A stretch of 57,930 bases of DNA from Bacillota bacterium (GTDB lineage Bacteria > Bacillota > Sulfobacillia > JACIYH01): the NCBI GenBank assembly GCA_014360055.1, contig JACIYH010000007.1:1-57930 (forward strand), written 5' to 3'. The position numbers were made by a program, and so were the translations under genes. This document shows, one piece after another, positions 1 through 57,930 of this stretch. The notes beneath the pieces are model-generated. The model was given only the letters and a program-made list of their open reading frames with translations. It was not told the DNA's origin and made no database searches. How positions within the stretch are numbered: position 1 is the first letter of the stretch; each line of letters starts with the position of its first letter.

Positions 1-398
1 ACCTTCTGCTCCGAAGAGGGGTTGTGCAGCCGCGCGAACACCATGGCCCGTACCGCCGCATCCAGGTCGAACCTGATCCGTCTGCCCGAGCTCAGTTCCC
101 GGAACCAGCGGCCCAGGCCCACCTTCTCCCATAGCTGGCTCAGGGCCCAGGTGCTTCCGTACACCCTGGCAACCTTGCACTCCACATCTTCCGGCCCCGT
201 GACCACCGCTGCTCCATTTGTGAGGGAGGCCAGCGACTTGGCCAGGCGCGCCACGGAATCGGGGTTGAGCTGGTCGAGCCGGCCCAGGTTCGCCAGCACG
301 CGGTGCCGCGGCGCCCCCTTGTCCCAGTAACTTTCAACCACCTGGATGTATGTATATACGTGGTCGCCGGACCTCACTTGAGTACGCTTGAGGAACAT
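1..398 (-). CDS. IS1634-family transposase, N-terminal part (runs off window)
   Basis: Reading leftward from ATG at 398-396 the frame stays open to base 1, giving about 132 residues. The N-terminus starts MFLKRTQVRSGD and continues with YTYIQVVESYWDKG and HRVLANLGRLDQL. That order (a 'Y-x-x-V-E-S-Y' strand, then 'R-V-L-A-N-L-G-R-L') is the usual start of IS1634-type DDE transposases of the IS4 superfamily, which carry their catalytic residues further downstream, here outside the window. A segment near residue 80-130 (WEKVGLGRWF, FDLDAAVRAMVF) also fits this family. Family assignment rests on remembered sequence pattern. Whether the transposase is intact cannot be seen. Confidence 0.75.
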   Translation of the reverse strand, partial: MFLKRTQVRSGDHVYTYIQVVESYWDKGAPRHRVLANLGRLDQLNPDSVARLAKSLASLTNGAAVVTGPEDVECKVARVYGSTWALSQLWEKVGLGRWFRELSSGRRIRFDLDAAVRAMVFARLHNPSSEQK

Positions 399-418
399 GC
401 TGCCACCCGCCTGCCACT

Positions 419-448
419 ATTTTAGCAGGAGCTGTGACCCGCAGTCAA
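419..448 (-). promoter_or_regulatory. Transposase promoter
   Basis: On the minus strand TTGACT (448-443) and TAAAAT (424-419) are separated by 18 bp. They lie 21 bp upstream of the transposase ATG, which suits a resident IS promoter. Confidence 0.55.
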
Positions 449-501
449 CCGTTCACATTCTGAACACCATTGCCACTATCTCTGCAACCCAGCGGCCCCA
501 T

Positions 502-520
502 CCCGTTGGGGCTCAACGGG
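502..520. other. Hairpin near IS end
   Basis: CCCGTTG (502-508) and CAACGGG (514-520) form a perfect 7-bp stem with a 5-nt loop. Hairpins just inside IS ends often shield the transposase from read-through translation; that role is an inference here. Confidence 0.4.
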
Positions 521-555
521 TCTGGCACAGGGGGCAACAAAACTGTCGAAGTCGC

Positions 556-1180
556 GTCAGGGCCCGGTGGAGGGGTCGAGTTCCTGGCCGCCTGCGACGT
601 GGACAATCCCCTGGTGGGGGAACACGGCGCCGCGCGGGTTTACGGGCCGCAGAAGGGGGCGTCGCCCGAGATGGTCGAGGAACTGGACCGGGGGCTTGCC
701 CACCTGGCTGCGGTGTGGAAGCGGGACTGGGGAGTCGAGGTGGCCGACCTGCCCGGTGCCGGTGCGGCGGGAGGTGCGGGGGCCGCGCTGGCGGCGGCGC
801 TGGGGGCACCTCTCCTGTCCGGGGCCCGGCTGGTGATCGAATACAGCGGCCTGGAGCAGCGCCTGCGGGAGGCCGACCTGGTCATCACCGGAGAGGGACG
901 CCTGGATTTTCAGACCCGCCGGGGCAAGGCGCCCGCCGCGGTGGCGGCGGCCGCCCGGCGGGCGGGTGTGCCCGTGGTGGCAGTGTGCGGTTCTCTGGCG
1001 GCCTCGCCGGAGGAACTGGCGGAGATGGGCATGGTTGCCGCCCTGAGCGTCACGGAAGGGCCGACCACGCTGGAGGAGAGCATGGTGCGGGCGGCCGAAT
1101 TGCTGGAAAGGACGGGCGAGCGGCTGGGCAAACTCCTGCAACTGGGTGGTTCCCTCGCCCACCGCCCGGCCCCTGCCTGA
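556..1180 (+). pseudogene. Glycerate kinase, C-terminal remnant cut by the IS
   Basis: The open frame carries FLAACDVDNPL, GEHGAARVYGPQKGA, GAGAAGGAGAAL, and ADLVITGEGRLDFQT, in the order found in the C-terminal half of type 1 (GarK/GlxK) glycerate kinases, which phosphorylate D-glycerate with ATP. About 205 residues remain of a usual 370-380. The N-terminal nucleotide-binding part is missing, and homology begins right beside the IS end, so transposition most likely split the gene. The remaining piece has no credible start of its own and ends normally at TGA 1178-1180. The 5' half may survive on the far side of the element, outside the window. Confidence 0.75.
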
Positions 1181-1345
1181 AGGGTGCCACCGCCATCGCC
1201 GGCGGGTCCGGAGTGGGGGGTGAGTGGCTCCACGGGCCTGTGGGCGGGCCGCCAGGTGGCGTGACGTGCCGGGGTCACGAACAGGTGTTGACACGGGGCC
1301 ATCTTGTTGAGTTCCGAGGAACGGTGGCCGGAAAGGAGGAAGGGC

Positions 1346-1777
1346 ATGCGGAGGGAGTTTTCGGCGGGGGGTGTCGTTTACCGGCTGGCCGGACCGGGGG
1401 ATCCCGAGTTCCTCCTGATCCAGGACGCATGGGGGCGCTGGACCCTGCCCAAGGGGCTCATCGAGAAGGGCGAAAGACCCCTTCAGGCAGCCCTGCGGGA
1501 GGTGGGGGAGGAAACCGGCCTCGAGGTGGAGCCCGCCGGGGACCTGGACCGCATCCACTACTTCTACCGCGACGCCACGGGGGAACTGGTCTACAAGACC
1601 GTGTATTACTTCTTGATGGCGGCCACGGGCGGAGACGTGCATCCCCAGCTTGAGGAGATCTCCGATGCCCGCTGGGTACCGGCCCGCCGTGCCATCGAGA
1701 AGTGCGGGTACGAGGACACCAGGCCGGTGTTGGAGAAGGCCCTGGCGCGCATCACCGAAATCCGCTTGCAACCCTAA
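1346..1777 (+). CDS. Nudix hydrolase
   Basis: A 143-residue protein starts at ATG 1346 behind an excellent ribosome site, AAAGGAGGA at 1332-1340. Residues 37-59 match the Nudix box GX5EX7REUXEEXGU exactly: Gly37, Glu43, then REVGEETGL at 51-59. The Arg-Glu and Glu-Glu pair bind the catalytic divalent metal that cleaves nucleoside diphosphates linked to another group. The N-terminus (SAGGVVYR) and WTLPKG motif place it with the diadenosine-polyphosphate/MutT-like group, but substrate cannot be told from sequence. The next small gene starts 17 bp downstream, so the two may be co-transcribed. A lone TTGACA at 1288-1293 has no good -10 partner. Confidence 0.9.
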   Translation: MRREFSAGGVVYRLAGPGDPEFLLIQDAWGRWTLPKGLIEKGERPLQAALREVGEETGLEVEPAGDLDRIHYFYRDATGELVYKTVYYFLMAATGGDVHPQLEEISDARWVPARRAIEKCGYEDTRPVLEKALARITEIRLQP

Positions 1778-1794
1778 CCGGAGGTGGGGAGAAG

Positions 1795-1965
1795 TTGGCA
1801 CTCTTTGTGGTGGTCGGGGTGGCCGCCATTGCACTGACGGTGTATTGGGTGTTGCTGGCCGAGCGGGCCACGCGGGCCCTGGAGCGTTCCGCCGCGGCCC
1901 TTGAGCGGGCCGCCGCTGCCCTGGAGCAGGGGACGCCCCCGCCCGGCACTCCCCGCCACTTTTGA
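1795..1965 (+). CDS. Small single-span membrane protein
   Basis: This 56-residue reading frame starts at TTG 1795, 5 nt after the purine-rich GGAGGTGGGG. Residues 2-20 (ALFVVVGVAAIALTVYWVL) are a clear transmembrane helix, followed by an alanine/glutamate/arginine-rich amphipathic stretch with a heptad-like repeat of A-L-E-R (residues 27-46), probably a short coiled coil, and a proline-rich tail. No family is recognised. It sits between the Nudix gene and the DUF1445 gene on the same strand. The clear ribosome site, hydrophobic segment and codon use argue for a real gene, but its size leaves doubt. Confidence 0.5.
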   Translation: MALFVVVGVAAIALTVYWVLLAERATRALERSAAALERAAAALEQGTPPPGTPRHF

Positions 1966-1998
1966 CCGCACCGCGGCGGTCATGTGAGGCGGCCCTGG

Positions 1999-2916
1999 AT
2001 GCCAGCGAGTGACCAGGACCACACCCCCGTTCGAGGGCGGGAAGAGGGCGCGCACGCCCACCCCCGCCAGGTCCGGCAGTGGATCCGCGAGGGGGGCTGG
2101 GCGGGCCCCACGGCGGGGCTGGCGCGCGGCTTCACCCAGGCCAATCTGGTGGTGGTGCCGCGGCAGTTCGCCTATGACTTCCTGCTCTTCGCGGTGCGCA
2201 ACCCCGGACCCTGTCCCCTGCTGGAGGTCACCGACCCCGGGTGCCCCGAGCCCGCGGGCGTGGCCCCCGGTGCCGACCTGCGCACGGACCTCCCCCGCTA
2301 CCGCGTCTTCCGTGACGGCCAGTTGGAGGCCGAGGTCGGGGAAATCCGTTCACTTTGGTGCGATGACCTGGTGGCCTTTCTCCTGGGGTGCAGCTTCACC
2401 TTCGAAGAGGCCCTGCTGCGGGCGGGCGTGCCCGTCCGCCACCTGGAACTGGGGCGGAACGTGCCCATGTACGTGACCAGCATCCCCTGTCGGCCGGCCG
2501 GTGCCTTTGCCGGCAACATGGTGGTGAGCATGCGCCCCGTTCCCGGCCCGCTGGTGGCGCGGGCCGTGCAGGTGACGGCGCGGTATCCGAGGGCCCACGG
2601 TGCGCCCGTGCACGTGGGGGATCCGGCTGCCATCGGAATCCGGGACCTGGGCCGTCCCGACTTCGGTGACCCCGTGCCGGTGCGGCCGGGGGAGGTACCC
2701 GTCTTCTGGGCCTGCGGGGTGACGCCGCAGGTGGCCCTCCTGCGGGCGCGGCTGCCGCTGGCCATCACCCACGCTCCCGGGCACATGTTCATCACCGACA
2801 TCCCCGAGGAAGAACTGGACGGTCCATGGGGGTTGGACATATGCCGAGGGTTGACCTCAACGCCGACGTGGGCGAGAGCTTCGGGGCTTACCGGCTGGGA
2901 CAGGACGAGGAGGTGA
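1999..2916 (+). CDS. DUF1445 (YcsI-like) putative hydro-lyase
   Basis: The 305-residue product carries the marks of the DUF1445/UPF0317 family, called putative hydro-lyases and represented by Bacillus subtilis Ycs[12 protein letters not shown] near residue 48, [11 protein letters not shown] in the middle, and the C-terminal [14 protein letters not shown]. The family's chemistry is not securely known. In B. subtilis ycsI lies in the same locus as ycsF (pxpA), and here too pxpA follows directly. The usual C-terminus would fall near 2826, but the frame continues to TGA 2914-2916, adding about 30 residues that overlap pxpA by 76 bp in another frame. Alternative starts are GTG 1984 and ATG 1999; neither has a strong ribosome site. 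Confidence 0.8.
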
Positions 2917-3608
2917 TCAAGTACGTCACCTCCGCCAACGTGGCCTGTGGGATGCACGCGGGTGATCCCCTGGTGATGGCGCGTACGGTGACCCTGGCCA
3001 GGGAAGCCGGAGTGGCCGTGGGAGCCCATCCCGGGTACCCCGACCTGCAAGGGTTCGGCCGGCGTGCCCTGGGCATGACGCCGGAGGAAGTGGAGGCGTT
3101 CGTAATGTATCAGGTGGGCGCCCTGTGGGCGTTCTGCCGGGGGGCGGGGGTGCCTCTCCGCCACGTCAAGGCCCACGGTTCCCTCTACAACCAGGCCGTG
3201 CGCGATGTGGCGCTGGCGGACGCCATCGCGCGGGCGGTGGCCCGCGTGGATGCCGGCCTGGTGCTGGTGGGGCTGGCGGGGTCGGAACTGCTGCGGGCGG
3301 GGCGGCGGGCCGGGCTGCGTGTGGCCAGCGAGGTGTTCGCCGACCGGGGCTACAACCCCGACGGGACGCTGGTGCCACGCGGGCGCCCCGGGGCGATCAT
3401 CCACGATCCCCAGGCAGTGGCCGAGAGGGTGCTGCGCATGGTGACCGAGGGGCGGGTGCGGGCCAGTGATGGGTCCGACCTCGAGGTGCGTGCGGATACG
3501 GTGTGTTTCCACGGGGACACGCCCGAAGCGGCCACCCTGGTGCGGCAGGTGCGCGACCACCTGGCCCGCGCCGGTGTTACGGTGGCGCCCATGAGTGACT
3601 GGCTCTGA
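2841..3608 (+). CDS. pxpA: 5-oxoprolinase subunit PxpA (LamB/YcsF family)
   Basis: A 255-residue protein with the diagnostic N-terminus [12 protein letters not shown], then [31 protein letters not shown] and [18 protein letters not shown]. In characterised systems PxpA works with PxpB and PxpC to convert 5-oxoproline to glutamate using ATP. ATG 2841 is chosen because it puts the family motif at residue 4; an in-frame ATG at 2826 would add five residues. Neither pxpB nor pxpC is present nearby, which is unusual. It overlaps the DUF1445 gene. After the stop the same frame stays open for 34 more codons (to TGA 3714-3716), but the protein already has full family length. Confidence 0.92.
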
Positions 3609-3748
3609 ACCGCCGTCTTCGTCACCGCGGACCCGTCCTCGCTGAAGCTCCAGTCTATGCTCGGGGCGGCCTTCCTGACCGGTGCGGGGTCAGGAGCGGG
3701 TACCCTGCTGCCATGAGGGTGGTGGCGGGGGGCGCCCACCGCAGGGGA

Positions 3749-3777
3749 TTGACAGGTTGAGGGAGCTCTGGTACAAT
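3749..3777 (+). promoter_or_regulatory. Strong sigma-A-type promoter
   Basis: TTGACA (3749-3754) and TACAAT (3772-3777) are separated by exactly 17 bp. It drives the two-gene unit starting at 3827 and lies 140 bp after pxpA. Confidence 0.8.
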
Positions 3778-3800
3778 ATGGGAGACGCGAGACGCCGGTA

Positions 3801-3823
3801 GCTCCCCGGGGAGGGGGGCTTTT
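3801..3823 (+). terminator. Attenuator-like hairpin overlapping the ribosome site
   Basis: GCTCCCC (3801-3807) can pair with GGGGGGC (3813-3819), with one G-T wobble and a 5-nt loop, followed by TTTT at 3820-3823 just before ATG 3827. The right arm is also the only Shine-Dalgarno-like sequence for the next gene. The structure could therefore stop transcription or hide the ribosome site. It is short for a terminator, so its role is inferred. Confidence 0.4.
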
Positions 3824-3826
3824 GTT

Positions 3827-4507
3827 ATGGGCAGGTCAGGGCGGCCCTTGGCGGTAGGGCCGGTCGTGCTGATCCTGGGCCTGGCGGTGAGTCTGGCCGG
3901 TGCGGCGGCGTGGTGGCTCTGGCCGGCGGCAGATTACGTGTTCCTCGTGGTTGATGAAGCCAACGGTTTGCCGCCCTGGGGCTGGTCGGGTACCGAGGTG
4001 GAGGCGGCCGCGTGGTACGACGGCGAGGGAAGCCTGCGGGTGGCACGGGGTGTGGCGCGCCCCTGGCACCGGGTGGTGTGCCTGCATGAGGTGGACGCAG
4101 CCGGGGTACGGGTAGCCTCGCGTCTCATTACCGCCCGTCGGTTTCCGGCCCGCGTGGTCCTGGACGGGCCCGTACCCGGGTTGGGCATGACGGCACGCGT
4201 CCTGGCGGGTCCCCTGGAGGTGCTGGGGTTAGGGCCCGATGGGCACCTGCGCCTCTGCTACGGCGGGCAGAGCTTTGAGCTGGCTCCGGGGCAGAGCTGG
4301 GCCCAGTTGCGGGTGCGGGGACCCGACGGTGAGCGCTGGTTTTCTCCCGGCGAGGCCTCCGCCTGGGAAGCAACCCTCGAGGGGGCACTGAGCGCGGGCC
4401 ACGCCGTGACCAGGCTGGTGATCACCTACCACGGCAAATGGCCGCGTTCGGGTATCACCCCACCCGGGGAGGCCCTCCCGGACCGGCCCCTGGGGAGGCG
4501 GGCGTGA
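3827..4507 (+). CDS. Membrane-anchored protein of unknown function
   Basis: A 226-residue protein with an N-terminal hydrophobic helix (about residues 9-31) after basic residues, which suggests a signal anchor with the rest outside the membrane. The remainder looks beta-rich, with many Trp, Val and Gly residues, but I recognise no family. It has its own strong promoter at 3749-3777 and a leader hairpin. Its TGA (4505-4507) overlaps the ATG (4507-4509) of the next gene, so the two are translationally coupled and probably act together at the cell surface. The last 20 residues are proline-rich and may be a tail. Confidence 0.7.
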   Translation: MGRSGRPLAVGPVVLILGLAVSLAGAAAWWLWPAADYVFLVVDEANGLPPWGWSGTEVEAAAWYDGEGSLRVARGVARPWHRVVCLHEVDAAGVRVASRLITARRFPARVVLDGPVPGLGMTARVLAGPLEVLGLGPDGHLRLCYGGQSFELAPGQSWAQLRVRGPDGERWFSPGEASAWEATLEGALSAGHAVTRLVITYHGKWPRSGITPPGEALPDRPLGRRA

Positions 4508-7401
4508 TGTCGCCCCGGACTCTGTTTGGAACGGCGGCGGGGCCGGGTGTGGGCGTGCCGCGAGCGGGTGGGCGTCTGGCGGGACTCGTGTCCCCCTTGG
4601 CGGCCAGGTGCGTGGCCGCGGTGATGTCCCTGGTACTGTGCGCCATCGCCCTGGGGGGCCTTCCGGTCCGGGCGGTGCCCTATGACGCCCGTGATGGGGT
4701 GGTGGCTGCGTGGCCACCCCCATGGGGTGCGGCGAGGCACGGCCAGCCCGTGCTGCTGGTGGGTTCGCCGGGGACGGATCCCGAGGAGGTGTGGGGCGGG
4801 GACGGGGGGCTGCGCCGGGATCTGGAGAAGGTCGGGTTCCGGGTATGGGTGGCCGACCTCTCCCGTGAAGACGACCCCGATCCGGAGCGCCTGGCCCAAC
4901 TGGTGGTGGGGCCGGCCGCCGAGCGGGTCCTCGCCGCCTGCGGGGCGGAGCGGCTGCACGTGGTTGCTCACGGTATGGGAGCCCTCGCTGCGCGCTACTG
5001 GGCGGAGCGGCAGGGCAGGGGTAAGGTGGCCACCCTGGTGATGCTGGCGCCGCCTAACCACGGGTCTTTCGCCATGAACGTGTTGCACCTGGCCGCTGCC
5101 CTCTCGGCGCGCGACGCCGGCCTGGTGAGCGGCACCGCCTCCAGCGGCCGCGCGGCCGGGGCGGCGGGGTCCGCCGGCGGTAACCTGTGGGCGTACGTTT
5201 GGGAGAGGGCGGGCTCGGTCTACCAGCCCCTGTACCGGCGCTACGTCCGAGAATACCGCCTGGGCGTGCCGCCTAGCGATGTCCTGGAGGGGGTGAAGCG
5301 CCTGCTGGGGCGGATGCCCTTCGAGGGGTGGTTGGCAAGTGCGGAACCGGAGCTTTTCGCCCGCGAGTTCCTGAAAGCGCAGATGCCACTGGCCGGGAGT
5401 TCGGTCACGCTGGCATACGCCCACGCCGCTGCGCTCAACGTGGCCCGGGCGGAGGAATTGCGGGGTGCGGTGCGCGGTCCCGGCCTGGCGGAGTCCGTCC
5501 TTGATGACCCCCTCATCACTTCCGACTGGAAGGAGATGGCCCGTCATTACGGCTGGAAGGTGGCCCGGTGGGCGGGGCGTCATGTGGCGGAGTGGTTGAC
5601 CCGGCAGGGTCAGAAGCTGTTGCTCGACCAGGCACCCGCACTCCTGGGCGTGGACCCCTACTCACCAGGTGCCGGACGGGTGCTGCAGGAATACTTTTCT
5701 TTCCCCCTCGGACCGGGGCCGGATGGCCGGCCGCGCTTCGAGCAACTGCTGGGCAACTGGTTCCTCAGCCGGTGGAACGGGGAGACCGGCCGGGACGAGG
5801 GGTCACGCTACGTGGTGGTGGCCGGTCGGGTTCCCAACCTCTGGCGGTTGGGATGGAAGCAGGTGGGTGATAACGACTTCTGGGTGGAGGTGGACTCCTG
5901 CTTCCTGCCCCTGGGCCCGGACGACCGCTTCCTGCTGGTGGAGGACAGGGGGGTGTCCGCCAGTCACGGGAACCTGCCCCGCAACCGCCGGGTGCAGGAA
6001 CTGGTGCTGGCGGAACTTCGCTTTTCCGCGCAACGGTCGCTCTACCCGCGTGCCGGTCACCCCGGGGCTGTCTCGTGGAAGGGCACCCGCCAGGTGCCCC
6101 TGGCCTGCTGGCAACCGGGCTACCTGCGAATCGACAGCCGTTACCTGAACCGTCCGGGGGTCCTGACCGTGGAGCTTCAGCCCCAAGCCCCCACGCGCTC
6201 CGGTCTCCCCGTCGCCTGGGCCTGGGTGGAAAAGCGGGACGGGACCTGGGAGCGCCGCCAGGTGGACTGGCAGGGGGACCGGGGGACCATCAGCGTACCG
6301 GGCTTCGGACAGGAGGCTACCTCTGTGCTGGTCGGAGGCCGTCTTCCCCTCGCCAGCGAGCACGGTGTGGTTTTCGCCTACCGCAAGCCGGCCAAAGGGG
6401 ACTTGACCTGCCGCGCCAGCTTCCTCCCTTCTCCGGTAGACCCGGCGGTGCGATCTTCCCCCGAACATGGCGCCGGTAACGGCTACGGCGCACCCAGCCG
6501 CGGCTCACCCGGCCGCGGCGGTGACGGTGGGACGCCACAAGGGGCGTCGTTGGCTGACGCCTCGGACGGTATGTCACGGGGCGGTGTGTCGCCTGGCGGG
6601 GGCTTGGGCGGTGTGTCGCCGGGTGAAGGCCCGGAGGACCTTCCCGCCTCCTTTGGGGTTGAAGGAGAGACGGCACTGCCGGACGACGTACCCGTCATCC
6701 GTGCGACCCTGCCGACCAAGCTGACCACTCACAAGAAAGAGCACCGTGTCCGCCACCTGCGCTGGGACTGGGATTTCGGCGATGGCACGACCTTCGTGGA
6801 TGAGGATCCCACCCACACGACCATCACCGTGAGCCACGTCTTTGACCGTCCTGGCGACTACACCGTGCAGGCCCGTTCTTACGGCACCGGCGGGCGCATC
6901 CTGCGTGAGAAGGTGTGGCACGTGAGGGTGGAACCACCCGCCGGGTCGCCCGCGGCACCCGGAGGAGTTGCCCCCGGTCCCGCAGCGCCTGCCCCGCCCG
7001 GAGTTCCCCTCGGTGCAGCGGGCAACCGGCCCGGAGGCGCCGGCGCCGACGGCGGGGACACCGTCGTGGCGGGAGAGCCCTGGCAGGCCAGCCTCGATAC
7101 GGTGCAGGAGCCCCGGGTTGTGGCCACTATAGATGCGCCGCGGGAGTGGATGTCGGGTCGCCCTGCCCGCATCCAGGTGTCCGCCGAGGTGGAAGAAGTG
7201 CCGTATGTGGCAGAACAGAGAGTGGAAATCGATCCCGGCCAGGAGTTCATCATGATCTGGGAGCGTGCCGGCCTTTTCCCAGTGCGCGTGGCCGTAACTG
7301 TCATCCTCCGCTACCGCTTCCCCGAGACTGAATACACTTTGCGCAACACCTACCTGTTCGAAACCTGGGTGAAGGTACTGACCACCTCCGGAACCGACTG
7401 A
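4507..7401 (+). CDS. Secreted alpha/beta-hydrolase (lipase-like) with PKD domain; nucleophile Ser missing
   Basis: A 964-residue protein with a signal peptide (hydrophobic core about residues 35-52, likely cleavage after PVRA). Residues about 80-190 resemble triacylglycerol lipases: a hydrophobic strand (PVLLVGSPG), a helix, LHVVAHGMGALAARY, and MLAPPNHGS. In active lipases the second element reads G-H-S-M-G with Ser as nucleophile; here it is A-H-G-M-G, so Gly156 replaces Ser. One base change (AGT to GGT) would do this. A PKD domain lies at about 735-810 (WDFGDGT, HVFDRPGDYTV), between low-complexity Gly/Pro-rich linkers (about 655-715 and 810-860), and a C-terminal beta domain ends the protein. 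It may be an inactive binding protein rather than a lipase. Confidence 0.75.
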   Translation: MSPRTLFGTAAGPGVGVPRAGGRLAGLVSPLAARCVAAVMSLVLCAIALGGLPVRAVPYDARDGVVAAWPPPWGAARHGQPVLLVGSPGTDPEEVWGGDGGLRRDLEKVGFRVWVADLSREDDPDPERLAQLVVGPAAERVLAACGAERLHVVAHGMGALAARYWAERQGRGKVATLVMLAPPNHGSFAMNVLHLAAALSARDAGLVSGTASSGRAAGAAGSAGGNLWAYVWERAGSVYQPLYRRYVREYRLGVPPSDVLEGVKRLLGRMPFEGWLASAEPELFAREFLKAQMPLAGSSVTLAYAHAAALNVARAEELRGAVRGPGLAESVLDDPLITSDWKEMARHYGWKVARWAGRHVAEWLTRQGQKLLLDQAPALLGVDPYSPGAGRVLQEYFSFPLGPGPDGRPRFEQLLGNWFLSRWNGETGRDEGSRYVVVAGRVPNLWRLGWKQVGDNDFWVEVDSCFLPLGPDDRFLLVEDRGVSASHGNLPRNRRVQELVLAELRFSAQRSLYPRAGHPGAVSWKGTRQVPLACWQPGYLRIDSRYLNRPGVLTVELQPQAPTRSGLPVAWAWVEKRDGTWERRQVDWQGDRGTISVPGFGQEATSVLVGGRLPLASEHGVVFAYRKPAKGDLTCRASFLPSPVDPAVRSSPEHGAGNGYGAPSRGSPGRGGDGGTPQGASLADASDGMSRGGVSPGGGLGGVSPGEGPEDLPASFGVEGETALPDDVPVIRATLPTKLTTHKKEHRVRHLRWDWDFGDGTTFVDEDPTHTTITVSHVFDRPGDYTVQARSYGTGGRILREKVWHVRVEPPAGSPAAPGGVAPGPAAPAPPGVPLGAAGNRPGGAGADGGDTVVAGEPWQASLDTVQEPRVVATIDAPREWMSGRPARIQVSAEVEEVPYVAEQRVEIDPGQEFIMIWERAGLFPVRVAVTVILRYRFPETEYTLRNTYLFETWVKVLTTSGTD

Positions 7402-7422
7402 CCGAGTAATTTGCTTGGGCAC

Positions 7423-7451
7423 TTGTTTCGTCCCCCCTCGCTTGCTATAAT
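7423..7451 (+). promoter_or_regulatory. feoAB promoter
   Basis: TTGTTT (7423-7428) and a perfect TATAAT (7446-7451) are spaced by 17 bp, 45 bp before the feoA start. Confidence 0.75.
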
Positions 7452-7456
7452 GACGG

Positions 7457-7471
7457 TGAGATTCATTATCA
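7457..7471 (+). promoter_or_regulatory. Fur box
   Basis: TGAGATTCATTATCA matches the 7-1-7 Fur consensus TGATAATNATTATCA at 12 of 14 defined positions. It covers the expected transcription start of feoA, so iron-loaded Fur would block transcription. No fur gene is in the window. Confidence 0.75.
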
Positions 7472-7495
7472 ATTGACGGTGCGGGGGGCGATTAG

Positions 7496-7846
7496 GTGTC
7501 CAGGCAAGCCCTGGGTACCGCGGAAATAGATCTACATGAGGAAACCCACCCAGCAGTACCTGCACTCCAGCCGGAGGGGGCGGAGGAATTAGGGGCACGT
7601 GCCAATCCGCTGGCAACCCTGGCTGCGGCTCCCGTGGGTGCCCGGGTGCGCATCCGCTACCTGGGGGATGGGGATATGCGCGCCCAGGCCATTCGGCTCG
7701 GGCTGGGTCCGGGTTCTGAAGTGACGGTGTGGGCCCGGCTACCGCGGGGACCGGTGCTGGTCAGCCGCGGACCCCAGCACATCGCGGTGGGGCACAGGTT
7801 GGCCGGACAGATATGGGTGGAGATCCTGCGGTCTCCCGTTTCATAG
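7496..7846 (+). CDS. feoA: FeoA-like ferrous iron transport protein
   Basis: A 116-residue protein whose last 75 or so residues form the FeoA SH3-like beta-barrel: PLATLAAAPVGARVRI, DMRAQAIRLGLGPGSEV, then VLVSRGPQHIAVGHRLAGQIWVE. FeoA supports the FeoB GTPase transporter in ferrous iron uptake. About 35 residues precede the barrel; GTG 7496 is taken as start because it follows a G-rich ribosome site, but a shorter product is possible. It lies 12 bp upstream of feoB and shares its Fur-controlled promoter. Confidence 0.85.
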   Translation: MSRQALGTAEIDLHEETHPAVPALQPEGAEELGARANPLATLAAAPVGARVRIRYLGDGDMRAQAIRLGLGPGSEVTVWARLPRGPVLVSRGPQHIAVGHRLAGQIWVEILRSPVS

Positions 7847-7857
7847 AAGGTGGTTGT

Positions 7858-9834
7858 GTGCGGCATCGTCACGGGCACCGGTGGGGCTGGCGCGGCGGCG
7901 CGGGGCCGGCTGCCGGTCGCGCGCGCGGCGAGCGGACTGCGGGTCGCCGGCACGGCGGCCCGGCGCCGGCCGGGGGGCACGGGTGGGCGCCGCGGCGGCT
8001 GATCGCCCTGGTGGGGAACCCCAACACGGGCAAGTCGGTGATCTTCCATTACCTCACAGGCAGGTACGTGGAGGTGTCCAACTACCCGGGTACCACCGTG
8101 GAGGTGAGCGCGGGTCGGAGCGGGGACGACCTGGTCGTCGATACCCCCGGTGTGTATGGCATCTCCGCCCTGAACGACGAGGAGCGGGTGACCAGGGACG
8201 CGGTGCTGCGGGCGGACGTGGTGGTCAACGTGGTCGACGCCGCACACCTCTCCCGTGATCTCTTCCTCACCCTGCAACTGTGCGACCTGGGCGTGCCCAT
8301 GGTGGTTTGCCTGAACATGATGGACGAGGCCCGCGGCCGCGGGGCGGCCCCGGACCCGGGCGTCCTGGAACAGGTCCTGGGGGTGCCGGTGGTACCCACC
8401 GTAGCCACCAGGGGTGAAGGCCTGCGCGATTTGCGGGCCGTCCTCTCTCGGGCGACCCCCGGCCGGCCGGATCCCGAGTTGGCCGCGCGCCTGGCGCGGG
8501 AAGTGCCCGTCCCGGTGCCGGGAGTCGAAGGTGACGGGAGGCGGGCGCGAGCCCTGGCCTACCTGTACCTGGAAGGTGACGACCTGGCCGCCCGCGAACT
8601 GGCGCTGCCGCCGGGTGGGGACCGCGAGGCCGTGTGGGCGCACCGTCGCCGCCGGGCCGACCAGGTGGCCGCGCGGGCGGTGGCGGGTCCGGGGAGCGGG
8701 GCCAGTGGGCTGGATCGCCTCCTCACCCGTCCCCTGACGGGCCTGCTGGTTCTCCTGGTCATCCTGGCGGGCGCCTACTGGTTCCTCGGTACCGTGGTGG
8801 CGGGCGCGGTGGTTGACTTCCTGGAGGGCACCGTGATGCGGGGGTACTGGGAGCCCGCCGTACGGAGCCTGGTGGAGGGCGTGGTGCCCGGGGGGAGTCC
8901 CTTCTGGCATGCCGTTCGGCAGCTACTGGCGGGCGAATTTGGGCTCCTCACCATGACGGTAACGTACATCGTGGGGCTGTTGCTTCCGCTGGTGGTGGCG
9001 TTCTACCTGATCATGGGGTTGCTGGAGGACTCCGGCTACATGCCCAGGGTGGCAGTGCTGTTCGATCGCGCACTCAGCCCCCTGGGCCTGAACGGGCGTG
9101 CGGTTATCCCCTTCATGCTGGGCTTCGGGTGCGTGACCATGGCCATCGTGTCCACCCGGGTGCTCAATACCAGCCGGGAGCGGCGCATCGCCATCATCCT
9201 GCTGAGCCTGGCCATCCCCTGCTCCGCCCAACTGGGGGTGGTGACGGGCATGATCAGTCCGCTGGGCTGGCGGGTGCTGGCCGTCTACGGTGCCGTTGTG
9301 GTCCTGGTGTTCGCGCTGGCGGGTATGGCCCTGGACCGGCTGTTCCCCGGCAAGTCCAGTGCATTGCTGATGGACCTGCCCCCGCTGCGCCTGCCGCGCC
9401 CGGGCAACCTTCTCTACAAGACTACGTACCGCGCCGTCACCTTCCTGCGCGAAGCGGGGCCCCTGTTCTTCTACGGGGCGGCCGGGCTGGGGATACTGCA
9501 GGTCACCGGCGCCCTGGAGCGCGTGCAGGACCTGCTCGCCCCCGTGGTGAGCGGCTGGCTGGGGCTGCCTCCCGGGGCGGCCACCGCCTTCGTGATGGGG
9601 TTCGTCCGCCGCGACTTCGGTGCCGCCGGCCTGTACCACCTCGGTCTCGACCCGCTGCAGACCCTGGTGGCCGTGGTCACCATCACCCTGTTCGTACCGT
9701 GCGTCGCTTCGGTGATGATGATCGGGAAGGAACTGGGTTGGAAGGAGGCGGCCCTGATCTGGGCCGGCAACATCGTGCTGGCTTTCGCCGTGGGAGGTGT
9801 GGTGGCACGCATCGCACCCCTGGTGGTAAGATGA
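7858..9834 (+). CDS. feoB: Ferrous iron transporter FeoB
   Basis: A 658-residue inner-membrane Fe(II) transporter with an N-terminal GTPase domain: G1 GNPNTGKS (residues 53-60), G3 DTPG, and G4 NMMD. After a short helical linker come the gate regions and about ten membrane helices, including EDSGYMPRVAVLFD, GFGCVTMAI and MGFVRRDFGAAG. GTG 7858 is chosen for its AGAAGGTGG ribosome site and close spacing to feoA. The product begins with an unusual extension of about 45 residues rich in His, Arg and Gly (VRHRHGHRWGW), which could bind metal. Length is slightly below the usual 700-770. Confidence 0.95.
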   Translation: MRHRHGHRWGWRGGAGPAAGRARGERTAGRRHGGPAPAGGHGWAPRRLIALVGNPNTGKSVIFHYLTGRYVEVSNYPGTTVEVSAGRSGDDLVVDTPGVYGISALNDEERVTRDAVLRADVVVNVVDAAHLSRDLFLTLQLCDLGVPMVVCLNMMDEARGRGAAPDPGVLEQVLGVPVVPTVATRGEGLRDLRAVLSRATPGRPDPELAARLAREVPVPVPGVEGDGRRARALAYLYLEGDDLAARELALPPGGDREAVWAHRRRRADQVAARAVAGPGSGASGLDRLLTRPLTGLLVLLVILAGAYWFLGTVVAGAVVDFLEGTVMRGYWEPAVRSLVEGVVPGGSPFWHAVRQLLAGEFGLLTMTVTYIVGLLLPLVVAFYLIMGLLEDSGYMPRVAVLFDRALSPLGLNGRAVIPFMLGFGCVTMAIVSTRVLNTSRERRIAIILLSLAIPCSAQLGVVTGMISPLGWRVLAVYGAVVVLVFALAGMALDRLFPGKSSALLMDLPPLRLPRPGNLLYKTTYRAVTFLREAGPLFFYGAAGLGILQVTGALERVQDLLAPVVSGWLGLPPGAATAFVMGFVRRDFGAAGLYHLGLDPLQTLVAVVTITLFVPCVASVMMIGKELGWKEAALIWAGNIVLAFAVGGVVARIAPLVVR

Positions 9835-9945
9835 CGCGGGGGGACACGCGGTGCCCCCAGGTGCGTTTCTGGCCGGGGGACAGGCGGTGCCTCTACGTGC
9901 GTTCCTCGCGGGGGGACAGGCGGTGGCTGCAGGTGCGTTCCTCAC
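9833..9945 (+). repeat. 36-bp tandem repeat carrying reiterated start sites
   Basis: Three units of 36 bp begin just after feoB (about 9834, 9871 and 9907), each containing a G-rich stretch (GGGGGAC) followed by an in-frame GTG: 9851, 9887 and 9923. The units encode 12-residue repeats of the type FLAGGQAV. Each GTG could start translation of the DUF1405 protein. Confidence 0.8.
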
Positions 9946-10582
9946 GGGCATCCCCCGGGACCGTCGCTGGCTCATCTTCCTCACCTTCGTCAACCTGGGC
10001 GGATTCTTATACGGCATGGAATGGTACCGCGGTCAACTGGCCACGCTGCCCGCCTGGGCCTGGCCCGTCACCGCCGACTGCCCCGTGTCCGCGCTGCTGT
10101 TCGGGTCGGTGACGGCCCTCCTGGCGCTGGACAGGCACTGCGAGCCCCTACAGGGACTGGCTTACGTGGCTGCGCTCAAGTACGGCCTCTGGACGGTGCT
10201 GATCATTGCGCAGTCCTGGCTGGCGGGCGCTCCCCTCGATCTCGATGGTTTCAACCTCATGTGGACCCACGCGGGCATGGTGGGGGAGTCCCTGCTCTTC
10301 GGTATGGTGAGGCCGCCGCGCCTGCGCTGGGTGGGGTTGGGGGCGGTTTGGGTGGCGCTCAACACTGTACTGGACTACGGGTTCGGCCTGCATCCCACCC
10401 TGCCAGCACAGACGCCAGTGTCCCTAGCCCTGGGGGCATCGGTGGGCCTGGGCGTACTGGCGGTGGGCATCTTCTCCGCGCTCGCCTTCCGGGGTGGGGC
10501 CCGCGGGCGCCCGGCGACCCAGGTGGCGGCCGAAGGGCGAGGAGGCGCAGGTGAGTGGCGCAGCGGCGCGTCCTGGGAGTGA
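9851..10582 (+). CDS. DUF1405 (YpjA-like) membrane protein
   Basis: A 243-residue integral membrane protein. The body from about residue 38 (WLIFLTFVNLGGFLYG) carries the DUF1405 pattern with about six helices, including FLYGMEWYRGQL, CPVSALLFGSV, LKYGLWTVLII and MWTHAGMVGE; B. subtilis YpjA is a member. Function is unknown. The first 35 residues are encoded by a 36-bp tandem repeat, so the start could be GTG 9851, 9887 or 9923; the family normally begins close to the first helix, which favours 9923. It follows feoB closely and overlaps the next gene by 28 bp, suggesting one operon. Confidence 0.8.
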   Translation: MPPGAFLAGGQAVPLRAFLAGGQAVAAGAFLTGIPRDRRWLIFLTFVNLGGFLYGMEWYRGQLATLPAWAWPVTADCPVSALLFGSVTALLALDRHCEPLQGLAYVAALKYGLWTVLIIAQSWLAGAPLDLDGFNLMWTHAGMVGESLLFGMVRPPRLRWVGLGAVWVALNTVLDYGFGLHPTLPAQTPVSLALGASVGLGVLAVGIFSALAFRGGARGRPATQVAAEGRGGAGEWRSGASWE

Positions 10583-11817
10583 GCCTGGGTTCGCCCGCCC
10601 GGGACTTCCGGGCCATCTGGACCTGGGAGGGCGGTACGGTGGAGATCCGCCGCCTGGGTACGGGAGGGGACGTGGAGCGGGCCCGGCGCCTTCTGGAGCA
10701 GTACGACGGCCAGGTCGATGCCTTCGGCCTGGGAGGTGTCAACGTTTCTCTGCAGGCCGGGGGGCGGCGCTACCGGTTGCCCCTGGGCGAGCGACTTTGT
10801 TCAGTGCCGCGCCGCACGCCGGTGTGTGATGGGACTTTGGTGAAGAAGTGGTGGGAGCCGTGGTCTCTGCGCATGGCCTGCGAGGAGGGCGGCCTCAATC
10901 TGGCGGGCCGGGCGGTGCTGTTTTCCTCCGTGCTGGACAGGTGGCCTCTGGCGCAGGCCCTCGAGGAGGCGGGCGCCCGTGTGCTGGTGGGCGACGCCGC
11001 CTTCGCCCTCAGGATACCCGTCCTTTTCCCGGGGTTGCGGTGGTTCTATCCCTTTGCAGTGACCCTGGTGCCGCTCTTGCGCCACCTGCCCCTTTCCTTC
11101 CTGTACCCGCAGGCCCGCGGGCAGCATCCTCACGCGGGCGGCGGCCCGGATGGTGGCGCCGGCGTGGCGCAGCAACGTGGCCCAGGGAGTCGCGCTGGCG
11201 GGAGCCGGCAGCGTAGCGCGGCAGGTGGGGCGGACCGGCGGTGGCGCCTATCGGTAGGGGCCCGGGCGTGCTGGCCCCCGTTCCATGGCGCCGAGGTGTT
11301 GGCAGGCGACCTCCACTTCTTCCGGCGGCGGCTGCCACCACGCCTGGACGAGAGGTGGGTGATCGGGTCCGGCCTGGACGGGGCCGATCTGGCGCTGCTG
11401 GCGGAGCGGGGCGTATCCCTGGTGGTGGAGTTGGGCCCGGTCGTCTTTCCTTCGCCAGACGGGGTGGAGTTGGGCCCGATCGGGTGTCCGTCGCCAGCCC
11501 TGTCGGCCCCGCCCGCCGGTCCCGGGGGCGCCGGGCAGGGGCGGCGGGGGCTGTCGGCCAACCTGGCGGAGGCGGTAGTGGTGGCCGCCAGCGGGCGGGC
11601 TGCGTGCGACCTGGGTGCCGAGGGGATGAGGACGTGGTGTCGGCGTCTGGGCTTCCGCCCCTCCGTATACCGTTTCCCCGCGTCGCAGGCAGAGGCGGGG
11701 ATACCGATTTCTGGACGAGGGGTGTTGACTGCTGGAACTCGCGCTAAAGGCGTGAACGGCGGGTGTTACCTTGCGCATGAATCCGTGTTCAGGCGCAAGA
11801 CTACCGTCGGGAGGTGA
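10555..11817 (+). CDS. Quinate/shikimate dehydrogenase-like protein (unusual insert)
   Basis: A 420-residue protein starting at GTG 10555 behind GAGGAGG. The opening (VLGVSLGSPARD, IRRLGTGGDVERA, VDAFGLGGVN, and a glycine-rich turn) resembles a Firmicutes family annotated as quinate 5-dehydrogenase, as do FYPFAVTLVPLLRHLPLSFLYP and the later AEVLAGDLHFFRRRLP. Real substrate is unknown. Between FLYP and the AGDLHF motif lie about 55 low-complexity residues (nucleotides about 11110-11240) where family members have about ten. In that stretch another forward frame shows better codon use, so paired frameshifts or an insertion are likely. A second low-complexity block precedes the C-terminal part. 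Confidence 0.65.
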   Translation: MAQRRVLGVSLGSPARDFRAIWTWEGGTVEIRRLGTGGDVERARRLLEQYDGQVDAFGLGGVNVSLQAGGRRYRLPLGERLCSVPRRTPVCDGTLVKKWWEPWSLRMACEEGGLNLAGRAVLFSSVLDRWPLAQALEEAGARVLVGDAAFALRIPVLFPGLRWFYPFAVTLVPLLRHLPLSFLYPQARGQHPHAGGGPDGGAGVAQQRGPGSRAGGSRQRSAAGGADRRWRLSVGARACWPPFHGAEVLAGDLHFFRRRLPPRLDERWVIGSGLDGADLALLAERGVSLVVELGPVVFPSPDGVELGPIGCPSPALSAPPAGPGGAGQGRRGLSANLAEAVVVAASGRAACDLGAEGMRTWCRRLGFRPSVYRFPASQAEAGIPISGRGVLTAGTRAKGVNGGCYLAHESVFRRKTTVGR

Positions 11818-11823
11818 ACGAGG

Positions 11824-11997
11824 ATGGCGAGGGACCCAGTGTGCGGGATGGAAGTGCGTGAGGACGTACCGCACCGCTCGGAGTACGAAGGACGCACGTA
11901 CTACTTCTGCTGCCGGGGGTGCAAGGTGGAATTCGACCGTGATCCCCGGCGCTACGCCGAAAGCGGTGACCCGGACGCCGGGGAGTCGCGGCACTAG
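11824..11997 (+). CDS. YHS-domain metal-binding protein
   Basis: A 57-residue protein starting at ATG 11824 with GGGAGGTG upstream. It is almost entirely a YHS domain: DPVCGMEV at residues 4-11, then YYFCCRGCKVEFDRDP at 33 onward. YHS domains hold metal through cysteines and often accompany or are fused to copper and heavy-metal P-type ATPases. It sits 92 bp before the copper ATPase on the same strand, which supports a role as a small metal carrier or sensor. The intervening bases hold no clear promoter or terminator. Confidence 0.8.
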   Translation: MARDPVCGMEVREDVPHRSEYEGRTYYFCCRGCKVEFDRDPRRYAESGDPDAGESRH

Positions 11998-12089
11998 GTG
12001 CGCGCCCCCGGGTCAGGCGTGGGGCGAGGGGGTGGCGGGTGGAGCGAGGCGTGGCGGCGGCGGGGTGATGGGTAGGGGGGCTTGTTGAG

Positions 12090-14447
12090 TTGAAGTCGGG
12101 AGACAGCGGGCGGACGGTTACGCTGGCGGTGCGGGGGATGATGTGCGCCTCCTGCGTCGCCCACGTGGAGAAGGCGCTGCGCGGGGTGGCCGGGGTGGCC
12201 GATGCCGAGGTGAACCTGGCCAGCGAGCGTGCCACCGTGCGGCTGACCGGTGACGTGGAACTGGAGCAACTGCTCAAGGCGGTGCAGGAGGCCGGCTACG
12301 AGGCCGAACTGCCCGCCGAGGACCTGGAGCCTGCGCGCGCGGTGGATCGGGAGCAGGCTGCCCGCCGGGCCGAAATCGCCGCGCTGCGCCGGGCGTTCCT
12401 GATCAGCCTGGCCCTAACGGCCCCCGTATTCCTGCTCAGCATGACGGGTATGTGGCCGGGGATCCACGCCGGGTGGCGGCACCCCTGGCTGCTCTGGGCC
12501 CTGGCCACCCCGGTGCAGTTCTGGGCGGGGTGGCGGTTCTACCGTGGTGCCTGGTCCGCAGTCCGTCACGGGCTGGCGGATATGAACGTGCTCATCGCCG
12601 TGGGGACCTCGGCGGCATACCTGTACAGTGTGGTCATGACCGTGGCCCCGGCCTATTTCCGCAGTCGGGGTTTCAGCACCGACGTGTACTACGACACCTC
12701 CTGCGTGATCATCACCCTGGTGCTGTTCGGGCGCTGGCTAGAGGCCATAGCCAAAGGCAGGACTTCGGAGGCGATCCGCCGTCTCATGAAACTGACGCCA
12801 CCGTCGGCGCGGGTCCTGCGCGAAGGGGCCGAGGTGGACATCCCCGTGGAGCAGGTGCAGCCGGGCGACCTGGTGGTCGTTCGTCCGGGCGAGAGGATCC
12901 CGGTGGACGGCGAGGTGCTGGAGGGCCACAGCGCCGTGGACGAGTCCATGCTCACCGGCGAGAGCCTGCCCGTGGACAAGCAGCCGGGCGACGCGGTGGT
13001 GGGCGGGACGGTGAACCAGACCGGATCCCTCCGCTTCCGGGCCACCCGGGTGGGGCGGGATACCGTCCTTTCCCAGATCGTGCGCCTGGTGGAGGAGGCC
13101 CAGTCCGCCAAACCGCCCATCCAGCGGCTGGCCGACCGGGTGGCGGGCTACTTCGTCCCGGCCGTGATCGGCATTGCGGTGGTCACCTTCGTGGTCTGGT
13201 ACCTGCTGGGGCCGGCCCCCTCGTTCCTGTACGCCCTGTTGAACTTCGTGGCCGTCCTCATCGTGGCCTGTCCCTGTGCCTTGGGGCTGGCCACGCCTAC
13301 CGCCATCATGGTGGGCACGGGACGTGGGGCCGAACTGGGGGTGCTGGTACGGGACGGCGGCAGCCTGGAGGAGTTGCACCGGGTGGGGGCCGTGGTGCTG
13401 GACAAGACGGGCACCATCACCCGGGGTGAGCCCTCCCTCACCGAGGTGCTCCCCAGCACGGCCCGGGGGCCCGAGCCGGCGGCCCTCGCCAACGAGCCGG
13501 ACGATGGCGGCCCGCCCCCCGCTGGCGGGGGTGATGGTGGCGAGGTTCGCGGTGTCGACGGGGCGGAGACAGCGGTGCTGCGGTGGGCGGCGGCGGTGGA
13601 GAACCCGTCCGAGCACCCCCTGGCACGGGCGGTAGTGGCGGGCGCCCTGGCCCGGGGTATCCACCTCCCGGAGTGCCAGGATTTCCAGGCCTCGCCCGGG
13701 AAAGGGGTGACCGGCACCGTGGAGGGCCACCGGGTGAGCGTGGGCTCCGCGCGCCTCCTGGAAGAAGCAGGGCTCTCGCAGCCGGAATCTCTGCGGGTGG
13801 AGGCGGAGCGGCTGGCCGGTGCCGGCAAGACGGTCATGTACGTGGTGGTGGACGGCCAGGTACTGGGACTGCTGGCGGTGGCCGACACCGTCAAGCCGGG
13901 TGCGCCTGAGGCCGTGCGGGCCATGCGCCGGATGGGGCTGCAGGTGATCATGCTCACGGGGGACAACCGGCGCGCGGCGGCAGCGGTGGCCCGCGAGGTG
14001 GGGATCGACCGCGTGCTTGCGGAGGTGCTGCCCACGCAGAAGGCGGCCGCCGTCAAGGGGTTGCAGGACGAGGGAATGCGGGTGGCCATGGTGGGCGACG
14101 GCATCAACGACGCCCCCGCCCTGGCCCAGGCCGACGTGGGCATCGCCATCGGTACCGGTACCGACGTGGCCATGGAGGCCTCCGACATCACCGTGATGTC
14201 GGGTGACCTGCGCGGGGTGGTGACGGCCCTCGAGCTGGGGCGCGCCACCATCCGCACCATCAGGGCCAACCTCTTCTGGGCCTTCATTTACAACAGCCTG
14301 GGTATTCCCGTGGCGGCCGGACTGCTGTATCCTTTCTTCGGGATCCTGCTCAACCCCATGCTGGCCGCCCTGGCCATGGCCCTGAGTTCCGTGTCCGTGG
14401 TCACCAACTCCCTCCGCTTGCGCCGGTTCCGTCCTTCCCGGGTCTAG
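12090..14447 (+). CDS. copA: Copper-translocating P1B-type ATPase
   Basis: A 785-residue pump. An N-terminal HMA metal-binding domain holds GMMCASC (Cys19 and Cys22). The actuator motif TGES is at 289-292, the intramembrane CPC ion-binding motif at 394-396, the phosphorylation motif DKTGT begins at Asp438, SEHPLA marks the nucleotide domain, and GDGINDAP includes Asp670. CPC together with the C-terminal membrane residues of the P1B-1 subgroup indicates Cu(I) export. A low-complexity insert of about 35 residues (about 455-490) interrupts the early nucleotide domain. TTG 12090 is the likely start, after GGGGGG. It follows the YHS gene; a two-component pair lies downstream and a CsoR-family gene 3.4 kb away. 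Confidence 0.93.
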
Positions 14448-14470
14448 CCCGGCCCGCCGCATGGCGGGCA

Positions 14471-14515
14471 CGGTGCGGTTGAGGAGGCGGGACCGCACCG
14501 CAGGCACGGTGCGGT
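14471..14515. repeat. Alternative hairpins from a thrice-used 9-mer
   Basis: CGGTGCGGT (14471-14479) pairs perfectly with ACCGCACCG (14492-14500), and CGGTGCGGT recurs at 14507-14515, so the middle arm can pair with either side. It lies between copA and the response regulator gene. No T-run follows, so it is not a standard terminator; mutually exclusive structures are possible. Confidence 0.5.
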
Positions 14516-14549
14516 TGCACGGGATGCGGGATCGCATGGCGGGTTCCAC

Positions 14550-15254
14550 GTGGTGGGGGTGATAGGGGCGCAGGAGCGCATCCTGGTGGTGGAGGACGAG
14601 CCGGGCATCCGCAAGGTGGTGCGTGCCTACCTGGAGCGGGCCGGCTACGAGGTCCTGGAGGCTTCCCGGGGTGAGGAGGCGCTGGAGATGGCCGCCTCCC
14701 GGCGTCCTTCGCTGGTGATACTCGATCTCATGTTGCCGGGGATCCCGGGCGAAGAGGTGTGCCGCCGGCTGCGCCGGGAGTCCGAGGTACCCATCATCAT
14801 GCTGACGGCCCGGGCGCAGGAGGATGACCGCGTGGCCGGGCTGGGGCTGGGAGCAGATGATTATGTTATCAAGCCCTTCAGCCCGCGGGAGCTGGTGGCG
14901 CGGGTCAAGGCGGTGCTGCGGCGGGCGGGGCGCCCCTCCGGCGAGCCCCTGCGACGGGGCGACCTGGTCATCGATCCCGAGCGCCACGAGGTGACCAGGG
15001 CAGGGGAGGTAATCCCGCTTACCCCCTCTGAGTTCCGGCTGCTCTACGCCCTGGCCCGGGAGCCGGGACGGGTGTTCACCCGGGAGGAGCTGGTGGCCCG
15101 TGTGGCCGGTGAGGATTTCGAAGGATTTGACCGTACGGTGGACGCCCACGTGAAGAACCTGCGTCAGAAGCTGGGCGACTCCGCCCGCCAACCCCGGTAC
15201 ATCGCTTCCGTCTACGGGGTGGGGTACCGGTTCGTGGGAGAGTCCGGGCCTTGA
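14550..15254 (+). CDS. OmpR-family response regulator
   Basis: A 234-residue regulator. The receiver domain (about 10-125) has the acidic pair ED at 15-16, phospho-acceptor Asp59 in ILDLMLPG, a Thr in MLTAR, and the conserved Lys in VIKPFSPRE. A winged-helix DNA-binding domain follows (LTPSEFRLLYAL; VDAHVKNLRQKLG; GVGYRF). Starts are possible at GTG 14550, 14553 or 14559. Its stop overlaps the start of the sensor kinase gene by 4 bp (TTGA), so the two form a unit. Target genes cannot be read from sequence; proximity to copA makes envelope or metal stress plausible. Confidence 0.93.
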   Translation: MVGVIGAQERILVVEDEPGIRKVVRAYLERAGYEVLEASRGEEALEMAASRRPSLVILDLMLPGIPGEEVCRRLRRESEVPIIMLTARAQEDDRVAGLGLGADDYVIKPFSPRELVARVKAVLRRAGRPSGEPLRRGDLVIDPERHEVTRAGEVIPLTPSEFRLLYALAREPGRVFTREELVARVAGEDFEGFDRTVDAHVKNLRQKLGDSARQPRYIASVYGVGYRFVGESGP

Positions 15255-16957
15255 CTGCACCCGATCAGCGGCACGGGATAGGCGCATCCCGCGGAGCTAG
15301 TGCCGCGGGCGGCTCGGGACCTGGCGGGGGAGGCAGCCGGGGGTCCGGAAGGGGACCGGGCAGCCTCCCCGTTCGGCTGACCGTGGCTTTCGTGGGGGTG
15401 GCGCTGGTCGGCATCGCAGTGACTGCCATCGCCACCGGGATCACGGTTGCCCGCCGGTTCGATGTGTACGTCGGGCGCTACCAGCGCCTGCGCGCGGAGC
15501 AGGCGGCCGTGGTCCTGGAACAGGCCTATCGGCGCGGTGGGTTGGATGAAGTGATCCGGGAGGCCGACAGGCTGGCAGGGATGACGGGGCTCTACGCCCG
15601 CCTGGTGGATGCCCGGGGCAACGTAGTGTGGGAGCACATTCCCCGCCTTGAGGGGTATCCGGGACCGGGTGGCATGCCACCGGCGGAAGGGCCTCGGGGG
15701 CCTCAGGGACCGGGACCTCGCTGGCGCCCCGGTGTCCCGGCTGTGCGGCAGCAGGCCATCCCCCTGGTGGTGGACGGCAGGCAGGTGGCCACGCTCTACG
15801 TGGCTGCTCCGGCCGGTTCCCGCCGGATGGCGGAGGAACTGGCTTTCCTGGCCGGGGTTAGGCGCTCGCTGTGGCTCGGGGGCGGACTGGCGGCCCTGAT
15901 CGCCATTGTGGTGGGCCTGGCCATGGCCAGGAGCATCAGCTTACCCCTCCTGAGGCTGCGGGGTGCCGCCGAGCGGCTACGCCAGGGTGATCTGAGCTTC
16001 CGGGTCCCCGAGCGGGGCAGTGAGGAAATGGTGGACCTGGCCCGCGCCTTCAACCTGATGGTGCGCAGCCTCGCCCGCCAGCGGGAACTGCGCCGTAACC
16101 TCACCGCCGACGTGGCCCACGAACTGCGCACCCCCCTGGCCGTGGTGCGCGGCCACATCGAGGCCATGCAGGATGGGGTCTGGGAGGCCTCGCCGGAGAA
16201 CCTGGCCGCCCTGCACGCCGAGATCATGCGCCTGGTGCGGCTGGTAGGGGAACTGGAGAAGCTCAACGAGGCCGAGAGCGGTGCCCTGGAGTTGGCGCCG
16301 ACCAGGGTGGATCTGGGCGAACTCGCGCGCCGGGTGGTGGCCGCCTTCGGTCCCTCCTTTGATCAGAAGGGCGTCGCCCTGAAACTGGACATCCAGCCCG
16401 GCGTACCCCCGGTCTGGGGCGACGAGGACCGGCTTTCCCAGGTGGTGTGGAATCTCCTCTCCAACGCGCTCAAGTTCACTCCCCGGGGTGGCCGTGTGGC
16501 CGTCCGGGTATTCTCCGCCGGGGCGCGGTCTGGGCCGATCGCCCACGGGGCGCTGCGGGGGGCGGTGCGGGATCCCCTGCGGGATGCCCTGCGGGATGCG
16601 CCGCGTACCGGGTGTGTCTGCCTTTCCGTCGCCGACAGCGGCCCCGGGATTGCCCCCGAGGACCTGCCCTACGTGTTCGAACGGTTTTTCCGAGCCCGTC
16701 CCCGGCCCGGTGGCGCGGAGGCAGAACAGTGCGGGGCTCCCCCGCGCGGAGTCGAGCAGGGGTTCGTTCCGCCCGGGCAGGAGGGGGCGGGGCTGCCGCC
16801 TGAGCAGGGGGTCGGCCTGGGCCTGGCCATCTCCCAGGCGCTGGCGCGCGCCCACGGCGGACACATCGAGGTGGAGAGCGAGCCGGGTCAAGGGGCTACA
16901 TTTACACTGGTGCTACCTGCCATGGGTGTCCAGCCGGAGGAAAACCCCGGTAGGTGA
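15251..16957 (+). CDS. Sensor histidine kinase (HAMP-HisKA-HATPase)
   Basis: A 568-residue membrane kinase starting at TTG 15251 inside the regulator's stop. Order: Gly/Ser-rich cytoplasmic tail (1-38), membrane helix (about 41-65), periplasmic or external sensor region (about 66-205), second helix (about 208-228), HAMP, HisKA with phospho-acceptor His290 in DVAHELRTPL, then the ATPase domain with N box NLLSNALKF, DSGPGI and VGLGLAIS. The ATPase domain carries two Gly/Arg-rich inserts, one built on a 12-bp repeat (about 16556-16605) and one between FFRARPRP and VGLGLAIS. The external signal is unknown. Confidence 0.93.
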   Translation: MTAPDQRHGIGASRGASAAGGSGPGGGGSRGSGRGPGSLPVRLTVAFVGVALVGIAVTAIATGITVARRFDVYVGRYQRLRAEQAAVVLEQAYRRGGLDEVIREADRLAGMTGLYARLVDARGNVVWEHIPRLEGYPGPGGMPPAEGPRGPQGPGPRWRPGVPAVRQQAIPLVVDGRQVATLYVAAPAGSRRMAEELAFLAGVRRSLWLGGGLAALIAIVVGLAMARSISLPLLRLRGAAERLRQGDLSFRVPERGSEEMVDLARAFNLMVRSLARQRELRRNLTADVAHELRTPLAVVRGHIEAMQDGVWEASPENLAALHAEIMRLVRLVGELEKLNEAESGALELAPTRVDLGELARRVVAAFGPSFDQKGVALKLDIQPGVPPVWGDEDRLSQVVWNLLSNALKFTPRGGRVAVRVFSAGARSGPIAHGALRGAVRDPLRDALRDAPRTGCVCLSVADSGPGIAPEDLPYVFERFFRARPRPGGAEAEQCGAPPRGVEQGFVPPGQEGAGLPPEQGVGLGLAISQALARAHGGHIEVESEPGQGATFTLVLPAMGVQPEENPGR

Positions 16958-17091
16958 GGTTGGTCCGGGCAGGGTGGGCGGGGTGGAGGCGTGGTGGAAG
17001 GTAGTGAGGCGCGGGGCCTGCGGTGGGGAATGGCGCTGCGGAAGGTGATGGCCCGGCGCGCGGCGAATTGGCGGCCGGGAGGTGAGTCGGA

Positions 17092-17661
17092 TTGAATCCC
17101 GGGGTGCTGGCTCTGGCAAGCTATCTCATCGGGTCCTTCCCCTCCGGGTACCTGATAGGAAGGGCGGTCCGGGGACTGGACATCCGCCGGGTGGGCACGG
17201 GTAACGTGGGTACCACGAACGTTGTACGCAACGTGGGGTGGCCGGCTGGCATCCTCACCGCACTCCTCGACGCGGGCAAGGGGATGGGGGTCGTCCTGCT
17301 GGCTCGCGAGGGTTGGGGACCCACGGCTCCCCTCCTGGCACTCCCCTGCGCCGTAATCGGCCACAACTGGCCCGTCTGGTTACGTTTCCACGGGGGTGGA
17401 GGACTCGCCACCTTCGTCGGCGGGCTCGCCCTCATGGTGCCCTTCTGGCAGATCGTGGTGGCCGGGTGTCTGTACGGTCTGGTGTACCTGGTCACCAGGC
17501 ACAAGTATTTCAGTTCTGTGTTCATGTGTGCCGCCATCCCGGTGTGGCTGGGCGCGGCCAAATCCTCCTGGGACTACTTCCTCTTTGGGTTGGCTACAGG
17601 TGTGCTGCTGGGATTCAAGCAGGTGCGCGCCTGGATCCGGTACGGTACCCGCACCGGCTGA
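17092..17661 (+). CDS. plsY: Glycerol-3-phosphate acyltransferase PlsY
   Basis: A 189-residue membrane enzyme that transfers the acyl group from acyl-phosphate to glycerol-3-phosphate, the first step of phospholipid synthesis. It shows the three conserved loops: GSFPSGYLIGR (near residue 14), GTGNVGTTNV, and GHNWPVWLRFHGGGG. In the third loop the usual F-K-G-G-K-G reads F-H-G-G-G-G, so two lysines are replaced; other conserved residues remain. Start TTG 17092 follows GGGAGGTGAG. The 134 bp before it hold no recognised element. Confidence 0.88.
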   Translation: MNPGVLALASYLIGSFPSGYLIGRAVRGLDIRRVGTGNVGTTNVVRNVGWPAGILTALLDAGKGMGVVLLAREGWGPTAPLLALPCAVIGHNWPVWLRFHGGGGLATFVGGLALMVPFWQIVVAGCLYGLVYLVTRHKYFSSVFMCAAIPVWLGAAKSSWDYFLFGLATGVLLGFKQVRAWIRYGTRTG

Positions 17662-17739
17662 CCCACCCGGGGATCGGGGTGGTGGTGGATGCGGGGGGTC
17701 GGGTGTGGATCGGGGATCCGGAGGCCCGGGGTGGTGGTG

Positions 17740-17768
17740 TTGACGGGGAGTGGCAGGGGGGATATAAT
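17740..17768 (+). promoter_or_regulatory. Promoter of the CsoR-family gene
   Basis: TTGACG (17740-17745) and TATAAT (17763-17768) with a 17-bp spacer, 47 bp before the start codon. Confidence 0.8.
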
Positions 17769-17775
17769 CGGGATG

Positions 17776-17796
17776 AAATACCCCCCCGGGTAATTT
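17776..17796 (+). promoter_or_regulatory. Probable CsoR/CstR-type operator
   Basis: AAATACCC (17776-17783), four C residues, GGGTAATTT (17788-17796) form a near-palindrome of the A/T-flanked TACCC-GGGTA type bound by CsoR-family repressors. It lies right after the expected transcription start, as expected for autorepression. Confidence 0.55.
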
Positions 17797-17814
17797 GGGA
17801 GTGGGGGTGGAGCC

Positions 17815-18093
17815 TTGGCCGACGTGGTGCTGCAAGAGAGGGATACGGTGCGCGAACTGCGCAACCGCCTGCGCAGGGTGGAGGGCCAGGCCCGCGGTCT
17901 GGTGCGGATGATCGATGAGGGCCGCAGTTGCTCCGAGGTGGCGGTGCAGATGGCGGCACTCAAGGCGGCGGTGAACCGGGCCGCCATGGCCTTCGTGGCC
18001 GGTTATCTCGAGCAGTGCCTGGCGGAAGCTAAGGAGGACGAGGCGGGCGAGGCTCTCACTCGCGTGGCGCAGATGTTCATGCGCCTCGCCTGA
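17815..18093 (+). CDS. CsoR/RcnR-family regulator lacking the copper-ligand His (CstR-like?)
   Basis: A 92-residue all-helical repressor of the DUF156 family (LRRVEGQARGLVRMIDEG, then SCSEVAVQMAALK). Copper-sensing CsoR proteins bind Cu(I) with Cys-His-Cys. Here the positions are Cys39, Tyr64 (four residues before the last Cys, in GYLEQC) and Cys68, so the His is gone. CstR persulfide sensors keep the two cysteines but not the His. The downstream gene is thioredoxin reductase, which supports a sulfur- or redox-related signal. The start is TTG 17815, after GTGGGGGTGGAG. The operator-like sequence at 17776-17796 suggests self-repression. Confidence 0.85.
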   Translation: MADVVLQERDTVRELRNRLRRVEGQARGLVRMIDEGRSCSEVAVQMAALKAAVNRAAMAFVAGYLEQCLAEAKEDEAGEALTRVAQMFMRLA

Positions 18094-18099
18094 CGCCCC

Positions 18100-18177
18100 G
18101 CCCGAGGCTCCGCGTGACGCCTCACCTGGGATGTCGCGCCTCGCCCGTGGTTCGCGTGACACCGCACCGGGACGCCG
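18100..18177 (+). repeat. Degenerate 43-bp tandem duplication
   Basis: Two copies (18100-18142 and from 18143) share GCCCG, CGCGTGAC, CC, CACC and GGGA in register. They fill the gap between the CsoR-family gene and trxB. Confidence 0.6.
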
Positions 18178-18269
18178 GCCCGAGCGGGCAAGTTCGGTGG
18201 CACGCCCACTCCGGGCGGGGAGGGGGACCGGAGGCGGGCGGCGGCTGCACATAACATGGAGGGTGTGCC

Positions 18270-19220
18270 ATGGCGGAAGGAGTTTACGACGTGGTCGTCC
18301 TGGGGGCGGGTCCGGCCGGACTGACGGCGGCCATCTACGCGGGCCGGGCCAGGCTGGACACGGTGGTCATCGACCACGGGGTTCCCGGCGGCCAGGTGGC
18401 CACCACCGACATGGTGGAGAACTACCCGGGCTTCCCGCAGGGTGTGTCGGGGGCCGAGCTGGCCGGGCTGATGAACGAGCAGGCGGAGCGTTTCGGCGCC
18501 CGCATTGAGATGGCCGAGGTCGAGGGCCTGGCCCGGGAGGGCGACCTCTGGCGGGTTGACACCTCGGAAGGGCCCTACCGGGCTCGGGCGGTGATAGTGG
18601 CCACGGGCACGCGTCCGCGCGAACTGGGTGTCCCGGGCGAGAAAGAGTTCCGGGGGAGGGGCATCTCGTACTGCGCCACCTGTGACGGTGCCTTCTTCCG
18701 GGACAAGCCCGTGGTGGTGGTGGGCGGCGGTGACTCCGCGGTGACCGAGGCGGAATTCCTTACCCGCTTCGCCAGTCACGTGACCATCGTGCACCGCCGG
18801 GATCAATTGAGGGCTGCCCGATCCCTGCAGGAACGGGTGCTGGACAACCCGAAGATAAACGTACGGTGGAACGCTGTGGTCACGTCTTTCCTGGGTGAGG
18901 ACAGGCTGCAGCGGGTGCGCCTTCGGGACGTGAAGACGGGCACGGAGTCGGAAGTGGAGGCCGAGGGAGCTTTCATTTACGTGGGACTCCTCCCCAACAC
19001 CTCGTTCCTGAACGGGGTGGTGCCTCTCGACGAGGGGGGATACCTGGTCACCGACGAGGCTATGGCCCTGCCGGTGCCGGGCCTCTTCGCGGCGGGGGAC
19101 GTACGCCGCAAGCGCCTGCGCCAGGTGGCTACGGCCGTCGGTGACGGCGCCGTGGCGGCCATGGCGGCAGAGGAATACATCGTGGGCAAGTTTGGTCGGG
19201 AGCCCGTGAAGACTCAATAG
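18270..19220 (+). CDS. trxB: Thioredoxin-disulfide reductase
   Basis: A 316-residue flavoprotein. FAD site GAGPAGLTAAIYAGRA (residues about 11-26), redox-active pair Cys135 and Cys138 in YCATCDG, NADPH site VVVGGGDSA, HRRD (NADPH-type), and the closing GLFAAGDVR. It passes electrons from NADPH to thioredoxin. ATG 18270 follows ATGGAGGGTG. It lies 176 bp after the CsoR-family gene, probably in the same transcript, and 16 bp before the zinc-ribbon gene. Confidence 0.94.
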   Translation: MAEGVYDVVVLGAGPAGLTAAIYAGRARLDTVVIDHGVPGGQVATTDMVENYPGFPQGVSGAELAGLMNEQAERFGARIEMAEVEGLAREGDLWRVDTSEGPYRARAVIVATGTRPRELGVPGEKEFRGRGISYCATCDGAFFRDKPVVVVGGGDSAVTEAEFLTRFASHVTIVHRRDQLRAARSLQERVLDNPKINVRWNAVVTSFLGEDRLQRVRLRDVKTGTESEVEAEGAFIYVGLLPNTSFLNGVVPLDEGGYLVTDEAMALPVPGLFAAGDVRRKRLRQVATAVGDGAVAAMAAEEYIVGKFGREPVKTQ

Positions 19221-19236
19221 GGGGTGTGGTTGGCAG

Positions 19237-19425
19237 GTGCCGGATTACGAGTTCACGTGCAAGAAGTGCGGGCATCAGTTCACGGTGAACGTTCCCTGGC
19301 AGCGCAAGGGTGAGGTTACCTGCCCGAGTTGCGGGAGTTCGGAGCTCAGGGAGAAGTTCTCTCTGTGGGGCTGGTCCCGCGGGGGCACGTCTGACGCGGG
19401 TGCGTGCAGTCCCCGCTTTGGCTGA
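19237..19425 (+). CDS. FmdB-type zinc ribbon protein
   Basis: A 62-residue protein beginning MPDYEFTCKKCGHQF with a second pair CPSCGS at residues 30-35, forming a four-Cys zinc ribbon of the FmdB regulatory protein family. Function is undefined in this family. GTG 19237 gives the canonical family start. It follows trxB by 16 bp and is the last gene of that unit, with a terminator 90 bp downstream. Confidence 0.85.
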   Translation: MPDYEFTCKKCGHQFTVNVPWQRKGEVTCPSCGSSELREKFSLWGWSRGGTSDAGACSPRFG

Positions 19426-19437
19426 CGCTAGTCCGTG

Positions 19438-19456
19438 GGGGGACAGTTTGTCCCCC
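19438..19456. repeat. 8-bp hairpin
   Basis: GGGGGACA (19438-19445) and TGTCCCCC (19449-19456) form a perfect stem with a 3-nt loop shortly after the FmdB-like gene. No T-run follows. It may be a transcript-stabilising 3' structure. Confidence 0.5.
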
Positions 19457-19515
19457 TGATCCTCCCCTGTACGGTGGACGGTCGTTACCAGCTGCGCGGC
19501 CGTCTGCCGCCCGTA

Positions 19516-19544
19516 GCCTCCCCCTCCGGGGAGGCCCTTTTTTG
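19516..19544 (+). terminator. Rho-independent terminator
   Basis: GCCTCCCC (19516-19523), loop CTCC, GGGGAGGC (19528-19535), then CCTTTTTTG. It is the clearest intrinsic terminator in the window and ends the trxB unit. Confidence 0.9.
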
Positions 19545-19595
19545 AGTGGCACCACCTCGTAAGGCCGTAGTGGCATGCTTCTCGGGGACGCCTGC

Positions 19596-20795
19596 CTAAG
19601 GTGCAGCCACGGTGTGTGCTGACCTGGCCACCAAGAAGATGAGCGGGACGGAGGCGAGTTCCATCACCAGCGCAAACAGGATGACGTAGGGTATCCCCAA
19701 CTCATAGAGGACCCCCATGACCGTACTGCCGGCGAACCAGGCGACCCCGAACACGGTGTTGAAGATGCCGTAGGCGACGCCCCGTCGCGTTGCGGGGATC
19801 AACTCGGCGATGCCCGCGCGCATGATGGTTTCCTGCACGGCCGTGGCTACGCCCCAGAGCACCATACCCGCGATGGCCAGGTGGTAGGAGCGGGAGAAGA
19901 CCAGGAAGGGGAGGGGAACGGCGAGCACGGGCAGGGCGGCGAGGGTCAGCAACCCCTTGCGGTCGAACAGGTGCCCTGCCGGGAGGGCGACCAGCGCGTC
20001 CACCCCCATGGCCACCGCGAAGAGCACGGGGATCTGAGGATCCGGGACCACGCCCTGCACCTTGAAGTGGTAGGAGACCATCTGGAAATGGGCGAAGCCG
20101 CCGATGCTGGCGGCGGTGAACAGGGTGTACATCCAGAAGACGCGGGGCAGCTTCCCGTCGTCGGGCCGCTTCACCGGTTGGTCGGGCGCGGCCTCCAGGG
20201 TCTCGGGGCGGGGGTAGAGGGCGCGAGATACCGCCAGGAAGACCAGCGCCACCAGGGCCGGGGCCAGCAGCACGGCGAAAGCGGGCCGGTACTGGCCGCC
20301 CCGCAGGTAGAGGACGCCCGCCACCACCAGGGGCCCGGTCAGGGCGCCGATCTGGTCCAGGGTCTCGTGGAGGCCGAATCCCACTCCACTGCCCACCTGG
20401 CGGCTGGCGTGGGAGAGGATGGCGTCCCGCGAGGGAGCGCGGATGGCTTTGCCCAGGCGCTCGGCCACGATGAGGAGAGCCGCCACCTCCCAGCGTCCCG
20501 CCAGCGCCAGGAGGGGCACGGCGAGCAGGTTGACCACATATCCCAGGATGGCGATGAGCCAGTGCCGGCCGGTGCGGTCGGCCAGGTATCCCGAGAAGAG
20601 GCGCAGGCCGTACCCGAATAACTCTCCCAGGCCCCCCACGAACCCCACCGCGGCGGCGCTCGCCCCCAGCAGAGACAGGTAGGGTCCCGTTATGCTCCGC
20701 GCTCCCTCGTAGGTCACGTCCGCAAACAGGCTGACCATCCCCATGAGCACGATCAGCCTGAACGCGTTCTTCCGGCGAATGGCGTTATCGTTCAC
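19596..20795 (-). CDS. MFS transporter
   Basis: A 399-residue protein with about 12 hydrophobic helices, starting at ATG 20795. The loop after helix 2 reads GYLADRTGRHW, the major facilitator signature, and a matching central loop reads GHLFDRKG. It resembles drug/metabolite exporters, but substrate is not evident. It lies downstream of the ChrB-like gene on the same strand, and such pairs occur in chromate-response loci, so anion or chromate export is a guess. It converges with the trxB unit. Confidence 0.85.
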   Translation of the reverse strand: MNDNAIRRKNAFRLIVLMGMVSLFADVTYEGARSITGPYLSLLGASAAAVGFVGGLGELFGYGLRLFSGYLADRTGRHWLIAILGYVVNLLAVPLLALAGRWEVAALLIVAERLGKAIRAPSRDAILSHASRQVGSGVGFGLHETLDQIGALTGPLVVAGVLYLRGGQYRPAFAVLLAPALVALVFLAVSRALYPRPETLEAAPDQPVKRPDDGKLPRVFWMYTLFTAASIGGFAHFQMVSYHFKVQGVVPDPQIPVLFAVAMGVDALVALPAGHLFDRKGLLTLAALPVLAVPLPFLVFSRSYHLAIAGMVLWGVATAVQETIMRAGIAELIPATRRGVAYGIFNTVFGVAWFAGSTVMGVLYELGIPYVILFALVMELASVPLIFLVARSAHTVAAP

Positions 20796-20922
20796 CCTGC
20801 GGTTCCCCCTTGACCCCGTAGCTTCCGTTCACCCTGTGGTTCTCGCTTGGGCGTTGCTTCCCTCCGTGGCTTCCCTTCGGCGTTGCTTCGCCCCGTAGCC
20901 TTGCTTCACCCTGCGGTGCCCG
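20792..20922 (-). repeat. Degenerate 29-37-bp tandem repeats
   Basis: The gap between the two minus-strand genes is filled by about four imperfect units. On the plus strand the first two begin GTTCACCCTG(C/T)GGTTC, and most end in a G(T/C)AGC or GTTGCTTC motif. No gene or promoter is seen inside. Confidence 0.6.
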
Positions 20923-20924
20923 GT

Positions 20925-21470
20925 TCAGGGCTGGGTGCCCTCGCTGGCGGCGAAAATGCGGGCCGCAAAGCGCTCAAAGGCTTCGCGGCATTCCTGCACC
21001 CGCGCCTGTGCCTGCTCGGCACGGGCGGCCCCGAACATGTCACGCTGGCTGATCCTGGCCAGCCAACTTTCCAGCCGCTTGAGGCCCTCCTCGTTTTCCT
21101 CCAGTTCGGCGAAGGTGAAGTTGCAACGCTCCGTCTCGTACCGTATCTCCTCCAGGAAGGCGGCACACTGTTCCAGCAACTCTGCGTACTCCACATCGCG
21201 TTCGGCGTTGAAACGGGCGATGACCTTCTGCTCCTCCTCGGCGCCGGGCGCCCAGGCTAGCAGGATCACGTTCTCGCCACCCGCCTCTTCTATTTCCCGG
21301 GCTACACCGGCGAGGAGTTCGCGGTGCGCGGGTGAGTCCGGCAGCACGGCCACGGAGTTCTGCAGGTAAACGGCACCCGCCCCCTTCAGGCGACGCCAGA
21401 CGGCCACCCGGTACCTGGACGGCTCGGGTGGAATCTTGTACACCATCAGCAGCCAGCCACGAGGTTCCAT
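20925..21470 (-). CDS. ChrB N-terminal-domain protein
   Basis: A 181-residue protein starting at ATG 21470. Its opening, WLLMVYKIPPEPSRYRVAVW, then RRLKGAGAVYLQNSV, matches the ChrB N-terminal family; full-length ChrB proteins regulate or assist chromate resistance. The remaining residues form long charged helices (coiled-coil-like). The C-terminal ChrB domain is absent, as in many Firmicutes and actinobacterial members. An operator-bearing promoter precedes it (21491-21537) and an MFS transporter gene follows, suggesting a metal- or oxyanion-responsive pair. Confidence 0.82.
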   Translation of the reverse strand: MEPRGWLLMVYKIPPEPSRYRVAVWRRLKGAGAVYLQNSVAVLPDSPAHRELLAGVAREIEEAGGENVILLAWAPGAEEEQKVIARFNAERDVEYAELLEQCAAFLEEIRYETERCNFTFAELEENEEGLKRLESWLARISQRDMFGAARAEQAQARVQECREAFERFAARIFAASEGTQP

Positions 21471-21490
21471 CCCGCTCCCCCCGCCCTGGC

Positions 21491-21532
21491 GTAACAGTCG
21501 CTACACCATCCTAACTCCGTAACGGCTGTTAC
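21491..21532 (-). promoter_or_regulatory. Twin near-palindromic operators of the ChrB-like gene
   Basis: Two 14-mers, GTAACAGTCGCTAC (21491-21504) and GTAACGGCTGTTAC (21519-21532), have centres 28 bp apart. The second fills the promoter spacer and the first follows the -10 box. Placement is typical of repressor sites. Confidence 0.6.
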
Positions 21533-21537
21533 GTCAA
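21508..21537 (-). promoter_or_regulatory. Promoter of the ChrB-MFS unit
   Basis: On the minus strand TTGACG (21537-21532) and TAGGAT (21513-21508) are spaced by 18 bp, 38 bp upstream of the ChrB-like start. Confidence 0.65.
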
Positions 21538-21806
21538 GCCCCGCCCCTCGGCCTGCGCCCGGGTGGATGCCGGGGCGGGAATGGGGAGTCCTCCAAAAAT
21601 TGAAGGACGGCGTACTCCAGGTCTCAAGGGATTCGTCGCCACGGGGGCCCGCGTGAGGCGCTGTCCTGCAGGCTGCCAGGGGCGTCATGGCTGTGAGAAG
21701 AAGGGATTGCTGAGATCGGCGGCGAATAGCGATTGCATTATTATGTAGGGCCCGGCGCGGGCGGGGCTGACGGCGCGTGGCTTAGTCTCGGAGAGGCGGG
21801 AGAACG
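21538..21806. other. Upstream region of hom
   Basis: These 269 bp hold no convincing gene. GTCCTCC near 21590 and GGAC near 21613 can form an imperfect hairpin, and TATTAT at 21739-21744 could be a -10 for hom but has no good -35. No T-box or other recognised riboswitch was found. Confidence 0.4.
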
Positions 21807-23132
21807 GTGCGGGTCGGGTTCCTGGGTCTGGGCACGGTGGGCCAGGCTGTGGTACGGTTGCTCCATGAAGAGAGGGAACGGTTGGCGGCGAATGGTCTCG
21901 CGCTCGAGCCCGTGCGGGCCCTGGTGCGGGATACCGCCCGCCCCCGGGCTGTGCCGGCCGCCCTGGAACTGACCGCCGACCCGGCACGGGTGCTGGATGC
22001 TCCCGACATCGACCTGGTGGTGGAGGTGATGGGCGGAGTGGAGCCCGCCACCTCCTACATGCTGCGCGCCCTGCGGGCGGGCAGGCCGGTGGTCACCGCC
22101 AACAAAGAGGCCGTTGCCCACCGGGGTAAGGATCTCCTGGAGGTCGCGGCCGAGGCCGGGGTCCCGCTCAGGTTCGAAGCCAGTGTGGCGGGCGCCATCC
22201 CCATCGTCCGTGCCCTCAAGGAGTCCCTGGCCGGAGACCGGGTGACCGAGATTGCGGGCATCGTCAACGGCACCTCCAACTACGTGCTGGGACTGATGGA
22301 AGAGGGCCAGGACCTGGAGGCGGCGGTGAGGATGGCGCGGGAGCGCGGCTATGCCGAGCCCGACCCCACCCGGGACCTGGATGGTTCCGACGCCGCCTGC
22401 AAGCTGGCCATCCTGGCCTCCATCGCCTTCTCCGCCCGGGTGCGGCCCGAGCAGGTGGGCACCTGTGGCATCCAGATGGTAAGCAGGGAGGACCTGCGCT
22501 GGGGACGGGAGATGGGCTACCGTTTGAAGCTGCTGGCCCTGGCCCGGCGCACGGAGGCGGGGATCGAAGCGCACGTACGGCCGACTTTCCTGCCTGTTTC
22601 CCATCCTCTGGCCGGCGTGGGCGGGGTGACCAACGCGCTCCTGGTACGCGGGGAAAGGTGCGGGGACCTGGTCTTCCAGGGGCCGGGGGCGGGCGGCGAT
22701 GCTACCGCTACGGCGGTGGTGGGTGACCTGCTGGAGATCGCCCGCCGACGCCTCGTGCCGGGTGCCGGGGCTCTGGGCGCCGGGGCGGCGGAAGCTTCGG
22801 CTACGCTGGGTGCGCGAGTCCGGGAAGGCCCGTACTGCACGTGTCGGGACCAGGTGGAGGTGGTACCTCCCCACCGGTGCGTGACGGCCGCTTACCTTCA
22901 CCTGGAGGTGGCCGATCGCCCCGGCGTGCTCGCCCAGGTGGCAGGCTGTCTGGCCGCCCACCAGGTGAGCATCGCCGAGGCCCTGCAGAAGGCACGTGGC
23001 GAGGGTCCCGTACCGGTACTGTTCATCACCCACCCGTCGCCCTGGGGGGCGCTGGAGGCGGCGGTGAAGGAAATCGCCGGGCTCCCGGTGGTGGCGCGGG
23101 TGGCGGGCCTCATGGCCGTCCTGGGACGGTAA
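21807..23132 (+). CDS. hom: Homoserine dehydrogenase
   Basis: A 441-residue enzyme reducing aspartate semialdehyde to homoserine with NAD(P)H. GFLGLGTVGQAVV forms the nucleotide site at the N-terminus, VTANKEAVAHRG and ASVAGAIPIVRALKESL follow, then IVNGTSNYVL and the catalytic region with DLDGSDAACKL. A C-terminal ACT domain (about 360-441; HLEVADRPGVLAQVAGCLAAH) probably binds threonine for feedback control. GTG 21807 is the start. It heads the run hom-thrC-thrB-lysC, which supplies threonine and feeds methionine and lysine synthesis. Confidence 0.95.
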   Translation: MRVGFLGLGTVGQAVVRLLHEERERLAANGLALEPVRALVRDTARPRAVPAALELTADPARVLDAPDIDLVVEVMGGVEPATSYMLRALRAGRPVVTANKEAVAHRGKDLLEVAAEAGVPLRFEASVAGAIPIVRALKESLAGDRVTEIAGIVNGTSNYVLGLMEEGQDLEAAVRMARERGYAEPDPTRDLDGSDAACKLAILASIAFSARVRPEQVGTCGIQMVSREDLRWGREMGYRLKLLALARRTEAGIEAHVRPTFLPVSHPLAGVGGVTNALLVRGERCGDLVFQGPGAGGDATATAVVGDLLEIARRRLVPGAGALGAGAAEASATLGARVREGPYCTCRDQVEVVPPHRCVTAAYLHLEVADRPGVLAQVAGCLAAHQVSIAEALQKARGEGPVPVLFITHPSPWGALEAAVKEIAGLPVVARVAGLMAVLGR

Positions 23133-23254
23133 TGCTCCTGCAGGTGGGCCGGTGATCTTTGGTCCGCGTCGGCGGGCGTCGGGAAGGAGTAGGGGCCGGC
23201 CGTGCGCGACCGCGCCGGTCGGCCAGGAATACGCGAGTTGGAGTTGAGAGAGCG

Positions 23255-24481
23255 ATGGGTGGGCAGGGACTGATCGCACGCTACCGTGACTTCCTCCCGG
23301 TAGGACCCCGGACTCCGGTTATCACCCTGGGGGAGGGCGATACCCCCCTGGTCCCTTCGCGGGAACTGGGTCCCCGCTGGGGCATCGACCTCTACTTCAA
23401 GTACGAGGGGGCGAACCCCACCGGGTCCTTCAAGGACCGGGGGATGACGGTGGCGGTCAGCCTGGCCGTGGAGAAGGGTGCACGCGCGGTCATCTGCGCC
23501 TCTACGGGCAATACGGCGGCGTCAGCGGCCGCTTACGCGGCGCGGGCCGGGCTGGTCTGTCTGGTGGTGCTGCCGCGGGGGGCAGTGGCCCGGGGCAAGC
23601 TGGCCCAGGCCCTGGCCCATGGGGCAAAGGTACTTGAGATCGACGGGGACTTTGACGCCGCCCTTGCGGCGGTCAGGCAGTTGGTGGATACACTGCCCGT
23701 CACCCTGGTGAACTCGGTGAACCCCCACCGTATCGAAGGTCAGAAGACGGGGGCCTTCGAGATCTGCGATTCCCTCGCAGATGCCCCGGCTTACCTGGCC
23801 ATCCCCGTGGGGAACGCCGGGAACATCACCGCATACTGGAAAGGCTTCCGGGAATACCGCGAGGCGGGGAAGAGTTCGCGCCTGCCCCGCATGCTGGGGT
23901 TCCAGGCGGCGGGCGCGGCCCCCCTGGTCGAGGGGCATCCCGTCCCCGATCCCCGGACGGTGGCCACCGCCATCCGCATCGGCAACCCGGCCAGCTGGCA
24001 GGGTGCCGTGGAGGCGGTGACCGGGTCGGGCGGCCTCTTTGAAAAAGTGGAGGACGGGGAGATCATGGCTGCCTACCGCCTGCTGGCCTCGCGGGAGGGG
24101 ATCTTCGCCGAACCGGCCTCCTGCGCGGCGGTGGCGGGAGTGGGGAAGCTGGCAGCGCGGGGGTTTTTCCGTCCCGGGGAGCAGGTGGTGTGCGTCCTCA
24201 CCGGCCACGGCCTCAAGGACCCCGACTCCGCTGCGGCCGGGGCTCAGATCGGTGGCTCGCAGGGGTCGCTCGTCCCGGGGCCGAGTGGTCCAGGGCCGGC
24301 GGTCGCGGGGCCGCGCGTGCCCGTCCTGCCCGCACGGGTAGAGGCCCTGGCGGAAGCCATCCGCGCTGCGCTGAGCTCGGATGGGGCCCAGGAGGACGAT
24401 GCGGCCTCGCCTGCCCGGGGCGGGTCGCCCGGGGAGGGCCGGCCAGGGGCTGCCCCCGGGGGTACCGGGCGGGAGGGGTGA
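23255..24481 (+). CDS. thrC: Threonine synthase
   Basis: A 408-residue PLP enzyme making threonine from O-phosphohomoserine. Lys60 in GSFKDRG is the PLP-binding residue; STGNTAASAAAYAARAG binds the phosphate, and PVGNAGNI follows. ATG 23255 is preferred because family homology starts a few residues later; the frame is open further upstream without homology. The last 60-70 residues are an Ala/Gly/Pro-rich tail lacking homology, encoded by very GC-rich DNA. The stop overlaps or abuts the thrB start region (24478-24487). Confidence 0.94.
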   Translation: MGGQGLIARYRDFLPVGPRTPVITLGEGDTPLVPSRELGPRWGIDLYFKYEGANPTGSFKDRGMTVAVSLAVEKGARAVICASTGNTAASAAAYAARAGLVCLVVLPRGAVARGKLAQALAHGAKVLEIDGDFDAALAAVRQLVDTLPVTLVNSVNPHRIEGQKTGAFEICDSLADAPAYLAIPVGNAGNITAYWKGFREYREAGKSSRLPRMLGFQAAGAAPLVEGHPVPDPRTVATAIRIGNPASWQGAVEAVTGSGGLFEKVEDGEIMAAYRLLASREGIFAEPASCAAVAGVGKLAARGFFRPGEQVVCVLTGHGLKDPDSAAAGAQIGGSQGSLVPGPSGPGPAVAGPRVPVLPARVEALAEAIRAALSSDGAQEDDAASPARGGSPGEGRPGAAPGGTGREG

Positions 24482-24486
24482 GGGCC

Positions 24487-25395
24487 GTGATCGGGCGGGT
24501 GCGGGTGTCCGTGCCGGCCAGCGTGGCCAACCTGGGCCCGGGGTTTGACGCCCTCGGGCTGGCTCTGGACCTGTTCAACGTGGTAGAGGCCGAGCCCGGC
24601 GGCGAGGGCGTGCGGGTGGAGATGATGGGCGAGGCCCGGGATCTCGCCCCGGCCGACAACCTGGTGCTGGGGGCCATCCAGCAGGCCTTCGCCCTGGCGG
24701 GGACGGACCTGCCTCCTTTGCGTCTGCGCCTGACCAACCGTATTCCGGTGGGTTGCGGGATGGGGTCGTCGGCGGCGGCCATCGTGGCGGGGGTGGTGGT
24801 GGCCAACGCCCTGCTCGGTGATCCCTGGCCGCCCGAGAAGCTGCTCGCCCTGGCGACCGAGCTGGAGGGCCACCCGGACAACGTAGCCCCCGCCCTCTGG
24901 GGAGGTCTGGTGGTGAGTTGCGGCAGCGGAGACGGCGTGCGCTGGATCCGGCTGGATGCCCCCTCGGAACTGCAGGCCGTGCTGGTCATCCCGGAGATAG
25001 TGGTGCCCACCAGGGAGGCACGCCGGGTCCTCCCCGAATCGGTTCCCTTCGGGGACGCCGTGTTCAACGTGGGCCGGACGGCCCTCCTGGTGGCGGCCCT
25101 GGCCGGAAGGCGCTACGACCTGCTGCACGAGGCCATGCGCGACCGCCTGCATCAACCCTACCGGGCACCGCTGGTGCCGGGGCTGGAGGACGGCCTGCGG
25201 GCGGCGGAGCGGGCGGGGGCCCTGGGTGCGGCCCTCAGCGGAGCCGGCCCCGGCCTGGTGGCCTTTGCCGTCGGGGATGCCCGGCCCATCGCCGAGGCGG
25301 TGCAGGCGGCCCTGGCCCGCCATGGCGTGGCGAGCGCGTGGATGGTGGCCCGCCCCACCGGGTGGGGTGCCCTGGCCACCCTGCACCGTCGCTGA
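24487..25395 (+). CDS. thrB: Homoserine kinase
   Basis: A 302-residue GHMP-family kinase that phosphorylates homoserine. VPASVANLGPGFDALGLAL is the N-terminal motif, IPVGCGMGSSAAA the ATP-binding loop (motif 2), and LSGAGPGLVAF the C-terminal motif 3. GTG 24487 is chosen because it sits 9 nt after GGAGGG; GTG 24478, overlapping the thrC stop, would add three residues. It lies between thrC and lysC. Confidence 0.94.
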   Translation: MIGRVRVSVPASVANLGPGFDALGLALDLFNVVEAEPGGEGVRVEMMGEARDLAPADNLVLGAIQQAFALAGTDLPPLRLRLTNRIPVGCGMGSSAAAIVAGVVVANALLGDPWPPEKLLALATELEGHPDNVAPALWGGLVVSCGSGDGVRWIRLDAPSELQAVLVIPEIVVPTREARRVLPESVPFGDAVFNVGRTALLVAALAGRRYDLLHEAMRDRLHQPYRAPLVPGLEDGLRAAERAGALGAALSGAGPGLVAFAVGDARPIAEAVQAALARHGVASAWMVARPTGWGALATLHRR

Positions 25396-25450
25396 AGTGG
25401 TCCGGGCTGTCGCGGCGATGGTGCACCGCTCTGAAGTGGGGGATGGGTAG

Positions 25451-26668
25451 TTGGCGGTAGTGGTGCAGAAGTACGGAGGTACATCGGTGGCGGACATCGC
25501 GCGCATCCGCCATGTGGCCGCCCGCCTCGTGCGGGCGAAGGATGAAGGCCACGACGTGGTAGCGGTGGTATCCGCCATGGGCGACGTCACCGACGAGCTG
25601 CTCGAGATGGCGCGGCAGTTGACCGACCGTCCCTCGCGGCGGGAGCTGGACATGCTGCTTGCCACCGGCGAGCAGGTTTCCAGCGCCCTGCTGGCCCTGG
25701 CGATCAACTCGCTGGGCTACCGCGCGGTGGCGCTGACCGGGGGGCAGGGGGGGATCATCACCGATGGGGGATTCACGCGTGCCCGCATCCTGAAGGTTGA
25801 TCCCGCCCGCATCCGTGAGGAGATGGCCCGCGGCAACATCGTGGTGGTGGCGGGCTTCCAGGGGGTCGGCCCCGGCAACGACATCACCACCCTGGGGCGG
25901 GGGGGATCGGACGCCACCGCGGTGGCGCTGGCGGCCGCCCTGGGTGCCCCGGTGTGCGACATCTGTACCGACGTGGACGGCGTCTACACCGCCGACCCCC
26001 GGGTGGTGCGTAACGCCCGCAAACTGCCCGTGATCTCCTACGAGGAAATGATGGAACTGGCCTACGTCGGTGCCCGGGTGTTGCAGGCGCGGGCGGTGGA
26101 GATGGCCAGCCAGCAGCGGGTGGTCATCCACCTGCGCTCGAGCTTCTCCGACGGACCCGGTACCCTGGTGAAGGAGGTTCCCGCCGTGGAAAACGCCAAA
26201 CCGGTGGTGGGTGTGGTCCACGATCCCGACGTGGCCCGCGTCACCCTCCTGTCGGTTCCCGATCGCCCCGGGGTGGCCCACCGCATCTTCTACGCCCTGG
26301 CGGAAGCGGGCATCAACGTGGATATGATCGTGCAGAGCACCCGCCACGAAGCTTCGACCGACGTCCTCTTCACGGTGAGCCGTGCCGACCTCATGCAGGC
26401 CATGGAGATCGTGCAGGCGGTGGGCCGCGAACTGGGTGCGGGCGGGTGCGTGTTCGACGCCGGTGTGGGCAAGGTCTCCATAGTGGGGTCGGGTATGGCC
26501 ACCCACCCCGGGGTGGCGGCCCGTATGTTCGGGGCCCTGGCCCGCAACGGCATCAACATCCAGGTCATCTCTACGTCGGAGATAAGGATCTCGTGCCTGA
26601 TAGACGCCGCCGACCTGGAACGCGCGGTGACCGCCCTCCACGACGAATTCGAACTGGGCCTGGGCTAG
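25451..26668 (+). CDS. lysC: Aspartate kinase
   Basis: A 405-residue enzyme of the first step of the aspartate pathway. VVQKYGGTSVAD opens the kinase domain, TGEQVSSALLA and GRGGSDATAVALAA line the active site, and DVDGVYTADPR follows. Two ACT domains occupy about 265-405 (PGVAHRIFYALAEAGINVDMI; KVSIVGSGMATHPGVAARMF), the usual sites for feedback inhibition by lysine or threonine. TTG 25451 is the start after GGGGGATGGG. It is the last gene of the threonine cluster. Confidence 0.95.
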   Translation: MAVVVQKYGGTSVADIARIRHVAARLVRAKDEGHDVVAVVSAMGDVTDELLEMARQLTDRPSRRELDMLLATGEQVSSALLALAINSLGYRAVALTGGQGGIITDGGFTRARILKVDPARIREEMARGNIVVVAGFQGVGPGNDITTLGRGGSDATAVALAAALGAPVCDICTDVDGVYTADPRVVRNARKLPVISYEEMMELAYVGARVLQARAVEMASQQRVVIHLRSSFSDGPGTLVKEVPAVENAKPVVGVVHDPDVARVTLLSVPDRPGVAHRIFYALAEAGINVDMIVQSTRHEASTDVLFTVSRADLMQAMEIVQAVGRELGAGGCVFDAGVGKVSIVGSGMATHPGVAARMFGALARNGINIQVISTSEIRISCLIDAADLERAVTALHDEFELGLG

Positions 26669-26766
26669 ATTCGCGTCGAGACTACGAGTTGCAACTCAGC
26701 CTCGGCCAGATGCGCGTCCGGACGGGATGCAACTTGGCGTCGGCCGGACCCGCGTCGGAGGCTAGG
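26668..26766 (+). repeat. Degenerate 41-bp tandem repeat
   Basis: Units beginning AGATTCGCGTC (26668) and AGATGCGCGTC (26709), then a partial third from about 26749, fill the gap between the converging lysC and minus-strand genes. The first unit contains the perfect palindrome GAGTTGCAACTC (26686-26697). No T-run terminator is seen. Confidence 0.6.
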
Positions 26767-27553
26767 CGGTGGGGGCCAGGAACCAGTGCATCTTCTGCGG
26801 GTTCAGGTAGCGATCGGAGACGAAGTTGAGCAGTCGGCGCACCTGGGGGATCTGGTCGGTGAGGCGTGTGAGCACCGCGGAGTAACCGCTGCCGTCTGCC
26901 GCGGGGTGGGAAGCGGCCAGCCCGTAGAAGTGCCGTCCCGCCTCCTCATAATCTTCCAGGGATCGACGCTGACGGCGTCCCCGGGGCAGGCCCGCCCGCG
27001 GGGGGGCGTGCTCGGGGAAGATCCCGGGGATGAAGAGGGCCACGTCGCCCGAGCGCTTGTAGAAGGGGAAGCGAAACTCTTCTTCCACCCATTCGGCCAG
27101 CGTGGCCAGGTCGTCCAGGTCCAGGTCGCTGAAGCGGTGGCGGTACCAGGCTCCCCGCCGGCGGAAGTATACCGTGGCCGTCTGGGTGCGCACGAACGAA
27201 GCCAGCATTTCGGCCAGGTAGTCGCGCATTTCTTCGTCCTCGAGGAGAGCCCTCAGCTGATCGGCGGCGAACACGGGGATGCGGTCGCGTCCCTCGGTCT
27301 CCAGCACGAAGGACCGATCGCCCAGGTCCCGCCGGGCCTGGCGGAGAAGTACATTGAAGAGGAGGAAGGGGGATACCTTCACCACCGCTTCCCGGTCGCT
27401 GGCCAGGCGGCGGAACAGCTTCTCATCCTCCATCATGACGCTCAGGAAATCGGGTTTGTCGCGCACCATCTCCACGATCCGGTCGTGGTCGGTGCGGCGG
27501 TCGGCGCAGGTCGTCACCAGGAACCAGAGGTCCTGGTCCGAAAGGCTTTGCAA
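26762..27553 (-). CDS. Conserved-looking protein of unknown function
   Basis: A 263-residue soluble protein, rich in charged residues and predicted mostly helical, with no signal peptide. I recognise no family; notable strings are DQDLWFLVTTCADRR near the N-terminus, FLLFNVLLRQARRDLG and the C-terminal YLNPQKMHWFL. TTG 27553 is chosen as start because GGAGG lies 6 nt upstream; the frame is open to TTG 27601, but that codon adjoins a TATAAT box and could not be translated from a promoter there. It stands alone between lysC (convergent) and the LysE-type gene (divergent). Confidence 0.7.
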   Translation of the reverse strand: MQSLSDQDLWFLVTTCADRRTDHDRIVEMVRDKPDFLSVMMEDEKLFRRLASDREAVVKVSPFLLFNVLLRQARRDLGDRSFVLETEGRDRIPVFAADQLRALLEDEEMRDYLAEMLASFVRTQTATVYFRRRGAWYRHRFSDLDLDDLATLAEWVEEEFRFPFYKRSGDVALFIPGIFPEHAPPRAGLPRGRRQRRSLEDYEEAGRHFYGLAASHPAADGSGYSAVLTRLTDQIPQVRRLLNFVSDRYLNPQKMHWFLAPTA

Positions 27554-27600
27554 CTGCTGCCTCCAGGGAGGGAGTCCCACGGGAAATCGCCTCCACCCCA

Positions 27601-27606
27601 ATTATA
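27601..27606 (-). promoter_or_regulatory. -10 box of the unknown gene
   Basis: TATAAT on the minus strand, 48 bp before TTG 27553. The -35 region is poor (no match better than 3 of 6). Confidence 0.4.
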
Positions 27607-27690
27607 GCAAGGCGGTCGCCGCGGGAACGCATCCCCCGCCGGGGTCCGCGGGCAGAGCCGGCGCGTGTGTGTGATAGGGGGAGTTACCGC

Positions 27691-28401
27691 TTGAGCTTCT
27701 TCGCCATCATGGTGAGTTCATTCCTGGTGGGCCTGTCGGGAGCCCTCATGCCCGGGCCGCTCACCACCCTGGCCATCGAGCAGTCGAGCCGCCTGGGTGC
27801 GGGGGCGGGGCTGGCGGTGGCGCTGGGGCATAGCCTGCTGGAACTGGTGACGGTGGTCGCCCTCGCCCTGGGCCTGGGTAGCGTGTTGGGGCAGCCGACG
27901 GTGGCAGGCGCGGTGGGACTGGTGGGCGCCCTGGTCCTCACCTGGATGGGCTGGACCACCATCAGGAATGCCCCTCAGGTGGCATCTGCCTCGTCCCGCG
28001 CAACTGCTTCTGCGGAGGTGGCCTTAGGCTCGGGTGCTACCGGCGGGGGCGCGGCGGCGGCAGGACGCCACCCGGTGTTCCGTTCCGCGGGGCCCATGGC
28101 GAGGGGGATAGTGGTGAGCCTGGCCAACCCCTACTGGTCCCTCTGGTGGGCCACCATCGGCACCACCTACCTGGGCCTGTGGGGCGGCACCCGGCTCTCC
28201 AGCCTGGCCGCCTTCTACCTGGGTCACATCTCCTCGGACATCCTCTGGATCGGCCTGCTTTCCTTGGGGGTGGCCAAAGGCGTACGTTATCTTTCCACCC
28301 GGGCCTACCGGGGCGTCCTGGTGGTGCTGGGGGGCTTCCTGATCGCGCTAGCCGTCTTTTGCCTTTACTCGGCGGTCAGGCTCCTCGGGCTGCTACGCTA
28401 G
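27691..28401 (+). CDS. LysE-family exporter
   Basis: A 236-residue membrane protein with about six helices. The N-terminus (VGLSGALMPGPLTTLAIEQS) has the M-P-G-P motif of LysE/RhtB exporters, and GIVVSLANPYWSLWW matches the second conserved block. Family members export amino acids or cations; substrate is unknown. A Ser/Ala/Gly-rich loop of about 40 residues lies between helices 3 and 4. TTG 27691 is preferred, 8 nt after GGGGGAG. It converges with the HEPN gene and overlaps its end by 9 bp. Confidence 0.85.
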   Translation: MSFFAIMVSSFLVGLSGALMPGPLTTLAIEQSSRLGAGAGLAVALGHSLLELVTVVALALGLGSVLGQPTVAGAVGLVGALVLTWMGWTTIRNAPQVASASSRATASAEVALGSGATGGGAAAAGRHPVFRSAGPMARGIVVSLANPYWSLWWATIGTTYLGLWGGTRLSSLAAFYLGHISSDILWIGLLSLGVAKGVRYLSTRAYRGVLVVLGGFLIALAVFCLYSAVRLLGLLR

Positions 28402-28719
28402 GCGCCGGGACAGTTCAAGCAGGAAGGCCCGGAAGCGGCCGATTTCTTCCTGGAACTGCCCGTTATGCCACGTATCTCCCTCCGGTATCGCCCCGTTTAC
28501 GTTACCAGCGATGACCTCAAACACATCTTCCACGGCCGTGTAGAAATCGTGGAGCAGGCTGCCTATGCCGCGCAGGTCGAAGGCAGTGGGCGGGTTGCAG
28601 AGGAAGTCACGGACTTTGCGTCGCGCCTCTTCCGCGATTGCCTGCAGGGCTTCCAGTATGTAATCGATGTGACCTACGAGGGAGAGTACTTCTTCTCGAC
28701 TGGCCCGCAATGTGCTCAC
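28393..28719 (-). CDS. HEPN-domain protein (HepT-like toxin)
   Basis: A 108-residue all-helical protein starting at GTG 28719. LVGHIDYILEAL and DFLCNPPTAFDLRGIGSLLHDFYTAVEDVFE fit HEPN proteins; the R-x6-H-D-F-Y string carries the HEPN RNase signature R-x4-6-H. Such proteins (HepT) pair with MNT nucleotidyltransferases as toxin-antitoxin modules, in which MNT AMPylates the toxin at the Tyr of the motif. Its start overlaps the stop of the upstream MNT reading frame by 4 bp (GTGA). Because the partner is frameshifted, this gene may be poorly translated or the toxin attenuated. Confidence 0.75.
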   Translation of the reverse strand: MSTLRASREEVLSLVGHIDYILEALQAIAEEARRKVRDFLCNPPTAFDLRGIGSLLHDFYTAVEDVFEVIAGNVNGAIPEGDTWHNGQFQEEIGRFRAFLLELSRRLA

Positions 28720-29113
28720 CCCCCGTTCGCTCCGCCCGCGGCTTCCGGGGCGGTCGCCAGCAGGATGCCTTCCTTCCGGATAGCCTTGGCCAGCCACGTG
28801 GGGCAGAAGTCCAGATCCACAAGGTCCACTACGAAATCGCTGGCGCCGTTCAGCCTCGACAAAAGCGGAAGAAGTCCCTCTTGGGGAGGTGCGTCGCCGC
28901 CAGGTCGATGTCGGATCGGAGGTGGAAGCCACGAGATCGCGCGAGCGAGCCGAACAGCCATACCTCTTCCGCACCGTATTCCTTTATGAGGAGGCTGGCC
29001 AGCCCGGCGGCCACTTCTCTCCCCCGCCGCGCCCGTTCTGCGAGTCGGCGGCGCTCGGCCTTTTGTGCCTCTCTCCAGGCCCGAACGTAAACCTCCAAAT
29101 CTGCCTTATCCAT
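28716..29113 (-). pseudogene. MNT-type nucleotidyltransferase, frameshifted
   Basis: Starting at ATG 29113, the frame encodes a helical N-terminus then VWLFGSLARSRGFHLRSDID, the GS-x10/11-D-x-D nucleotidyltransferase motif, but stops at 28850 shortly after KRDFFRFCRG. Moving back one base at about 28856-28870 restores RLLSRLNGASDF and VVDLVDLDFCP, typical of the C-terminal half, and this frame ends exactly in the 4-bp overlap with the HEPN gene. The total of 398 nt is one base short of 133 codons. A one-base deletion is the simplest reading; sequencing error or programmed slippage at CTTTTG cannot be excluded. Confidence 0.75.
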
Positions 29114-29247
29114 GATCGCACCCCAAGCCCGCCCGGGACTTCTCGTTACCATGATCATACAGGACCGCACTCGCGACCGTCAATGAGAGCGGTTTCCGCG
29201 CAGGGCGGGAGGCTCGTGCTGGTGAAACGTGCCCTTCCCCCGCAGCG

Positions 29248-32200
29248 TCACATGGTGGGGAGGGGTTGGGTGCGGGTCGGGACTTCGGCGAAGAGGTCGG
29301 TGAGCATGGCGGCCAGCTGGTCTTTGCGGTAGCCGGGGAGGGTGATGGCTGCACCGGGGCACTCGGCGGCGCAGGTGCCGCAGCCCCGGCACTGCACGGG
29401 GTCGATCTGGGCCACGTTGCGCTGGTTGATGAAGGGTACCCGGTAGGGGCAGACCCGTACGCAGGTCAGGCAGGCGGCACACTTCTCTTCGGTAACGGTG
29501 GCCACGATGCCGCCGGCCAGCAACTCCTCCTTGGCCAGGAGGGAGGCGGCCCGTGCGGCGGCGCCCTGGGCCTGGAAGATGGTTTCCGAGATGGACTTGG
29601 GGGCATGGGCGGCACCGCACACGTAGATGCCGTGGGAGGGGAGGTCCATGGGGCTCATCTTGGGGTGCAGTTCCAGGAAGAAACCGTGCTCGTCCAGGGG
29701 GACCTTGAGCAGGGAGGCCAGTTGCGCCACCCCTTCGGCAGGCACGGCCGCCGTGGAGAGGACCACCAGGTCGGGGTGGATGGCTATGCGGCGGCCGCTC
29801 TGCACGTCGGTGGCTGCCAGGGTGAGGTCGCCGGCCCCCGTGATCCCCACCCGCGGCGGCTCCTCGGCACGGTAACGGAGGAAGGACACGCCCCGGCGGC
29901 GGGCCTCCCGGTAGTACAGTTCCCGGGTGCCGTAGGTGCGGATGTCGCGGTACAGCACGATGACCTGGGCATCGGGGTTCAGTTCCTTCACGCGCAGGGC
30001 GTTCTTCACCGTCTGGGAGCAGCAGGTGCGGCTGCAGTACTGCTGGCCCGTGGTGCGGGAGCCCACGCAGCCGATGAAGACCATTGTACCCAGGTCCCGG
30101 ACCCGGTGGGGCTGCGAGGCCAGCAACTCTTCGAATTCCAGCCGGGTGAGGATGCGGGGATCCTCACCGTAGAGGTACTCGGTGGGACGGTACTCCTCGG
30201 TGCCCGTGGCCAGGACGAGGGCGCCGTGCTCGATCTCCCTGGTCGAGCCGTCGGGCAGGTGCACCACGCTGCGGTAGTGGCCGGCGTGCCCGGAGAATTC
30301 GAGAAGCTGGGTGCCGGTGAAGACCTCGATGCGGGGGTTCTCCAGCACGCGGCTGCGCAGGTCGGCGAGCAGCGGTGCCACCGGGCCTGCCTCCAGCGTG
30401 GAGTGCAGGCGCCGTAGGATACCTCCCAACTCCGGCTGCCGCTCGACCAGGTAGGTGTGGAACCCCTGGTCGGCCAGGGAGAGGGCGGCCTGCATCCCGG
30501 CCAGCCCGCCGCCCAGCACCAGGGCGCGCGGGATCACCGGTACCGTGAAGAGGGTGAGGGGCTCCGCCCTCGCCACCTTGGCCACCGCCATGCGTACCAG
30601 GTCGGTGGCCTTGGCCGTGGCCGCTGCGGGGTCGTCGCGGTGCACCCAGGAGCACTGCTCGCGGATGTTGGCCATCTCGAAGAGGAACGGGTTGAGGCCG
30701 GCCTCGCGCAGGGTCTCCTGGAAGAGGGAGCGGTGGGTACGGATGGTGCAGGAGGCCACCACCACCCGGTTGAGCCCCTTTTCGGCGATGAGTTCGCGGA
30801 TGCGGCCCAGGTGGGCCTGCGAGCACGCGTACATGGTGGCCTCGGCGTGCACCACCTCCGGCAGGGTGGCGGCGGCGCGGGCCACCTCCTCCACGTCCAC
30901 CACCGAGGCGATGTTGGTGCCGCAGTGGCAGACGAATACCCCCACCCGGGGCGGCTGCCCCGCCACCGGGAGGGGAGGCGGGTATTCCTTCTTTCTGATC
31001 ATCTTGCCGCGGGCATCCCGGAGGAGGGTGCCGGCCTGTGCGGCCGCGGCGCTGGCCATCATCACCGACTCGGGGATGTCGCGGGGAGCGGTGAAGCCAC
31101 CCACGGCAAACACTCCCTCCCTGCTGGTCTTGACGGGGGCCAGGGGATCGACGGCGGCAAAGCCGTGGCGGTCCAGGGCGATGCCGGCGGCCCGCGCCAG
31201 TTCCCCCGCCGCGGCCGGGGGACGGGCGGCGGTGGCCAGCACCACCAGGTCGAACTCTTCCTGGTGCAGGCGGCCGTCGAGCCAGTACCTGATCACCAGG
31301 TTGCCGGTGACGGGGTCTTCCTTGAGGGTGGAAATCATGGTGGGCAGGTAGCGCACGCCTCTCCCCTCGGCGGAGAGCAGATACTTCTCGAACCCCTTGC
31401 CCACCGCCCGCAGGTCGCCGTAGAACACCGTGATCTCGGTTTCGGGGTGGTGATCCTTGACCATGATGGCCTGCTTGGTGGCGTACATGCAGCACACCGA
31501 GGAGCAGTAGGGGATGTGGCCGTCATCGCGCGAGCCGGCGCACTGGATGAAGGCCACCCGGTGCGGCACCTTGCCGTCGGAGGGCCGCTCCACGTGGCCG
31601 CCGGTGGGGCCGGTGGCCGAGAGCAACCGCTCCAGTTCCTGGCCGGTGACCACGTTACGGTAGATGCCGTGACCGTAAGCGGGGACGGTGGCGGCGTCGA
31701 TGAGGTCGAATCCCGGGGCCAGCACCACCGCACCCACCTCGAGTTCCACGGTGGCGGGTCCATCGCCGTGGCGGACGGCGTTCTTCTGGCAGGCCGACTC
31801 GCACTGCAGGCACTCCGAGCAGATGCCGCAGTCCAGGCAGCGGGAAGCCTCCCGGCGGGCCTCTTCTTCGGTGTAGGGGAGCACCACCTCCGCGAAGCTC
31901 CTCACCCGGGAGGCGGGATCCAGCTTGCGCGGGCGCACCCGGCGCTGGCGGGCCACGCCGGAGGTGTCGAATTCCAGGTGGGCGATCTCCTCCAGGAGGG
32001 GACGGGCGCTGCGCCCGGCCCGCAGGTCCTCGCCCTGCAGGAAGCGGTGGATGGACTCGGCCGCCTCCTTCCCGGCGGCCATCGCCTCGATCACGGTGGC
32101 GGGGCCGGTGACGGCGTCACCGCCGGCGAACACGCCCGGCAGATTGGTGGCCAGAGTCACCGGATCCACCACCAGGGTGCCCACCGGGGTGCGGATGAGT

Positions 32201-33762
32201 CCGGAGTCGGCCAGGAACACCTGGTCGGGGGCCTGGCTGACGGCGGTGATCACCGTCTGGCAGGGCACCTCGAGCTCCGAACCGGGGATGGGTACCGGCC
32301 GCCGGTGGCCGCGGGCGTCGGGGTCCCCCAGGCGGTTGCGGATCAGGCGCAACCCGGTCACGCCTAAGTCCTCGCCGCGGTGGCCGTCCTCCGGCGCGCG
32401 GGCGCGGCCGTCGCCCAGCACGGCCACCGGGCTGACCAGGAACACGAAGCGCACCCCTTCCTCGCGGGCTTCCTCCACCTCTTCGGGGAGGGCGGTCATC
32501 TCCTCGGGGGAGCGGCGGTAGTACACGGTGACCTCTTCGGCCCCCAGGCGCAGGGCGGTGCGGGCGGCGTCGATGGCCGTGTTGCCGCCGCCGATCACCG
32601 CCACCTGCTTCCCCACCCGCAGGGGCTGGCCCAGGTTGGCCAGGCGCAGGAAGGTGACGCCGTGATACACCCCCGGCAGGTTCTCCCCCGGCAGGCCGAT
32701 GAAGAGGGGCTCGTGGGCCCCGATGCCCAGGAAGACGGCCCGGAACCCCATCTCGAACAACTGCATGAGCGGTAGCTGGGGTCCCACCGCCACCCCGGTG
32801 CGGAACTCCACCCCCATGCGGCGGATGAGGTCGATCTCGGCGTCCAGCAGGTCCTTGGGCAGGCGGTAGGGCGGGATGCCCACCCTCAACATGCCTCCCA
32901 GCACGGAGAGGGCCTCGAAGACGGTGACGGGGTAACCCCGGCGGGCCAGGTGGTAGGCGCAGGCCATCCCGGCGGGGCCGGAGCCCACCACCGCCACCTT
33001 CTCCGGGCGCGGCGGCTCCATGTCTTCCCGGATGATGCGGTCCAGATCTTCCACCTGGCGGAGGACGTATTCGCCCACGAAGCGCTTGATGCGGGACTTG
33101 GCCACCGGCTCATCCACGGTACCCCGCTGGCACACGGTCTCGCAGGGGTGGTGGCACACCGTCCCGCAGATGATGGGGAAGGGTATCGCCCGGCGGATGA
33201 GTCGCCACGCTTCTACGTACTTCCCCTCCCGCACCAGGGCCACGTACCCGTGGGGGTTGACCCCCGAGGGGCAGGCCTGCTGGCAGGGGGATTTCCCCCG
33301 CTTGTCGATGAGGAACTTGTTGGGTACCGCCTGGGGGAAGGGCCGATGGATGGCCTTGCGCCGGCTCAGCCCCAGGTTGAACTCATCGGGCACCTCCACC
33401 GGGCACACTGCCGTGCAGTCCCCGCAGCCCGTGCACTCCTTCTCGTCCACGTAGCGGGGACGGCGCAGCAGCCTGGCCCGGAAGTGGCCGGGCCCCCCGT
33501 CGAGGTTCTGCAGGGTGGTGAGGGTGTGAATCTGGATGTTGGGGTGATTGAGGCACTCGGTCATGCGGGGCCCCAGCAGGCACATGGCGCAGTCGTTGGT
33601 GGGAAAGGTCTTGTCCAGCTGGGCCATGCGTCCCCCCAGGCTGGCCCCCGATGTGACCAGGTGAACAAAATAGCCGCCCTCGGCCAGGTCCAGGGCGGCC
33701 TGCATGCCGGCGATCCCGCCGCCGACGACCAGTACGGAGCCCAGTGGTTCGGTCACGGACAT
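29248..33762 (-). CDS. HdrA-GltD-HdrA fusion flavoprotein (iron-sulfur oxidoreductase)
   Basis: A 1,504-residue protein. Order: HdrA-like FAD site (GGGIAG, 14-19), PTNDCAMC at 54-61, [4Fe-4S] motif with Cys110/113/116/120; a GltD-like block with CQQACPSGVNPHGY, an FAD site GSGPAGM near 260 and an NADPH site GGGNTAIDAA near 387; then HdrA again, with a Cys-rich cluster (CLDCGICSECLQC, about 640), CAGSRDDG and CSSVCC (about 735-755), VFVCHCGTNIA (about 943), a second FAD site GGGLAG (about 1083), CVGSRTTG and CSRTCC (about 1225), and two C-terminal [4Fe-4S] motifs (about 1425-1465). HdrA proteins use FAD for electron bifurcation, and GltD-like units take NADPH. No hdrB, hdrC or hydrogenase gene lies near. 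ATG 33762 follows CGGGGGG. Confidence 0.85.
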   Translation of the reverse strand: MSVTEPLGSVLVVGGGIAGMQAALDLAEGGYFVHLVTSGASLGGRMAQLDKTFPTNDCAMCLLGPRMTECLNHPNIQIHTLTTLQNLDGGPGHFRARLLRRPRYVDEKECTGCGDCTAVCPVEVPDEFNLGLSRRKAIHRPFPQAVPNKFLIDKRGKSPCQQACPSGVNPHGYVALVREGKYVEAWRLIRRAIPFPIICGTVCHHPCETVCQRGTVDEPVAKSRIKRFVGEYVLRQVEDLDRIIREDMEPPRPEKVAVVGSGPAGMACAYHLARRGYPVTVFEALSVLGGMLRVGIPPYRLPKDLLDAEIDLIRRMGVEFRTGVAVGPQLPLMQLFEMGFRAVFLGIGAHEPLFIGLPGENLPGVYHGVTFLRLANLGQPLRVGKQVAVIGGGNTAIDAARTALRLGAEEVTVYYRRSPEEMTALPEEVEEAREEGVRFVFLVSPVAVLGDGRARAPEDGHRGEDLGVTGLRLIRNRLGDPDARGHRRPVPIPGSELEVPCQTVITAVSQAPDQVFLADSGLIRTPVGTLVVDPVTLATNLPGVFAGGDAVTGPATVIEAMAAGKEAAESIHRFLQGEDLRAGRSARPLLEEIAHLEFDTSGVARQRRVRPRKLDPASRVRSFAEVVLPYTEEEARREASRCLDCGICSECLQCESACQKNAVRHGDGPATVELEVGAVVLAPGFDLIDAATVPAYGHGIYRNVVTGQELERLLSATGPTGGHVERPSDGKVPHRVAFIQCAGSRDDGHIPYCSSVCCMYATKQAIMVKDHHPETEITVFYGDLRAVGKGFEKYLLSAEGRGVRYLPTMISTLKEDPVTGNLVIRYWLDGRLHQEEFDLVVLATAARPPAAAGELARAAGIALDRHGFAAVDPLAPVKTSREGVFAVGGFTAPRDIPESVMMASAAAAQAGTLLRDARGKMIRKKEYPPPLPVAGQPPRVGVFVCHCGTNIASVVDVEEVARAAATLPEVVHAEATMYACSQAHLGRIRELIAEKGLNRVVVASCTIRTHRSLFQETLREAGLNPFLFEMANIREQCSWVHRDDPAAATAKATDLVRMAVAKVARAEPLTLFTVPVIPRALVLGGGLAGMQAALSLADQGFHTYLVERQPELGGILRRLHSTLEAGPVAPLLADLRSRVLENPRIEVFTGTQLLEFSGHAGHYRSVVHLPDGSTREIEHGALVLATGTEEYRPTEYLYGEDPRILTRLEFEELLASQPHRVRDLGTMVFIGCVGSRTTGQQYCSRTCCSQTVKNALRVKELNPDAQVIVLYRDIRTYGTRELYYREARRRGVSFLRYRAEEPPRVGITGAGDLTLAATDVQSGRRIAIHPDLVVLSTAAVPAEGVAQLASLLKVPLDEHGFFLELHPKMSPMDLPSHGIYVCGAAHAPKSISETIFQAQGAAARAASLLAKEELLAGGIVATVTEEKCAACLTCVRVCPYRVPFINQRNVAQIDPVQCRGCGTCAAECPGAAITLPGYRKDQLAAMLTDLFAEVPTRTQPLPTM

Positions 33763-33823
33763 CGACCCCCCGAGATGCGTCCGGTTGCTCGTCCATGTGC
33801 CCCGCTTCTCATGCACCGCTACC

Positions 33824-33853
33824 ATTATACCTGCAATCCCAAATTTTACGCAA
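33824..33853 (-). promoter_or_regulatory. Promoter of the HdrA-type gene
   Basis: Minus-strand TTGCGT (33853-33848) and TATAAT (33829-33824), 18-bp spacer, about 61 bp upstream of the start. Confidence 0.6.
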
Positions 33854-34184
33854 ATTAGTGCCTGGGAGGACAATCGCACAGTTTTTGCTGGTCATGTACC
33901 GCGTGGATCGAGTCACAACAGCCATCTTCGCGGGCCGTGGTGCACGGGTCGGTCCTCGGAAAGGTGAGTGTGCGCACGCGAACAATCGCAGGGCCGTTGC
34001 ATAAGTTTTCATCCCTCGCACGCCGGGGGAATTTCTATGTCATGATGTACGACGCCGACGTGGGCACACCGCCGCCCGTGTGACCGATGCCGCCCCCGCG
34101 CGCCGCCTTGCGGCAGCGCAGGCCACCCGGGGGCACTGCGCAGGAACCGGTAGGGTGGTGGCGAACCTGTGAGGCGTGGGGGGG
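33854..34184. other. Divergent intergenic region
   Basis: The 330 bp between the HdrA-type promoter and the phosphatase-like gene are AT-richer on the left and very GC-rich on the right. No gene, RNA or convincing rightward promoter was found. Confidence 0.4.
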
Positions 34185-36074
34185 ATGAAGATGGGCGAGC
34201 GGCGAACCGGGCGGAACTGGCGCTGGTTGCTCCTCGTGTTGGTGCCGCTGCTCCTGCTGGGGACGTCGGTAGGGGCGGCGGTGGTGGCCCTGGGGCTGCA
34301 GGCCGACCTGGACGCCTACCGGCCGGTGGACGTGGGTCCCCTGGCTGGGGGGGAGGAGAGTGCGCGCCTGGCCCGCCGGGTCGTGGTCGTGGTGGTGGAC
34401 GGGCTGCGCGTGGATATGTCCCGTCAGATGCCCTTTGTAGAGTCGCTGCGCGGGCGGGGGGCCTGGAGCATCCTCACCACCGGACAGCCCTCCTTCTCCA
34501 AACCCGGCTATGCCGTTCTCTCCACGGGCACCTGGCAGGAGTACCACGGCGTGACCATGAACAGCCACCCCGGGCACGTCGACGTGGAGACGATCTTCTC
34601 CGTGGCGCGGCAGACCGGCCTGCGCACGGCGCTCTTCGGATACACCTACTGGGGCGAGATCAACCCGGCTGTGGACGAGGGACTGGTGGGGGACTACCCC
34701 GATCACGAACTGTATGCCCGCGCGCGTGCTTCCCTTGAGGCGGGGCAGAGTGACCTGACCTACGTGCACCTGAGCGCCGCTGACACCGCCGCCCATGAGG
34801 GGGGAGGCGCCCTGGCCCAGGAGTACCTGGAGGCCGCGCGTGAGATAGACGGGATGATCGCCGGTCTGGCCTCCTGCCTGGACCTGAGCAAGGACGTGCT
34901 GGTGGTGACGGCCGACCACGGCCACCTCGACCGCAACAACCAGGGCGGCAGCGGCCACGGGGGCTGGGAACCGGACGTGACCACGGTCCCCCTGGTCATG
35001 GTGGGGGCGGGCGTGCGGCAGGGTGAGATCCCCGCCGGCCGGCAGGTGGACGTGGTCCCTACCGTGGCCACCTTGCTGGGAGTTCCCGCCCCCGCCCAAT
35101 CCCTGGGGAGGGTACTGTGGGGGGCGCTGGACGTCCCCGAGGACGTGCGCGCCGACAAGGAAGTTAAGCGGGCGGCTCAACTGGTTGCATACGCCCGGGC
35201 CTACGTCGCCGCCCTGTCCCCGGAGACTGTTCGCCCTCCCGAGGCGGTGACCGCCACCTCGGGGTCACCGCCGGAGCAGGCCGCGACCACGTCGGGGGCA
35301 CCGGCAGAGCAGGTGGCGGGGCCTCCCGACCGCCTGGGGGAAGCGACGGCCGTCCTCGAGCAGGCTCGCACGCGGCTCAGCGAGTCATCATATGCAGAGG
35401 CCTTCGCGCTGGCGGGCGAGAGTATGGCCAGGGCCGAGCGGGCCATGGCGGCGGCCCGGTCTCGCCTGGTGTGGGGCAGCCGCTGGCCCCGTCTACCCTT
35501 CCTGCTCGTCCCCCTGGTCATCCTGGGGCTACTCATCTGGAAGAAGCGGGGCGCCCTCTTGGAAATGCTGGCCTGGGGAGTCGCCTACCTGGTGCTGTAC
35601 CATGTGTTCTACGCCTGGGTGTTCGGAGATACGTACTCGCTGAGCGTGTTCCCCGACGGGTCGCTGCCCACCATGTGGCGGCTGTTCGGCCTCCCCGCCT
35701 ACCTCGCCCTGACCATCATCCTGGTGGTGGCGCTCTGGCGGGGCACGGCGACTTCCCGGGCGGAAGGCGGATTCAGCGGGCGGCAGCAACTGGTCTGGCT
35801 GGTAGAGAAGGCCGTGCTGGCACCTTATGTGGTCCTGGGGCTGTCGGTGGCGGCAGGCCTTTTTGTGATAGGTGCGGAGCTGGGATCGTACCTGCCCCCG
35901 TTTCGCCTCAATTTCCTCTACTTCTGCGCCCTGCTGCAACTCCTGTGGCTGGGCCCGGTGGCGCTCCTGGGGCCCCTGGTCACCTGGCTGACCACGGCCA
36001 GGCGCCGCCCCACCTCCCGCGCCGTCTCCACCCCCGCCGCGGATACCGGACAGGCGTCCGGCCCGGTCAGATGA
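34185..36074 (+). CDS. Alkaline-phosphatase-superfamily membrane protein
   Basis: A 629-residue protein. A membrane anchor (about 12-35) is followed by an external domain of the alkaline phosphatase/phosphodiesterase fold: VVVVVVDGLRVDM supplies the first metal Asp, PSFSKPGYAVLSTG the probable nucleophile Ser/Thr region, LSAADTAAHE and VVTADHGHLD further metal ligands, and HGGWEPD and VPLVMVGAG close the site. Residues about 355-400 are a low-complexity linker, and the C-terminus carries about five membrane helices. Substrate is unknown; related proteins cleave phosphodiesters or phospholipid head groups. ATG 34185 or 34191 may be used. It converges with the alpha-oxoamine synthase gene, overlapping by 8 bp. 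Confidence 0.8.
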   Translation: MKMGERRTGRNWRWLLLVLVPLLLLGTSVGAAVVALGLQADLDAYRPVDVGPLAGGEESARLARRVVVVVVDGLRVDMSRQMPFVESLRGRGAWSILTTGQPSFSKPGYAVLSTGTWQEYHGVTMNSHPGHVDVETIFSVARQTGLRTALFGYTYWGEINPAVDEGLVGDYPDHELYARARASLEAGQSDLTYVHLSAADTAAHEGGGALAQEYLEAAREIDGMIAGLASCLDLSKDVLVVTADHGHLDRNNQGGSGHGGWEPDVTTVPLVMVGAGVRQGEIPAGRQVDVVPTVATLLGVPAPAQSLGRVLWGALDVPEDVRADKEVKRAAQLVAYARAYVAALSPETVRPPEAVTATSGSPPEQAATTSGAPAEQVAGPPDRLGEATAVLEQARTRLSESSYAEAFALAGESMARAERAMAAARSRLVWGSRWPRLPFLLVPLVILGLLIWKKRGALLEMLAWGVAYLVLYHVFYAWVFGDTYSLSVFPDGSLPTMWRLFGLPAYLALTIILVVALWRGTATSRAEGGFSGRQQLVWLVEKAVLAPYVVLGLSVAAGLFVIGAELGSYLPPFRLNFLYFCALLQLLWLGPVALLGPLVTWLTTARRRPTSRAVSTPAADTGQASGPVR

Positions 36075-37476
36075 CACCCAGTTCCCGGCCCGCCCGGGCG
36101 CATGCCTCCAGGGTGAGGTCCAGGTCCTCCCGGGTGTGGGTGGCCATCACACTCAGGCGCACCCGGGACAGTTTCCGTGACACGGCGGGATAGAACACCG
36201 GGTTGACGAAGATGCCCAGTTCATGCAGCCGGCGGGCCATCTCGTTGACCTTGTAGTCATCGCCAATGATGAGGGGTACGATGGCGGTCTGGGCGTTGCC
36301 CAGGTTGAAGCCCAGGGCGCGCAGGTTTCCCGTCAGGTAGCGGATGTTGTCCCACAGTTGCTCCCGCAGTTCCGGTTCCGTCTCAATCACGTCCAGGGCG
36401 GCGAGGACGGAGGCGGTGACCGCCGGGGGCAGGGCGGTGGAGAACATGTACGGCCGGGCGAAAATGCGCAGGTAGTCGATGACCTCGCGCCTGGAAGCTA
36501 CGAAGCCGCCCACGCCACCCAATGCCTTGCTGAGCGTGCCGAAGACCACGTCCACCTGACCCTCGACGCCCCAGTACTCGGGTGTCCCCCGCCCGTGCTT
36601 CCCGATGACGCCGGTGGCATGGGCCTCGTCGATCATAAGGCGGGCCCCGTGACGCCGGCAGATGGTGATGAGTTCGGGCAGCGGGGCGATGTCACCGTCC
36701 ATGCTGAAGACCCCGTCCACCACCACCATCTTGCCGCGGAACTCGCCCCCGGCCCTCTCTAGGATCCGCTCCAGGGCGCGCAGGTTCAGGTGCGGGAATA
36801 CCTTGCTGGTGGCGCCGGACATGCGGCAGCCGTCCACTATGCTGGCGTGATTCAGGATGTCGTTCACGACCAGGTCGCCCGGGCGCAGCAGGCCGGCCAG
36901 CGCTCCCAGGTTGCCGGCGTACCCGGCCGCGAACACCATGGCGTCCTCGCAGCCCTTGAACGCGGCCAGCCGTTCCTCCAACTGGCGGTGGATGCTCATG
37001 GTCCCCGCTAGCAGGGGGACGCTTCCCGCTCCGGCACCATACTCCCTGGTGGCGCGAACGGCTGCCTCCACCACGCGCGGGTGGGAGGTGAGCCCGAGGT
37101 AGTTGTTGGACGCCATCATGACCATCTCGCGGACCTGACCGGTGAAGGGGTCCCGGATATGTACCCGGTGACCCGAACTGGAAACCAGGGTGCGCCGGTA
37201 CAGGTCGTGCTGCCGGGCGCGTATCTCGGCCAGGTAACCGGCGAAGGCACGGGCCTTGCCGAAAACGTCCTCGTCCTCCCACTGGAAATAGTCGGCCAGG
37301 CTGGCGCCGATCCTTTCCTCCTCAACCGTCGCCCGCGCGGCGGCATCTCTCGCGTGCACGTCCCCCGGCGCCAGGCCCTCGGCCGTCGCGTCCGGCCCCC
37401 GGGGCACCCTAACCCTGGCCTCCGCGACTCCGGGCACCGGAGCCTCGATCGCACTCTCCCTCTCGCCGGTCCGCAT
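36067..37476 (-). CDS. Alpha-oxoamine synthase (KBL/BioF/SPT-like)
   Basis: A 469-residue PLP enzyme that condenses an amino acid with an acyl-CoA. NNYLGLTSHPRV, the GAGAGSVPLLAGT turn, DEAHATGVIGKHG and Lys317 in FGTLSKALGG (PLP Schiff base) are diagnostic. Residues 1-75 form an unusual extension, and the segment DYFQWEDEDVFGKARAF before the catalytic core resembles serine palmitoyltransferase-like or CAI-1-type synthases more than BioF. No biotin genes are near, so glycine acetyltransferase or a long-chain ketosynthase role is possible. ATG 37476 follows AGGAGGATGACC. A promoter and a palindrome precede it. Confidence 0.88.
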   Translation of the reverse strand: MRTGERESAIEAPVPGVAEARVRVPRGPDATAEGLAPGDVHARDAAARATVEEERIGASLADYFQWEDEDVFGKARAFAGYLAEIRARQHDLYRRTLVSSSGHRVHIRDPFTGQVREMVMMASNNYLGLTSHPRVVEAAVRATREYGAGAGSVPLLAGTMSIHRQLEERLAAFKGCEDAMVFAAGYAGNLGALAGLLRPGDLVVNDILNHASIVDGCRMSGATSKVFPHLNLRALERILERAGGEFRGKMVVVDGVFSMDGDIAPLPELITICRRHGARLMIDEAHATGVIGKHGRGTPEYWGVEGQVDVVFGTLSKALGGVGGFVASRREVIDYLRIFARPYMFSTALPPAVTASVLAALDVIETEPELREQLWDNIRYLTGNLRALGFNLGNAQTAIVPLIIGDDYKVNEMARRLHELGIFVNPVFYPAVSRKLSRVRLSVMATHTREDLDLTLEACARAGRELGVI

Positions 37477-37489
37477 CGGTCATCCTCCT

Positions 37490-37507
37490 GTGCACAAACT
37501 TGTGCTC
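37490..37507 (-). promoter_or_regulatory. Near-perfect 18-bp palindrome at the transcription start
   Basis: GAGCACAAGTTTGTGCAC on the minus strand has 8-bp arms with a single mismatch and lies between the -10 box and the ribosome site of the alpha-oxoamine synthase gene, a position suited to a repressor operator. Confidence 0.55.
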
Positions 37508-37514
37508 AAGGGGA

Positions 37515-37543
37515 ATGATAGCACACCCGCTACCCCGGCGCAA
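37515..37543 (-). promoter_or_regulatory. Promoter of the alpha-oxoamine synthase gene
   Basis: Minus-strand TTGCGC (37543-37538) and TATCAT (37520-37515), 17-bp spacer, 38 bp before the start codon. Confidence 0.6.
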
Positions 37544-37593
37544 CCCCCCCTCAAACCCCCTCTCAAACCGCCGGTCTGCCTCGGGAGGCGTTA

Positions 37594-37657
37594 AGGTCGC
37601 CTCAGGGGTGTCCAGGTCCGCCTCCGGCGGTGTTGAGGTCCGCGTCAGGGGGTGTCC
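37594..37657 (+). repeat. Tandem repeat of 20-22 bp, three units
   Basis: Units start AGGTCGCCTC (37594), AGGTCCGCCTC (37614) and AGGTCCGCGTC (37636); the outer two end GGGGTGTCC. They lie in the 370-bp non-coding stretch between the alcohol dehydrogenase stop and the next promoter. Confidence 0.65.
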
Positions 37658-37698
37658 TTCATTTTCTGGACCACGGCGTCCGCCAGTTTTTGAAGGAC
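37654..37698. repeat. Inverted repeat GTCCTTCA / TGAAGGAC
   Basis: Perfect 8-bp arms (37654-37661 and 37691-37698) enclose a second pairing CTGGAC / GTCC...CCAG. T-rich tracts flank the inner stem. It may terminate the alcohol dehydrogenase transcript. On the minus strand an open frame ending here reads VLQKLADAVVQKMKD before a stop, possibly a gene remnant. The bases 37699-37879 show nothing else. Confidence 0.4.
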
Positions 37699-37879
37699 GG
37701 TGGCCCGCGCCGGTACCGGGGTGCCCTTCAGCAGGCCGGGGCCAGCCGGCCTGGCAGGTAATCGGCGGGGCTAGGACATGTAAGGGGGAGAATCAATATG
37801 GGCAGCGTCGGAGGGACCCCGGCCGATTCCGCTACTGCGCCGCCCGGAGAGTGCGCTGGCGCTACCGGGCGGACGGCCG

Positions 37880-39106
37880 TCAGTCGAACACGAAGGCGGC
37901 CTTCACCACACGGCTGTTCTTCTTGTCCGTTAGGGTCTGGAACGCTTTGCGGTACTCCCGCAGGCGGAAACGGTGGGTCAGCAGGGGAGAGAGATCCACT
38001 TCCCCGCGGGCCATGAGGTCGAGAGCGACGGCGTAGGTGCGTACCCGGGCCCCCCGGTACTCTTCGGTGCTGTAGCAGAAGGAGCCCACCACCTGCAACT
38101 CCTTCAACCAGATAAAGCTCCAGTCCACGCTGCGGGGCACGGAGGCGAGGCCCACCAGCACGACCTTGCCTCCCCGGCCCCCGAAGCGCAGGGCGTCATC
38201 TATACTGCCTGACGAGCCCACGCACTCGTAAACCACGTCCGCTCCGTTCTCCAGGACGGGCTTGCCGATCATGGTCTTGAGGGTCCGCGTGCCCAGGGCA
38301 TCGGCCATCCGGTTGACGTAGCCAGGGCCGGTGCGCACCACCTCGTCTGCCCCGTACTGACGTGCCAGGTCGGCCTGGAACCCGTGACGGGCCAGGACCA
38401 CGATGCGGCCCCGGTGCCCCAGGGCCCGCAGCCCCGCCACCACGCCCAGACCGATGACGCCCGCGCCCACCACCAGCGAGGTCTGGTCCGGCGCGGGATA
38501 GTGACGCATCAGGGCGTGGAGCGACGAGGCGAAGGGGTCGACCAGCACGGCCTGCTCGTCCGTCACGTTGTCGGGCACATGCAGGAGCTGGCTGCGGTGG
38601 GCGAGGAAATAGGGGCTCCACCCTCCCCCGGTATCGCGGCAACTGCCGGTGAGCATACCCGGGGAAAGGTTCCCGCGGGTGAAGTTCTCGCAGATGGAGT
38701 GGTCCCCTCGTTCACATAACCGGCAGCGCGGGGATATCCCGCGCACCTCGCAGGGCAGCATGGGATCGACCACCACGCGATCGCCCACGCGGAAGCCCGT
38801 CACCTCCGCGCCTGCCTCGGCCACCGTCCCCACGTTCTCGTGACCGATGGTGAAGGGGAAGGAGGCAAAGGGGGAGGTGGAGGGACTGTCGTGCAGCAGG
38901 ATGAGGTTCATGTCGCTGCCGCAGATGCCGGAGTACCTGGTCTTAACCCTGACCCACTCCGGTCCCGGTAGGGTGGGTTCCGGCACCTGGCGGTAACGCA
39001 GGCAGGCCAGGGGACTCCAGAAAACCCCCTTCCAGATGCCCCCCAGGGCCTTGCTCACCAGCCACCTGGGTACGCTGTCCACGAACTGGAGCGCCTCCAC
39101 GGGCAT
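37880..39106 (-). CDS. Zinc-dependent alcohol dehydrogenase-like protein
   Basis: A 408-residue MDR-superfamily enzyme. YSGICGSDMN holds the first catalytic Zn Cys, TIGHENVGTV the GHE motif, a Cys-rich lobe (PCEVRG, CRLCERGDHS) the structural zinc, and GAGVIGLGVVAGLRALG the NAD(P)-binding Rossmann loop. ATG 39106 follows GAGGTG; an upstream extension of the frame lacks homology. Substrate is uncertain; the extended N-terminus (residues 1-40) and divergent structural-zinc spacing set it apart from classical ADH. It is divergent from the aminotransferase gene and may share regulation through the 176-bp gap. Confidence 0.85.
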   Translation of the reverse strand: MPVEALQFVDSVPRWLVSKALGGIWKGVFWSPLACLRYRQVPEPTLPGPEWVRVKTRYSGICGSDMNLILLHDSPSTSPFASFPFTIGHENVGTVAEAGAEVTGFRVGDRVVVDPMLPCEVRGISPRCRLCERGDHSICENFTRGNLSPGMLTGSCRDTGGGWSPYFLAHRSQLLHVPDNVTDEQAVLVDPFASSLHALMRHYPAPDQTSLVVGAGVIGLGVVAGLRALGHRGRIVVLARHGFQADLARQYGADEVVRTGPGYVNRMADALGTRTLKTMIGKPVLENGADVVYECVGSSGSIDDALRFGGRGGKVVLVGLASVPRSVDWSFIWLKELQVVGSFCYSTEEYRGARVRTYAVALDLMARGEVDLSPLLTHRFRLREYRKAFQTLTDKKNSRVVKAAFVFD

Positions 39107-39282
39107 CACCTCACGGTGCGTTTTCTGCCCAGAGGTTCGGGGGCGGACCCCGTTTTCCTGCCGGTGGTGGCCCTGCGGGCGGCAGGAAAGCGGCCGGGGG
39201 CCGGCGTATCCTGGCTGGTGAGCGGGCAGCAGGATCCGGGCAGGACGGGAGGGCTCGCCATCCTGTACGGGAGGTGTTTCCC

Positions 39283-40437
39283 TTGGTAGTCCTGTCCGGT
39301 CGCGCCACCTCGCTACCAGCATCACCCATCCGCGCCATGATGGCCCAGGCGGCGCGGTACCCCGATGCCGTCCGCCTGGAGATGGGCGAACCCGATTTCA
39401 CCACACCCGAGCCATATATGGAGGCCGCCTTCGCCGCGGCCCGCCGGGGTGCCACCCACTACACGCCCACCGTGGGCATCCCCGAACTGCGCCGCGCCAT
39501 CGCCGAAAGGGTGCGGGCCGACTACGCCCTGGAACTCGACCCGGACCGGGAGATCCTGGTGAGCGTGGGGGCGGTGGGTGCCCTGACGGTGGCCTGCCTG
39601 GCAGTCGTGCAGCCGGGGGACGAGGTGCTGGTCCCCGATCCCGGCTGGCCGGTGTACCGTGCCCAGGTGGCCCTGGCGGGTGGGGTGGTGGTACCGGTCC
39701 CGCTGCGGGAAGAGAACGCATTTCACATGCGCCCCGAAGACATTGAGGCCCGTATCACCCCGCGTACCCGCGCCCTGATCATTAATACACCCCACAATCC
39801 CACGGGAGCAGTCCTGGGAGAGCACGAGTTGCGGGAGATCGCAGAGGTTGCCTACCGCCACGGGCTGGTCGTCATCTCCGATGAGGTCTATGAGAAGCTG
39901 CTGTACGACGGCCGCCGCCACTTCCCCCTGGCCGGTATCCCCGAGGTGCGGCGGCAGGTGATCACCATCTCGGGGGTGTCCAAGACTTACGCCATGACGG
40001 GTTGGCGGCTGGGGTACGCCCACGCCGTACCCGAGATCATTTCCGCCATGGCCCGCATCCAGGAGTGCCTGGCCTCTTGCACTTCTTCGCTATCCCAGCA
40101 CGCCGCCCTGGCCGCCCTCTCCGGCGACCAGGGTCCGGTGGCCGAAATGCACGCCCAGTATGACCGGCGGCGGCGCTTCCTGGTTGAGGGGCTGAACCGT
40201 CTGCCGGGGATCTCGTGCCTTCTGCCCGAGGGTGCCTTCTACGTCTTCCCCAGCGTGCGGGCCCTGGGTCGCACCTCGGCGGAGCTGGCTCAGGAGTTGC
40301 TGGTGCGGACGCGGGTGGTCACCGTCCCGGGTTCGGGATTCGGTGAGGCCGGCGAAGGGTACCTGCGGCTGAGTTACGCTACTTCGCTGGAAGCCCTCGA
40401 AGAAGGTCTGCGGCGCCTGGAACGCTTCCTCGGGTGA
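39283..40437 (+). CDS. Class I/II aminotransferase (aspartate aminotransferase-like)
   Basis: A 384-residue PLP enzyme. EMGEPDFTTPEP is the usual N-terminal motif, NTPHNPTGAVL binds the cofactor, DEVYEKLLYDG follows, and Lys234 in GVSKTYAMTGWRLGY forms the Schiff base. The pattern is of subgroup I-gamma aspartate or aromatic aminotransferases in bacteria and archaea. TTG 39283 is chosen, 8 nt after GGGAGGTG; GTG 39274 would place the start inside the ribosome site. It is followed only by the degraded ytaF-like gene on the other strand. Confidence 0.9.
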   Translation: MVVLSGRATSLPASPIRAMMAQAARYPDAVRLEMGEPDFTTPEPYMEAAFAAARRGATHYTPTVGIPELRRAIAERVRADYALELDPDREILVSVGAVGALTVACLAVVQPGDEVLVPDPGWPVYRAQVALAGGVVVPVPLREENAFHMRPEDIEARITPRTRALIINTPHNPTGAVLGEHELREIAEVAYRHGLVVISDEVYEKLLYDGRRHFPLAGIPEVRRQVITISGVSKTYAMTGWRLGYAHAVPEIISAMARIQECLASCTSSLSQHAALAALSGDQGPVAEMHAQYDRRRRFLVEGLNRLPGISCLLPEGAFYVFPSVRALGRTSAELAQELLVRTRVVTVPGSGFGEAGEGYLRLSYATSLEALEEGLRRLERFLG

Positions 40438-40439
40438 GC

Positions 40440-40808
40440 CAGACGCCTGGTTCACCCGAGCCGCCACCCGGGGGAAGGCCACTTCCGGGCGCGTATCGGC
40501 CGGTCCAGCCCGGGCCGCGATCCGGGGGCCAAATGCGTTGCCGACTCCCACCAGGATCACATGGGCGAGGCCGAACAGGGGCGGAATCAGGGGGGAGTGG
40601 CACCCGGCCATGGCCAGGGCCCTGCCTGCCGCGGACTCGACCCCCACCGCTGTGAGTTGGGAGGCCGTGGTGTACCGTCCGCGCAGTCCCTGCGCCAGAC
40701 CGCCCACATGCCGTCCAGGCTTAGCGCCACTGCCAGCCCCACCAACCACATCTTTGGACCCCCTTGGGCTGCAACCTGCCTGCGTGCGGACGGTACCGCT
40801 CTATGCAC
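40440..40808 (-). pseudogene. Decayed YtaF-like sporulation membrane protein
   Basis: On the minus strand ATG 40808 begins MWLVGLAVALSLDGM, matching the start of YtaF/MntP-like membrane proteins (V-A-L-S-L-D). One base-shift later, another frame gives VGGLAQGLRGRYTTASQ, the next conserved segment (G-L-A-x-G-L-R-G), then ALAMAGCH and LAHVILVGVG, matching later helices, before running into unrelated sequence. About 90 residues of a usual 200 can be recognised, with at least one frameshift and no intact C-terminus. The call rests on pattern memory and could be wrong, but the order of motifs is right. Confidence 0.5.
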
Positions 40809-41026
40809 ATCAGAGGGCAGAGGGGGCCAGACTTCCCGAGTGTTCGGTATTTACCCGAGTGGCCCGAATGGCAGCAGGAAAATGGTCTGATACGGCGAAT
40901 AGGCTAGGAAAAGGTTAGGGCGCGAGGGATGCCCACTGTGTGGTGGGGGTGGGCGGTGCTGGTCGCGGTGCGGGCGCCTGGGCACGTTCCTGGTTTGGTC
41001 GGGCAGTACGGAAGGGGGGTCTTAAG
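40809..41026. other. Upstream region of the ABC transporter operon
   Basis: These 218 bp are less GC-rich than the flanks. No promoter better than weak matches, and no gene or riboswitch, was recognised. The ribosome site AAGGGGGG lies at about 41013-41019. Confidence 0.35.
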
Positions 41027-42289
41027 ATGAGGAGACCAGGGGTTGCCGTGATCGCGGTGTTGTTGGTAGGATTGCTTGTGTTGGGAGCGTCGTGTGCGCA
41101 ACGGCAGCAGGCCGAAAAGAAGCCGACGGTTGAAACGCGCACTCTGGTTGCTCTGTTTCCCTTGACTGGAGTTCTCTCTACCTTCGGCGAGAACGCTAAG
41201 GTGACTGCTACTCTGGCCACCAAAGACGTGAACGAGTGGCTCGAGCGGGAAGGGAAGCCGTGGAGACTGGATCTGAAGATTGAGGATACGGCCACCGACC
41301 CTCCCACCGCATTACAGAAGATGAAGACCTGGTTCGGCACGGGAGTCAAGTTCTTCATCGGTCCTTATGCAAGCGGTGAGTGCAAGGAGTGCCTTACCTT
41401 CGCCAATGCCAACAAGATACTGTTCGTGGCTTCATCGTCGACTTCTCCGGCCCTGTCCATTCCCAATGACTCGTTGTTCCGGTTCTGTCCCGATGACCTG
41501 GTTCAGTCTCCGGCTGTTGCCCGTACGGCATGGGAAGCGGGAGTCAGGCACCTGATAATCAGCTGGCGGGGTGACACCTGGGGAGACGGACTGCAGAAGG
41601 GTATCTCCGAAGCCTTCCCCAAGCTGGGGGGAAAGGTGTATCCCAAGGGCATAAGGTACGATCCGGGGCTGGAAGACTTCCCGAAGGAGGCCGCACTCCT
41701 CAACGATTACGTGAATGATCTGGTCCGGCAGGGCGTACCCAAGAGCCAGATCGGCATCGTTCTGATTGCCTTTGAGGAAGTTGCGCCCTACATGGCCGCT
41801 GCGGCCAAGTACCCTGTCCTGAAAGAAGTCCCGTGGTTCGGCACCGATGGAACCGCTCACTCGGCCGCCCTGCAGAAGCACTCCGTTGCCGGGCCTTTCG
41901 CGGCCAAGGCCAGGTTCGTCAGCACCATGTTCGCACCGGGCGCAGCGGAGAAGTCGCGTTTCGATTACGTGAAGGATCACGTCCAAAGTGTGCTGAACAG
42001 AGAGACAGACGCATACTCGTACAACGTGTATGACATGGTCTGGTGCCTCGCCCTGTGCATGGATGAGGTCGGTTACGATTCGGAAAAGGCCATGGCCATC
42101 CTGCCTCGTGTAACCGACCAATGGACGAAGGTGAACGGGGCCAGCGGACACGTAGTGCTCAACGAGGCCGGAGACAGGGCGTTCGCCGACTATGAGCTGT
42201 GGTACCTGAGCGAGTCCGGCGAGTGGGAGAAGATTGGAATCTGGCGCGGGCAGACCGACACGGTGGACTGGATAAAGAAAATTTACTGA
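41027..42289 (+). CDS. ABC transporter substrate-binding lipoprotein (type 1 periplasmic-binding fold)
   Basis: A 420-residue protein beginning MRRPGVAVIAVLLVGLLVL then GASCAQ, a signal with an atypical lipobox (Gly at the -3 position), so probably lipid-anchored at Cys. The mature part follows the Leu/Ile/Val-binding pattern: LVALFPLTGVLSTFGE, ALQKMKTWFGTGVKFFIGP, and later GDTWGDGLQKG. Substrate could be branched-chain amino acids, amides or urea. ATG 41027 follows AAGGGGGG. It leads a five-gene operon and is separated from the ATPase genes by a hairpin. Codon use here is clearly less GC-biased than in flanking genes. Confidence 0.88.
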   Translation: MRRPGVAVIAVLLVGLLVLGASCAQRQQAEKKPTVETRTLVALFPLTGVLSTFGENAKVTATLATKDVNEWLEREGKPWRLDLKIEDTATDPPTALQKMKTWFGTGVKFFIGPYASGECKECLTFANANKILFVASSSTSPALSIPNDSLFRFCPDDLVQSPAVARTAWEAGVRHLIISWRGDTWGDGLQKGISEAFPKLGGKVYPKGIRYDPGLEDFPKEAALLNDYVNDLVRQGVPKSQIGIVLIAFEEVAPYMAAAAKYPVLKEVPWFGTDGTAHSAALQKHSVAGPFAAKARFVSTMFAPGAAEKSRFDYVKDHVQSVLNRETDAYSYNVYDMVWCLALCMDEVGYDSEKAMAILPRVTDQWTKVNGASGHVVLNEAGDRAFADYELWYLSESGEWEKIGIWRGQTDTVDWIKKIY

Positions 42290-42304
42290 TGCAGGGCCCT
42301 GTGG

Positions 42305-42333
42305 GAGGGGTTGGGGCAGTTCCTCAACCCCTC
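42305..42333 (+). other. Intercistronic hairpin
   Basis: GAGGGGTTG (42305-42313) and CAACCCCTC (42325-42333) form a perfect 9-bp stem followed by TCTTG. Between a binding-protein gene and its ATPase gene such hairpins usually protect the upstream mRNA or partially terminate, so more binding protein is made. Confidence 0.65.
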
Positions 42334-42357
42334 TCTTGTGCTAGGAGTGGTCAAGCG

Positions 42358-43122
42358 GTGAAGGATTTGCTTGTTAGTGAGAATCTGACTAAGACGTTCG
42401 GTGGCCTGGTGGCCGTCAACCAGGTCAGTTTGACGGTGAAGGAGAACAGCCTCACCCTCCTCATCGGACCTAACGGAAGTGGGAAGACGACGTTCATAAA
42501 CTGCTGTACCGGCATTTTGAAGCCGGATGGAGGAAAGGTACTGTTCGATGGGCAGGACATCTCCGGGTGGCCTCCCCACCGCATATGGGAAGTCGGGTTT
42601 GTGAGAACATTCCAGATACCGTGTCCTTTCCAGGGACTGACCGTCCTGGATAATGTCCTCGGGGCGATGAGGAACGCGGGCGAATCCCCCCTCAAGGCCG
42701 TGGCCAAGACCAGGTGGGTCGAGCAGGAGGAAAGGAATGTGGAGAAGGCCCTGGACATCCTGGGCAGGGTCGGGCTCGACAAACACTGGGATAAACCGAG
42801 CTATACCCTGGGTGCGGCGCACCTGAAGATGCTCGAGGTAGCCCGGGGGTTGGCCGCTGGGGCGCGACTCATAGCACTGGACGAGCCTATCGGTGGTGTT
42901 GACCCGGCACGGGCCGATGAGATTCTGTCGTACGTCAGCGGACTCAAGGAGCTCGGACTGACCTTCCTGGTCGTCGAGCACAGGATCGATATCGCCGCCT
43001 CTTACGCGGATTACGTGTACGCGCTGGACCGGGGGACCCTCATAGCCAAGGGAACACCCGGCGAAGTGCTGAACGATCCCAGGGTCATAGACGTCTATTT
43101 GGGGCGGGAGGAAGCATGTTGA
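42358..43122 (+). CDS. LivG-like ABC ATPase with degenerate signature motif
   Basis: A 254-residue ATPase. Walker A is GPNGSGKTT, Walker B LIALDEPIGGVDP, and the H-loop VVEHR is present. The ABC signature, usually L-S-x-G-Q, reads YTLGAAHLKMLEVARG, so the Ser-Gly-Gly-Gln core is not conserved; sequence around it (LEVARGLA) is normal. It may therefore rely on the partner LivF-like subunit for a complete ATP site. GTG 42358 follows AGGAG at some distance. Its end overlaps the next gene by 7 bp. Confidence 0.88.
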   Translation: MKDLLVSENLTKTFGGLVAVNQVSLTVKENSLTLLIGPNGSGKTTFINCCTGILKPDGGKVLFDGQDISGWPPHRIWEVGFVRTFQIPCPFQGLTVLDNVLGAMRNAGESPLKAVAKTRWVEQEERNVEKALDILGRVGLDKHWDKPSYTLGAAHLKMLEVARGLAAGARLIALDEPIGGVDPARADEILSYVSGLKELGLTFLVVEHRIDIAASYADYVYALDRGTLIAKGTPGEVLNDPRVIDVYLGREEAC

Positions 43123-43829
43123 ATATCAACAGGCTGTACGCCGGGTACGGGAAGTTCAAGGTCCTGTTCGACCTCGAGATGGAGGTACCCGCCAACGAAA
43201 TCACGGTGGTGGTCGGACCCAACGGCGCCGGAAAGACCACTCTTCTGAACAGCATTATGGGTGTTGCCACGGTCTTCTCCGGGGACGTGGTGTATCAAGG
43301 AAAGCGGATAACGGGTACCCCTCCCCACAAGGCCGCCCGGATGGGGATATCTTACGTGCCCCAGATGGGCAATGTCTTCGCTGGCCTGAGTGTCAGCGAA
43401 AACCTGCAGATGGCAGGTTACTGGATGGGGAAGAACGAGTTGAACAACAGGGTTGACCAGGTTTTGGACATGTTTCCTGTGCTGAGGCAATTCATAGGCC
43501 GGAAGGCGGGAACCCTGAGCGGTGGCGAGCGCAGGATGCTCGCCATAGCTATGGGGCTGATGAGGACGCCAAAGCTCATGCTGCTGGACGAATTGAGCAC
43601 GGACCTGGCTCCCATTATCGCCAAGAGAGTCATGAACGAGGTGGCCAGGCTCAGAAACGAGCTGGGCATAACGGTTTTGCTGGTGGAGCAGATGGCTAAA
43701 CGGGCGCTGGAGATAGGGGATACGGCCTACCTGCTGGTAAGCGGGCAAGTGAGGTTCAGGGGCAAGGCCGGCGATCTACTTCGCGATCCAGAACTATCCC
43801 GGGTTTATTTGGGAATCAAGGAGTCGTGA
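43116..43829 (+). CDS. LivF-like ABC ATPase
   Basis: A 237-residue ATPase with Walker A GPNGAGKTT, intact signature GTLSGGERRMLAIAMGL, Walker B LMLLDELSTDLAP, and VEQM in place of the H-loop His, as usual in LivF. It pairs with the LivG-like subunit to drive the two permeases. ATG 43116 overlaps the end of the upstream gene. Confidence 0.92.
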   Translation: MLNINRLYAGYGKFKVLFDLEMEVPANEITVVVGPNGAGKTTLLNSIMGVATVFSGDVVYQGKRITGTPPHKAARMGISYVPQMGNVFAGLSVSENLQMAGYWMGKNELNNRVDQVLDMFPVLRQFIGRKAGTLSGGERRMLAIAMGLMRTPKLMLLDELSTDLAPIIAKRVMNEVARLRNELGITVLLVEQMAKRALEIGDTAYLLVSGQVRFRGKAGDLLRDPELSRVYLGIKES

Positions 43830-43868
43830 CGACACGCAGGGGGCGCGTGCCCGGAGGGAGCAAGCGAG

Positions 43869-44807
43869 ATGGCACCGTGGTTGGCGAGCGGTTTAGTCTA
43901 CGCGAGCGCGCTGGCACTGACTGCCGGCGGTATCACGCTACTTTATATCACTACGCGAACCTTCAATTTCGCCCATGCGAGCATGGCTACGTGGGGATTC
44001 TACGTTGCCTACACGGGCACCGTGCTGTACGGCGGCAGCCCATACAGGTATTTCCCCCTCTCCTTTCTGTTTGGATCGCTCCTGGGCGTTGTATGCTATG
44101 TGGGTCTCAACAGGCCTCTGCTGCGCCGCCGCGCAGCGGAGATAACGCTCATGATGTCGACCCTCGGTTATGATCTGGTGCTGCTGTCGGGTATTCAGAT
44201 TTATTGCGATTACCTGACGCATACCTTCAGGTTGTTCCCGCGCAGAGTGACCATGAGTTCCTATGACGCGGAGATATTCGGGATGAGTGCGTCTCCCCTC
44301 ATCCTGCCGCTGACCGCCATCCTGATCTTGACTGTTTTTCACCTGTTCCTGGCGAAGACAAAGTTCGGGATCTCCATGAGGGCTACTATCGAGAACCCCC
44401 TCCTGGCTGGCGTTTCGGGCATGAACTCGGACAAGGTGTACCTGGCCGCCTGGGTAGTTGGGGGCGGGATGGCCTCGCTGGGAGGTGCGTTCATGTCCAT
44501 GGCCATGACCGGGACGCCGGTCATGGGCATGATGACGCTCCCGTTCATGTTTGCTGGTGCCATTCTGGGTGGTCTCTACAGCTTATACGGCGGAATCCTG
44601 GGAGGCTTTCTCGTTGGGCTGGCAGAGTACGGCGCTGTGTACTACCTGGCCATGCTGGGCGGGCCGTGGGTGCTGGGATACCGGATGGCCATACCCCTTC
44701 TGATAATGGCCATTGTATTGCTCGTATTTCCCAGTGGGCTCGCCGGTCTTCCCTGGGGTTCCCTACCGCGGAAACTGGCCGGGGCGATGAGGGGTGTGAA
44801 GTCGTGA
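43869..44807 (+). CDS. LivH-like ABC permease
   Basis: A 312-residue membrane protein with about eight helices. TAGGITLLYITTRTFNFAHAS is the canonical N-terminal segment, and GISMRATIENPLLAGVSGMN is the EAA-like cytoplasmic loop that contacts the ATPase. It forms a heterodimer with the next gene product. ATG 43869 follows GGAGGGAGC. The stop overlaps the next start by 4 bp (GTGA). Confidence 0.92.
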   Translation: MAPWLASGLVYASALALTAGGITLLYITTRTFNFAHASMATWGFYVAYTGTVLYGGSPYRYFPLSFLFGSLLGVVCYVGLNRPLLRRRAAEITLMMSTLGYDLVLLSGIQIYCDYLTHTFRLFPRRVTMSSYDAEIFGMSASPLILPLTAILILTVFHLFLAKTKFGISMRATIENPLLAGVSGMNSDKVYLAAWVVGGGMASLGGAFMSMAMTGTPVMGMMTLPFMFAGAILGGLYSLYGGILGGFLVGLAEYGAVYYLAMLGGPWVLGYRMAIPLLIMAIVLLVFPSGLAGLPWGSLPRKLAGAMRGVKS

Positions 44808-45985
44808 CCATCAAAAGCGCAGCCGGGACGCGGGCACCGGAGATACTGAGGAGGAGGGAAGTGATCATTACCCTCCTCGTGCTGGCTGTCCTGGCTTACA
44901 TCTTTTTCACGGGCGGGGTTCCGCTCCTGTTGACAATCCTCCTGGACTTCGCCATTTTCTCCATAGTCACTCTGAGCCTTAACCTGGAAGTGGGTCACAC
45001 CGGGATTTCCCAGTTCGGACGGGTGATAGCCGTTATCGCCGGTGCTTTTGCCGTGGGAGCGGTTCCCGGCAGGCTGCTGGCCTGGTTCATGGGCCTCCCC
45101 CATGGGGCGGAATACGCCGATGATGCCGTAAACTATACGGTGGTACCGAAGTTGACCGAACTGCTGGCCTCGAGTGTGGTGCTGTCCGTTGCTTTCCTCC
45201 TCTTCAGCCTGATTCTGGCGGCGGTATGCGGTGCCCTGGTGGGATGGTTAACTTCCAGGCCCGCCATCAGGTTGAAGGAGGCTTACCTGGGGATATCTCT
45301 CCTCGCTTTTGGAGATTTGATGATGTGGGTGGGGCATAACTGGGAGCCGCTGGTGGGCGGCACAACGGCTGTGTTCATCCCGGACCCCTTCCGCGTGGTG
45401 TGGGCTTACAGGTTTCCGGCGGCGGTGGGCACGGCCCTCGTGCTAGTTTTTCTCACCTACGTGCTGGTGCGCAGGCTGACCAAATCCCCATTCGGTAGGG
45501 CCCTTAATATGATCAGAGATTCTGATGTGGCAGCTGCCGTTTGCGGCAAGGACATGGTGAAGCTACGCACCTACAGCCTCATGATAGGTTCGGCGCTGGC
45601 GGCCGTAGGGGGAGCATTCTACGTAATTTACGCAGGCACGTGTACTGCCGTGGGCTTCACCAGGCTAACCTGGACCTTCTGGCCCTGGGCATATATGATG
45701 CTGGGCGGGATTGGGAGCGACGTCGGCATCTTGCTGGGGGTCCTGGTGCTGGTCGTGGCGAGAACCCTGATCCTCATTAACCGGACTACCCTGTTCGGTT
45801 TTCTGATGGCCTGGGGAATTGACCCCATGTGGCTGGAGTATGCCCTCCTTGGTCTCGTCATTATCGTCGTGGTCCTCTTCATGCCCCATGGCCTGGTGCC
45901 CGCCAAGGTGGAGCCGGTGCTGCCAGTCGAGAGGGTAAGGCAGGTGGCCGAGAGGCGCCCCTCAGAGCAGCCTGACTCCGCCTAG
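44804..45985 (+). CDS. LivM-like ABC permease
   Basis: A 393-residue membrane protein. SLNLEVGHTGISQFGRV is the N-terminal LivM motif, YLGISLLAFGD and GRALNMIRDSDVAAAVCGKD (EAA loop) follow, and GGIGSDVGILLGV is near the C-terminus. GTG 44804 overlaps the LivH-like stop. It is the last gene of the operon; a minus-strand gene ends 40 bp beyond. The residues 105-135 insert (AEYADDAVNYTVVPK) is longer than usual for LivM. Confidence 0.92.
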   Translation: MTIKSAAGTRAPEILRRREVIITLLVLAVLAYIFFTGGVPLLLTILLDFAIFSIVTLSLNLEVGHTGISQFGRVIAVIAGAFAVGAVPGRLLAWFMGLPHGAEYADDAVNYTVVPKLTELLASSVVLSVAFLLFSLILAAVCGALVGWLTSRPAIRLKEAYLGISLLAFGDLMMWVGHNWEPLVGGTTAVFIPDPFRVVWAYRFPAAVGTALVLVFLTYVLVRRLTKSPFGRALNMIRDSDVAAAVCGKDMVKLRTYSLMIGSALAAVGGAFYVIYAGTCTAVGFTRLTWTFWPWAYMMLGGIGSDVGILLGVLVLVVARTLILINRTTLFGFLMAWGIDPMWLEYALLGLVIIVVVLFMPHGLVPAKVEPVLPVERVRQVAERRPSEQPDSA

Positions 45986-46024
45986 GGGCGATGGAGGTTG
46001 CGGGCGGGCGGTACCGTCTGATGG

Positions 46025-47284
46025 CTAGCGGCGGTGGAGGTTGCGGGCGGCCACGAAGGCCAGGCCCCGCTCGGTGAGGGCGCGGGCGGTGCGGTTCACC
46101 GCCTCGTGCTTGTCGAGGTAGTTGCGTTCCAGGTGGGCCATGTCGCCCGCCGCCAGGATTTCCTCCTTAGAGCGGAAGTAGTCCAGGATGTCGGAGGGGT
46201 GCTCGCGGGTGACCTCCACCTCGGGGTCACCGCCCTCGTGTTTGGCGGAGATGTTGGGTACGCGGGTGGCCAGGTCCAGCAACTCGTCGCGGCGGTTGTA
46301 GGGCTGGCGGACGATGCTCTTGTGGGTCTCGGTGATGTGGTGCTCCAGGCGTACCCGGTCCTCCAGGCCAAGCCTCCTCCTCACCAGGGAGCACAGCTCC
46401 AGGGTGCGGTTGTCCACCGAGTTGCTCAGGTTGAGGCCGGCCAGGGGGGTGGAGCCGTCTGCCCGCGCGAAGAGGCGGGCCATCATGAGGGTCCAGAGGA
46501 AGAAGTAGGGGTTGTCGTGCCCCGCGTACACCGACACTTTGAAGCTGATGTCTACGCCCAGCCGGTAGAGCATGAATGCGAGGAGGATGGTGCCGAAGTT
46601 GAAGTTGAGGACCTGGGGGATGCCGTACTGGGTGTAGTAGTAAAGGAACTCGTCCACCCACTGCAGGGCGTGCTCGTTGGGCTGCCCGATCCCGGCGAAG
46701 TAGCCGGTGATGGTCTCCGGCCCGCCCAGGTGGACGTTGGAGCCATCGGTACCCTTGGTGTCGAGGGTCTCCACGTAGGTCGCCCCGATGATCTGCATGG
46801 CAGCCGCCACCGCCAGGAGGTCGCCCTGATCGGCCTCCTGTTCCTTCATCCTGCGCACGCGGATGTAGCGTCCCGGCATGATTTCCTGGCGGTCGATGGC
46901 CTGCCTGGCCTCGGCGATCAGCCAGGGGAAGTACTGCAGGGCGCTGATCTCCAGGGTCACCGCCCGGGCCTCATCGAAGGACATGCCGTCAGCCCGCTCC
47001 CCCAGTACCTGGCGGCGGTAGCGGGAGATGCTGATGAAGGCTCCCTTGTCCCTCTCCGCCATCAGCCACTCCAGGTCCTTGAGGTAGGGGGAATCCAGGT
47101 TGCGCAGCCGGGCCAAGAGGTTGGGTAGCTGCCGGGCCTCCCGGGCCCGGGCATTGATCTCCTCGGGCGTACCGTACTTGGCTATCACTCCCAGCAGGTC
47201 GTTGATGAGCGGGTTGTCGGGATCGAGCAGGAACCGGTTGAGTTCCTCCAACACGGAGGCGTCCAGGCGCAGACGGTCCCTCAC
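46025..47284 (-). CDS. Unknown protein translationally coupled to PanB
   Basis: A 419-residue soluble protein starting at GTG 47284, whose first bases overlap the panB stop (GTGA, 47284-47281). I recognise no family. The sequence alternates helices and short hydrophobic strands (IIGATYVETLDTKG, YGIPQVLNFNFG, VDISFKVSVYAG, RVRLEHHITETH, VPNISAKHEGG), a spacing that suggests a TIM barrel, with His/Glu/Asp residues at strand ends that could bind metal (HHITETH, KHEGGDPEVE). The N-terminal third is helical and highly charged. Strict coupling to panB suggests a role in pantothenate synthesis or in supplying its one-carbon donor, but that is inference. Confidence 0.8.
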   Translation of the reverse strand: MRDRLRLDASVLEELNRFLLDPDNPLINDLLGVIAKYGTPEEINARAREARQLPNLLARLRNLDSPYLKDLEWLMAERDKGAFISISRYRRQVLGERADGMSFDEARAVTLEISALQYFPWLIAEARQAIDRQEIMPGRYIRVRRMKEQEADQGDLLAVAAAMQIIGATYVETLDTKGTDGSNVHLGGPETITGYFAGIGQPNEHALQWVDEFLYYYTQYGIPQVLNFNFGTILLAFMLYRLGVDISFKVSVYAGHDNPYFFLWTLMMARLFARADGSTPLAGLNLSNSVDNRTLELCSLVRRRLGLEDRVRLEHHITETHKSIVRQPYNRRDELLDLATRVPNISAKHEGGDPEVEVTREHPSDILDYFRSKEEILAAGDMAHLERNYLDKHEAVNRTARALTERGLAFVAARNLHRR

Positions 47285-48144
47285 CTTTTCTCACCCTCCC
47301 TGACCAGGCTTTCCAGACGGGCGGCCTCGCCCGGCTTCATGGTGTAGCAGTGCTCGGGGGCGGGGAAGCGCCCGGCCGCCACGTCATCCATGTACTCGCG
47401 GAAGGCCTTCAGGATGACGCCGTTGAGGTCTGCGTACTTCTTCACGAACTTGGGCGTGAAGGCCTCGAAGAACCCCAGCATGTCGTGCACGATGAGCAAC
47501 TGCCCGTCGCAATGGGGGCCCGCGCCGATGCCGATGATGGGGATGGAAGCCCGTTCCGTGACGATCCTTCCCACCTCGGGCGGCACCGCTTCCAGGAGGA
47601 TGGCAAAAGCCCCCGCCTGCTCCAGGATTTTGGCATCCTCTACCACCCGCAGGGCCGTCTCCACGTCCCGCCCCTGGGCCTTGAACCCTCCCAGTTGGGC
47701 GATGGACTGAGGCGTGAGCCCCAGGTGCCCCATCACCGGGATGGTGGCCCTGGTGAGGGCTTCCACCACCTCGGCCACGTTGCGGCCGCCCTCCAGCTTG
47801 ACGGCATCGCACCCCGCCTCCGCCATGAAGCGGCCCGCATTACGGATGGCCTCCTCCTTGCTCACCTGGTAGGACATGTAGGGCATGTCTCCGATGAGGA
47901 ATGCCCCCGGCGCCCCCCGCCGGACGGCCTGGGCGTGCACCACCATCACGTCCATGGTGGCGGGCAGGGTGCTGTCGTACCCCAGCACCGTCATGGCCAG
48001 CGAGTCGCCCACCAGGATGATGTCCACCCCCGCCTTCTCCTCCAGCAGGGCGGTGGGGTAGTCGTAGCAGGTGAGCATGGTGATCTTCTCGCCCCGGGCC
48101 TTCTTCTGAAACAGGTACGGAATAGTCACCTTTTCTCTCGCCAA
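47281..48144 (-). CDS. panB: 3-methyl-2-oxobutanoate hydroxymethyltransferase
   Basis: A 287-residue enzyme adding a hydroxymethyl group from methylenetetrahydrofolate to ketoisovalerate, giving ketopantoate in coenzyme A synthesis. ITMLTCYDYPTALL, VGDSLAMTVLGYDSTLP (metal-binding Asp), GAFLIGDMPYMSYQ, VMGHLGLTPQS and IPIIGIGAGPHCDGQ are all family motifs in order. TTG 48144 follows AGGAGGGG. A palindrome and repeats lie upstream at 48172-48212. panC and panD are not in the window. Confidence 0.95.
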   Translation of the reverse strand: MAREKVTIPYLFQKKARGEKITMLTCYDYPTALLEEKAGVDIILVGDSLAMTVLGYDSTLPATMDVMVVHAQAVRRGAPGAFLIGDMPYMSYQVSKEEAIRNAGRFMAEAGCDAVKLEGGRNVAEVVEALTRATIPVMGHLGLTPQSIAQLGGFKAQGRDVETALRVVEDAKILEQAGAFAILLEAVPPEVGRIVTERASIPIIGIGAGPHCDGQLLIVHDMLGFFEAFTPKFVKKYADLNGVILKAFREYMDDVAAGRFPAPEHCYTMKPGEAARLESLVREGEKR

Positions 48145-48171
48145 GGTTTCCCCTCCTTACGGGCGGGCTCG

Positions 48172-48212
48172 CCTGGCCACGCCTATGTGAAGCGCTTCAC
48201 CTGGCCACGCCT
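48172..48212 (-). promoter_or_regulatory. Perfect 14-bp palindrome framed by direct repeats, upstream of panB
   Basis: GTGAAGCGCTTCAC (48187-48200) is a perfect palindrome. CCTGGCCACGCCT occurs on both sides (48172-48184, 48200-48212). The layout suggests a regulator site for panB, 43 bp before its start. The remainder of this 320-bp gap (to 48464) is very GC-rich and shows no further features. Confidence 0.5.
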
Positions 48213-48464
48213 GCTGTGAGACGGGCTCCCACAGCCGGGCGGCTTGCCAGGGTATGGTTCGCCGGGCCCGTGGCTTTTCCTGCTCCGGTGGGCGGCCGGG
48301 ACCGGCCCGCGCTCCCCGGCCGGGCCCGTGGCATTTGCGGCCAGGCACGGGCTGGGGCTACCGGGCCGGGTCCGCCCCGCGAGGGAGGGTGGGGGAGGGC
48401 GCTGTTCGGCCTCGGCGCCAGGGCCGATATTCCTTGTGTAGGGCGGCAACGTGGGGGTGAGACG

Positions 48465-49586
48465 GTGCGTTCATGGCAGGAGGTCGCATTTTGCCGTCGC
48501 TGCGGGGTCCGCCTGACGTCCGGGGGTATCGCGGGGTACTGTACCGACTGCGCACGGGAACTGGTGGCGCACATCAAGAAGGTGATGCCGGCGGAGACGG
48601 CCCGCGTCACCCCCGTCCGCCCGCGGCGTGCATCGGAGTCCAGGAGGGCGGGGGGGTTGCTCTACACCACCCGGGAGCGCTGTCCCGTGTGCGGGAACAC
48701 CTTCGACGCCACCCGGGTGGCTATGAGCAGGCTGCGGGTCGAGGCCCGGGAGCCGGATTTCTATGTGCGGTACTCACCCCTCGACCCCAACCAGTATCAG
48801 GTGTGGGTTTGCCCCACCTGTGGCTACGCGTCGCCCCAGGGGGCATTTTCTCCCCTGCTCCCGGACGAGAGGGAGCGGGCGGCCGCCGCCGGTCTCCGGC
48901 TGCGCGAGCAGGGTGAGTCCCTGCTGCAGGACCTGCTCCCGATTCCCTGCGGCGCGCCAGGTGCTGAACCCTCGGGCCCCGGCGCGGAGTCCCGGGCGGG
49001 CGCGGCCGATTCCGCCCGCGAGGGGGCGGAGGAGGAGTACGGCGGCGAGCAGCCGGTGGGGAGGCGGCCGGCCGGGGGAACGGGAGATGGGCTCGAGCGG
49101 CCGCTGTCCGCCGGGGGCGCAGGAGATGGGCTGGAGCGGCCGCTGCCCGAGGTGGTGTCCGACTACGCAAGGGCGCTTTACTTCGCGCGCTTCCGCCGCC
49201 GGCCCCACGGCATCGCGGCAGGGCTGTACCTGCGGCTGGCCTGGGTGCACCGGGCCCGCGGTGACGCGGAGGCCGACCGCCGCCTGTCCGCCCTGGCTCT
49301 GGAGGAATACCTCAAGGCCTACGAAGGGGAGGACGGCCTGCCCGGCAACATGGACGAGCACACGGCTGCCTACCTCATCGGAGTCCTGTGCATGCGTAAT
49401 GGCCGCTTGCAGGAGGCGGTGCGCTACCTCGGCCAGGTGGTGAACGCCCGCACGGCGGTGGAGCCCGCCGTGCGTAAGATGGCCCAGGACCAGTGGTACG
49501 AGCTGCAGCAACTCTGGCAACAGCGCCAGGGCCAGCCGCGTGACGCGGCTGCTGACATGGGCGAGCGCCGACCACGCGGCCGGTGA
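48465..49586 (+). CDS. DUF2225 zinc-ribbon/TPR-like protein
   Basis: A 373-residue protein. Two zinc-ribbon pairs open it (CRRCG and CTDCA), then RCPVCGNTFDATRVA and VWVCPTCGYASP, the DUF2225 pattern of Firmicutes, with SPLDPNQYQVWVCP between. Residues about 165-225 are a low-complexity linker containing a duplicated GDGLERPLS/PLP. The C-terminus is helical (AAYLIGVLCMRNGRLQEAVRYLGQV), TPR-like. Its role is unknown, but an adaptor is plausible. GTG 48465 follows GGGGGTGAG. Confidence 0.8.
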   Translation: MRSWQEVAFCRRCGVRLTSGGIAGYCTDCARELVAHIKKVMPAETARVTPVRPRRASESRRAGGLLYTTRERCPVCGNTFDATRVAMSRLRVEAREPDFYVRYSPLDPNQYQVWVCPTCGYASPQGAFSPLLPDERERAAAAGLRLREQGESLLQDLLPIPCGAPGAEPSGPGAESRAGAADSAREGAEEEYGGEQPVGRRPAGGTGDGLERPLSAGGAGDGLERPLPEVVSDYARALYFARFRRRPHGIAAGLYLRLAWVHRARGDAEADRRLSALALEEYLKAYEGEDGLPGNMDEHTAAYLIGVLCMRNGRLQEAVRYLGQVVNARTAVEPAVRKMAQDQWYELQQLWQQRQGQPRDAAADMGERRPRGR

Positions 49587-49635
49587 CACGGGGCGAACTC
49601 CGCTACCCGGCCGGCGACGCGGGCGAGCCCACCCA
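49543..49635 (+). repeat. 31-bp tandem repeat, three units
   Basis: Units of exactly 31 bp start at 49543, 49574 and 49605, sharing GCGG or CGGCC, TGACA or CGACG, GGGCGA and C-rich ends. They span the end of the DUF2225 gene into the following gap. Confidence 0.6.
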
Positions 49636-49687
49636 CGCAGCAGATGGCGGCGGCAAGCCGCCGGGCGAGGCCGGGCAAGGGCTGTAA

Positions 49688-49717
49688 TTGACACTCCGCT
49701 CCCAGCTTTGCTATTCT
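49688..49717 (+). promoter_or_regulatory. Promoter of the marR-murI unit
   Basis: TTGACA (49688-49693) and TATTCT (49712-49717) with an 18-bp spacer, 24 bp before the MarR start. Confidence 0.7.
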
Positions 49718-49741
49718 CAGGACAAGGCGGGGAGGGGGTGG

Positions 49742-50203
49742 GTGGCCCTGGAAGATCCCGGCTTTTCGGAGCGGGTTGCTACCATCGAGGAACTGCTGCG
49801 CCTGGTGGCCCGGGTGGTGCGCAGGCACGGCCGGGAGATCCTCTCCCGGTTCGACATCACTCCTCCCCAGTTCGACGCCCTGGTGGTACTGGTCAACCAC
49901 GAGGGTATCACTATGGGTGAACTGTGTCAGAAGATGTACCTGGCGTGCAGCACCGCCACCGACCTCATCGATCGTATGGAGCGGGCTGGCTTCCTGGAGA
50001 GGGTGCGCGACCCCCACGACCGGCGTGTGATCCGGTTGCGGATCAAGCCACGCGGGCAGGAAGTCCTCGATGCCGTGATGGATGCCCGGCGCCGCTACCT
50101 GGCCGGCGTCCTGAGCCGCCTGGAGGAACAGGATCTGGAAGAGTTGACGCGGAGACTGCGCCAGGTATACGGGTTGATGGCCGGGGAGATGGCGTCCGGT
50201 TGA
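49742..50203 (+). CDS. MarR-family regulator
   Basis: A 153-residue winged-helix repressor: LLRLVARVVRRHGREILSRF, then ITPPQFDALVVLVNHEGIT, ELCQKMYLACSTATDLIDRMERAGFL (recognition helix) and RDPHDRRVIRLRIKPRG (wing). It probably binds a pseudopalindrome near its own promoter; none was seen clearly. GTG 49742 follows GGGGAGGGGG. Its stop overlaps the murI start by 4 bp (TTGA), so the two are coupled, an unusual pairing for a cell-wall gene. Confidence 0.88.
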   Translation: MALEDPGFSERVATIEELLRLVARVVRRHGREILSRFDITPPQFDALVVLVNHEGITMGELCQKMYLACSTATDLIDRMERAGFLERVRDPHDRRVIRLRIKPRGQEVLDAVMDARRRYLAGVLSRLEEQDLEELTRRLRQVYGLMAGEMASG

Positions 50204-51060
50204 GCAAAGCTGATTTCTCCCACCGGGCATCTTGCCCCGTGGGACTGATGGATTCAGGCGTCGGCGGTCTGTCCGTGGTGCGCGTCCTGCGGCAGCGTCT
50301 GCCTGCGGAGAACCTGGTTTATGCAGCCGATACCGGCCGCATGCCCTACGGCCCGCGGGCCGCGGCCGAGGTGTGCCGGTTTACCTCCCAGATCCTGCGT
50401 TTTCTGGAGGGACACGGGGTCAAGGCCGCCGTCATCGCCTGCAACACCGCCACCGCGGCTTCCCTGCCCGGGCTGGCGGAAGAATTCCCCTTCCCCATCC
50501 TGGGTATGATCGGTGCGGGGGCGCGGGCGGCTGCCCGCACCACCCGGGGAGGGCGGGTGGGGATCATCGCCACCCGCGGGACGGTTGCCTCGGGTGAGTA
50601 CCCGCGGGCCCTGGCGGCCCTGGGGGTGACGGAGGTCTGGCAGGAAGCCTGCCCGGAGCTACCGCTGCTGGTGGAAGAGGGGGAACTGGCGGGAGAGCGT
50701 GCCCTGGCTGCGGTGCGGGGGTGCCTGGAACCCCTGCTGGCACGGGGGATCGATACCCTGGTCCTGGGCTGCACTCACTTTCCCTTCCTGGCCGGGGTGA
50801 TCTCCCGGGTGGCCGGTCCCGGCATCGCCCTGGTGGACCCGGCCGAAGAGGTGGTGCGGGAACTGGAAGACCTGCTGGAGGCACGGGGGCTGCGCCGTGA
50901 GTCGGCGGAGCCGGGATGGCTGAAGCTGTACACCAGCGGCGAGCCCGAGCGCCTGCGGCAAATGGCCCGGTTGTTGCTGGGCGAGGCGGCGGAGGTATCG
51001 CGGGGTGGGTGGATGCCGGGGCCCCAGGCCCCGGCCCCGGAGCGAGGTGAGAGCCCGTGA
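50200..51060 (+). CDS. murI: Glutamate racemase
   Basis: A 286-residue enzyme making D-glutamate for peptidoglycan. [16 protein letters not shown] supplies the catalytic region, Cys81 in IACNTATAA and Cys191 in LGCTHFPFL are the two catalytic cysteines, and [11 protein letters not shown] is conserved. TTG 50200 is translationally coupled to marR; GTG 50239 gives a shorter form starting at the family core. Its stop overlaps the rph start by 4 bp. Confidence 0.94.
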
Positions 51061-51863
51061 ACAGGCTGGACGGCCGGCGGCCCGACCAGTTGCGTCCGGT
51101 GCGGATCACGCGGAACTTCCTGGCCTACGCCGAGGGTTCCGTGCTGGTGGAGGCGGGCATGACCCGGGTGATCTGCGCGGCTTCCCTGCAGGAGGGGGTT
51201 CCCCCCTTCCTGAAGGGAAGCGGGCGGGGGTGGGTCACCGCCGAGTACGGTATGCTGCCCCGTTCCACCCCGGAGCGGAACCCCCGTGACGGGGGCCGCG
51301 GGCGTCAGGCGGGGCGGACTTACGAGATCCAGCGGTTGATCGGGCGCTCGCTACGGGCCGTCACCGACATGGATGCGCTGGGCGAGCGCACCCTGGTCAT
51401 CGACTGCGACGTGCTGCAGGCGGATGGGGGTACGCGCACGGCCGCCATCACGGGAGCCTTCGTGGCCCTGGTCGATGCCCTCGACTACCTGCGCAGGCAG
51501 GGCCTGGTGGCTGGGCTGCCGCTTTATTCCTATGTGGCGGCGGTGAGCGTGGGCCTGGTGCAGGGCGAGGTGCTGCTGGACCTTACCTACGAGGAGGATG
51601 CCCGTGCGGAAGTGGACATGAACGTGGTGATGACGGGCGACGGGCGCCTCATCGAGGTGCAGGGTACCGCGGAACGAAAGCCCTTTGACCGGACCCAGCT
51701 GGACCGTCTGCTGGACATGGCCGGGGTCGGCGTCCGGCAACTGCTTGAGCTGCAGCGCCAGGCGCTGGGTCCGCTGGCGGACGAGGTGGGAAAGCACGCC
51801 CGCCCGGCCGACCGCCTGTACTCCGCCCGGGATGTTGATACTGGCGACGAAGAACCCGCATAA
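51057..51863 (+). CDS. rph: Ribonuclease PH
   Basis: A 268-residue phosphorolytic exoribonuclease that trims tRNA 3' ends. [15 protein letters not shown] opens the protein; [26 protein letters not shown] and [20 protein letters not shown] are the active-site motifs, and [19 protein letters not shown] holds acidic metal ligands. GTG 51057 overlaps the murI stop. The last 32 bp overlap the rdgB start. Confidence 0.95.
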
Positions 51864-52449
51864 GGTGGCGGAAATCCGGCTCATCCTGGCCGGGCTCCCC
51901 GGGGAGGTCCGCTCCCTGGCAGACCTGGGGGTGGAATTGCCCCTGCCCGAGGAAGCGGACACTTACGCGGGGAATGCCCGCTCCAAGGCGGTGGCGGTGG
52001 CGACCCACTGTCGCACCTGGGCCCTGGCCGACGACTCCGGGCTGGAGGTGGACGCCCTGGGAGGGGGTCCGGGTGTCCGCTCGCACCGCTTCAGCGGGCC
52101 CGAGGCAGGTGACCGGGACAACATATCGCTGCTCCTGTCACGATTGGCCGGTGTTCCCCCGTCCGGCCGCACCGCCCGCTTCCGGGCCGCCGCCGTGCTT
52201 TGCTCCCCCCGGGGTGAGGTGTGGGTGGCCGAGGGCCGCTGGGAGGGGTTTATAGCCACCGGGCCCCGCGGGACGGGCGGTTTCGGCTACGACCCCGTGT
52301 TCATTCCCCGCGTCCCGCACTGGCAGGGGACGGTGGCAGAAATGGAGCCTGCCACCAAAGCCGTCTTCAGCCACCGCGGACAGGCGGTCCGCGCCCTGCT
52401 GCCCGTGCTGAGGGCCCTGGTCTCTCCAGCCTTCCCCGTTCACCCGTAG
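51832..52449 (+). CDS. rdgB: RdgB/HAM1 nucleotide pyrophosphatase
   Basis: A 205-residue enzyme that removes pyrophosphate from dITP, ITP and XTP, keeping non-canonical purines out of nucleic acids. [14 protein letters not shown] binds the triphosphate, [13 protein letters not shown] carries catalytic Asp, and GFGYDPVF and [11 protein letters not shown] complete the site. ATG 51832 gives the canonical start. The stop (52447-52449) lies inside the first unit of a 27-bp tandem repeat. Confidence 0.95.
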
Positions 52450-52524
52450 CTCCCCGCCTCACCCGTACCCCCGTAGCTCTCCGCCTTCTCCGTGCCGCCG
52501 CAGATCCCCGCCTTCGCAGGAATC
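52444..52524 (+). repeat. 27-bp tandem repeat, three units
   Basis: Units of exactly 27 bp start at 52444, 52471 and 52498, sharing CCG(T/C)AG(C/A)TC(C/T)CCGCCT in register. The first contains the rdgB stop codon. The stretch from 52525 to the next start has no recognised gene. Confidence 0.75.
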
Positions 52525-52705
52525 GGGGGCGATAGGCGCGAACACCTAAGGCGCACGTTCGACCGCCGGCAGACACCTCCGGGGCGGGACGGGTGGCCCG
52601 GGCGTTGCGATGGGCGCAGCGCTGGGGGCACGGGAAACTGGCTCCCACGGCGGGCAGGATGGGGAGCGGGGGGAACAGTTGGCGCACAGGAGCAGGCGTC
52701 ACGCG

Positions 52706-53197
52706 ATGCGAATCGGAGTGCTTTCCGACACCCACGGCAATCTGGCCCTGGCGGAACAGGTCATAGGGGAAATGGGGTCGGTGGATCTAGTCCTGCACGC
52801 CGGGGACTACTACGAGGACTCCTGCCGGCTGGCCGAATCCGGGGTGCGTGTCATCGGGGTGGTGGGCAACTGCGAGTGCGGGGTAGACGGACCCCCGGAG
52901 CGACTGGTACAGGTCGGCGGCAAGCGTGTGCTGCTCACTCACGGTCACCGGTATCGCGTCAAGCAGGACTTTCGGTCGCTCCTTTCGCGCGCCCGGGAGC
53001 TGAATGCCGATGTGGTGGTGTTCGGCCACACGCACCGGGCGGAAGCCTTCTGGTTGGGGAAGGTGCTCTTCTTCAATCCGGGCAGTCTCTACGCACCCGT
53101 GGGCGACGGGCCGACGTACGGCATGCTTGTGCTTGACAATGGCACCATACGACCCGAACTTCATCGTGTTCGTGCGGTCAGGTGTTCTCACGTTTGA
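52706..53197 (+). CDS. YfcE/MJ0936-type phosphodiesterase
   Basis: A 163-residue metallophosphoesterase. RIGVLSDTHGN carries Asp and His metal ligands, HAGDYYED Asp, VVGNCECG the N, LLTHGHRY two His and FGHTHRAE the last His pair. Such enzymes cleave phosphodiesters; the physiological substrate is unknown. The rph-rdgB-YfcE-like order is common in Firmicutes. ATG 52706 follows AGGAG at 13 nt. Confidence 0.92.
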   Translation: MRIGVLSDTHGNLALAEQVIGEMGSVDLVLHAGDYYEDSCRLAESGVRVIGVVGNCECGVDGPPERLVQVGGKRVLLTHGHRYRVKQDFRSLLSRARELNADVVVFGHTHRAEAFWLGKVLFFNPGSLYAPVGDGPTYGMLVLDNGTIRPELHRVRAVRCSHV

Positions 53198-53223
53198 CTC
53201 GGAAGGCATCTGGCGATTATAAT
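53194..53223 (+). promoter_or_regulatory. tRNA cluster promoter
   Basis: TTGACT (53194-53199) and TATAAT (53218-53223), 18-bp spacer, 29 bp before the first tRNA. Confidence 0.8.
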
Positions 53224-53252
53224 CGTGCTGGACCAGCAAGGCTGCCGGGTGC

Positions 53253-53329
53253 CGGGGCGTAGCGCAGCTTGGCAGCGCGTCTGATTTGGGTTCAGAAGGT
53301 CCCGGGTTCAAATCCCGGCGCCCCGACCA
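53253..53329 (+). tRNA. tRNA-Pro (TGG)
   Basis: Acceptor CGGGGCG / CGCCCCG, anticodon stem TCTGA / TCAGA with loop TTTGGGT, T-loop GTTCAAAT, discriminator A and encoded CCA. Confidence 0.95.
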
Positions 53330-53336
53330 GGTTTGC

Positions 53337-53410
53337 GCGGGAGTAGCTCAATGGCAGAGCCCCAGCCTTCCAAGCTGGTGGTGCGGGTTCGATTCCCGTC
53401 TCCCGCTCCA
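53337..53410 (+). tRNA. tRNA-Gly (TCC)
   Basis: Acceptor GCGGGAG / CTCCCGC, anticodon stem CCAGC / GCTGG with loop CTTCCAA, T-loop GTTCGATT, encoded CCA. Confidence 0.95.
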
Positions 53411-53414
53411 GTAC

Positions 53415-53491
53415 GCGCCTGTAGCTCAGTGGATGAGAGCGTCTGCCTTCTAAGCAGAGGGCCGCAGGTTCGAATCCTGCCAGGCGCGCCA
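53415..53491 (+). tRNA. tRNA-Arg (TCT)
   Basis: Acceptor GCGCCTG / CAGGCGC, anticodon stem TCTGC / GCAGA with loop CTTCTAA, encoded CCA. Confidence 0.95.
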
Positions 53492-53495
53492 CGGT

Positions 53496-53573
53496 GGTGA
53501 ATGTAGCTCAGCTGGTTAGAGCGCCAGACTGTGGATCTGGAGGCCGGGGGTTCGAGTCCCCTCATTCACCCCA
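53496..53573 (+). tRNA. tRNA-His (GTG)
   Basis: Acceptor GTGAATG / CATTCAC with the extra G at 53496 expected for tRNA-His, anticodon stem CCAGA / TCTGG with loop CTGTGGA, encoded CCA. Confidence 0.95.
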
Positions 53574-53586
53574 AACTTTGATAACT

Positions 53587-53661
53587 TGGGGAGTGGCCAA
53601 GCGGTAAGGCGCGAGACTTTGGATCTCGTACGCGCAGGTTCGAATCCTGCCTCCCCAGCCA
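53587..53661 (+). tRNA. tRNA-Gln (TTG)
   Basis: Acceptor TGGGGAG / CTCCCCA, anticodon stem CGAGA / TCTCG with loop CTTTGGA, encoded CCA. Confidence 0.95.
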
Positions 53662-53665
53662 TAGA

Positions 53666-53740
53666 GGGCCATTAGCTCAGTGGTAGAGCACCCGCCTTTT
53701 AAGCGGGCTGTCGAAGGTTCGATCCCTTCATGGCCCACCA
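53666..53740 (+). tRNA. tRNA-Lys (TTT)
   Basis: Acceptor GGGCCAT / ATGGCCC, anticodon stem CCCGC / GCGGG with loop CTTTTAA, encoded CCA. A GTTTTTTA run follows directly at 53741. Confidence 0.95.
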
Positions 53741-53882
53741 GTTTTTTACCGCCCGCTCGCCGCCGCCCACCAGTCCACCGTCGGCGGCGCCGGTTTTGGT
53801 GCGCGGGGGATGGGGCGGGGCCGTGCCGGGGTTCGCGCGGCGGCATGGGCGGGCGGTAGTCGCGACAATCGGAAGTATGCTC

Positions 53883-53969
53883 GCGGGCGTGGCGGAGCCG
53901 GCAGACGCGCGGGACTTAGGATCCCGTGGGCAAAGGCCCGTGTGGGTTCAAATCCCACCGCCCGCACCA
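53883..53969 (+). tRNA. tRNA-Leu (TAG)
   Basis: Acceptor GCGGGCG / CGCCCGC, anticodon stem CGGGA / TCCCG with loop CTTAGGA, long variable arm typical of Leu, encoded CCA. It is set apart from the other six tRNAs by 142 bp. Confidence 0.95.
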
Positions 53970-53981
53970 CATATTAGGGTT

Positions 53982-54010
53982 TTGACACAATCGATGTTGG
54001 TGTATATGGT
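53982..54010 (+). promoter_or_regulatory. Promoter of the VapB gene
   Basis: TTGACA (53982-53987) and TATGGT (54005-54010), 17-bp spacer, 18 bp before the start codon. Confidence 0.6.
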
Positions 54011-54028
54011 GTATAGGGGTGGGGTTTC

Positions 54029-54283
54029 GTGCCGTACACTCGCACGCAGGTTTACCTGGACTCGGAGCAACGCCGCCGCCTCCAGGAAGAGGCGAGGCGC
54101 GAGGGACTGTCAATGGCGGAGCTTTTGAGGCGCATAATCGATGAACACCTTCGCCGCAGGCGGAAGCCTAACAGGGAAGCCTATCTCTCCATCGTCGGCA
54201 TAGGCCGGGACCCATGCCCGGACGTCTCCGAGTACCACGACCGCTACCTGGGAGAAGCACTGGGCCATGTGCATCATGGTTGA
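54029..54283 (+). CDS. Ribbon-helix-helix antitoxin (VapB-like)
   Basis: An 84-residue protein. TRTQVYLDSEQRRRLQEEAR and EGLSMAELLRRIIDEHLRR form a ribbon-helix-helix DNA-binding domain, and the C-terminal tail (about 50-84) would wrap the toxin. GTG 54029 gives the normal start. Its end overlaps the toxin gene. It probably represses its own promoter, which lies 18 bp upstream. Confidence 0.82.
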   Translation: MPYTRTQVYLDSEQRRRLQEEARREGLSMAELLRRIIDEHLRRRRKPNREAYLSIVGIGRDPCPDVSEYHDRYLGEALGHVHHG

Positions 54284-54550
54284 CACGGGAGCCTGGTACG
54301 CCCTGGCAAGCAGCACTGATCGGTACCACCAGGCGGCGAAGGAGTTCTACGTTGCGCGCATCGAGGACAGCGATTTCGTGACTACCACGGCCATAGTGGC
54401 GGAGACATGGGCGCTCATCAATGCCCGGCTTGCACGACTCTGGCGGTCATGGAACAGTTGGGTAGCACCGACGTCTTCGCGTTCGACAGCCATTTCCTCG
54501 TCTACCGCTTTGGGCCGGGCAAGGCGCGATCCTTAACCCGCCTTCCCTGA
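54276..54550 (+). pseudogene. VapC (PIN-domain RNase) with internal deletion
   Basis: The start at ATG 54276 (or ATG 54267) gives MVDTGAWYALASSTDRYHQAA, the PIN first Asp region, up to IVAETWALINARL. The frame then turns unnatural. In another frame, CTTLAVMEQLGSTDVFAFDSHF follows, the normal C-terminal PIN end (D-C-T-T and F-D-x-H-F). The two parts join near GCCCGGCT / TGCACGAC (about 54425-54440). Roughly 40-45 residues that hold the central acidic residue are missing. The toxin is therefore very probably inactive. Confidence 0.8.
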
Positions 54551-54734
54551 GACGTAATACGCTGCCCGTAGGGCGGGAGGGGAGGCGGCAGTCGGGCGGC
54601 GTGGGGTGGCGGCGCGGGGCGCTGCCGATACGCTGTGGAGGCGCCAGGCGCGGCGCAACGAGGCGCGGCACGGAGCGCGGTACACGCCACGCTGATGGCG
54701 TTACGCGGCTGTCGGTGGCCGTGGCGACACTGTC
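54551..54734. other. GC-rich gap before hspR
   Basis: This stretch is rich in GGCGC and CGGCG motifs. No gene, RNA or regulatory element beyond the promoter at 54735 was recognised, and no HAIR or CIRCE element. Confidence 0.4.
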
Positions 54735-54763
54735 TTGACGGGGCTGAATAGGAACCTTATAAT
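54735..54763 (+). promoter_or_regulatory. Promoter of the hspR-dnaK-grpE operon
   Basis: TTGACG (54735-54740) and TATAAT (54758-54763), exactly 17-bp spacer. Transcription would start near 54770. Confidence 0.85.
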
Positions 54764-54804
54764 CGTCAGTGCAAGATCCTTATGAGGAGGGATCAGCCCT
54801 GCGC

Positions 54805-55272
54805 TTGCACGGACCGGATGAACCGGTATATACCATCAGCGTGGCTGCCCGCCTCCTGGGGGTCAACCCGCAGACGTTGCGGGTGCTGGAACGGTACGGG
54901 CTGGTGTGTCCCTTCCGCACGGAGAACAACATCCGCCTGTACTCGGAGAACGACCTCATCCTCCTGCGCCGGATTTGCCACCTCATCCGGGTGGAACGGA
55001 TAAACGTGGCCGGCGTGAGGGTTATCCTGCGCATGGAAGGCGTCCTCTCCGACGAGGAGCAGGGCCGCGAAGTGCAGGGTCCCGGGGCGCACGGCCGCGA
55101 AGTGCGGGACCCCGGGGAGCAGGGTTCCCCTGCGCGGAGGATCCCGGTTGAGGTGGAGGACGGGGAGGAAGTCCCGGGCAGCAGCCGCGGTAAACAGGCC
55201 CGCAGGGCCGGTGTGGACGAGGAGGTGCGCTTGTATGGCGAAGGTCGTGGGCATCGACCTGGGAACGACTAA
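54805..55272 (+). CDS. hspR: HspR-type MerR-family heat-shock repressor
   Basis: A 155-residue protein. [27 protein letters not shown] is the MerR-type helix-turn-helix, followed by [17 protein letters not shown] and a leucine-rich helix ([16 protein letters not shown]), as in HspR. GTG 54769 is too close to the -10 box to lie in the transcript. Starts at CTG 54799 or TTG 54805 follow GAGGAGGG (54784-54791). The C-terminal half carries a 30-bp tandem duplication and overlaps dnaK by 38 bp. HspR represses chaperone genes and is inactivated when DnaK is occupied. Confidence 0.85.
55063..55122 (+). repeat. 30-bp tandem duplication within hspR
   Basis: Two units (55063-55092, 55093-55122) share GGCCGCGAAGTGC and CCCGGGG in register and encode a duplicated G-R-E-V-x-x-P-G sequence. 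Confidence 0.8.
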
Positions 55273-57181
55273 CTCGGTCATCGCAGTGATGGAAGCCGGC
55301 AAACCACAGGTGATCATCAATGCAGAGGGGAGCCGCCTGACCCCGTCGGTGGTGGGTTTCACCCGCGCCGGGGAGCGCCTGGTGGGGCAACTGGCACGCC
55401 GGCAGGCGGTTTTGAATCCGGAGAACACCGTGTTCTCCATCAAGCGGTTCATGGGCCGGCGCTACGAGGAGGTCGCCCTCGAACGGGAGCGCGTCCCCTA
55501 CCAGGTGAAGCGCGGCCCCAACGACACGGTGCGCATTAACCTTCCCGCGGCGGGCAAGGAGTTTTCTCCCGAAGAGATCTCGGCCATGATCCTGCAGAAG
55601 CTCAAGCTGGATGCCGAGAAGTACCTGGGTGAGCCCGTGACCAAAGCCGTCATCACCGTACCCGCCTACTTCAACGATGCCCAGCGCACGGCCACCCGCG
55701 ATGCCGGACGGATCGCCGGGCTGGAGGTGCTGCGGATCATCAACGAACCCACGGCGGCCTCTCTGGCCTACGGCCTGGATAAGAAAACGAACGAAACCAT
55801 CCTGGTGTGGGACCTGGGCGGGGGCACCTTCGACGTCTCCATCCTGGAAGTGGGGGATGGGGTCTTCGAGGTCAAGGCCACCGCTGGGGACACCCACCTG
55901 GGCGGCGACGACTATGACATGCGCCTGGTGAACTATATAGCCGACCGCTTCCAGCGGGACACGGGTATCGACCTGCGCAAGGACCGGCAGGCCCTGCAGC
56001 GCCTGCTGGAGGCCTGCGAGAAGGCCAAGTGCGAGCTTTCCTCGGTGCCGGAGACGACCATCTCCCTGCCCTTCATCACCGCCGATGCCTCCGGCCCCAA
56101 GCACCTGGAAGAACGCATCAGCCGGGCCAAGTTTGAGGAGATCACCCGGGACCTCACCGAGCGGTGCATCGGCCCCTTCCGCCAGGCCCTGGCGGACGCC
56201 AAGCTGACGGAGCGGGACATCGACGAGGTCATCCTGGTGGGCGGTGCCACGCGCATGCCCGCCATCCAGGAACTGGTGCGCAAGCTGACCGGCAAGGAGC
56301 CCCACCGGGGGGTGAACCCCGACGAGGTGGTGGCGGTGGGCGCGGCCATCCAGGCCGGGGTGCTTGCGGGTGAGGTAAAGGACATCGTCCTGCTCGACGT
56401 CACGCCGCTCTCCCTGGGCATCGAGACCCTGGGCGGCGTGATGACCAGGCTCATCGAGCGCAACACCACCATCCCCACCCGAAAGAGCGAGATCTTCACC
56501 ACCGCTGCCGACGGGCAGACCACGGTGGAGATCCACGTGCTGCAGGGTGAGCGCGAGTTCGCCCGCGACAACCGCACCCTGGGCCGCTTCCTGCTGGACG
56601 GGATCCCGCCCGCACCGCGCGGCATCCCGCAGATCGAAGTCACCTTCGACATTGACGCCAACGGTATCCTCAACGTGACGGCGAAGGATCGCGCCACCGG
56701 CCGCGAGCAGCACATCACCATCACCGGGTCGACCCAACTCTCCAAGGGCGACATCGACCGCATGGTGAAGGAGGCCGAGAGGTACGCCCAGGAAGACAGG
56801 CAGCGGCGGGAACTGGTGGATGCCCGCAACCAGGCCGACTCCCTCATCTACCAGGTGGAGAAGACCATGAAGGACATGGGAGACCGCCTCTCCGCCGAAG
56901 AGAGGTCCCGCATCGAGCGGGCCATTTCGTCCCTGCGCGAGGCCACCAAGGGCGAGGACGTATCCCGCATCCGTTCCGCCATGGAGGAACTGCAGCAGGC
57001 CTCGTACCGGATGGCCGAGCAACTGTACCGGCAGGCGGCCGGAACCGGCGGGTCGGCACCGGGAGGCGGCCCGGGCGGTGCTTCCGGTGGGCCGGGCGGC
57101 ACCTCAGGCGGTGGGTCATCGGGGCGGGGCGGAGACGACGTCATCGACGCCGAGTACCGTCCCACCGACGGTGACCGGTAG
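55235..57181 (+). CDS. dnaK: Chaperone DnaK (Hsp70)
   Basis: A 648-residue ATP-driven chaperone. [17 protein letters not shown] starts the ATPase domain; [30 protein letters not shown] and [15 protein letters not shown] follow, then the peptide-binding domain ([16 protein letters not shown]-type loop; [18 protein letters not shown]) and the helical lid. The last 40 residues are Gly/Ser-rich, ending [10 protein letters not shown], the usual bacterial tail. ATG 55235 follows GAGGTG. GrpE is encoded 19 bp downstream. Confidence 0.97.
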
Positions 57182-57200
57182 CCGGGTGGAGGTGTAACTG

Positions 57201-57914
57201 GTGTCGCACCGGCAGAGCGGACGGCCGCAGGAGGACCCCTGCCCCATTGACCTCGAGCAGGTGCAGGGCGACCTGGAAGCCGCCCGGCGGCAGGTGGAGT
57301 CGGCTCACGCCGAGGTGCAGGCGGCGCGGGCTGAGGTAGAACGCAGCCGGGCCGAGCAGGAGACCCTGCGGGCCGCACTGGAGCAGGCCCGCAAGGAGCA
57401 GGAGGCCATCCGGGCCGACCTGGAGGAAGCGGTGAAGAAGCACGAGAAGCTGGAGGCCGACCTGGAGGCCACGCGCCAGCTGGCCGCGCAGAACTGGGAG
57501 CAGTTCCTGCGGGCGCGGGCCGACCTGGACAACTACCGGCGGCGCATGGAGCGCGAGGTAGAGCGCCTGGTGGAACGGGGCAGGCAGGAACTCCTGCTCC
57601 GTTTCCTGGAAGTGGCCGACAACTTCCAGCGCGCCCTCATGCCGCAGGCCTCGGTGGATCCCGACGGCCTGCGGCGGGGGCTGGAACTCATCTCCCGGCA
57701 ACTGGATAACCTCCTGAGGCAGGAGGGTGTGGAACCCATCGAGGCGGTGGGTGCTCCCTTCGACCCCCGCCTGCACGAGGCGGTGGCGGTGTGGGAGTGC
57801 GACGAAGTGGACCGTGAAACCGTCACCGACGAGATCCAGAAGGGATACCTGTACCGAGGTGAGTTGCTGCGACCGGCCCGCGTGCGGGTCGGCCGCCCGC
57901 CTGCGGGGCGGTGA
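57201..57914 (+). CDS. grpE: Nucleotide exchange factor GrpE
   Basis: A 237-residue protein. A long Glu/Ala/Arg coiled coil (about 18-90) precedes the GrpE core: LRARADLDNYRRRMEREVERL, LLLRFLEVADNFQRAL and FDPRLHEAVAVWEC in order. It releases ADP from DnaK. GTG 57201 follows GGTGGAGGTG. The coiled coil is longer than in many GrpE proteins. Placement after dnaK, rather than before it, is unlike the standard Firmicutes order. Confidence 0.92.
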   Translation: MSHRQSGRPQEDPCPIDLEQVQGDLEAARRQVESAHAEVQAARAEVERSRAEQETLRAALEQARKEQEAIRADLEEAVKKHEKLEADLEATRQLAAQNWEQFLRARADLDNYRRRMEREVERLVERGRQELLLRFLEVADNFQRALMPQASVDPDGLRRGLELISRQLDNLLRQEGVEPIEAVGAPFDPRLHEAVAVWECDEVDRETVTDEIQKGYLYRGELLRPARVRVGRPPAGR

Positions 57915-57920
57915 GCCCTG

Positions 57921-57930
57921 GTGGAGTTCA
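57921..57930 (+). CDS. Possible start of dnaJ (cut by window end)
   Basis: GTGGAGTTCA at the window end encodes M-E-F, which resembles the M-E-F/Y-K-D-Y-Y start of DnaJ proteins, 6 bp after grpE. Only three codons are visible, so this is a guess from context. Confidence 0.3.

Follow-up and report, generated by a model that had tools for sequence, protein, structure and literature searches.

A solitary HdrL with an NADPH-type motif, possibly a module-swapped paralogue of the HdrA of Moorella-type methylene-THF reductase

The hdrL gene of the window (the whole stretch of DNA that was analysed, which is one whole contig of 57.9 kb) is a solitary variant of the HdrL family, whose HdrA-GltD-HdrA fusion is already known and widespread. 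Judged from the trees of its separate parts, the GltD module of this protein is of another origin than the HdrA scaffold that carries it, and the module has probably been exchanged. The reading that we favor, which we place slightly short of an even chance, is that this solitary NADPH-type HdrL would be a module-swapped paralogue of the HdrA of type-IV methylene-THF reductase (MTHFR), docking in trans on HdrBC-MvhD encoded elsewhere.

The open reading frame is uninterrupted on the minus strand from an ATG at 33762 to the stop at 29248, so that the single protein of 1,504 residues recognized in the first-pass annotation is intact (ORF call and translation). A second possible start, an in-frame GTG at 33879, lies upstream; the ATG is favored since a conserved -35/-10 pair is located just upstream of it, within the GTG extension. 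This putative promoter was derived from a three-species comparison and was omitted by a simple promoter scan, its -35 element matching at only 3/6 positions. Full-length orthologues occur in two other congeneric species (95% and 88% identical), and the family comprises at least 583 loci, 80 of which were retrieved with near full-length, co-linear matches. The first-pass annotation had named the fusion of separate genes through assembly error as one finding that would overturn it; the relatives and the full-length orthologues rule this out, and the probability of an assembly artefact or a chance fusion of two genes is in our estimation negligible. The features referred to in the text are as follows.

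29248-33762, minus strand: hdrL, an HdrA-GltD-HdrA flavo-iron-sulfur protein encoded alone (ORF, NCBIfam/Pfam, the two orthologues)
33824-33853, minus strand: putative hdrL promoter TTGCGT-18-TATAAT, conserved in the window and two congeneric genomes (L116, L117)
33454-33762, minus strand: FAD-binding start of HdrA copy 1 and PTNDCxxC (residues 1-103; Cys58 and Cys61 invariant; AlphaFold2 mean pLDDT 89)
33313-33453, minus strand: inserted ferredoxin domain, first half (104-150; Cys110, 113, 116 and 120, invariant; Fer4)
31843-33312, minus strand: GltD/NfnB/StnC-like NAD(P)H module with its own FAD and Fe-S ligands (151-640; Fer4_20, Pyr_redox_2, PRK12771, Foldseek)
32512-32592, minus strand: NAD(P)-binding motif GGGNTA...YRR, NADPH type (391-417; alignment of 109 homologues, and NfnB, StnC and NfnA chains also YRR)
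31777-31842, minus strand: inserted ferredoxin domain, second half (641-662; all six Cys invariant)
30988-31776, minus strand: rest of the thioredoxin-reductase-like domain of HdrA copy 1 (663-925; E711, K763; alignment to 5odc_A)
30538-30957, minus strand: N-terminal domain of HdrA copy 2, expected to face MvhD (936-1075; Cys945, 947, 980 and 1005, invariant; alignment to 5odc_A and 8rvu_a)
29518-30537, minus strand: thioredoxin-reductase-like domain of HdrA copy 2 with the third FAD (1076-1415; E1211, K1253; AlphaFold2, Foldseek 5odh_A)
29323-29517, minus strand: C-terminal two-cluster ferredoxin domain, expected to face HdrC (1416-1480; Fer4_10, eight invariant Cys)

Domain assignment and structure prediction, both suggested at first pass as checks, agree with the HdrA-GltD-HdrA layout proposed there, i.e. 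two HdrA-like halves with a complete NADPH-type GltD unit within the first. The NCBIfam models HdrA2 (955 bits) and HdrA match both halves, a PRK12771/GltD-type unit with the YRR motif scores over the curated cut-off at residues 152-672, and the Pfam matches are Fer4_20, Pyr_redox_2, Fer4 and Fer4_10. FAD motifs begin near residues 14 and 1083, a third lies in GltD at about 260, and the CAGSRDDG and CVGSRTTG blocks are present. Sequence matches in the PDB assign the outer parts to HdrA chains and the insert to NfnA, StnC and NfnB chains. The HdrA halves are unequal, and complementary rather than duplicate. Copy 1 (residues 1-155 and 641-925) is missing two domains of HdrA, the N-terminal one and the C-terminal ferredoxin domain; both are present in copy 2 (residues 936-1490), which in turn has neither the PTxDCxxC cluster motif nor an inserted ferredoxin domain. 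The GltD unit (151-640) interrupts copy 1 within its inserted ferredoxin domain, with the cluster-binding Cys110-120 on one side and Cys642-658 on the other.

AlphaFold2 models of residues 1-930 (pLDDT 89, pTM 0.86) and 641-1504 (pLDDT 84, pTM 0.83) were compared with solved structures using Foldseek, in which chains of NfnABC and StnABC were the best matches of the GltD part. The HdrA fold of the first model aligned with 8rwn_A at a TM-score of 0.93 (by target length) over 917 columns against 428 target residues, revealing an HdrA fold that carries a long insert, and HdrA copy 2 aligned with 5odh_A at a TM-score of 0.79 (by target length). Alignment to 5odc_A equates E711 and K763 with E356 and K409 of M. 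thermolithotrophicus, and these positions hold Glu and Lys in 109/109 sequences. The K409 position falls in a CCMYAxK motif; the candidate motif RDxRxxGK was ruled out by the same alignment. Glu/Lys pairs are present in both thioredoxin-reductase-like domains of the window protein (E711/K763 and E1211/K1253) and are kept in both halves in 9/10 solitary copies, while the copy-2 pair is often lost among partnered copies. Every alignment column with an invariant Cys among the partnered copies keeps this Cys throughout the solitary copies.

Genome-wide Pfam searches detected no HdrB-type (PF02754) or MvhD-type (PF02662) match on the hdrL contig, and a search with own-genome references found no HdrC homologue in the window; the earlier remark that no partner subunits lie nearby thus extends to the whole 57.9-kb contig. 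The accompanying remark that such proteins usually act with separate partners fits the relatives: mvhD or flxD is located within 2.5 kb downstream in 61/69 of those with 1 kb or more of sequence on that side, often together with metVF, flx or hdrBC. Partners of the relatives were identified by single-sequence searches with own-genome references, the curated Pfam check being confined to the window's own genome. No mvhD is located near the window gene or its orthologues, and membership of a metVF operon, absent for the window gene, is found for its paralogue on contig C65. The search of the genome for hdrB, hdrC, mvhD and flx, also suggested at first pass, had a divided outcome: three hdrCB and three mvhD/flxD sets exist elsewhere, and none of them is by the window gene. 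The paralogue, which is 57% identical to the window HdrL, belongs to an operon RACo-hdrC-hdrB-hdrL-mvhD-metV-metF with an acetyl-CoA synthase (ACS) gene about 7 kb away on the same contig; the other Hdr loci are hdrCBA-flxDCBA and hdrCBA-mvhDGA. According to genome-wide Pfam searches, the genome contains no HdrBC or MvhD copies outside operons.

Partners are also missing near the two congeneric orthologues and near the closest homologues in other families of the class (flanks being incomplete for L148, L149 and L164). Within the genus, the solitary hdrL is surrounded by threonine-biosynthesis genes, LysE and a phosphodiesterase. None of the neighbour genes is conserved across the families of the solitary clade, and shared neighbours were therefore dropped as a functional clue. 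A HepT-like gene (PF20797), preceded by a small nucleotidyltransferase-like ORF without a Pfam hit, was observed at 28396-29170 on the minus strand of the window; the two, located between hdrL and lysE, probably constitute a HEPN/MNT toxin-antitoxin pair. In the two congeneric genomes lysE comes directly after hdrL. Outside the solitary clade, two HdrLs of Candidatus Delongbacteria (L020, L022) are also without recognisable partners within 7 kb. A separate locus, L091 (G000:C66:19920-21332), and its congeners encode a 1,018-aa ORF, conserved in the genus, whose GltD module shares about 50% identity with the insert, and this protein is possibly an NfnABC/StnC-like subunit.

The solitary HdrLs form one clade, represented by 10 sequences from at least four families in the tree (support 0.999, and 99-100 on the HdrA part). 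The HdrA scaffold of this clade is sister to the class's own MetFV-linked HdrL (support 100, or 98 with L113/L102/L155); on the HdrA part, grouping of the solitary copies with Thermincolaceae-type HdrL (AU p=0.0002) and with Flx or other types (AU p=1.8e-65) was rejected. The GltD module groups with that of Thermincolaceae-type HdrL (97), and in the GltD tree a grouping of the solitary with the class MetFV-linked copies was rejected (AU p=0.0009). The AU groups were named after the first tree had been seen, which makes these p-values optimistic; both directions of the comparison agree. Thermincolaceae-type HdrL possesses the YRR motif and resides inside complete hdrCB-hdrL-mvhD-metVF operons, so that a GltD module of this NADPH type can evidently be carried by an HdrL that docks. 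Eight substitutions seemed specific to the solitary copies, 7/8 of them in GltD (Fisher p=0.0015). They were considered as an adaptation to solitary life, and this was rejected because T201 and the surrounding GltD motif are common to the operon-encoded Thermincolaceae-type HdrL; they are best read as inherited with the module. A second HdrL, NADH-type and/or MetFV-linked, is present in 9/10 genomes with a solitary copy, the exception being G148 (about 81% complete). This count includes G149, in which the operon context lies beyond a 4-kb contig, and G039, in which the second HdrL is without the GltD part; such counts are not phylogenetically independent, and the association may reflect shared ancestry.

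Where the second strand of the NAD(P)-binding fold ends, the window protein and 8/9 of the other solitary copies have YRR (R-D in L164). At the same place the operon copies of the class have (C/S)(L/V)E, with Glu in 9/9, and the remaining family divides into 59 RR and 31 Glu in the alignment of 109 homologues in all. In a Rossmann fold, Arg at this position favors NADPH and Glu favors NADH; YRR is also found in the PDB chains of NfnB, NfnA and StnC. By this motif the window HdrL looks NADPH-type and the operon paralogue NADH-type. Three ORFs having the published length of the Moorella protein (1487 aa) and its residues E696, K750, E1204 and K1246 are of the Glu type, from which we infer that Moorella thermoacetica HdrA itself has Glu at the R417 position. 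The Moorella HdrA was reportedly NAD-specific in the 2014 work of Mock et al. Second, divergent solitary HdrLs, L164 (G147:C61) and L167 (G149:C8), contain FRD and FKG, respectively, instead of YRR, and possibly have another coenzyme specificity. Among HdrLs linked to flxABCD (L014, L156, L157, L159-L162 and others) the NADPH-type motif occurs in 18/19, compared with 47/84 elsewhere; a combination of Flx (NADH) with HdrL (NADPH) could act as a transhydrogenase-like complex.

The domains expected to dock partners are not clearly more relaxed in the solitary than in the operon copies, as judged from sequence identity within each group. The C-terminal ferredoxin domain gave 0.60 within the solitary versus 0.55 within the MetFV copies and the N-domain 0.69 versus 0.73; the corresponding values for the GltD FAD/NAD domain are 0.66 and 0.51. 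Relative to GltD, the HdrA scaffold of the solitary clade evolves somewhat faster than that of the operon copies, which could mean loosened docking.

In the mechanism that we propose, NADPH would deliver hydride to the GltD FAD. Lys226 and Arg300 of the GltD unit align with K170 and R239 of StnC (NfnB has Glu in place of the Lys), and the position of the fourth proximal-cluster ligand (K226) is Lys throughout the 10 solitary copies and in most of the others. Since the GltD FAD of StnC is the non-bifurcating NADPH entry site (PMC10482914), this match makes GltD most likely the input. Electrons would then pass singly via [4Fe-4S] clusters, first into the inserted ferredoxin domain and from there to the HdrA flavins, which, with their Glu/Lys pairs, would be of the bifurcating type; electron bifurcation is predicted from the signature residues present in both halves. 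The most likely output would be through docking in trans on HdrBC-MvhD, above all on the sets of the metVF operon, and an NADPH-fed version would thereby exist alongside the NADH-fed operon version.

Several points weigh against this reading. Docking in trans would require a supply of HdrBC and MvhD, yet these have no copies outside operons; the NADPH specificity rests on the motif; the faster evolution of the scaffold is a possible sign of loosened docking; the co-occurrence of two HdrLs may be a matter of ancestry; and bifurcation has not been demonstrated for Moorella-type complexes (PMC9430772, PMC8578096). The first-pass annotation had considered a self-contained enzyme possible. Such an enzyme would pass electrons from NADPH through the GltD flavin and the HdrA flavins to soluble ferredoxin or a second diffusible carrier without HdrB, HdrC or MvhD, as an NADPH-ferredoxin oxidoreductase or a one-chain transhydrogenase; we deem this unlikely, yet the strongest of the alternatives. 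The solitary state is indeed conserved, in that a monocistronic, partnerless context persists in at least four families, the gene has its own conserved putative promoter, the internal chain is complete with three FAD sites and all Fe-S ligands, and the solitary copies mostly retain both Glu/Lys pairs. The fusion nevertheless has partnered homologues, and partner genes are encoded elsewhere in the genome. The N-terminal domain, the MvhD site of solved HdrA complexes, and the C-terminal ferredoxin domain, the HdrC site, are kept as well as in partnered copies, and because neither the cluster ligands nor the docking domains are less conserved than in those copies, independence is not favored. In the literature consulted, we found no precedent for an HdrA acting alone, and the Moorella operon homologue showed only viologen diaphorase activity, without reduction of ferredoxin (PMC9430772, PMC8578096).

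Association with the HdrABC-FlxABCD or HdrABC-MvhADG set, by which NADPH would be linked to NADH or H2, appears improbable: both sets are complete in the genome, and the frequent NADPH-type motif of flx-linked HdrLs in other lineages makes this a recurring pairing, but the solitary scaffold is sister to the MetFV-linked and not the Flx-linked HdrL, and both operons already have an HdrA of their own. A paralogue of the same architecture in the genome might suggest that the solitary gene is a duplicate, redundant or in decay, that has no role of its own. That reading we consider very improbable, as all ligands are invariant, GltD is more constrained than in the operon copies and the gene is intact in at least 10 genomes.

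The solitary paralogue bears on energy conservation by the Moorella-type methylene-THF reductase and on the carrier of its second electron pair. It is a natural variant in which the scaffold is kept, the coenzyme module is another and operon partners are absent, and it would directly test whether HdrL alone has ferredoxin- or NADP-linked activity, whether the choice of coenzyme lies with a GltD module that can be exchanged, and whether NADH and NADPH can both feed a single HdrBC-MvhD-MetFV core. We offer tentatively, as a statement with rather more chance of failing than of holding, that the solitary NADPH HdrL either swaps with the NADH HdrL on HdrBC-MvhD-MetFV cores or is a bifurcating NADPH:ferredoxin enzyme of the HdrA type, the first to be self-sufficient in a single chain. 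If subunit exchange is true, one bifurcating methylene-THF reductase could switch its coenzyme. With a coenzyme site that looks changed from NADH to NADPH type in the solitary copy, the cell may operate one energy-saving machine in two forms that differ in coenzyme. YRR versus Glu in the sequence might also reveal the coenzyme type of an HdrL, which would help in annotating many anaerobe genomes.

The window protein has the layout of the HdrL family, i.e. a first thioredoxin-reductase-like domain and a ferredoxin domain split by GltD, followed by an N-domain, a second thioredoxin-reductase-like domain and a C-terminal ferredoxin domain, in about 1,480-1,510 aa. The same fusion occurs in Moorella thermoacetica as the 1,487-aa HdrA of the MetFV-HdrABC-MvhD methylene-THF reductase, a type IV MTHFR; for this HdrA, which oxidises NADH, three FAD, one NAD(P)H site and eight [4Fe-4S] clusters are predicted (PMC9430772, PMC8578096). 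The two proteins share domain order, near-identical length, the predicted cofactor sites (three for FAD, one for NAD(P)H) and a Glu/Lys pair in both thioredoxin-reductase-like domains. The Moorella gene, however, belongs to an hdrCBA-mvhD-metVF unit and its product oxidises NADH, whereas the window gene is solitary with an NADPH-type motif and a GltD of other descent. HdrL of Desulfobacterium autotrophicum HRM2 has the same architecture (PMC2702500), but HdrL1-3 of that organism all have mvhD next downstream and two contain selenocysteine, neither of which applies to the window copy (PMC2702500). About 33 relatives (L019, L023, L029-L034, L036-L040 and others) have an in-frame TGA at FPTND-U, aligned to window residue 58, which is predicted to encode a selenocysteine replacing the first Cys of PTxDCxxC; selenocysteine-containing HdrL is already known (PMC2702500). 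Also observed in the class were proteins of about 900 aa (L177, L178 and others) that consist of HdrA-GltD and lack the second HdrA half; L177 and L178 each have an mvhD-like gene nearby.

The GltD insertion is known as well from archaeal type III HdrA (PMC12054007, PMC9012536). In type III HdrA, as in the window protein, GltD is inserted in the inserted ferredoxin domain of HdrA, and the equivalents of E356/K409 are conserved in type III HdrA/HdrA9-11 of methane-metabolizing archaea (PMC12054007, PMC9012536). Type III HdrA differs in that it was described from archaea that possess multiple hdrA or mvhADG genes, without mention of a solitary bacterial clade, and its use of NADH versus NADPH is disputed among authors (PMC12054007, PMC9012536). 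In the StnABC/NfnABC transhydrogenases (8oh5, 9bov, 9n5u), GltD is the closest solved relative of the window module (40-44% in the Foldseek alignment), with Lys at the proximal-cluster position and a YRR NADPH motif, but it is fused to a ferredoxin-rich subunit, its partner is an FMN subunit and there are no HdrA flavins (PMC10482914). Finally, the HdrA of HdrABC-MvhADG (5odc, M. thermolithotrophicus) has one HdrA per chain, no GltD and partners that are separate subunits, while its fold, E356/K409 and cluster cysteines have their counterparts in both halves of the window protein.
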